A DNA stretch of 34,922 bases, taken from assembly GCA_026996165.1 (NCBI GenBank), contig JALWMP010000157.1, forward strand, positions 1 to 34,922, given 5' to 3'. The position numbers were made by a program, and so were the translations under genes. The notes beneath the pieces are model-generated. The model saw only the letters and a list, made by a program, of their open reading frames with translations, was not told the DNA's origin and made no database searches. How positions within the stretch are numbered: position 1 is the first letter of the stretch; each line of letters starts with the position of its first letter. This document shows, piece after piece, positions 1 through 34,922 of the stretch. This DNA comes from Campylobacteraceae bacterium. GTDB taxonomy: Bacteria; Campylobacterota; Campylobacteria; Campylobacterales; Sulfurovaceae.

Positions 1-906
1 CTTCATAACTTTGATGAGATAGAGCGAAAAGGGCTAAAGATAGGTGACAGTGTTATCTTAATTCGCTCTGGAGATGTAATTCCAAAGATTACTAAAGTGT
101 TGACCGATAGACGTGATGGAAGCGAAAAAGATATAGTTCGTCCAACCTCTTGTCCTGCTTGTGGTTCAGAGGTATTAGATGAGGGAACACTTATTAAGTG
201 CCAAAATATGGACTGTCCTGCAAGAGTTGTTAACTCTATTATTCACTTTGCTAAAAAGGGAAGTATGAATATAGATGGGCTTGGTTCTAAGATTGTTGAG
301 CTATTGGTCAAAGAGGGTAAAATAAGAGATATTTTAGACTTATATAATTTAAAATATGAAGATTTAGAGGGGCTAGAGGGGTTTAAAGAGAAGAGAATTA
401 ACAAACTCTTAGATGCTATAGCCAAAACAAAAGGGACACCTTTAGCTAAACTTATTTCTGCTATGGGTATTGAGCATATTGGAGCTGTTGCAGGAAAGGC
501 TATTGCTTTAGAGTTTGGTTTGGGTGTAGTAGATGTGACAGAGGAGCAACTAGAAGCCATAGATGGCATTGGTGTAGAGATGGCTCGTTCGTTTGTTGAG
601 TTTATGCGAGTTAACCGTGAGTTTGTTTTGAAGCTGTTCGATAAAATCGAACCTACGGTTGAGGAGAGAGTTGAGGCAAAGGAGAATCCTTTTAAAGGTA
701 AAACAGTAGTTCTTACAGGGACTATGTCTGTTAGTCGAGGCGTAGTAAAAGAGATGTTAGAAAAACTAGGGGCAAAAGTGAGTGGGTCTGTTTCTAAAAA
801 GACAAATTTTTTGATTTATGGTGAAGATGCAGGGTCGAAGTATGATAAAGCTGTAAAGTTAGGAGTTACAACCTTATCAGAAGATGAGATGAGAGAGTTG
901 ATTTAA
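1..906 (+). CDS. ligA: NAD-dependent DNA ligase, 3' part (5' truncated by window edge)
   Basis: Frame 1 is open from base 1; OB-fold tail, Cys4 zinc finger CPACGSEV...CQNMDCPARV, HhH repeats, C-terminal BRCT (GKTVVLTGTMSVSRGVVKEMLEKLGAKVSGSVSKKTNFLIYGEDAGSKYDKA). Confidence 0.97.
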   Translation, partial: LHNFDEIERKGLKIGDSVILIRSGDVIPKITKVLTDRRDGSEKDIVRPTSCPACGSEVLDEGTLIKCQNMDCPARVVNSIIHFAKKGSMNIDGLGSKIVELLVKEGKIRDILDLYNLKYEDLEGLEGFKEKRINKLLDAIAKTKGTPLAKLISAMGIEHIGAVAGKAIALEFGLGVVDVTEEQLEAIDGIGVEMARSFVEFMRVNREFVLKLFDKIEPTVEERVEAKENPFKGKTVVLTGTMSVSRGVVKEMLEKLGAKVSGSVSKKTNFLIYGEDAGSKYDKAVKLGVTTLSEDEMRELI

Positions 907-1052
907 AATAGTGATAGATATATCAACTCTCTTCCGTTATTGCTAATTTTGATTTTTGGGTTATGAGATTTTAGAAAATTTGCAAACTCTTTGGCAGTTA
1001 AGTATCCAAAACTTTGTGCAATCTCTATAATCTTTCTATCTTTATAGTTCAT
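903..1052 (-). CDS. small ORF, 49 aa, hypothetical (MNYKDRKIIEIAQSFGYLTAKEFANFLKSHNPKIKISNNGRELIYLSLF)
   Basis: Not in the supplied ORF track. Preceded by GGAGAGAGAA immediately before ATG; convergent with ligA and overlapping its stop by 4 nt; helix-turn-helix-like composition. Confidence 0.5.
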   Translation of the reverse strand: MNYKDRKIIEIAQSFGYLTAKEFANFLKSHNPKIKISNNGRELIYLSLF

Positions 1053-1219
1053 TTCTCTCTCCATGTTGAATTAGTATTGTTTTTATGGAGATAATTTTAA
1101 TAAATAATTGAAGAAAAAACCTTAACTTTTAAAAAAAAGTGATATTTTAAAAGAAAAAGATTTTTTTTAAAATAGTAACTGTTTTAATCTATTTTAAGCT
1201 AATAATTTTTTAATAATAA

Positions 1220-2047
1220 TTAATTTTTTATTTCATTTTTACCTTTAACAATAAAGCTCAACTCCTCATCGCTAATATCTCTTAAATAATCTATACCACA
1301 CTTTAAATCTTTAAGATATTCAAAAGCCTTGTAGACATTTTCTTGAGTAATAATACTTCCATGTTGAGGCATAATATTTGTTACCTCCCTATCTTTAAAA
1401 TTGATTAAAAAATTTCTATTAGCTTTATTTGCAGCAATGTAACCTTTGTGAAAAAAGTCCATATCCTCTTTATGTTTATCGAAATCATCTTCAAGTATAA
1501 GCTTCCACTCTAGGCTAATAGCTGCCCAAATATCTCCAGAGAAGAGGGTTTTTGTATGACGATTATAAATAGTTACAGCTCCAGGTGCATGCATAAATGG
1601 AGATGGAATAAACTCTAATACTGCACCTGAATCAAGTGTTAAAGTAGGGTTTGTTTCTGTATTAAAATATCTATACTCTTTTCCATCTGGAATATAGTGT
1701 TGAATCAATACATTTGTATTTGGTGAGGTGATAATCTCTATGTCTGGATTTAACTCAAGCCAATCTACCATAGCAGAGGTAACATCAGGGTCTTGATGAT
1801 TAACAAATATTTTAGTAATATATCTTATTGGCATTACCTGTTTAATCCGTTTTAGTGTATTTTGAAACTCACTCCTGCTTCCACAATCTATAATTATCCC
1901 CTCTCTTTTATCTTTAATAAGATAGATATTGCTCTTAAACGCTTCAGAAGAGCTTGTTCCTACCCAATATATTTTATGATGACCCTTATCTATTAAAAGT
2001 ACAGCATCTTTATTAAAGTCATATTTTGTATTTATATCTTTGTTCAT
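1220..2047 (-). CDS. metallo-beta-lactamase-fold diiron protein (ODP / flavodiiron N-domain-like), copy 1
   Basis: Motifs NHQDPDV, PSPFMHAPG, FSGDIW, MPQHGSII match positions of the diiron ligands of the flavodiiron/ODP family (HxDxD...H...D...H); no flavodoxin domain. Confidence 0.85.
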   Translation of the reverse strand: MNKDINTKYDFNKDAVLLIDKGHHKIYWVGTSSSEAFKSNIYLIKDKREGIIIDCGSRSEFQNTLKRIKQVMPIRYITKIFVNHQDPDVTSAMVDWLELNPDIEIITSPNTNVLIQHYIPDGKEYRYFNTETNPTLTLDSGAVLEFIPSPFMHAPGAVTIYNRHTKTLFSGDIWAAISLEWKLILEDDFDKHKEDMDFFHKGYIAANKANRNFLINFKDREVTNIMPQHGSIITQENVYKAFEYLKDLKCGIDYLRDISDEELSFIVKGKNEIKN

Positions 2048-2077
2048 GAAGATTTATCCTTTATATCTCTAAACTAT

Positions 2078-2881
2078 TTACTCAATAAAGCTCAACTCTT
2101 CATCACTAATATCTCTAAAGTAGTCTATACCACACTTTAAATTTTTAAGATAAGCAAAAGCTTTTTTAACATTTTCTTGAGTAATAATGCTTCCATGTTG
2201 AGGCATAATATTTGTAACTTCTCTCTCTTTAAAATTGATTAGAAAATTTCTAGCTGCTTTATTTGAAGCGATATATCCTTTATGAAAAAAGTCCATATGC
2301 TCTATATGTTCACTAAAATCATCTTCAAGTATGAGTTTCCACTCCAAACTAATAGCTGCCCAAATATCTCCAGAGAAGAGGGTTTTTGTATGTCGATTAT
2401 AGATAGATACTGAACCAGGAGAGTGCATAAATGGAGATGGAATAAACTCTAGTACAGCACCTGAATCGAGTGTTAATGTAGGGTTTCTCTCTGTATTAAC
2501 ATATCTATACTCTTTTCCATCACTCATATAGTGTTTAATCAAGGTATGTGTATTTGGTGAAGCTATAATCTCTATATTTGGATTTAACTCAAGCCAATCT
2601 ACCATGGCAGATGTAACATCAGGGTCTTGATGGTTTGCAAATACTTTAGTAACGTAAGAGAGGGGCATTACCTGTTTTATTCGTTTAACTGTCTCTTGAA
2701 ATTCGCCTTGACTTCCACAATCTATAATCATTCCCTCTCTTCTATCTTTTATAAGATAGATATTGCTTCTAAGTGCTTCGGTAGAGGTTGTTCCAACCCA
2801 ATATATTTTATGATGACCTTTGTCTATTAAAAGTACTGCATCTTTTGAAAGGTCATATTTTGTATTTATATCTTTATTCAT
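2078..2881 (-). CDS. metallo-beta-lactamase-fold diiron protein (ODP / flavodiiron N-domain-like), copy 2
   Basis: About 85% identical by eye to the adjacent 1220-2047 product; same ligand motifs. Start overlaps the upstream RR stop (ATGA). Confidence 0.85.
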   Translation of the reverse strand: MNKDINTKYDLSKDAVLLIDKGHHKIYWVGTTSTEALRSNIYLIKDRREGMIIDCGSQGEFQETVKRIKQVMPLSYVTKVFANHQDPDVTSAMVDWLELNPNIEIIASPNTHTLIKHYMSDGKEYRYVNTERNPTLTLDSGAVLEFIPSPFMHSPGSVSIYNRHTKTLFSGDIWAAISLEWKLILEDDFSEHIEHMDFFHKGYIASNKAARNFLINFKEREVTNIMPQHGSIITQENVKKAFAYLKNLKCGIDYFRDISDEELSFIE

Positions 2882-3945
2882 GAGAATCTATCCTTTATAT
2901 CTCTAAATCGTTCAAAATTATCTGCAAATAGAGTCACTAGTGCAGGGTCAAATTTAATACCTCTTTCTCGTTTAATAATATCAAGAGCTTCCATAGAGGA
3001 GATAGTTTCAGGAGAGTAGATTCGAGAAGTAGTTAGCTCATCAAAATAGTTAACAATAGCAGCAATTCGTCCATAAAGAGGAATGCTTTCTCCTTTTATA
3101 CCATGAGGATAGCCACTTCCATCCCAATTCTCTTGATGTGTTAAGATAACCTCTTTTGCCATCTTTATTAAGGTAGTCTCCTCTAACTCTTCAAGAATAT
3201 CTAAGCCTAAGAGAGGATAGGCTTTAAATGCTTTTGAGTTTGGATTAGCTCTATCCTCTTTTGGAACACGAAGTAGACCAATATCGTAAATAGACATAGA
3301 GTAGTATAGGTTGTCAATCTCTTTAGAGTTTAGTCCATTGAGTTTTGCCATTACTTTAGCATACTCTCCAATTCTCTTTGAAGCGTAAGTATCACTACTA
3401 CCATTTTCATGAGAGTTTTCATGGGCAATATTGCCAAGCTTCTCTAAAAGCTTTTTTTGTGAACCTATGGCAATCTCTATAGCCTCTTTTAGATGAGATA
3501 GATTAGAGGAAGAGGAGGAGTCCTCCTCTTCTATTTCACTTAATAGTTCAGAGAACTTTTTAATACGTAGGTGGTTATAGACACGTAGTTTTAACTCTTC
3601 GGGATTAAAAGGTTTAGAGATAAAATCATCTGCACCTAGCTGATAAGTTTTTCTTTTCTCTTCCTCTTTTGAGGTAACAACAACTACAGGAATATCTCGA
3701 TACTCTGCATTAGATTTTAGATATTTTAATGTCTCAAACCCATTCATCTTTGGCATCATTAAATCAAGTAAAATCAAGTCTATAGCTTCAGTCTCTAAGA
3801 GTTTAAGAGCCTCCTCTCCATTATCAGCTTGTATTACATTTATTCTATCATACTCATCAAAAACTGCACTTGCTAACTCTTGATTAAACTCATCATCATC
3901 AACATTTAAGATAAGAGTATCTTCAAAATTTTTAAAATCTTTCAT
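2878..3945 (-). CDS. response regulator with degenerate HD-GYP output domain
   Basis: REC domain (LILNVDDDEFNQELA, LILLDLMMPKMNG, VVTSKEEE, ISKPFNP) followed by HD-GYP-like domain with DGSGYP kept but HD replaced by YD (SIYDIGLLRVP). Confidence 0.9.
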   Translation of the reverse strand: MKDFKNFEDTLILNVDDDEFNQELASAVFDEYDRINVIQADNGEEALKLLETEAIDLILLDLMMPKMNGFETLKYLKSNAEYRDIPVVVVTSKEEEKRKTYQLGADDFISKPFNPEELKLRVYNHLRIKKFSELLSEIEEEDSSSSSNLSHLKEAIEIAIGSQKKLLEKLGNIAHENSHENGSSDTYASKRIGEYAKVMAKLNGLNSKEIDNLYYSMSIYDIGLLRVPKEDRANPNSKAFKAYPLLGLDILEELEETTLIKMAKEVILTHQENWDGSGYPHGIKGESIPLYGRIAAIVNYFDELTTSRIYSPETISSMEALDIIKRERGIKFDPALVTLFADNFERFRDIKDRFS

Positions 3946-6012
3946 CTATGCCTCCTCTGTGACAGAGTCTAAAAGTAGAGATAGATGCTCCATTAATCTG
4001 TTTTTACCATCAACTATTGATATAAAGTCACCTTTTTCTGCCTTTTTTTGTAAATCTCCTGCTAAATTAGATAGCTCTTTAATTCCAATATTTGACAGGA
4101 CACCTTTAAGTGCATGGAAATCCTCTACTAACTCTTTAACATCTTTATTTTCAACACTCTTTTCAACTCTATCAAAATATGTTTTAATTGATGATAGTGC
4201 TTTCTGATACAGCTTATTTGCTACAGTATCGTTAAAGTTGTTTTTTAGATGATTTAGTGCTATATCTTTCATGCTATTGGCATCTGTTATGGATAACTCT
4301 TGCTTACTCTCTTCTTTCTCTTTAGATGTTTTCTCTTGTTCTGTAGTTATAAACTCATTGTTTAGTAGTTTAATAAGTTTATTTTCAATATCTTTTTTCT
4401 CTAAAGGCTTCTCAATAAAATCATTCATTCCTGACTCTTCTGCTGCTAGTTTGTCCTCTTTGTAGACATTTGCAGACATACAGATAATAGGAAGTTTTTT
4501 GTCAAACTCTCTAATTTTCTTTGTTGCTTCAAGTCCATTCATAACAGGCATACGCATATCCATTAAGACAGCATCATAGTTATTCTTTTTGACCTTTTCT
4601 ACAGCAATTAGACCATTTTCTGCTGTATCACAGTCTATAGAGAAGAAGTTGTTTAGCATCTCTTTTTCATACTCTCTATTTAGGTCAACATCTTCAACAA
4701 TTAAGATATTTAATCCAGAGTAGTCTACCTCTTTGTTAGACTCGAAGAACTCTTTTGAGTAGACCTCTTCAATCTGTTTAATAAAACGTTGGTGAGGAAT
4801 TGGCTTGTTAATCATCTTATCAAAATCAGAGAAGTTTTTATCGTTTTCTCTATCAACCACAGCAACTAACTTAATATCGGGATTAATTGCTCTTAGTGTT
4901 CCTGCAATATCCATGGTATGATTTTTGAAAATATCAGTATCAAAAATAGCCATATCATAAAAACGTCCTGAAGCTATCATCTGAACTAATGAAGCTGTAA
5001 TATCTCCATTTATAACATCATGATTTTGAAAATTAACTCCAAGATTTAAAAACTCTTTTGATACCTTCTCAACAAAAGTGTCTCTAGGGGAGAACATCAT
5101 AATGTTAGCACCCTTTAATGTCTTACCAATCTCTTTTTTGTTTGCTTTCTCAACAATAAAGGTTACTTCAAATCTACTACCCACACCTTTTTTAGAATCA
5201 ACTGTAATCTCTCCGTCCATAAGATGAGAAATCTCTTGTGAAATGTAGAGTCCCAGTCCTGTACCTTGGGTTTTGTCGGTTGATTGGAATGGATTAAAGA
5301 GTGTATCTGCAACTTCATCAGGAATACCGTCTCCTGTATCATCTACATTTGCAACTATCTTTACTTTGTTATTCTCTAGCTCTTCTATCTTTCTAACATA
5401 GAAACGGATTGAACCTTTTTTGGTAAACTTCGCAGCATTTGAAAGAAGATTAATAAAAATCTGTTTAATTCTCTTGTCATCAGCATTAATGGTATACTCA
5501 AGCATAGGAATATCTACAATAAAATCAACATCTTTTGCTACACGTGAGCGAATAAGATTTGCACAGTCATTTAAAATATCATCTAGTTCAACCTCTCTTG
5601 GAGAGATTTCAATTTTGTTGTCTCCAATTTTAGCAACATCAAGTAGGTCACTCACTAATGATAGTAGATGGTTTGAACTCTGAATCATACTATCCAAATA
5701 TCTCTTTTGTTTATTGTTTAGAGCTGTATCGTTAAGAAGCTCACCGTACCCTAAAATGGCTGTTAGTGGAGTTCTTAGTTCATGACTCACAGAGGCAATA
5801 AAACGTTTTTCATTGCTTAATGATGCCTCTAGTTCTGCATTTACTTCAGTTAAAAGGTGAGAGATAGTTAACTTATTCTCATTGGTAATTTTGTATTTTT
5901 TTTGTAATTGATGATACTTATTTTCAAATGAACGAATACGTTGAAGAGTAATCTCTTTATCTTTAAAATCTGGTGCTAACTCTATAGCTTTAGTTATATT
6001 TTCTACTAACAT
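3946..6012 (-). CDS. soluble hybrid sensor histidine kinase (HisKA-HATPase-pseudoREC-REC-HPt)
   Basis: H box SVSHELRTPLTAILGYGELL, N box NLLSNAAKFT, G boxes DTGDGIP/GTGLGLYIS, REC LNILIVEDVDLNRE...AVLMDMRMPVMNG...IEKPL, HPt FHALKGVLSNIG; no TM segment or recognisable N-terminal sensor domain. Confidence 0.95.
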   Translation of the reverse strand: MLVENITKAIELAPDFKDKEITLQRIRSFENKYHQLQKKYKITNENKLTISHLLTEVNAELEASLSNEKRFIASVSHELRTPLTAILGYGELLNDTALNNKQKRYLDSMIQSSNHLLSLVSDLLDVAKIGDNKIEISPREVELDDILNDCANLIRSRVAKDVDFIVDIPMLEYTINADDKRIKQIFINLLSNAAKFTKKGSIRFYVRKIEELENNKVKIVANVDDTGDGIPDEVADTLFNPFQSTDKTQGTGLGLYISQEISHLMDGEITVDSKKGVGSRFEVTFIVEKANKKEIGKTLKGANIMMFSPRDTFVEKVSKEFLNLGVNFQNHDVINGDITASLVQMIASGRFYDMAIFDTDIFKNHTMDIAGTLRAINPDIKLVAVVDRENDKNFSDFDKMINKPIPHQRFIKQIEEVYSKEFFESNKEVDYSGLNILIVEDVDLNREYEKEMLNNFFSIDCDTAENGLIAVEKVKKNNYDAVLMDMRMPVMNGLEATKKIREFDKKLPIICMSANVYKEDKLAAEESGMNDFIEKPLEKKDIENKLIKLLNNEFITTEQEKTSKEKEESKQELSITDANSMKDIALNHLKNNFNDTVANKLYQKALSSIKTYFDRVEKSVENKDVKELVEDFHALKGVLSNIGIKELSNLAGDLQKKAEKGDFISIVDGKNRLMEHLSLLLDSVTEEA

Positions 6013-6013
6013 C

Positions 6014-7150
6014 TTATCTTCTCTCTCTTAATAGTGCAGTTACAAATGTCTCATTATGAAAAGCATTTCCTCCATTAGGAAATGCACCAATCTCTCCGTA
6101 AGCATAGAAGCCAATCAATGGGGTTTTAGTTACCTTGTAAATCGCTTCAATCTCTTCAATAGCATACTCTCCTAAAACCTGTTTTCGTGAACAACAAGGG
6201 AAGAGTAGTCCAATTTCTGGTTTAAAACCTTTATGTTTGCTCAAAACTTCATTAATACTCTTCTCAACATAAGGAATTATGGCTTTACCTCTTGCTGTAG
6301 AGAGTCTAACTCTTGACTTCTCTTCAACATGCCCTGCAAAAATCAATGCTCCAGTATCTTCTTGAATATCAAGAATTGCTCTGTAGACAATTTGACCATT
6401 TTTTAAACGAACCTCTAGGGGGTACTCTATCCCTGTTTGAGGCATATCGTCAGTGGTTACATTTAGATATTTTTTATAGAAATCAATAGCAGGTTTTTCA
6501 TCTATCTCATAAACAATGTTTTTGTCAGCTTTTGTTACAACTCTCTCTTGACCAAGACCTGTCCAACCAAATGCTCTAGTTCCTATAATATCTATCTTCT
6601 TTAAATCTAGTACAAGAACAATAATACCGTGAGAAGAGAAGTTCTCTTTTGAGAAGACAAAGGTATCTTTCAAAATCAAATCGTCTCCTGCTGCACCACC
6701 AAAAATATACTCTACTCCTGTAGATACAATACCTTGGCTATATCCATCATTGTCAAAGTCAAGTCCAGAGGTTACAGTAATAATAGCAGGATTAGCATAT
6801 TGCTCTTTTGCCCATGCTCCAACACGTTTACCTATCTCATAGTATCTATTGTCTTCTATTTGAAGAAGCCTTAAAGAGATTGCAGTAGTGTCAATGTCTA
6901 AAAGCATACAGACAATGGTCTCTTCTCTCTCCTTTGCTCCATGTTGTTCATCTGCAAAAATCTCTCCTACTGTAGTTGAGCCAAAAACCATAAATGGGTA
7001 GTTGTTAAGCTCTACCACTAATTTTCGGATATTATATCTAGGTGAAGTATAGATAAATGCTAAAGTTGGTTGAAACTCTTCTGTAATACTTCTGTTTATC
7101 TTATTTGTTAAGTCGCTTATTGAGTAAGCGTTTACGATAATACTTTTCAT
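6014..7150 (-). CDS. FIST N/C domain protein
   Basis: FIST_N pattern (AFIYTSPRYNIRKLVVELNNYPFMVFGSTTVGEIFADE) and FIST_C end (GLLFPCCSRKQVLGEYAIEEIEAIYKVTKTPLIGFYAYGEIGAFPNGGNAFHNETFVTALL). Confidence 0.9.
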   Translation of the reverse strand: MKSIIVNAYSISDLTNKINRSITEEFQPTLAFIYTSPRYNIRKLVVELNNYPFMVFGSTTVGEIFADEQHGAKEREETIVCMLLDIDTTAISLRLLQIEDNRYYEIGKRVGAWAKEQYANPAIITVTSGLDFDNDGYSQGIVSTGVEYIFGGAAGDDLILKDTFVFSKENFSSHGIIVLVLDLKKIDIIGTRAFGWTGLGQERVVTKADKNIVYEIDEKPAIDFYKKYLNVTTDDMPQTGIEYPLEVRLKNGQIVYRAILDIQEDTGALIFAGHVEEKSRVRLSTARGKAIIPYVEKSINEVLSKHKGFKPEIGLLFPCCSRKQVLGEYAIEEIEAIYKVTKTPLIGFYAYGEIGAFPNGGNAFHNETFVTALLRERR

Positions 7151-7168
7151 TATGTTATTACTCTCTTT

Positions 7169-8287
7169 CTATATATTTTGTTTAACTATTTTTTCTCTTA
7201 GTTCAATAAAGTACTCAAAGTGATTCAAAAAAAGCTTTGTAATCTTTGGATGAAACCGTTGACCACTATTTGTCTCTAAAAGTTCAAAAGTCTCATCTGC
7301 TGTATGGAGTTTGTTATTTAAATAAGACTTTTGAGAAAGTAGAGCATTAAAAGTCTCCGTAAGAGATACTATATAGGCTATATTATGAATCTCATTCTCT
7401 TTTTTTTGTTTTGGAAACCCTGAACCATCAAAATGCTCCTTAGATTGCAATATTATTATTTTAGCTACTTTAATAAAGTTTGTCTCTATGGCAGAGTTCA
7501 ATAGTTGATACCCTGCAAATATAGATGAAGTATGAGTCTCTCTATCTAAGTCAGATAGACTATAAAGCATAGGTATCTTCTCATCTATAGATAGAGTACC
7601 AATTTCACGAATTAAGGTAGCATAATAGATTGTATTTGCCTGTTCTTTATTGTATCCTATAAGTAGACTTAGTGCTTTAGAGAGCAGTGCTACTATTTGA
7701 ATATCATTAAAGTTTTTATTTTTAGTACTCAACATTTTTGCCATAGAGTAGAAGAGCTTTTTTTGACTCTTTTCAATAGACTCTAAATTATAGCTATTTT
7801 GAGTATCTACCTCTTTTGTCTCTTTTAAGACTTCAGCTTTTGATTCTATAAGTGTCTTTTGAATATTGTCTTTTGATAATTCATTATATTTTTTCCTATA
7901 TTGTGATTTTTCTATATGTGCATATATTCTTGATTCGAGTTCAGAGAGTTTAAAAGGTTTAGAGATAAAATCGTCTGCTCCTAAAGAGTAGAGTTTGTTC
8001 ATCTCCTCTTCATCAGTAGTTACAATAGCTACAGGTATAAGGTCATATTTTACTTCATGTTTAATAGCTTTTAATGTCTCATATCCGTCCATTATTGGCA
8101 TATGTAAATCGAGCAGTACCATATCTATATTATGTTTTTCTAAAACCTCTAAAGCATCTTTACCATTCTCTGCCTCAGTAAAATGTATATTTTCTCTTTT
8201 TCCCAACAAATTTATAACAAGTTGCCGATTAAAAGGGTCATCATCAACAATCAATAAATTGATATTACCTAGAAGATTCCACTTCAT
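7169..8287 (-). CDS. response regulator with strongly degenerate HD-GYP output domain
   Basis: REC domain (LLIVDDDPFNRQLV, MVLLDLHMPIMDG, ISKPFKLSE); output domain keeps FDGSGFP but HD is replaced by RE (LIREIGTLSID). Confidence 0.88.
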   Translation of the reverse strand: MKWNLLGNINLLIVDDDPFNRQLVINLLGKRENIHFTEAENGKDALEVLEKHNIDMVLLDLHMPIMDGYETLKAIKHEVKYDLIPVAIVTTDEEEMNKLYSLGADDFISKPFKLSELESRIYAHIEKSQYRKKYNELSKDNIQKTLIESKAEVLKETKEVDTQNSYNLESIEKSQKKLFYSMAKMLSTKNKNFNDIQIVALLSKALSLLIGYNKEQANTIYYATLIREIGTLSIDEKIPMLYSLSDLDRETHTSSIFAGYQLLNSAIETNFIKVAKIIILQSKEHFDGSGFPKQKKENEIHNIAYIVSLTETFNALLSQKSYLNNKLHTADETFELLETNSGQRFHPKITKLFLNHFEYFIELREKIVKQNI

Positions 8288-8415
8288 ATATTTCCTTGTT
8301 TAATAGTTGTAAGGGAAATTATACATTAATAAAATTAAGCTTAAGCAAAAATATTAAATTTTTTTATAAATATTATTTTTAAACATATCTTATTAAATAT
8401 AAACCTAAAATCGAG

Positions 8416-8421
8416 TATAAT
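8416..8421 (+). promoter_or_regulatory. candidate -10 element TATAAT upstream of anmK
   Basis: TATAAT 21 nt before the anmK ATG in the divergent intergenic region. Confidence 0.45.
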
Positions 8422-8441
8422 GGGCTTTAAAAAGATTTTAA

Positions 8442-9527
8442 ATGGAAAAATATATTGGTATTATGTCTGGTACAAGTTTAGATGGTGTCGATGTGGCTCT
8501 TTGTGAACTAAACAATATAGAGTGCCATCTCTTAGCTTCTCACTTTATACAATTTGAAGATTCTCTAAAAAATCAAATTTTAAACTTAATAGCCAATAGA
8601 GTAACTCTTAAAGAGATAGGTGAAGTTGACCATCAATTAGCTCTCTTTTTTGCAAAAGCAGTAAATGAACTCTTAGCTAAGAGTTCATTTGACCCTTTAG
8701 AGGTGGAGGCTATTGGACTACATGGGCAGACTTTATGGCATGAACCTTTAGGTCAACACCCATTTTCAATGCAACTAGGTAATGCTTCTGTAGTAGCTGT
8801 TGAGACAAAAATAGATGTTGTCTCAGACTTTCGCTCTAAAGATGTAGCTTTAGGAGGGCAAGGAGCTCCTTTAGCTCCTGCTTTTCATGCTTTTTTATTT
8901 GCTCATTTAGATAGAGTAGCTGTTGTAAATATTGGAGGTATGGCAAATATCTCTATTTTTAAGCCAGAGCTTTTAGGTTACGATACAGGTTGTGGTAATG
9001 TTTTAATGGATATGTGGGTAAAAGAGCATCTAAATATCGCTTATGATAAAGATGGAGCATGGGCAAAATCTGGTGAAGTTCATGAAAAACTTTTAAATAA
9101 TATGTTAAATGACCCCTATTTTTTATTAAAATATCCTAAAAGTACAGGAAGAGAATATTTTAATAAGAATTTTTTAAGAAAATATTTGCAACCATTAGGT
9201 AAAATATGTGCCAAAGATGTTCAAGCAACCCTCTTAGCATTGACAGTAGAGAGCATCGCAAACGAAATTAGACAATTTGATGTTAAGGAGCTTTTAGTTT
9301 GTGGTGGTGGTGCAAGAAACATTTTTTTAATGGAAAAATTACAAGAGGCTTTACAAGATGTTGAAGTTAGTTCAACACAGAAGTATGGTGTAGATGCTGA
9401 CAATATGGAAGCGATGATATTTGCTTGGTTAGCCTACAAGAGAGTGCATCATGAAAAAGTTGACCTCAAGAGTGTCACAGGTGCAAAAGATAATACTATT
9501 TTAGGGGCAATATATGCAAAAGATTAA
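8442..9527 (+). CDS. anmK: anhydro-N-acetylmuramic acid kinase
   Basis: YIGIMSGTSLDGVDVALCE, GLHGQTLWHEP, NIGGMANIS, GGGARN motifs. Confidence 0.96.
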   Translation: MEKYIGIMSGTSLDGVDVALCELNNIECHLLASHFIQFEDSLKNQILNLIANRVTLKEIGEVDHQLALFFAKAVNELLAKSSFDPLEVEAIGLHGQTLWHEPLGQHPFSMQLGNASVVAVETKIDVVSDFRSKDVALGGQGAPLAPAFHAFLFAHLDRVAVVNIGGMANISIFKPELLGYDTGCGNVLMDMWVKEHLNIAYDKDGAWAKSGEVHEKLLNNMLNDPYFLLKYPKSTGREYFNKNFLRKYLQPLGKICAKDVQATLLALTVESIANEIRQFDVKELLVCGGGARNIFLMEKLQEALQDVEVSSTQKYGVDADNMEAMIFAWLAYKRVHHEKVDLKSVTGAKDNTILGAIYAKD

Positions 9528-10449
9528 ATCATGGTTAAATGATTTAGGTTATAGAGATTACAAAATAGAAGTGCTTGGTGGAGATGCAAGTTTTAGAAGA
9601 TATTATAGAGTTATAGATAAAGATAAAAGCTATATTCTTATGGACTCTACAGCAAACAAAGAGGTGCTTTACCCTTTTATTGATATTTCCGTTCGTCTAT
9701 TGAAAGTACAAGTTGAAGTACCACGTATTATTGCTCAAAATTTAGAGGAAGGGTATCTACTTTTGACAGATTTAGGTTCAAGACACTTAGCAGATATTTT
9801 AAGTGATATGAGTGTTGAATTACTATATACTAAAGCGATTGAAGAGATTTTAAAGATTCAAAAGGCAGATACTACAAACTTAGAACCTTATGATAGAGAG
9901 TTTTTAATGTTTGAGATGAGTCTAATGCAAGAGTGGTATTTAGAGCAACACCTTAAAAGAGATTTGAGTCAAGATGAGCAGAAGATGTTAGATGGTACAT
10001 TGGAGTTAATCTGCAATGAAGTCTTATCTCAGCCACAAGATGTTTTTGTTCATCGTGATTTTCACTCACGAAATATTATGATAGAGACAGGACATAAATT
10101 AGTGATTATTGATTATCAAGATGCACGAAATGGTGCTTTGACTTATGATTTGGTCTCTCTTTTAAAAGATGTCTATGTCTACTTTGACCCAAAACAGATG
10201 GAGATGTTAGCATTAGAGTTTAAGAGATTAAAGGGCGTTGATGTTTCAGATGAGCAGTTTATTCGATGGTTTGATTTTACAGGACTTCAAAGACATATTA
10301 AGATTTTAGGGATTTTTGCTAGACTAGATATTCGTGACAAAAAGAGTAGCTACATAGATAATATTCCCCAAACTCTACAATATATAGATGAGGTGTGTCA
10401 AAAGTATAGTGAGTTAAAACCATTAGGAGATTTTTTAAAAAAATTGTAG
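9514..10449 (+). CDS. amgK: aminoglycoside phosphotransferase-family sugar kinase, probable N-acetylmuramate/N-acetylglucosamine kinase
   Basis: APH-type motifs VHRDFHSRNIMI and VIIDYQDARNGALTYDLVSLLKD; overlaps anmK and precedes murU-like gene. Confidence 0.85.
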   Translation: MQKIKSWLNDLGYRDYKIEVLGGDASFRRYYRVIDKDKSYILMDSTANKEVLYPFIDISVRLLKVQVEVPRIIAQNLEEGYLLLTDLGSRHLADILSDMSVELLYTKAIEEILKIQKADTTNLEPYDREFLMFEMSLMQEWYLEQHLKRDLSQDEQKMLDGTLELICNEVLSQPQDVFVHRDFHSRNIMIETGHKLVIIDYQDARNGALTYDLVSLLKDVYVYFDPKQMEMLALEFKRLKGVDVSDEQFIRWFDFTGLQRHIKILGIFARLDIRDKKSSYIDNIPQTLQYIDEVCQKYSELKPLGDFLKKL

Positions 10450-10715
10450 GGGCAACCTCCGTGTTCGCCCCTATTCAATATGGCGAGAAATTCAAAAAAA
10501 TTTTATAGAAATTAAGACAATATATTTTAAATATTGTAGGGGCAACCTCCGTGTTCGCCCCTCTTCAATATGGCAAAAAATTCAAAAAAATTTTATAGAA
10601 ATTAAGGACAATATATTTTAAATATTGTAGGGGCAACCTCCGTGTTTGCCCCTGTTCAATATGGCAAGAAATTCAAAAAAATTTTATAGAAATTAAGACA
10701 GAATATTTATTGTCA
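10444..10715 (+). repeat. three tandem ~90 bp repeat units with core GTAGGGGCAACCTCCGTGTTCGCCCC
   Basis: Units begin at 10444, 10534 and 10625 (TTGTAGGGGCAACCTCCGTGTTYGCCCCTNTTCAATATGGCRARAAATTCAAAAAAATTTTATAGAAATTAAG...), nearly identical. Confidence 0.97.
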
Positions 10716-10742
10716 ATTATATATATTTCGGTACGACAATAT

Positions 10743-10768
10743 GGGGCAGACACGGAGGTCGCCCCTAC
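10743..10768 (-). repeat. inverted copy of the repeat core (reverse complement GTAGGGGCGACCTCCGTGTCTGCCCC)
   Basis: GGGGCAGACACGGAGGTCGCCCCTAC on + strand; matches the cores in both arrays with 1-2 differences from the nearest forms. Confidence 0.93.
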
Positions 10769-10795
10769 AGAATATTTAAAAAAAGGAAGCCAATT

Positions 10796-11449
10796 ATGAA
10801 AGCAATGATACTTGCAGCAGGATTAGGTACTAGAATGAGACCACTTACTAACCATACCCCAAAACCACTCTTAAAGATAGGAGGAAAACCTCTTATTGTT
10901 TGGCATATTGAACAACTGCGTAATGCAGGATTTGGACAAATAGTTATAAATATTGCCTATTTAGGTCAACAGATAATAGACTACTTAGGTGATGGTTCAG
11001 AGTTTGGTGTTCAGATTGAATTTTCTGATGAACAAAATGAAGGAGCATTGGAGACAGCAGGAGGGATTGTAAAGGCACTTCCTCTTCTTTCAGATACCTT
11101 TTTAGTAGTCAATGGAGATATTTGGACAGACTATCCATTTGATAGTAGCTATAAGTTAGATGATGGACTTTTAGCTAAACTAATTTTGGTAAAGAACCCT
11201 AAACATAATTTAGATGGTGACTTCTATCTGACAGGTACACATGAGAAATATACTTTTTCTGGTATTGGTTACTACTCTAAAGATATGTTTAAAGAGTTAG
11301 AGTATGGTAAACAGTCTTTAGCTCCATTACTCTTTAATGCTATTGATAAAAATATAGTTATAACGGAACTATATAATGGAAAGTGGTATGATATTGGTAC
11401 ACCTGAACGTTTAAGGCATTTAGATAATTTTTTAAAAGTAAATGCGTAG
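10796..11449 (+). CDS. murU: sugar-phosphate nucleotidyltransferase, probable N-acetylmuramate alpha-1-phosphate uridylyltransferase
   Basis: MKAMILAAGLGTRMRPLTNHTPKPLLKIGGKPLI signature; VVNGDIWTDY; WYDIGTPERL; linkage with amgK/anmK. Confidence 0.88.
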   Translation: MKAMILAAGLGTRMRPLTNHTPKPLLKIGGKPLIVWHIEQLRNAGFGQIVINIAYLGQQIIDYLGDGSEFGVQIEFSDEQNEGALETAGGIVKALPLLSDTFLVVNGDIWTDYPFDSSYKLDDGLLAKLILVKNPKHNLDGDFYLTGTHEKYTFSGIGYYSKDMFKELEYGKQSLAPLLFNAIDKNIVITELYNGKWYDIGTPERLRHLDNFLKVNA

Positions 11450-13322
11450 TCTTTTATTTTTACTTTTCATAAACCTTTCTTTGTCTGCACAACTTTTTAT
11501 AGTTGATAAAACAGAACTAAGTGAACTTGAGTCCTATTATAACTATACTTTTGTAGAGAGTATAGATGAGACTCCACTAGATATTAAAAATAGGAAATGG
11601 GTAAAAAGTTTTGATAACCTACCACAGAGTCGAGTTAAAAGTAGTTATTGGGTTAAGATAAAAGTAAAAAATAGTACAACAAAAAGAGAGACACGTTATC
11701 TTCTCTCTGAGAGGTCATATATATATTTAATTGATTACTATCTTGTAAAACAAGGTAAAATAGTTATTCATAAAGATGGAGGTTACTTTAAAAAAGAGGA
11801 AGCTCCTCTTGATAATATTACTCAAAGAGTTTTTCTTCTCTCTTTAGATAAAGGAGAAGTTGCAGATATTTATTTGAAAGTTCAAAGTTTTGATAAAATT
11901 AAGTTACACTTTAAGTTAGTAACAGCTAAATATCTTAGTCAATTTTCGATTGAGTATAACTTCTTGCAAGGAGTTTTTTTTGGTGTTATGTTTATTATGG
12001 TACTCTATAATCTATCACTCTATTTTATGTTAAAGTTCAAACCATATCTTTACTATATTATCTATGTTGTTTCTTTTATGAGTTATATGGCCTCTTATTT
12101 AGGATATTTTCATATCTATACTTCATTATCTTCAATTATGATATATGTTCTCTTAAATATTTCTATAGGTCTCTTTTTTATGTTTATAATAGGTTTTTTA
12201 CAAGAGTTATTTGAGATGAGAGCTTATGTTCTATATTTAAGTAGAGTACTTGATATATTCAAATGGTTTTCAATATTTATTAATTTTATTATTGCTTATT
12301 TATATTTTAAGAGTTTTACTTATAGTGAAGTTGCTGTTAATATTTTTTATATCTCTTTACCCATATTATACTCAATAATTATCTTTTCATTATTTTATTT
12401 ATACTATGTTTATAAAAATAGATTAGCACTATTTTATGCCATAATATGGAGTGTTTTGGGTTTTATAGGACTTCTTTATATTTTATCTAATACAGGGTTA
12501 GTTTCTATAAAATATGGTTTTGATTATCTATTTGAAGCTGGTATGTTGTTAGAGACTCTACTTTTTTCTCTTATGTTAGCTTATCGAATTAAGGAGATTG
12601 AAAAAGAGAAAGAGGAGCAGAAAAATCTCTTAATTCAACAAAATAAACTAGCAGCAATAGGTGAGACTGTTTCATTGATTGCACATCAATGGAGGCAACC
12701 TTTGAGTGAAATTAATGGAGTTGTTTTAAAAGTTGATGTTGATTTTAGAAAAGAGTCTTTAACAGAAGAAAGACTTAATGAATATCTTAATAATATTGAG
12801 GAAGTAACTGCTTATCTTTCAAAAACAATTAATGATTTTATGCACCTTTCAAGTCCTAAAAGGAGTTTAGAAAGCTTTAAGTTAAAGGAGCTTTTTGTAG
12901 AGAGTCAGAAGCTTATGAAGCACTCTTCTCATGTAAAATTTGAGATAAAATACTCTTTAACTGATGAGAATAGAGTTATTAAATCTTATAAATCAGAGCT
13001 TATTCAAGCCTTATTGATTATTTTTAATAACTCTATAGATGCTTGTAAAAATTTAAAAGTTGAACCTTTTATTAAAGTTAGAATAAAAATAGATAATGGG
13101 TATCTATTTATAGATATTGAAGATAATGGTGGAGGGATTAAGAGAGATGTTCTTTCTAAAATATATAATCCATATTTTACTACTAAACATGCTTCAAAAG
13201 GAACTGGTCTAGGCTTATATATTTTAAAAATGCTTATTGAGGAGAGTATGTCAGGTAAAGTTGAGATTAAAAATAAAAAGTTAGGTATTGTATGTAACTT
13301 AAAAATACCAATATCTCTATAA
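11442..13322 (+). CDS. 7TMR-DISM sensor histidine kinase
   Basis: Signal peptide, jelly-roll-like extracellular domain, seven hydrophobic segments, kinase core (LIAHQWRQPLSEINGVVLKVDVDF, IIFNNSIDACKN, DNGGGIKRDVLSKIYNPYFTTKHASKGTGLGLYI). Confidence 0.9.
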   Translation: MRSLLFLLFINLSLSAQLFIVDKTELSELESYYNYTFVESIDETPLDIKNRKWVKSFDNLPQSRVKSSYWVKIKVKNSTTKRETRYLLSERSYIYLIDYYLVKQGKIVIHKDGGYFKKEEAPLDNITQRVFLLSLDKGEVADIYLKVQSFDKIKLHFKLVTAKYLSQFSIEYNFLQGVFFGVMFIMVLYNLSLYFMLKFKPYLYYIIYVVSFMSYMASYLGYFHIYTSLSSIMIYVLLNISIGLFFMFIIGFLQELFEMRAYVLYLSRVLDIFKWFSIFINFIIAYLYFKSFTYSEVAVNIFYISLPILYSIIIFSLFYLYYVYKNRLALFYAIIWSVLGFIGLLYILSNTGLVSIKYGFDYLFEAGMLLETLLFSLMLAYRIKEIEKEKEEQKNLLIQQNKLAAIGETVSLIAHQWRQPLSEINGVVLKVDVDFRKESLTEERLNEYLNNIEEVTAYLSKTINDFMHLSSPKRSLESFKLKELFVESQKLMKHSSHVKFEIKYSLTDENRVIKSYKSELIQALLIIFNNSIDACKNLKVEPFIKVRIKIDNGYLFIDIEDNGGGIKRDVLSKIYNPYFTTKHASKGTGLGLYILKMLIEESMSGKVEIKNKKLGIVCNLKIPISL

Positions 13323-13413
13323 AATATTTAAAATTAAAAGAAAATCACGGTTAATTCACAATATTATGTAATTATATTTTAAATTATTTTAATTAGGTCA
13401 AAAAAAGGGAACA

Positions 13414-14091
13414 ATGAAAATTTTAAAAAATTTAAATATATTATACGTCGAAGATGAAGATACTATTATTGACAAATATGCCTACTTCTTAGAAGAACTT
13501 TGTCGAGAAGTATATATTGCACGAGATGGAGAAGAGGCATTTCGTATTTTTGAAGAGAACAATATTCACCTTGTTATTCTTGATTTGCTTATTCCTAAAT
13601 TAAATGGTATTAATTTAGCAAAAAAGATAAGACAAATAGATGATAATGTAGCCTTAATTGCATTAACAGCTCATTCTGATAGAGAGATTTTACTGGATAT
13701 TGTAGATTTAAACTTCTCCTCTTACTTGATTAAACCAGTTGGACGTTCAGATTTGATGAATGCTCTACTTAAAGTATCTAAAAAAGTTGATGGAGGAAGA
13801 AATATTCCTCTTCCTTGTGACTGTTCTTGGGATAGTAAAAGTAAAACACTCTTTTGCGAAGAGAGAGCAGTAACTTTAACTAAGCGAGAGTCAAAACTAT
13901 TTGAGCTTCTTGTTGAGAAAGCAGGTGCTCCTTGTTCAGATGATGAAATCTTTTTTTATGTTTGGGGCGATGAGTTTAACAAGGTTATTACCAATTCATC
14001 TATTAGAACACTGGTAAAAAACCTACGTAAGAAGATACCACATAACTTAATTAAAAATCAATATGGTGTAGGGTATAAGATTAACTTTTAA
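13414..14091 (+). CDS. OmpR-type response regulator (REC + winged helix)
   Basis: REC NILYVEDEDTIIDKYA...LVILDLLIPKLNG...LIKPVG; C-terminal wHTH LTKRESKLFELLVEKAGAPCSDDEIFFYVWGDE...SSIRTLVKNLRKKI...YGVGYKI. Confidence 0.93.
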   Translation: MKILKNLNILYVEDEDTIIDKYAYFLEELCREVYIARDGEEAFRIFEENNIHLVILDLLIPKLNGINLAKKIRQIDDNVALIALTAHSDREILLDIVDLNFSSYLIKPVGRSDLMNALLKVSKKVDGGRNIPLPCDCSWDSKSKTLFCEERAVTLTKRESKLFELLVEKAGAPCSDDEIFFYVWGDEFNKVITNSSIRTLVKNLRKKIPHNLIKNQYGVGYKINF

Positions 14092-14914
14092 TATGTTGTT
14101 GTAAATATTTAGCAACAGCATCTTCATCGTTACTCTCTTTTAATATAATGTCTGCTTCTTGCTTAACCTCTTCTAAGGCATTAGAAACAGCAACAGCATT
14201 TCCTGCTAGACGAAACATACCTATATCATTAATGCTATCTCCAAAAACTGTTGTCTCTTTAATATCATGATTGAGATACTCATGAACCTTTAGTAGAGCA
14301 TGAGCTTTGTCTGAAAGAGGGTGCAGTATGGTTAAGAAATAGCACTTCATATAGTTTTCAGGTGAGAGTTTGACCTCTATTTGAGAGCCAAAAACATTTT
14401 TTAGATGTATTGAGAGTGGACGAAGTAGAGACTCCTCTCCCATATATACTAGCTTTAATGTATTGTCATCTCCCTCTATTCTCTTTTTATGAACAATCCG
14501 TTTGTCACTAGTATAGTGATTCTCAACAAGAAATTTTTGATAATAGTTCAAAATAGGAGGTATATCGAAACTCTCATCTAAAGTTTTTTTATCTTTAAGA
14601 GCAATAACATAGGGGTAGATACCAAATCTACTACTCTCCTCAATAATAGCATCACTAAGCTCTTTAGATAGAGTATTGAGTGAAATAAGCTTTTTATCAG
14701 TTGTTGCAATCATAGCTCCATCTAGTAAAATAAGAGGAAGATTTAGTTCTAAACCCTCTAAAAACTCTTGGGTTTTAGAGAAACTTCTAGCTGTCGCTAC
14801 ACTAAGTAGGGCATGTTGACTCTTCTCATTCCATATCTGTTTTGAGAAGATACTTACACTTTGGTTACTGTGTAAAAAGGTATGGTCTAAATCGGTAATA
14901 AAAAGTTTTTTCAC
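14081..14914 (-). CDS. HAD superfamily hydrolase (Cof-like)
   Basis: LFITDLDHTFLHSN motif I, VFGDSINDIGMFRLAGNAVAVSNA motif IV. Confidence 0.85.
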   Translation of the reverse strand: MKKLFITDLDHTFLHSNQSVSIFSKQIWNEKSQHALLSVATARSFSKTQEFLEGLELNLPLILLDGAMIATTDKKLISLNTLSKELSDAIIEESSRFGIYPYVIALKDKKTLDESFDIPPILNYYQKFLVENHYTSDKRIVHKKRIEGDDNTLKLVYMGEESLLRPLSIHLKNVFGSQIEVKLSPENYMKCYFLTILHPLSDKAHALLKVHEYLNHDIKETTVFGDSINDIGMFRLAGNAVAVSNALEEVKQEADIILKESNDEDAVAKYLQQHIKS

Positions 14915-14966
14915 AAAGACTCTCTTTTTTAGAGTATTATAGCCAATAGTTGGCTAAACTTTCATC

Positions 14967-15359
14967 ATGGAAATAGTAATACAAATAGTCACAATGATGA
15001 TATTTTTAGAAATTTTTGAACTCTATATTCAAAAAGCAGATACATTAAGAGAGATGATTGATAATCTTTATCACTATTATAATAAGAATATTTTTCTATT
15101 TTTTTTAATTCACCCTACTTTTTATTATGTTTTAGGTGTTACAATATATTTTGATAGTTTTAATTTTTATAGTATTACAATTTTAGTTTTAAAGTCATTT
15201 GACATATTTTTTAAAATAGAGTTAATAAAACAGAGATATTATGAACCTGTAATGGATGAAGAGTTAGAACAGATGATGGAGTTAAAAATGACATTAAGTA
15301 TGAAGCTTTTAGCCCTTTTTACCTATGTTCCTCTCCTATATTTATCATTAATATCATAA
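14967..15359 (+). CDS. hypothetical integral membrane protein
   Basis: 130 aa ORF with several hydrophobic segments; no family recognised. Confidence 0.7.
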   Translation: MEIVIQIVTMMIFLEIFELYIQKADTLREMIDNLYHYYNKNIFLFFLIHPTFYYVLGVTIYFDSFNFYSITILVLKSFDIFFKIELIKQRYYEPVMDEELEQMMELKMTLSMKLLALFTYVPLLYLSLIS

Positions 15360-15399
15360 TTCTACCCTAAGAATAAGGAAACTTAATAAAAAGTTGATT

Positions 15400-15405
15400 A
15401 TAATA
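15400..15405 (+). promoter_or_regulatory. candidate -10 element TATAAT upstream of rho
   Basis: GATTATAATAGC in the intergenic region 55 nt before the rho ATG. Confidence 0.4.
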
Positions 15406-15460
15406 GCACAACTACAAGTAATAAAACTACAAAATCCCCATAGAGCTTTTAAGAGGACCA

Positions 15461-16783
15461 ATGAGCGAACAACAATCAAAAAAACATAACAATCATAAGA
15501 GAGGCAACCAACGAACACATGTACCTGTAGATGGGTATAAAGTTGAAGAGTTACAACAAAAATCACTTGAAGAGCTAGTTGACATAGCATTTAAAGTAAA
15601 AGTTGAAAATCCAAATGAGTATAAGCGTAAAGATTTAATATTTGAAATTTTAAAGTCTCAGGTTTCTCAAGGTGGATTCATCTTATTTACTGGTATTTTA
15701 GAGGTCATGAATGATGGCTATGGTTTTTTAAGAAGTGAAGATGGAAACTTTGCTAACTCCCAAAATGATACCTATGTAAGTAGTACACAGATTAAACGTT
15801 TTGCCCTTAGAAACGGTGACGTTGTTACAGGTCAAGTAAGACAACCTAAAGATCAAGAGAAGTATTATGCTCTATTGAAAATAGAAGCTATTAATTATTT
15901 ACCCCCAGAAGAGTCAAAGAAACGACCACTTTTTGATAACTTAACTCCACTATATGCTACAGAACAACTTAAATTAGAGTATAACCCACTTAAACTAACA
16001 GGGCGTGTACTTGACCTATTCTCTCCTATAGGTAAAGGACAAAGAGCCTTAATAGTAGCACCTCCAAGAACAGGTAAGACAGAACTTCTTAAAGAGTTGG
16101 CTCATGGAATTACTCATAACAATCCAGATGCTTCATTAATGGTTCTTTTGGTAGATGAGCGACCAGAAGAGGTAACAGATATGCAACGTTCTGTTAAAGG
16201 TGAAGTTTACTCTTCTACTTTTGACTTACCTGCACAAAATCATGTTAGAACAGCAGAGATGGTAATAGAAAAGGCAAAAAGACGTGTAGAGATGGGCAAA
16301 GATGTTATTATTTTACTTGATTCTATTACTCGTTTGGCTCGTGCCTACAATACAGTAACTCCTAGTTCAGGAAAGGTACTCTCTGGTGGTGTAGATGCTA
16401 ATGCACTTCATAAACCAAAACGTTTCTTTGGGGCAGCAAGAAATATTGAAGAGGGTGGCTCTTTGACTATTGTTGCTACAGCTCTAATAGATACTGGAAG
16501 TAGAATGGACGAGGTTATCTTCGAGGAGTTTAAGGGTACAGGAAATGCAGAAGTCGTCTTAAACAGATATGTAGCAGAGCGAAGAATCTACCCAGCTATT
16601 GACGTAACTAAGTCAGGAACAAGAAAAGAGGAGCTTATGGTTAAAGCAGAAGACCTCCAAAAAGTTTGGGCAATTAGAAACGCTATGCAAAATATGGAAG
16701 ATGTAGAAGGCTTAAAGTTCCTCTACTCTAAAATGACAAAAACTAAGAATAATGCTGAGTTCTTAGCAATGATGAATGATTAA
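15461..16783 (+). CDS. rho: transcription termination factor Rho
   Basis: [91 protein letters not shown]. Confidence 0.98.
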
Positions 16784-16797
16784 AATTTTATAACATT

Positions 16798-17535
16798 TTG
16801 AAAATAGGTGTTTTTGACTCAGGAGCAGGGGGGTTAAGTGTTGTAAAATCTCTCCTTGCTCATAACTTTTTTGATGAGATTATCTATTATGGGGATACAG
16901 CTCGTGTCCCCTATGGCCCAAAAGATAAAAATACTATTATTCGCTACTCACTAGAAGCTTTAGAGTTTTTTAATAACTTCGATATTGATTTACTAATTAC
17001 AGCTTGTAATACAGTCTCTGCTTATGCTCTTCCTGATATGAATGCTCAAAGTAACTACCCTGTTTTAGGGGTGATTGAACCTGGGGTAATGGCACTTGAA
17101 AATAGCAACTTAGCTAAAGATGAACATATTTTGATTATGGCTACACGTGCAACTATTAACTCTAGGCGTTATCAGAGTGCGTTAGAGGATTTAGACTATA
17201 GTAATATAACCTCTTTGCAGACGGGTCTTTTTGTCCCTTTAGTAGAGGAGGGCATCTTTTCAGGAGAGCTTGTTAGAGCAACTATGGAGCATTACTTTTC
17301 AGATATAGAGACCCCTAAGGCTATTATTTTGGGGTGTACGCATTTTCCTCTTATAGGGGATGCACTTTTAGAGTATTTTGAACATAAGCCAATACTTATT
17401 CATTCAGGAGAAGCTATTGTTGAGTATCTGGAGGCACATTATGATTTACAAAAGAGAGAGGAGGAAGCAAATCTGAAGATATTTGCTTCTGATAATGTAG
17501 CAGGACTTAGAAAAATAGCAGATAGGTGGTTATAA
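16798..17535 (+). CDS. murI: glutamate racemase (TTG start)
   Basis: KIGVFDSGAGGLSVVKSLL, YYGDTARVPYGPK, TACNTVSA, LGCTHFPL. Confidence 0.96.
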   Translation: MKIGVFDSGAGGLSVVKSLLAHNFFDEIIYYGDTARVPYGPKDKNTIIRYSLEALEFFNNFDIDLLITACNTVSAYALPDMNAQSNYPVLGVIEPGVMALENSNLAKDEHILIMATRATINSRRYQSALEDLDYSNITSLQTGLFVPLVEEGIFSGELVRATMEHYFSDIETPKAIILGCTHFPLIGDALLEYFEHKPILIHSGEAIVEYLEAHYDLQKREEEANLKIFASDNVAGLRKIADRWL

Positions 17536-18495
17536 AATCCCCACAGCCTCACGCACTTGTGCCATCTTCTCATCAGCAATTTTTCTCATTTTATTAGCCC
17601 CTTCATTTAAAATATCTCTTACAATATCAGGATTATTTATATAGTACTCACGCTTCTCTCTAGCCTCTGCAAACTCTTCCCAAATAAGCTCTTTAAGGTA
17701 TTTTTTAAAGTGTCCATACCCCTCTTTGCCACTCTTGTAGCGTTTTTGAAGTTCTAATCTCTCTTCATTGTTTAAAAAGAGTGAGGCAAGGTTATATATA
17801 TTACACCCCTCATACTCTAAAGGCTCACCAAGTGGTGTTGAAGAACTAATTATTTTATTACAGCGTTTTTGGAGTTTTTTCTCTGTTTCCATAAAAATAT
17901 CAATGGCATTGTCATAAGATTTTGACATCTTTTGCCCATCTATACCTGGAATAGTAGCCACTTCTTCATTGACTACATGTTCTGGCAGAGTAAAAATCTC
18001 TCCATACTCATTGTTAAACTTAGTAGCAATATCACGAGTTATTTCAACATGTTGAATTTGGTCTTTTCCTACAGGTACTTTTTGGGTATCGAGTATAAGA
18101 ATATCAGCAGCCATAAGTACAGGGTAGGAGAAGAGAGCATGGTTAGCACTAATCCCTTTTGCTACTTTATCTTTGTAAGAGTGGGCTCTCTCTAGTAGCC
18201 CCATAGGGGTAAATTTTGAGAGTATCCAGTATAGTTCAAGTACCTGAGGTACATCACTTTGAACCCAAAAAGTGGTTTTTTGTGGGTCTATTCCTAAAGA
18301 GAGATAATCTACTGCTGCTTCAAATGTTAGCTCTTTTAAAAGTTTTGCATCTTTTGATGTAGTTAAAGAGTGATAGTTTGCAATAAAAGTAAAAAGCTCC
18401 TCTTTCTCTTGAAGTTCTATCATAGGCTTCATTGCTCCAAAATAGTTACCAATATGAAGCTTTCCTGAAGCTTGAATTCCAGTTAGTACACGCAT
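17530..18495 (-). CDS. trpS: tryptophanyl-tRNA synthetase
   Basis: RVLTGIQASGKLHIGNYFGAM, DGQKMSKSYDNAID (KMSKS). Confidence 0.97.
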   Translation of the reverse strand: MRVLTGIQASGKLHIGNYFGAMKPMIELQEKEELFTFIANYHSLTTSKDAKLLKELTFEAAVDYLSLGIDPQKTTFWVQSDVPQVLELYWILSKFTPMGLLERAHSYKDKVAKGISANHALFSYPVLMAADILILDTQKVPVGKDQIQHVEITRDIATKFNNEYGEIFTLPEHVVNEEVATIPGIDGQKMSKSYDNAIDIFMETEKKLQKRCNKIISSSTPLGEPLEYEGCNIYNLASLFLNNEERLELQKRYKSGKEGYGHFKKYLKELIWEEFAEAREKREYYINNPDIVRDILNEGANKMRKIADEKMAQVREAVGIL

Positions 18496-18647
18496 AATTT
18501 CCCTTTTTATAATTCTAAAATATTGATTGAATTATAGCAAAATTATTATTTTTTAATATATAAATAAACTTTATTAATATATTTACTATTTATATTTTAT
18601 ATTGTTTTATGATGTTTTATAGTATTATCAGGCAAAAGGATGAAATT

Positions 18648-19076
18648 ATGAAAAAGTTACTATATATTTCCCTTCTTCTTCCAATTTTTTTAGTTGCAGG
18701 GTTAAATATTGATAAAGTAAGTAATACCTTGGCACATATAAAATCAGTAAAAACAGGTAAAGTTTTAAAATTTTTTAATTCAAATGAAAATATAGATTTT
18801 CAAAAAAAATTAAAACTTACTTCAAAAGAGAATGCTGATATTATTCTTTTCCCCAAAAACAAAATCAATAAAATAGTTATTGTTGACTCATATAAAGCAT
18901 TGCAAATAAACAAAAATAGTATTGGAGCAATATATCTTAAAAAAGGGCGAACACAGATAATTTTTATTGAAGAGCGTTTAAAAAAGAATGGTTTAACTCT
19001 TCCACGCTCCTATAATAAGTATCTTTTGAGTGAGTGTCAAATTAATCCAATATGTCTATTAGCTACCTTAGAATAA
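18648..19076 (+). CDS. small secreted/periplasmic protein of unknown function
   Basis: Signal peptide MKKLLYISLLLPIFLVAG; AAAAGGA before ATG 18648; GAIYLKKGRTQIIFIEERLKKNGLTLPRSYNKYL tail; precedes GGDEF/EAL gene. Confidence 0.7.
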   Translation: MKKLLYISLLLPIFLVAGLNIDKVSNTLAHIKSVKTGKVLKFFNSNENIDFQKKLKLTSKENADIILFPKNKINKIVIVDSYKALQINKNSIGAIYLKKGRTQIIFIEERLKKNGLTLPRSYNKYLLSECQINPICLLATLE

Positions 19077-19191
19077 TAATTTTAGTATTAAAAGCTAAAA
19101 TATATATAAGATTAATAACTTAATATTCACAATTAGGCACATTTTTATGTTAAAATTCTCAATATAGACAAACTAAGGTTGGGAAACGATT

Positions 19192-21072
19192 GTGCAGAAT
19201 AAACTTACTTTTTTTAATAGTAATAGAGCTTATTATTATCTAATATTTACTTATATTGCACTCTCTTTTTTACTTATTTTCTCCTATAAGAGTATTGGTG
19301 GTTATGAAGAGAAAGTTGAAAATTTTCTTTTAAATAGGGCTATTGGTATTGTTGATGATACATCAACTAATATTCTTGACCAAATTATTTTTAAAAACCC
19401 AAATTTTATTAGGGCAAATTTAGAAGATAAGGTATTAAGGGCTGAAAATGAAAAAAGACTCTCTGTTTTATCAAATCAAGATATAAAATCTCTTTATGTT
19501 CTCTATTTAAATAAAGGTAGATACTTTTTTCTATTTGATATAGACAAAGAGGAACATACCGATGTTAGTGAACCTTTTATTCCTGAAAATGAGAAATTTT
19601 TTACTCAAGTTGTTAAAGAGAAGAAAAAGAGAGTTTTTGTTCAAAGAGATATAGATGGACTCTCTTTTACACTTCTTAAACCTATTGTTCAAAAGAATAA
19701 AACAGTTGCTCTTTTAGTAATTGACTATAGTGAAAATAGACTCTCTTCACTTTTACGTGTAAGTGTTGATTTTTTAAGTTATTCTGCTCTGATTTTGTTA
19801 TTTCTTCTTTTTGTTTTTTTTATTTATGTACTTTATACTCGTTATAACAAATATAAAATATATCGTAATCCTAAAACTAATACATATAACAGAGTCTATA
19901 TGACAGACAACTATGATAAAATTGATTTTAAAAACTATTATGTTGCCTTAGCTGATATTGACTTTTTTAAACGTATAAACAATCTTTATGGACAAGAGAA
20001 TGGAGATAAGGTAATTATATCTGTTATTAAAATAATGGCATCATTTTTAGAGAAGAGTGATATTTTTATTCAGTATAGTGGAGAGGAGTTTTTAATGCTT
20101 TTTTCCAAAGAGAATAGAACAGAAGAGTATGTACGGGAGTTATTGGAGAAAATACGTACTGCTGTTGAATGTACAAAATTTACTATAGATAAAGAGAAGT
20201 TCTCTTTGACTATTTCTATAGGTGTGTTGTTTCATACAGAAGTTGAAAAATCTCTACAAGAGGTAATTCACAAAGCAGATACAGCTCTATATGAATGTAA
20301 ACACAATGGTAGAAATTGTATCTCTTTTTTTGATATTAGTCAAACTCAAAGACTATATAGAGAGAAGTTAAAGGAGATGATAGAGACTGATAAATTGGTA
20401 TGTTACTATCAGCCTATTAGAGATTTAGAGACTAAGGAGCTTCATCATTACGAGGCACTTTTACGTATTGAAGATGGAGATAATATTATTTTTCCTGATA
20501 AAATTTTACCTGATTTAGAAGATTCATATCTTTATACCTATTTAACTAAGAGAGTAATTGAGTATAATATTAACAAATTAAGAGAAGATGAAAAGATACA
20601 AATATCGGTTAATTTGTCAGCTGATGACTTGATTAATGATTCTATTTTAGCAATGTTTGCACAAAACTCAGACTTATCTGATAGATTATATATTGAAATT
20701 TTAGAAAATAAAAGCATAGATTATAATAAAGTAGAACTCTCTTTACAGAAGTTAAAACTTTTTGGGTATAAAATTTGTATTGATGATTTTGGTTCAGGGT
20801 ACTCAAACTTAAATCATCTACTTAATCTTAGTATTGATTATTTAAAAATTGATGGAAGTATTATAAAAGAGATTCATCATGATAAAAAAGCTTATAGTCT
20901 TGTTAAAACTTTTGCTCTTTTTTGTCAACAAAACAATATTGAAGTAATTGCAGAGTTTATTGATAGTCAAGATATTGTAGATATTTTAAAAAGTTTTGGG
21001 GTTAAGTATGGACAGGGTTGGTACTTTTCTAAAGCAGTTCCTTATGATGAGTTAGGTAAGGAACATAAATAA
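19192..21072 (+). CDS. membrane GGDEF-EAL domain protein (GTG start)
   Basis: Two hydrophobic segments bracketing ~150 aa periplasmic region; GGDEF domain with YSGEEF variant; EAL domain with YEALLRI, IDDFGSGYSNL, LKIDGSII, VIAEFIDSQD. Confidence 0.93.
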   Translation: MQNKLTFFNSNRAYYYLIFTYIALSFLLIFSYKSIGGYEEKVENFLLNRAIGIVDDTSTNILDQIIFKNPNFIRANLEDKVLRAENEKRLSVLSNQDIKSLYVLYLNKGRYFFLFDIDKEEHTDVSEPFIPENEKFFTQVVKEKKKRVFVQRDIDGLSFTLLKPIVQKNKTVALLVIDYSENRLSSLLRVSVDFLSYSALILLFLLFVFFIYVLYTRYNKYKIYRNPKTNTYNRVYMTDNYDKIDFKNYYVALADIDFFKRINNLYGQENGDKVIISVIKIMASFLEKSDIFIQYSGEEFLMLFSKENRTEEYVRELLEKIRTAVECTKFTIDKEKFSLTISIGVLFHTEVEKSLQEVIHKADTALYECKHNGRNCISFFDISQTQRLYREKLKEMIETDKLVCYYQPIRDLETKELHHYEALLRIEDGDNIIFPDKILPDLEDSYLYTYLTKRVIEYNINKLREDEKIQISVNLSADDLINDSILAMFAQNSDLSDRLYIEILENKSIDYNKVELSLQKLKLFGYKICIDDFGSGYSNLNHLLNLSIDYLKIDGSIIKEIHHDKKAYSLVKTFALFCQQNNIEVIAEFIDSQDIVDILKSFGVKYGQGWYFSKAVPYDELGKEHK

Positions 21073-21121
21073 CATAGGAATAGATACCTTACTTTGTTAG
21101 TGAGTGTAACTAGTTTAATAA

Positions 21122-22531
21122 TTAATCTTCATCCATTCGTTGACCTCGTTTTCGTCCACCAATATCTAGTGGAACACCCTCAAAGTCAAATTTTTCTCTA
21201 AAAATATTGGTTAAGTAACGTTTATAAGAGAAGTGAAGTCCATCAGGTCGATTCATAATAAGTGCAATTTTAGGTGGTTTTGTTTCATATTGGGTTGCAA
21301 ATTTAATACGAACTACACCACCATTTACTGTTGGAAGATGATGTTTTGAGATTGCATATTTAAGAACTTCATTAAGTTTGGAGGTAGGAATACGCTGTTT
21401 ATATCGACCATAGATGGCAATAATTTCATCTAAAATTTTATGAACTCTAAGACCTGTTTTTGCTGAAACAGTAATAAGTGGAGCATAGTGTAAAAATTTA
21501 AGTTCATCACGAATGTTTTGGACAGCTTTTTGATAAGTCTCTTCATCATTTTTTTGAATATCCCATTTATTAAGGACAATTAGACAACCAAGTTTATATT
21601 TTTCTATGAGTCCTGCTATACGTTCATCTAGTTCAAGTACACCTTCTGTAGCATCAATAACTAATAGTGCAATATCTGCTTCTTCTAACATCTCTTCTGT
21701 TCGACCAAAAGCGTATTTTTCAATACCTACAATTTTACCTCGTTTTCTAATTCCTGCTGTATCAACAAAGGTAATTTTATGTTCTTTGTACTCAATAGAC
21801 TCATCAACAGGGTCAATAGTTGTTCCTGCTACATCAGAGACAACAGAACGTTCTTCTTTTAAAAAAGCATTAAGAAGAGAACTTTTTCCTGTATTGACAC
21901 GACCAATAATAGCTACTTTTATATCTCTATCTTCTTCTTCAATATCATCTGCTTGAACCATCTCAACAATATCTTCAAAAGAGAGTTCGCTATCTTCTTC
22001 TAGTTGTAGCCCTTGCTCCTCTTCTTCACGTTCAGGAATGTACTCCTCTAGCCATGCGTAAAAGTCATTCATATATCGGTTATGGCTTACAGACATAGGA
22101 AAAGTTCGCTCTGCTCCAAACTCTAAAAAGTCCCAATAGCGTGTTGTTTCATCTTTGTCATTATCAATTTTATTAACTACTAGAGCAATAGGTTTACCTA
22201 AATTTTGAAGTTGATAGAAAAGTTCCTTATCCTCTTCATCAGGAATCTTTTTTCCATCAACCATAAAGATAATAACATCAGCCTCATTTGCTGCACGAAG
22301 AGAGAGCTTTTTGACAATAGAGAACATCTCTGTGGAGTCATCTATTCCTCCTGTATCTATAATCTCAAAGTCACGATTACCAGAGATGGTAGCAACTCGT
22401 TTTTTAATGTCACGAGTAGTTCCTACAACATCAGAAGTAATTGCATCTCGTTGTCTAAGTAGTCGGTTAAAAAGGGAGCTTTTCCCTACATTTGGTCGCC
22501 CTAAAATGGCTACTTTTTTTAATTGTGTCAT
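21122..22531 (-). CDS. der: ribosome-associated GTPase Der/EngA
   Basis: Two GTPase domains: GRPNVGKSSLFNRL and GRVNTGKSSLLNAF; KH-like C-terminus GGRKRGQR. Confidence 0.98.
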   Translation of the reverse strand: MTQLKKVAILGRPNVGKSSLFNRLLRQRDAITSDVVGTTRDIKKRVATISGNRDFEIIDTGGIDDSTEMFSIVKKLSLRAANEADVIIFMVDGKKIPDEEDKELFYQLQNLGKPIALVVNKIDNDKDETTRYWDFLEFGAERTFPMSVSHNRYMNDFYAWLEEYIPEREEEEQGLQLEEDSELSFEDIVEMVQADDIEEEDRDIKVAIIGRVNTGKSSLLNAFLKEERSVVSDVAGTTIDPVDESIEYKEHKITFVDTAGIRKRGKIVGIEKYAFGRTEEMLEEADIALLVIDATEGVLELDERIAGLIEKYKLGCLIVLNKWDIQKNDEETYQKAVQNIRDELKFLHYAPLITVSAKTGLRVHKILDEIIAIYGRYKQRIPTSKLNEVLKYAISKHHLPTVNGGVVRIKFATQYETKPPKIALIMNRPDGLHFSYKRYLTNIFREKFDFEGVPLDIGGRKRGQRMDED

Positions 22532-22560
22532 GGTGTTTGTCTTTCTATGTTTGTTTTCCT

Positions 22561-22586
22561 CGTACCGAAGCTCCAGCTTCAGTATG
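22561..22586. repeat. palindrome CGTACcGAAGCTccAGCTTCaGTATG
   Basis: GAAGCT/AGCTTC perfect arms around CC, extended by CGTAC/GTATG with one G-T and one mismatch. Confidence 0.85.
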
Positions 22587-22635
22587 TAATAATTAGGAGT
22601 TTAAATTCTTTAAGTTGTTATTGTTCCTATAGGCA

Positions 22636-22657
22636 TTCATAAGCTGGAGCTTATGAA
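22636..22657. repeat. palindrome TTCATAAGCTggAGCTTATGAA
   Basis: Perfect 10 bp arms with GG centre. Confidence 0.92.
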
Positions 22658-22745
22658 CTAGAAAAAGATGTAGTCATGGGTCTACACCCTAAGGTTAAAA
22701 ATTATTGAAATTATAGCAGAGTTTTAATAATTACTTGATGTTAGA

Positions 22746-22751
22746 TATAAT
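22746..22751 (+). promoter_or_regulatory. candidate -10 element TATAAT
   Basis: GATATAATGC upstream of the 22821 CDS. Confidence 0.4.
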
Positions 22752-22820
22752 GCTTTATTAATCACAGTTACTACACATAAATGTGATTAAATTCATTAAC
22801 AAAAATCATTAAGGATTATT

Positions 22821-23558
22821 ATGAAAAATATATTTTTAGTTTTAACATTACTATTGGGAACTATGTTAAGTGCTGAAACACTTAAAGCGAACTATAAAGT
22901 AGAGTTTGGAATTATTGGTGAAATAGGTATTGCAAATGCAGTTTTAAAACGAAATAAAAATACCTATGAGATTGATGTTCAGTTAAAAGCAACAGGTTTG
23001 GCAAAAACACTTTCTGGAGGGAGAACAGAGCATCATATCTCTAAAGGGCATATTGAAAATGGACTTATGGTCTCAGATTTATATCAAGTTATTAAATCTC
23101 ATGGTTCTAAGACAAGTAATAAAGTCTATATTATTGATCATAAAAACAAAATAGTAATCAAAAAGTATAAGAGTTGGAAGAATGGTAAGGTAGAAGATGA
23201 AAGTACAGAGAGATTAAAGTTTTATTCAAAAGATGACCTTTTGACACTTTATTTTAATCTAAATAAAAAAATAGATAGAACTAAAGAGGATAAACATTAT
23301 ACTTTTTTAGCTGTAGGTGCAGAAAAACAAGATGGAAAAGCTGAAATTTATATTCCTAAAAAAAGTGATTATGGTGAATATAAAGAGATGCTTGGAGAAA
23401 ATAATAACTCTTGGTATGCACGAGCTATTATTCATCAAAATATATTCTCTAGTGATAAAGGTGAGTTATTATTACGTATTGGAGATGATGGAATTACGCA
23501 AAAAGCAGTCTTAAAAGATTTGATTCTTTTTGGAGATGTTAGAGCTGAGAAAATATAA
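22821..23558 (+). CDS. DUF3108-like secreted protein
   Basis: Signal peptide; KANYKVEFGIIGEIGIANAVLKRNKNTYEIDVQLKATGLAKTLSGGRTEHH pattern. Confidence 0.7.
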   Translation: MKNIFLVLTLLLGTMLSAETLKANYKVEFGIIGEIGIANAVLKRNKNTYEIDVQLKATGLAKTLSGGRTEHHISKGHIENGLMVSDLYQVIKSHGSKTSNKVYIIDHKNKIVIKKYKSWKNGKVEDESTERLKFYSKDDLLTLYFNLNKKIDRTKEDKHYTFLAVGAEKQDGKAEIYIPKKSDYGEYKEMLGENNNSWYARAIIHQNIFSSDKGELLLRIGDDGITQKAVLKDLILFGDVRAEKI

Positions 23559-23569
23559 ATATTTTCTCA

Positions 23570-24766
23570 TTATTCTCTAGGAGGGAGTTTTTTAAAGCAG
23601 TTTAAACACTTGCTACTCTCCTTCTTAACAATACTGCTTTTTCTTGCTTTAACCTCTCTAAATTGAGGTCTGAAGTGAATAACAAGTCTTCTAAGTTCTC
23701 TGTACTTTTTATTCTTTAATTTTACCTTTTTTGCTTGTTGTTTTGCTACATATTGAGCAGGGTTAATGGCATGACCATTTTTATAAAGTCCAAAGTGTAG
23801 ATGAGGTCCAGTACTTCTTCCCGAACTTCCTACATAACCAATAACTTGTCCTTGTTTAACGTAAGAGCCAAGATTATATTTTCCAAAACGGCTCATGTGG
23901 GCATAGAGAGTTTTTAGTCCACCTGCATGTTTTATCTCAATAACACGACCATATCCACCTTTCCAGCCCTTAAAAACAATTTTTCCTGAAGAACTAGCTA
24001 CTATTTTATTACCTTTTCTAGCGGCATAGTCAATTCCTAAGTGAGCTCTGTATCGGTGTAAAATAGGGTGGTAACGACTATGGGTAAAGCGACTAGAGAT
24101 ACGTTTATAGGAGACAGGAAGAATAAAACGTGTAGTGTAGGTACGTTGATATTTTACTCCTCTGGAGTCATAATATTTGTTATCGTTCATTAAAAAACCA
24201 TAATATGGTTTTTTATTAATCTCAATAAGACAAGCTTCTATCTTAGGACTTGTATATGGTTTATTATGTCTATATCTTTGAGTATAAAATAGAATAACTC
24301 TGTCCCCTTTTTTCATTTTGTTTAAAGGTAGAGCTTTGGAATAGACTTCTTGAATCTCTTTATAGTAGTAATGTGTTTTTGTTGCTTTGTATAAGTCTTT
24401 ATCTAAGTCATGTTTAATTCTAATAGATATAGTCTTTTCTATAAGTTTATAGGGAATAGGTACATACTTTGCACTATAATCTTTTTTATTTCGTTTAATT
24501 TGTAGCATTAAATCATCTGAAATAGGGATATTGATTGTAGATATTTTCCCTTTTTTCCAGTTAATAGTGTAGCTTTGTCCAGCTTTAATCTCTTGAATAA
24601 GTTCTTTATCTTCTCTGTCCATATTATAGTAAATTTTTTGAGGAATATGATATTTTTTTAAAAAACCTAAAAAGGTTAATTTATTATTCCATTTATACTC
24701 TTTTGCACTAGAGTATTGTGCCAATATGGTTAGTAGAAAGATAATTGATATTAGTTTTAAATTCAT
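23570..24766 (-). CDS. M23-family peptidoglycan endopeptidase
   Basis: RAHLGIDYAARKGNKIVASSSGKIVFKGWKGGYGRVIEIKHAGGLKTLYAHMSRF...GSSGRSTGPHLHFGLYKNG. Confidence 0.95.
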   Translation of the reverse strand: MNLKLISIIFLLTILAQYSSAKEYKWNNKLTFLGFLKKYHIPQKIYYNMDREDKELIQEIKAGQSYTINWKKGKISTINIPISDDLMLQIKRNKKDYSAKYVPIPYKLIEKTISIRIKHDLDKDLYKATKTHYYYKEIQEVYSKALPLNKMKKGDRVILFYTQRYRHNKPYTSPKIEACLIEINKKPYYGFLMNDNKYYDSRGVKYQRTYTTRFILPVSYKRISSRFTHSRYHPILHRYRAHLGIDYAARKGNKIVASSSGKIVFKGWKGGYGRVIEIKHAGGLKTLYAHMSRFGKYNLGSYVKQGQVIGYVGSSGRSTGPHLHFGLYKNGHAINPAQYVAKQQAKKVKLKNKKYRELRRLVIHFRPQFREVKARKSSIVKKESSKCLNCFKKLPPRE

Positions 24767-24846
24767 ATAGTTTCTTTATCATTAAAATTTTATAAAGTAT
24801 TCTAACTGAAATATGCTAAACTTTCAGAAAAATATAAAGGTTTTTT

Positions 24847-25752
24847 TTGAAAAAATATATTTTAGGCATAGATAGAGGGGTTTTATTTATGCTTTTAGCC
24901 TCTCTTTCATTTGCTGTTATGGGTGGATTTGCCAAAACAGTTAGTCAAGTACTTCCTCCTGTAGAAGTGACTTTTTTTAGAAATGTTTTTGGTGTCGCTT
25001 TAGTTGGATTTGCTATTTATAAGTCTCCTTTAAAACAGATAGGAGGGAAACCTCTTTTATTGCTTTTTCGTGGAACTATGGGATTTATAGCACTTTTAGC
25101 TTACTTCTATATTATTGCTTATATTCCTCTTGGAGAGGCAGTAACCTATAATAAAACCTCTCCTATATTTGTAGCTATTTTTGCGTACTTATTTTTAAAT
25201 GAGAAACTTAATAGATGGGCTATTGTAGCTATTATTTTAGGATTTATTGGTATGGCATGTATCTCGCTACCACCAGAGGGAGCAAGTTTTAGTAAATATA
25301 GTCTGTTAGGAATTTTTTCAGGGATTGGAGCGGCACTTGCTTATACTTCTATTCGTGAGTTACGAGTATATTACGATACAAGAGCTATTGTGATGAGCTT
25401 TATGGGGGTTGGAACATTAGCTCCTATCCTTTTAATGGCTCTTTCTCCTTATGTTGAACCTCCTAAATATTTAGAATTTATGTTTGATGAATTTGTTATG
25501 CCTCATGGAATTCTTTGGATATATCTTATTGTTATGGGGCTTTCAGCAACAGCTTCTCAAGTGCTAATGACTAAAGCGTATGAGTATACCAAGGCTGGTA
25601 TTGTAGGGACTATCTCCTATTCAAATATTGTCTTTGCACTTATAATAGGTGTTGCTTTAGGTGACCCTATACCAACACCTTTGAAAGTTTTAGGTATAAT
25701 TTTAGTCATAACTTCAGGGTTAATTGTTGCTTTTGTAAAGGATAAAAAATGA
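24847..25752 (+). CDS. EamA/DMT-family transporter (TTG start)
   Basis: Duplicated EamA hydrophobic repeat; [31 protein letters not shown]. Confidence 0.92.
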
Positions 25753-26549
25753 TATTAATTGCAGGACCATGTGTGCTAGAGAGTCGAGATACTGTTATGA
25801 GAATTGCAGAAAGTTTAAGTAAATACCATGAAGATTGCACTAAAGATTTTTACTTTAAAGCTAGTTTCGATAAAGCAAATCGAACAAGTCTTGACTCTTT
25901 TAGAGGACCTGGAATTGATGAGGGTTTAAAGATGTTACAAGAGGTTAAAGAGCAGTTTGGTTATAAACTTTTAACTGATGTTCATGACTATACCCAACCT
26001 AAAGCTGTAGCAGAGGTGGTAGATGTTTTACAGATTCCTGCATTTTTATGTCGTCAAACTGATTTGTTAGTTGCATCAGCTAAAACAGGAGCTATAGTAA
26101 ATATTAAAAAAGGGCAATTTTTAGCTCCACAAGCTATGGAACACTCTGTTAAAAAAGTATTGAAAACTCGTGGTTTTGATGGTGAAGCTAGTTATGAAAA
26201 TGCTCAAAAGTATGATGTTTGGTTAACAGAGAGAGGAACAACTTTTGGTTATGGTAATTTGGTTGTAGATATGAGAAGTTTAAAACAGATGAGAGAGTTT
26301 GCTCCTGTGATTTTTGATGCAACTCACTCTGTGCAACAACCAGCCTCTAGTGGAGCTACTTCAGGTGGCGATTCTACTTTAGTTCCATACCTTGCACGAG
26401 GAGCAGCAGCTGTTGGGGTAGATGGATTCTTTTTTGAGACACACTTTGACCCAACTATTGCTCTAAGTGATGGTCCAAATATGATAGAGTTAAAGAGGCT
26501 AGATAGTTTAATAGAACAGATTGATGCTATTAGAAGCATTGTAGAATAA
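25749..26549 (+). CDS. kdsA: 3-deoxy-8-phosphooctulonate (KDO-8-P) synthase
   Basis: [48 protein letters not shown]. Confidence 0.97.
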
Positions 26550-26584
26550 TTGGTTATAATTTCACAAAAATTTAAAGGTAGTAG

Positions 26585-27055
26585 ATGAAAATAGTTGAAG
26601 GTGATTTTCAAGTAGATAAGAGTAAAAAGGTAGCCATTATTAATGCACGGTTTAACCATTTTATTACAGATAGATTAGTAGAGGGTGCTAAAGATACCTA
26701 TGCAAGACATGGTGGAGATGTTGAGGATTTGGATTTGATTTTAGTTCCAGGTGCTTTTGAAGTTCCATTTGCATTAGATAAAGCCTTAGCATCAGGTAAA
26801 TATGATGCTGTATGTTGTTTAGGTGCAGTTATTCGTGGGGCAACTCCTCATTTTGATTATGTTTCAGCAGAGGCAACTAAGGGCATAGCAAGTGTTACAA
26901 TGAAACACGGAAAACCTGTTACTTATGGTGTTTTGACTGTTAATAGCATTGAACAAGCTATAGAGAGAGCGGGTACAAAAGCAGGTAACAAAGGTGGTGA
27001 GGCTATGGCAGGTCTTATTGAGATGATGAATCTCTATACTGAATTAGAAAAATAA
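26585..27055 (+). CDS. ribH: 6,7-dimethyl-8-ribityllumazine synthase
   Basis: [49 protein letters not shown]. Confidence 0.97.
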
Positions 27056-27125
27056 GTGTAAATGTGACTATCATCTCACACCTACAATAAATATGAAATA
27101 ACAGACCCAAAAAGGCAAATAAAAT

Positions 27126-27578
27126 ATGGCAACAAGACACCAAGCAAGAACAGCAGTAGTAGGCTTACTATATGCTTATGATTTAGGTAATGAAGATATA
27201 GGTCTTTTTTCAGATACTATTTTAGAAGAAGATAAGATTCGTAACAAGCAAAGAGAGTTTTCAAAATCTCTCTTTACAGGAACTATTAAAAATTTAGCAA
27301 CTATTGATGCTGAGATTCAAAAACATCTTAAGGGGTGGAATTATGACTCTATTGGAAAGGTAGAGAAGTCCATTATGCGTTTAGCAGGATATGAGATTAT
27401 GATAGAGGGTGTAGATAAAAGAATTATTATTAATGAAGCAATAGAGTTAGCAAAAGCATTAGCTGATGACAAATCTCCACGTTTTATAAATGCTGTATTA
27501 GATGCTATTGGTAAAGAAGAGTCTGCAAATATTGAAAAACCAGAAGAGATAGAAGTTCCAAAAGAGAAACCACTGTAG
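27126..27578 (+). CDS. nusB: transcription antitermination factor NusB
   Basis: RHQARTAVVGLLYAYDLGN, IMRLAGYEIMIEG.DKRIIINEAIELAKALADDKSPRFINAVLDAI; position after ribH. Confidence 0.96.
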   Translation: MATRHQARTAVVGLLYAYDLGNEDIGLFSDTILEEDKIRNKQREFSKSLFTGTIKNLATIDAEIQKHLKGWNYDSIGKVEKSIMRLAGYEIMIEGVDKRIIINEAIELAKALADDKSPRFINAVLDAIGKEESANIEKPEEIEVPKEKPL

Positions 27579-27685
27579 GGGCGACCTCTGTGTCTGCCCA
27601 ATATCATAAAAAACATGTAGGGGCGACCTCTGTGTCTGCCCAATATCATAAAAAAACATGTAGGGGCGACCTCTGTGTCTGCCCA
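27575..27685 (+). repeat. three tandem 42-43 bp repeats, core GTAGGGGCGACCTCTGTGTCTGCCCAATATCATAAAAAACAT
   Basis: Unit starts at 27575, 27617 and 27660; third unit runs into the mqnC leader. Confidence 0.97.
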
Positions 27686-27698
27686 ATAAAGGAGACCC

Positions 27699-28760
27699 AT
27701 GAGTGCATTAAACAACCGAAGAATGACTATAGAAGAAGCCGTAGAGCTAATTGAGAAAGCAGACCTTAAAACACTTGGACGTATGGCAACTAAGGTAAAA
27801 AAGAGGTTACACCCAAAAGGAGTAACAACCTTTGTAGTAGATAGGAACATTAACTATACCAATATCTGTTGGGTAGATTGCAAATTTTGTGCTTTTTATA
27901 CCCATGAGAAAAAGGAAGATGCTTATATTTTAACTTTTGATGAGATAGACCAAAAGATAGAAGAACTGATTGATATTGGTGGAACACAGATACTTTTTCA
28001 AGGTGGGGTTCACCCTAAACTTGAGATTGATTGGTATGAGGATTTGGTAGAACATATTCATAATAAATATCCTCAAGTTACCATACATGGATTCTCTGCT
28101 ATTGAGATAGACTATATTGCTCGTCGCTCTAATATTTCTATTAAAGAGGTTTTAAAGCGTTTAAAAGCAAAGGGATTAAGTTCTATTCCTGGGGCAGGAG
28201 CAGAGATACTTTCTGATAGAGTTAGAGATATAGTTGCACCTAAAAAATTAGATAAAGATAGATGGTTAGAGGTACATAGAGAGGCACATAAACTTGGTAT
28301 TAAGTCAACTGCTACTATGATGTTTGGAACGGTTGAGACTACACGAGAGATAGTAGAACATTTTGACCATATTCGTAGACTTCAAGATGAAACAGGTGGA
28401 TTTAGAGCTTTTATTATGTGGAGTTATCAAAGTGACCATACACAATTAAAGCGAGAACTACCGACCATTACAAAGACAACGCCTAACCAATATTTACGTT
28501 ATTTAGCTGTAGCACGGCTATTTTTAGATAATATTCCCAACATTCAAAGTTCATGGGTTACTCAAGGAAGTTACATTGGTCAGATGGCTTTAAAGTTTGG
28601 AGCAAACGATTTAGGCTCAACTATGATGGAAGAGAATGTAGTATCGGCAGCAGGAGCATCTAATTCTATGAATCAAAAAGAGATGATAGAGCTTATTCGA
28701 GATATTGGTGAACACCCTGCAAAGCGTAATACAGCTTATGAAATTTTAGAACGATTTTAA
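27699..28760 (+). CDS. mqnC: cyclic dehypoxanthinyl futalosine synthase (radical SAM)
   Basis: NYTNICWVDCKFCAFYTHEKKEDAY (CxxxCxxC), GGTQILFQGGVHPKL, SSIPGAGAEILSDRVR. Confidence 0.92.
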   Translation: MSALNNRRMTIEEAVELIEKADLKTLGRMATKVKKRLHPKGVTTFVVDRNINYTNICWVDCKFCAFYTHEKKEDAYILTFDEIDQKIEELIDIGGTQILFQGGVHPKLEIDWYEDLVEHIHNKYPQVTIHGFSAIEIDYIARRSNISIKEVLKRLKAKGLSSIPGAGAEILSDRVRDIVAPKKLDKDRWLEVHREAHKLGIKSTATMMFGTVETTREIVEHFDHIRRLQDETGGFRAFIMWSYQSDHTQLKRELPTITKTTPNQYLRYLAVARLFLDNIPNIQSSWVTQGSYIGQMALKFGANDLGSTMMEENVVSAAGASNSMNQKEMIELIRDIGEHPAKRNTAYEILERF

Positions 28761-28776
28761 ACCTATAGGTTAAATA

Positions 28777-30066
28777 ATGAAAAAAACACTACTTTTGATA
28801 TTAACAATACAAGGAATTTTAATGAGTGCTAATCTTAGCAATATAGAGATAAATGGGACTAAAGTACCATTTATATTTGAAGAGGATAAAAACTTACCTA
28901 TTGCTTCTATGCAACTTATTTTTCAAAATTCAGGCTCTTTAGCAGATAGTAAAGATGGTATAGCCAAAATGACAGCCTCTTTACTTAATGAAGGAACAAA
29001 AAAAGATGGAAGTACAGGTTTTGCAACTAAACTTGACAACTATGCTATCTCACTCTCTGCTCATGCAGGAAAAGAGACTTTTGTTTTAGAGCTTGGTTCA
29101 CTAAAAGAGCAGTTTACTAAAGCAGTAGAGCATCTAAAAGAGTTACTTCAAGACCCAAACTATTCAAAAGAGACACTTAATAAGATTAAGACAAATACTA
29201 TAGGTACTTTAAAACGTAAAGAGAGTGATTTTGACTATATATCTTCATTAGAGATGAAAAAGATGTTATTTCCAAATACTCAATTATCTAAACCATCTTT
29301 AGGAACTGTAGATAGTGTTAAAAGCATTACTTTAGAAGATATTGAAAATCAGGTTAAAAACTATTTGGGAGTTAACAATGCTATTGTGGTTATGGGAGGA
29401 GATTTAAACCAGACAGAGGCTAAAAAGTTAGCAATTTCTGTTTTGTCTTTATTGCCTAAAGTAGAGGTAAAAGCTTTGCCAACTATAAAAGCTGTTGCAA
29501 AAGAGCAGATTAAAAAGAAAATTGTTCAGAGTAAACAGGCTTATGTCTATTTTGGTGCTCCTTTAGATATTTCTTATGATTCAAAAGAGAGATACCTTTC
29601 TAAAGTTGCTTCTTTTATTTTAGGAAGCTCTGGTTTTGGTTCACGAATGATGGAGGAGATAAGAGTTAAAAAAGGATTAGCCTATTCAGCCTATAGTCGT
29701 TTTATTATAAATAAGACTCATAGCTATTTTTTTGGTTATCTACAGACAAAAGTTAAAAGTGGAGATGAAGCTGTAGCTTCTGTTAAAGAGGTAGTTAAAA
29801 CTTTTTTAGATAAAGGTGTAACTCAAGATGAGCTTAGCTCTGCACAGCAGTTTTTACTTGGCTCTGAACCTCTTCGAAATGAGACTCTATCGCAACGACT
29901 TAATAGAGCTTTTCATGAGTACTATAATAACCAACCTTTAGGTTATACTAAAGAGGAGTTAAAAAAGATAGAGGCTATAAAGCTTAATGAATTGAACAAT
30001 TTTATAAAAAATCATAAAGAGATTGCTAAGATTTCATTTTCTGTAGTTACAGGAGAGAAGAAGTAG
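28777..30066 (+). CDS. M16-family peptidase-like protein lacking HxxEH
   Basis: FIFEEDKNLPIASMQLIFQNSGSLADSKDGIAKMTASLLNEGTKKDG; second-half M16 features GSSGFGSRMMEEIRVKKGLAYSAYS. Confidence 0.88.
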   Translation: MKKTLLLILTIQGILMSANLSNIEINGTKVPFIFEEDKNLPIASMQLIFQNSGSLADSKDGIAKMTASLLNEGTKKDGSTGFATKLDNYAISLSAHAGKETFVLELGSLKEQFTKAVEHLKELLQDPNYSKETLNKIKTNTIGTLKRKESDFDYISSLEMKKMLFPNTQLSKPSLGTVDSVKSITLEDIENQVKNYLGVNNAIVVMGGDLNQTEAKKLAISVLSLLPKVEVKALPTIKAVAKEQIKKKIVQSKQAYVYFGAPLDISYDSKERYLSKVASFILGSSGFGSRMMEEIRVKKGLAYSAYSRFIINKTHSYFFGYLQTKVKSGDEAVASVKEVVKTFLDKGVTQDELSSAQQFLLGSEPLRNETLSQRLNRAFHEYYNNQPLGYTKEELKKIEAIKLNELNNFIKNHKEIAKISFSVVTGEKK

Positions 30067-30078
30067 GAGTTAAACTTT

Positions 30079-31341
30079 ATGAATATTGGAACTATGACAG
30101 TATCTTCCCTAAATATAAAAATAAAATCTCTACTAGAGACAACATTTATGCACATTACAGTAGAAGGGGAGGTATCATCAGTAACTTATCATAGTTCTGG
30201 TCATATATACTTTTCTATAAAAGATAAAGAGTCAAGCCTTAAATGTGTAATGTTTCGTTCAAATGCTTCTCGTATGAAGTTTAAATTAGAATGTGGACAA
30301 CATGTAGTAGTTAACGGGTCAATCTCTGTATATACTCCTCGTGGAGAGTATCAGTTAATGACAGTTAGTGTAGAACCTTTTGGGCAGGGGGCTTTGGCTG
30401 TTGCCTATGAACAGCTTAAAGAAAAATTGCAAAAAAAAGGTTACTTTGATGTCCAACAAAAGAGACCACAACCTAAATATATTAAAAAATTAGCTTTAGT
30501 AACTGCTTCTAATAGTGCTGCATTGCAAGATATGTTAAAAATCATAGATAAACGGTGGAGACTACTTGAGGTAGTTGTTGTTGATACCTTGGTTCAAGGA
30601 GATAACTCTGCATCTCAGATTGCAGAGGCTTTAGAGTTTGCTGATACTTTAGGGTGTGATGCCATTGTAGTTGGTCGTGGAGGTGGAAGTAAAGAGGATT
30701 TATGGGCATTTAATGAAGAGGTTGTGGCAGATGCTATTTTTAAGTTAAATACCTTTGTAGTCTCGGCTGTTGGACATGAGGTTGATATTTTAATTTCTGA
30801 TTTTGTAGCAGATTTGAGAGCTCCTACACCATCGGCAGCTATTGAGATGATACTGCCAGACCAAAATGAACTACTTTATACTTTAAGTGAACTACAGAAT
30901 CGTTATGTTCGTACTATTGGTCAGATAGTACTCAATAAGGAGCAGGGATTAAAAGCTCTAATTCAAGAGTTTGCTCGTAACTCTATTTCACGAAAAATTT
31001 CTATGGTAGAGAAAGAATTCAAAAGTTTGGAAGATGAGTTTCAAAGAGCAATAGAGTATAAAATGAGACAGTTTGAATCTAAAGTTACTCATTTACCTCA
31101 GGTTTTACGAGAGAATTTTGAATATGCTTTGCAATTTAAATCTCAAACTTTAAACTCTTTAGAGCAAAAAATGAAACTTTATGACCCAAAGCTTAAACAG
31201 AAAGATGGTTGGGCAGAGATAGTTTTTAACGGAAAACGAGTAGCTTTAAGTAAGATTACAGAAAATGATAGATTTATTTTAGCAGATACAAGTGTAAAAT
31301 TGGAAGTAGTCTGTTTAAGAAAAGAAAATATAGTACTATAA
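30079..31341 (+). CDS. xseA: exodeoxyribonuclease VII large subunit
   Basis: N-terminal OB domain VEGEVSSVTYHSSGHIYFSIKDKESSLKCVMFR; VVGRGGGSKEDLWAFNEE; AVGHEVD; RAPTPSAA. Confidence 0.96.
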   Translation: MNIGTMTVSSLNIKIKSLLETTFMHITVEGEVSSVTYHSSGHIYFSIKDKESSLKCVMFRSNASRMKFKLECGQHVVVNGSISVYTPRGEYQLMTVSVEPFGQGALAVAYEQLKEKLQKKGYFDVQQKRPQPKYIKKLALVTASNSAALQDMLKIIDKRWRLLEVVVVDTLVQGDNSASQIAEALEFADTLGCDAIVVGRGGGSKEDLWAFNEEVVADAIFKLNTFVVSAVGHEVDILISDFVADLRAPTPSAAIEMILPDQNELLYTLSELQNRYVRTIGQIVLNKEQGLKALIQEFARNSISRKISMVEKEFKSLEDEFQRAIEYKMRQFESKVTHLPQVLRENFEYALQFKSQTLNSLEQKMKLYDPKLKQKDGWAEIVFNGKRVALSKITENDRFILADTSVKLEVVCLRKENIVL

Positions 31342-31428
31342 GAATAATAATCTTTAGTCTATATAGCAAACTCTAATATTTAATATGATAGAGTTTTTTT
31401 TCATAGAAAATAATAAAAATGAGAAAAT

Positions 31429-31989
31429 ATGTCTAATAAATCAAATATTTTACTAAAAATTCTTATTGTCGTAGCACTTATTCTTGCTGGATTAGTCTTT
31501 TATATCAATAAAATAATTCACGAAAAGCCAATACATGAAGAAGAGAGAGTAGTAGTAAAAAGTATGGTTATGCCTCACCCTAAATTGAGTGATAAGAGTA
31601 GAAGTGTAGATAGGGAAGATAAAGAAGTTATTGATGATAGTAATGAAAGTGAAGACTATGTTAAAGAGTCAAATACTACTACTGTTGAATTGACTCCAGA
31701 TATTCCAAAAGATGAGGTAGAGGTTATTACAAATGATAGTAGTTTAGATGAACCTGAGATTGTTATTAATGATGAGACAGAGATTATAGATGATAATGCA
31801 GATGAAGATTTAGCTCCTATTGAAGAAGAACCTATTTTTGTTGATGATAAAGAGGAAGTAGATATTATTGAGAATGATGCTCCTCAAGAGCAAATTTCTA
31901 TAAAAAAATCAAACATAGATTTGGGAAGACGTATTGATAGTAATGAAGAGAAAAAACAAAATATAGATTTAGGTGTGCAACTATTTTAG
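31429..31989 (+). CDS. single-pass membrane protein with acidic low-complexity region
   Basis: N-terminal TM (ILLKILIVVALILAGLVFYI), D/E-rich linker, C-terminal repeated NIDLG. Confidence 0.6.
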   Translation: MSNKSNILLKILIVVALILAGLVFYINKIIHEKPIHEEERVVVKSMVMPHPKLSDKSRSVDREDKEVIDDSNESEDYVKESNTTTVELTPDIPKDEVEVITNDSSLDEPEIVINDETEIIDDNADEDLAPIEEEPIFVDDKEEVDIIENDAPQEQISIKKSNIDLGRRIDSNEEKKQNIDLGVQLF

Positions 31990-31996
31990 TTTCTTA

Positions 31997-32416
31997 TTAT
32001 TTAAAATAATACCAGCCTACTATTATAGTTAAATATCTTCCAAACTTTGCAACTAAAACTAATAAAAAAAACTTTAAAAAAGGATAACGAGCCACACCAC
32101 CTGCTAGAGTAAAAAAATCACCAATTAAAGGTAACCAAGAGAGAAGTAGAGTATAAGCTCCATATTTTTTAAATAGTTTGGTAAACTTTGTAAATTTATT
32201 TTTGTTAATAAGGTTTTTTTGTTCTAAAAAAAACTCACCTTGGTATCCTAAAATATAGTTAACTATAGCTCCTAAAGTATTACCAAATGTTGCCCAAATA
32301 AGTAGCCAAATAGTAGAGTATCCTTCATTTAAATCATAGAGTAATATAGCTTCACTTCCTAAAGGAAACAGTGTTGCTGAGATTAGAGCTGATATAAAAA
32401 GTGTTAGGTAGACCAT
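31997..32416 (-). CDS. YqaA/DedA-like membrane protein
   Basis: LFPLGSEAILLYDL...WATFGNTLGAIVNYILGYQG...FKKYGAYTLLLSWLPLIGDFFTLAGGVARYPFLKF. Confidence 0.82.
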   Translation of the reverse strand: MVYLTLFISALISATLFPLGSEAILLYDLNEGYSTIWLLIWATFGNTLGAIVNYILGYQGEFFLEQKNLINKNKFTKFTKLFKKYGAYTLLLSWLPLIGDFFTLAGGVARYPFLKFFLLVLVAKFGRYLTIIVGWYYFK

Positions 32417-32457
32417 GTTTCCCTTATTTAATAAAAAATAAATATTTTAATATAAAA

Positions 32458-32486
32458 TTGACATTGTTTTTTTTAAGTGTTAAAAT
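32458..32486 (+). promoter_or_regulatory. candidate sigma70 promoter TTGACA-17 bp-TAAAAT
   Basis: TTGACA at 32458-32463, 17 nt spacer, TAAAAT at 32481-32486, followed by AAAGGA and ATG at 32512. Confidence 0.6.
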
Positions 32487-32511
32487 AGTTATCTTAACAA
32501 AAGGATTTTTA

Positions 32512-33588
32512 ATGTACAAAAAAAATATAGTAGTTGTATTATACTTAGTTCTATTTAATGCTTGTGGAGTTGACAATAATACAACAACTACTATTTATAA
32601 ACTAGAAAAACCACCAAAAGAGAAAATATATTTTGGAGCTTTTCCTGATTTTGGAGGTTCAGAAGACAATGTAAGTAGTAAAAAAATTAAAGATTTTGAA
32701 AACATTGTTAACAAAAAGATAGTATGGGCGATGTTTTCAGATAATTGGTTTAAAAAAGGTGGTATTAGTTATCCAAAAACTAGTATTCATGCAATTTATA
32801 GTAGTGGAACTTTACCATATGTTCGTTTTATGCCAAGGAGTAATGAAGAGCAATATAAAAAAGAGAAAAAATACTCTTTACAAAATATTATAGATGGAGT
32901 ATTTGATAAAGAGCTTCATCAATGGGCAAAAGATGCAAAAGAGGACAATATTCCACTATTAGCAGATTTTGCAGTAGAGGCAAATGGTAATTGGTTTAGC
33001 TGGAGTGGAGTCTTAAATGGTGGAGCTAAAACAGATAATTATGGTAATCCAACCTATCCAGATGGACCAGAGAGGTATAGAGATGCTTATAGACATATTA
33101 TAGATATATTTAGAAGTGAAGATGTTAAACATATTACTTGGTTTTTTCATTATAATTATGAATCTTTTCCTAATGAAGAGTGGAATCAGCCTGTTTACTA
33201 TTACCCTGGAGATGATTATATTGATTGGGTTGGGTTTAGTCTATATGGAGCACAAACGATAGATGAAGATTGGAATGATTTAAAATTTTCTACTCAATTA
33301 GCAAAATTTAGTGATTCATTAAAGAGAATAGAAACTAAACGTCCAATAGCTTTATTGGAATTTGGTGTAACCGATGGGCATTTAGATGGTAATAAATCTG
33401 CTTGGTTTAAAGATGCCTTTAAGACCATTTTAAAAAATAGATATGTTAAGTTTAGTGCAATTAGTATTTGGCATGAGAATTGGGAAAATGAAGATGGAAG
33501 TATGAGTGAGTTGAGGGTAGACTCCTCTAAAGAGGCAGAGCTAACATTTAAACAACTTATTCACGATAATCACTTTATATCTAAATAG
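32512..33588 (+). CDS. lipoprotein, GH26-like glycoside hydrolase (TIM-barrel)
   Basis: Lipobox-like LVLFNACG; DFAVEANGNWFSW (putative acid/base Glu) and IALLEFGVTDG (putative nucleophile Glu); WVGFSLYG. Confidence 0.65.
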   Translation: MYKKNIVVVLYLVLFNACGVDNNTTTTIYKLEKPPKEKIYFGAFPDFGGSEDNVSSKKIKDFENIVNKKIVWAMFSDNWFKKGGISYPKTSIHAIYSSGTLPYVRFMPRSNEEQYKKEKKYSLQNIIDGVFDKELHQWAKDAKEDNIPLLADFAVEANGNWFSWSGVLNGGAKTDNYGNPTYPDGPERYRDAYRHIIDIFRSEDVKHITWFFHYNYESFPNEEWNQPVYYYPGDDYIDWVGFSLYGAQTIDEDWNDLKFSTQLAKFSDSLKRIETKRPIALLEFGVTDGHLDGNKSAWFKDAFKTILKNRYVKFSAISIWHENWENEDGSMSELRVDSSKEAELTFKQLIHDNHFISK

Positions 33589-33639
33589 TATTCCTAACTC
33601 ACTCTTTTTTTAATCTACCGTCGAACTCAGGTTTATAAT

Positions 33640-33713
33640 TTGGTGCGATAGCAATTATACCCTACAGTAAATTTTCATCAAAAATAACCTATATAAACAC
33701 CGTAAAATAGGTA
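33640..33713. repeat. degenerate GGTGCGATAGCAATTATACC element plus AATACCTAT hairpin
   Basis: TTTGGTGCGATAGCAATTATACCCT resembles 34785-34809 (4 differences by eye over ~24 nt); followed by AAAATAACCTAT...ATAGGTATTTT stem with one bulge. Confidence 0.65.
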
Positions 33714-33850
33714 TTTTGCATTACACAATCAAGACACAAATTATTACTATAATTTCCACATGAGAGATATTTTTTTTCTTCCTATTTTTAGTATCTTCTC
33801 ATAATGCCCCAATAGTTTCTACCTCATATTTTTTTATCTGCCACAGCCGA

Positions 33851-34246
33851 TTAGGCACGGTAGAAACTTATTTTTTCATCCTCTAAATTCTGTTTCTGTC
33901 TCTTTTTAACCTCTTTCCAAGTATCATAATCTTTCATAGTTCCATCCAATGGTTCAATTCTCTCCTGATATTTTTTTAGCATTCTTCTAAAAATATCCTC
34001 ATGTGTTCCTACAAACCCTTGTCGCTTTAGCTTCTCTACCAAGAGTATCCACCCCCACAATATATCACCCAACTCATCTTCTAAATAGGGTCTATTGTTT
34101 GGTTTTATCTCCTCTTTTACCTCTTGGGCTTCTTGCACTATTGCATCTAGTAACCAATATGGATTCATGAGGTCTTTCTCCTCTCTAGTTATATCTAGGT
34201 CGCATTTTTTACTAACTAGTTCTATTGTTCTTTTTAAATTTTGCAT
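33851..34246 (-). CDS. MazG-like / all-alpha NTP pyrophosphohydrolase
   Basis: LLDAIVQEAQEVKEEIKPNNRPYLEDELGDILWGWILLVEKL (ExxEE...EDELGD). Confidence 0.82.
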   Translation of the reverse strand: MQNLKRTIELVSKKCDLDITREEKDLMNPYWLLDAIVQEAQEVKEEIKPNNRPYLEDELGDILWGWILLVEKLKRQGFVGTHEDIFRRMLKKYQERIEPLDGTMKDYDTWKEVKKRQKQNLEDEKISFYRA

Positions 34247-34256
34247 TTTTTTTCTC

Positions 34257-34769
34257 CTATTTTAATCTATAAACATCTCTAAGCCCACGATTTGGCAACT
34301 CAACCGAAGACTCTACAAGCTCCATTCCTACCTTTTCAAGTACTCGTTTTGAAGCCAAGTTCAGAGGGTGTGCAGATGCAACAATAGACGCACCCTCAAA
34401 GCTCTCTTGTAATTTTTTTATCTGTCCAAGTGAAAGTTCTGTTGCATACCCTTTTCCCCATGCCTCTTGTTTTAAGATATAACCAAACTCATACTCATTC
34501 TCTTGAGCATTATAAGGGTAAGAGAACATACCTCCATAGCCTAAAACTTCATCGTTCTCTCTATTTAAAACTACTGTAAAATCTAAAAGTTGACCTTTTG
34601 AGAAATGCTTTTTTACATACTATCTTGTCTCTTCAAGTGTAAATGTTCTACCAAGTAGCAACTTCATCACTTCCCAATCTGAAAAACAGCCTTTGTAGAG
34701 AGGCTCTATGTCGCTCTCTTGGGCTATTGTTAGTTTTAATCTTTTGGTTTTTAGGATTGTTTTTCTCAT
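34257..34769 (-). pseudogene. GNAT (RimJ/RimL-like) acetyltransferase interrupted by one in-frame TAG
   Basis: N-terminal part MRKTILKTKRLKLTIAQESDIEPLYKGCFSDWEVMKLLLGRTFTLEETR, TAG, then in the same frame YVKKHFSKGQLLDFTVVLNRENDEVLGYGGMFSYPYN...AWGKGYATELS...NLASKRVLEKVGM. Confidence 0.8.
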
Positions 34770-34784
34770 TTTTTTCCTCTCTAT

Positions 34785-34878
34785 TTGGTGCGATGGCAAT
34801 CGCACCCTTGTATAATACAAATAGAGGTAAAAATGATAAAATACCTCTAAAGGATTAAGGGTAAATCGACGCACCCTA
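34785..34878. repeat. GGTGCGATggcaATCGCACC palindrome with adjacent TAGAGGTA/TACCTCTA hairpin and AGGGT...ACCCT arm
   Basis: Perfect 8 bp stem at 34787-34806; perfect 8 bp stem 34822-34829/34842-34849; AAGGGTAAATCGACGCACCCTAAA tail. Confidence 0.8.
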
Positions 34879-34922
34879 AAGCATTAAAATAGTCAAGAAT
34901 ATTGCGAAGATATAATTGAGTA

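Follow-up and report, generated by a model that had tools for sequence, protein, structure and literature searches.

The window analyzed here, 34,922 nucleotides of a contig from a Campylobacteraceae bacterium (JALWMP010000157.1, assembly GCA_026996165.1), carries six co-directional open reading frames on the minus strand (1220-8287), all present at the span proposed in an initial annotation made from the sequence. In order of transcription they encode RR-HD1, a response regulator of 372 aa with a receiver (REC) and a degenerate HD-GYP domain (7169-8287), which as first gene takes the NosR position; a FIST/FIST_C protein of 378 aa in the NosP position (6014-7150), a candidate sensor of NO/heme or another small ligand; a soluble hybrid histidine kinase (HK) of 688 aa with HisKA, HATPase, REC, and Hpt domains (3946-6012); RR-HD2, a second REC response regulator, of 355 aa, whose HD-GYP domain is partly degenerate (2878-3945); and two tandem members of the ODP family of diiron metallo-beta-lactamase-fold proteins, ODPa (2078-2881) and ODPb (1220-2047), the latter with 85% identity to ODPa. 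Pfam backs the annotated domains of all six genes. The tight packing described for them, with most gaps below ~20 nt or overlapping, is seen in intergenic distances of 18, 1, 0, -4, and 30 nt, the start of ODPa overlapping the stop of RR-HD2 by 4 nt. In the operon genes dN is far below dS, indicating purifying selection.

The intergenic region upstream of the operon (8288-8441, minus strand), divergent with respect to anmK, contains a TATAAT ahead of RR-HD1 that is the probable promoter; since promoter-like sites were no more frequent than chance in our scan, this is something we infer from the motif. Terminator-like matches on the operon strand all fall inside genes, and the Rfam search returned no match. 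A palindrome (GCTTAAGC/TTAAGCTTAA) was considered as a conserved regulatory box and rejected, being partly kept in the near-identical genome G417 and unseen in other relatives.

HK is indeed a sensorless kinase as far as Pfam can tell, which recovers HisKA, HATPase_c, Response_reg, and Hpt and finds no sensor domain. The ArcB and TorS profiles extend across residues ~300-425, and it is their spans that suggest a degenerate receiver at ~296-425; hhalign of region 296-425 against the kinase's own REC was not significant (probability 0.5%, E 0.12). The phosphorelay proposed at the outset has its complete set of phospho-acceptor residues: H77 of HK, D485 of its REC, and H633 of its HPt are invariant in the aligned orthologs, and the REC phospho-acceptor Asp of both regulators is likewise kept.

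Both regulators are well recognized by Pfam (REC, 94.9 bits, and HD_5, 56.9 bits, for RR-HD1; 97.2 and 93.8 bits for RR-HD2), and neither combines an intact HD pair with the HHE/GYP catalytic motifs of HD-GYP phosphodiesterases. RR-HD1 has RE for HD, SKE for HHE, and GFP for GYP, while RR-HD2 has YD for HD and HQE for HHE, with GYP intact. The HD pair is broken in every complete ortholog of both regulators, in agreement with the earlier view that both domains are degenerate; five RR-HD2 orthologs retain HHE and GYP. Judged by these motifs, RR-HD1 and RR-HD2 are probably unable to hydrolyze c-di-GMP. No other HD_5 protein was found in the assembly, which is 87% complete. The source genome also encodes five GGDEF proteins, which are available as targets for the regulators.

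The FIST protein combines FIST (93.1 bits) and FIST_C (96.1 bits), the domain architecture of NosP. The likeness to NosP noted initially stands at the level of the FIST family and does not extend to equivalence, as the protein scores 75.9 bits against the NosP equivalog model NF041558 (NCBIfam), whose curated threshold is 450. The range for other FISTs from the order is 49-90 bits, and we rejected the NosP score as evidence of NO sensing because generic FISTs score alike. An AlphaFold model (pLDDT 88) finds its best PDB fold match in FBXO22. A conserved C-terminal His of the FIST orthologs, missing in G429, is a putative heme ligand. The source genome additionally has a REC-FIST-HK paralog operon, without an ODP, and a FIST-HATPase fusion.

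The two ODPs score far above the Pfam cut-off of 27.2 bits for PF19583 (ODPa, 193 bits; ODPb, 186 bits), and ODPa has sequence matches in the PDB (6qrq and 6qnm). The diiron ligand set H-x-D-x-D / H / D / Q-H, in which Q is counted as a metal ligand after PMC7785958, is complete in both, and H84, D86, D88, H153, D172, Q228, and H229 are invariant in 13 ODPs. Between ODPa and ODPb, dN is about 0.085 and dS about 0.59. The annotated tandem is real here and is found elsewhere only in G417, all other linked operons having a single ODP. An apparent third ODP, on contig C184, was set aside: it is the ODPb/ligA end of the window in a strain-variant form (93.7% DNA identity to positions 1-1621), reflecting assembly heterogeneity. 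The closest named relatives of the ODP gene belong to Sulfurovum and Campylobacteraceae metagenome-assembled genomes.

A kinase ortholog is present in 20 of the 34 genomes of the Sulfurovum-like genus, and most of these keep the order RR-HD1, FIST, HK, RR-HD2 where contigs permit. The same core, with an extra RR-HD, occurs in G011, a genome from another family of the order, so that the neighborhood comparison called for by the initial annotation finds the core syntenic across the genus and in a second family. G011 is also the only source of a close FIST outside the genus in our order-level sample, and a phylum-wide kinase search of the sampled genomes gave no ortholog beyond the genus. Conservation of the four-gene core across the genus and in a second family, together with purifying selection on its genes, shows that the arrangement is not due to chance; the core operon is a conserved, real system.

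This core is known in kind, because a degenerate HD-GYP response regulator, a FIST protein, and a sensorless kinase in adjacent genes form the layout of nosR-nosP-nosK (PMC12570481). In B. pseudomallei, NosP binds and inhibits the sensorless kinase, and the kinase phosphorylates the degenerate HD-GYP regulator (PMC12570481). The combination, which the initial annotation did not recall as a described system, has thus been published for these three genes; what is unusual is the addition of ODP. The locus is a new variant, in which a NosRPK-like core, itself familiar, has gained a predicted diiron sensor.

How closely ODP belongs to this core can be read from the genus. In 8 of the 13 genus operons that can be read on this side, the ODP start and the RR-HD2 stop are -4 to +4 nt apart, and in G011 a hemerythrin (45.5 bits) lies between RR-HD2 and ODP. 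The kinase is present in all 11 clear ODP carriers versus 9 of the 23 genomes without ODP (Fisher p 0.0006, or 0.005 with a 30-residue edge fragment in G411 included), a test that ignores shared ancestry and is weakened by it. G291, G351, and G422 have an ODP away from the operon, and none was detected in G369, a 99% complete genome; the core therefore does not require ODP. On the kinase tree the ODP-linked state is scattered over several branches and the unlinked genomes fall in one subclade, a pattern compatible with an old ODP association followed by later losses.

Beyond the genus, 85,462 species genomes scanned with two peptide patterns yielded 80 ODP loci, a set biased toward the subfamily of the window because one pattern contains LFSGDIW, and with Bacteroidales over-represented. 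Among the 66 loci outside the clade that could be read, 56 have an HK, GGDEF, EAL, or HD gene next to ODP or fused to it, compared with 21 of 529 other genes (4%) in the same loci. The largest class places ODP beside a histidine kinase (35/66), as in Bacteroidales; other loci have no kinase and place it immediately next to GGDEF/EAL or HD enzymes, and FIST is beside ODP in none of the 66. In Methylovulum a GDIW ODP neighbors a GGDEF-EAL gene. ODP-GGDEF and ODP-HK fusions occur within the order. The earlier suggestion that FIST and ODP are genetically coupled to kinases finds support, including from fusions of each to HATPase kinases, and the coupling of the ODP subfamily to signaling genes favors ODP as the candidate extra sensor that had been proposed.

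The window proteins are set apart from the ODPs of chemotaxis. In the ODP tree the solved chemotaxis ODPs and ten ODPs of the order form one fully supported group with a GDIG motif, and the group of the window, with a GDIW motif, lies across a 100/100 branch from the chemotaxis ODPs of T. denticola and T. maritima, so that ODPa and ODPb fall outside the chemotaxis subfamily. Nor does the six-gene operon include a chemoreceptor gene to which ODP could be coupled in the chemotaxis manner. The ODP of T. denticola pairs with a receptor that has no sensing modules and affects CheA ordering (PMC7666581), and Treponema ODP has been described as sensing both iron and oxygen. Our literature search, whose coverage did not extend to the main ODP paper, found no report of ODP as an input to two-component or c-di-GMP signaling.

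Taken over all these lines, we lean modestly toward a NosRPK-like phosphorelay in the cytoplasm, supplemented by a diiron sensor acting in trans, in which both FIST and ODP modulate the sensorless kinase. Domain content, residue conservation, synteny, and coupling statistics are the observed basis from which we infer its ligands, the contacts between its proteins, the sign of control, the sequence of phosphotransfer steps, and the output. FIST and ODP would be stand-alone sensors that bind the kinase and shift its balance between autophosphorylation and phosphatase activity, FIST in response to NO and/or heme, ODP in response to O2, iron, or redox state through a peroxo-diiron site. Phosphate would pass from H77 of the kinase to D485 of REC, then to H633 of HPt and on to the REC domains of RR-HD1 and RR-HD2, which would probably exert allosteric control over other c-di-GMP enzymes in the cell, and NO/O2 status might in this way set the choice between surface life and motility. 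NosP/NosK and ODP/CheA provide precedents for such a mechanism.

The ligand of FIST is where this reading has its most serious variant, in which FIST responds not to NO but to heme or some other small ligand, and the system reads heme/iron plus O2. The window FIST matches the NosP model no better than generic FISTs do, heme detection by B. thailandensis NosP is reported in work cited in PMC13259868, the FIST of V. cholerae CdpA may detect heme (PMC8846402), and the description of Treponema ODP as a sensor of iron as well as oxygen would suit such a pairing. However, the partner types and gene order are those of NO-responsive nosRPK operons, and we consider the variant possible but rather doubtful.

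Two further readings accept the relay and reassign ODP. If FIST alone drives a NosRPK-type relay, ODP could be an effector, for example an NO/O2 scavenger protecting the relay or the cell. Relatives of ODP include the catalytic domain of flavodiiron NO/O2 reductases, and the core persists where ODP is absent or unlinked; but ODP has no counterpart of the flavodoxin domain found in flavodiiron proteins, and its subfamily looks sensor-like, adjoining signaling genes in 56/66 loci and being fused to kinases and GGDEF domains, which makes the effector role unlikely. We also think it improbable that ODP senses O2 or redox state and acts on RR-HD2 or its c-di-GMP target instead of the kinase: the 4-nt overlap of the ODP and RR-HD2 genes would fit such an arrangement, as would the kinase-free loci in which ODP adjoins GGDEF/EAL or HD enzymes, yet the kinase-adjacent loci are the largest outside class (35/66) and ODP-HK fusions occur in the same order. 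That ODP entered the operon by chance or hitch-hiking, with no functional link, would account for those genomes of the genus in which it lies elsewhere or was not found, but is very improbable: the near-zero spacing recurs, the clear carriers of ODP all have the kinase (11/11), a second family shows the same order, and ODPs are coupled to signaling genes across phyla.

If, as in the favored phosphorelay, ODP does control the kinase, a single soluble histidine kinase would integrate FIST-borne signals with diiron O2/iron signals, and the operon would offer a simple test case for how bacteria of oxic/anoxic interfaces weigh NO against O2. We regard the coupling of the ODP subfamily to kinases and c-di-GMP enzymes as a more interesting result than the operon itself. 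Such coupling of GDIW ODPs spans four or more phyla (Campylobacterota, Pseudomonadota, Bacteroidota, and Thermodesulfobacteriota), which suggests that the role of ODP as a sensor, known in chemotaxis, extends to two-component and c-di-GMP signaling, where it would be a common input. We tentatively propose, with confidence a little short of evenly balanced, that GDIW ODPs are a widespread trans-acting O2/iron/redox input for histidine kinases and c-di-GMP enzymes in several phyla, and that in Sulfurovum-like bacteria they share a sensorless kinase with FIST in a two-input (NO/heme plus O2/iron) phosphorelay.

Among known systems, the nosRPK operon of Burkholderia shares the order of the first three genes, the FIST protein, the sensorless cytoplasmic kinase, and the degenerate HD-GYP regulator. 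The window differs in that its kinase is a hybrid with REC and HPt, in having a second degenerate HD-GYP regulator and the ODPs, and in a FIST far below the NosP equivalog cut-off. A FIST sensor and a kinase are joined to a c-di-GMP output, as we propose for the operon, in the NosP-NahK(-NarR) systems found in Legionella, Pseudomonas, and Azospirillum. In Azospirillum, nosP adjoins a hybrid kinase of the NahK/ErcS type, but no ODP lies near the two nosP genes examined; in Legionella the published output is a GGDEF-EAL protein. The HnoX-HnoK-HnoB-HnoD network of Shewanella has, like the system proposed here, a gas sensor in trans, a phosphorelay kinase, and at least two response regulators, among them an inactive, allosteric one. 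Its sensor, however, is H-NOX and not FIST, and HnoB is an active phosphodiesterase, whereas no HD-GYP protein with an intact HD pair was found here.

With the ODPs of T. denticola and T. maritima, those of the window share the family, the metal-ligand set, and, on our reading, the arrangement of a stand-alone sensor whose partner lacks its own. Treponema ODP acts on a chemoreceptor and CheA, whereas the clade of the window, with GDIW and not GDIG, is coupled to histidine kinases and c-di-GMP enzymes. Diiron O2/redox sensing in the control of c-di-GMP is also known from the hemerythrins VcBhr-DGC and Bhr-HD-GYP. These have an unrelated fold and are fused to their enzymes in cis, whereas ODP stands as a separate protein beside a phosphorelay, and in G011 both a hemerythrin and an ODP are present.

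An operon orthologous to that of the window is found in another family of the order (G011, L045:1375-9120); it encodes three HD regulators, and its ODP gene is preceded by a hemerythrin gene. We observe that this operon combines two diiron folds, hemerythrin and ODP, that are unrelated to each other.

FIST and kinase modules also occur in other arrangements in the window's own assembly. A REC-FIST-HK paralog of the operon, lacking both HD-GYP and ODP genes (contig C186, L038:6250-9351), is present in six further genomes of the genus as well (L151-L156), and a 701-aa protein (contig C142, L006:67-2169) unites FIST, FIST_C, and HATPase domains in one chain, a FIST kinase made of a single protein. 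An additional ODP copy on contig C184 (L037:1-2047) was rejected as a strain-variant duplicate of window positions 1-1621 (93.7% DNA identity), the shared part comprising the ODPb 3' end and ligA. The assembly is a mixture of strains, and copy numbers within it therefore need caution.

Proteins of approximately 470 aa with an N-terminal receiver adjoin GDIG-type ODPs of the order (L007, L009, L010, L012, and L017), some of them displaying a weak C-terminal PilZ match.

Upstream of the window's operon (8288-8441) lie the palindromes GCTTAAGC and TTAAGCTTAA, partially conserved in the near-identical relative G417 only. A GGDEF-EAL protein encoded on the plus strand (19192-21072) is a possible c-di-GMP target for the degenerate HD-GYP regulators. 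Finally, a divergent plus-strand cluster (8442-11449) of anmK, an APH-family kinase gene, and a nucleotidyltransferase gene, the last assigned from reading alone, resembles the cell wall recycling genes anmK/amgK/murU.
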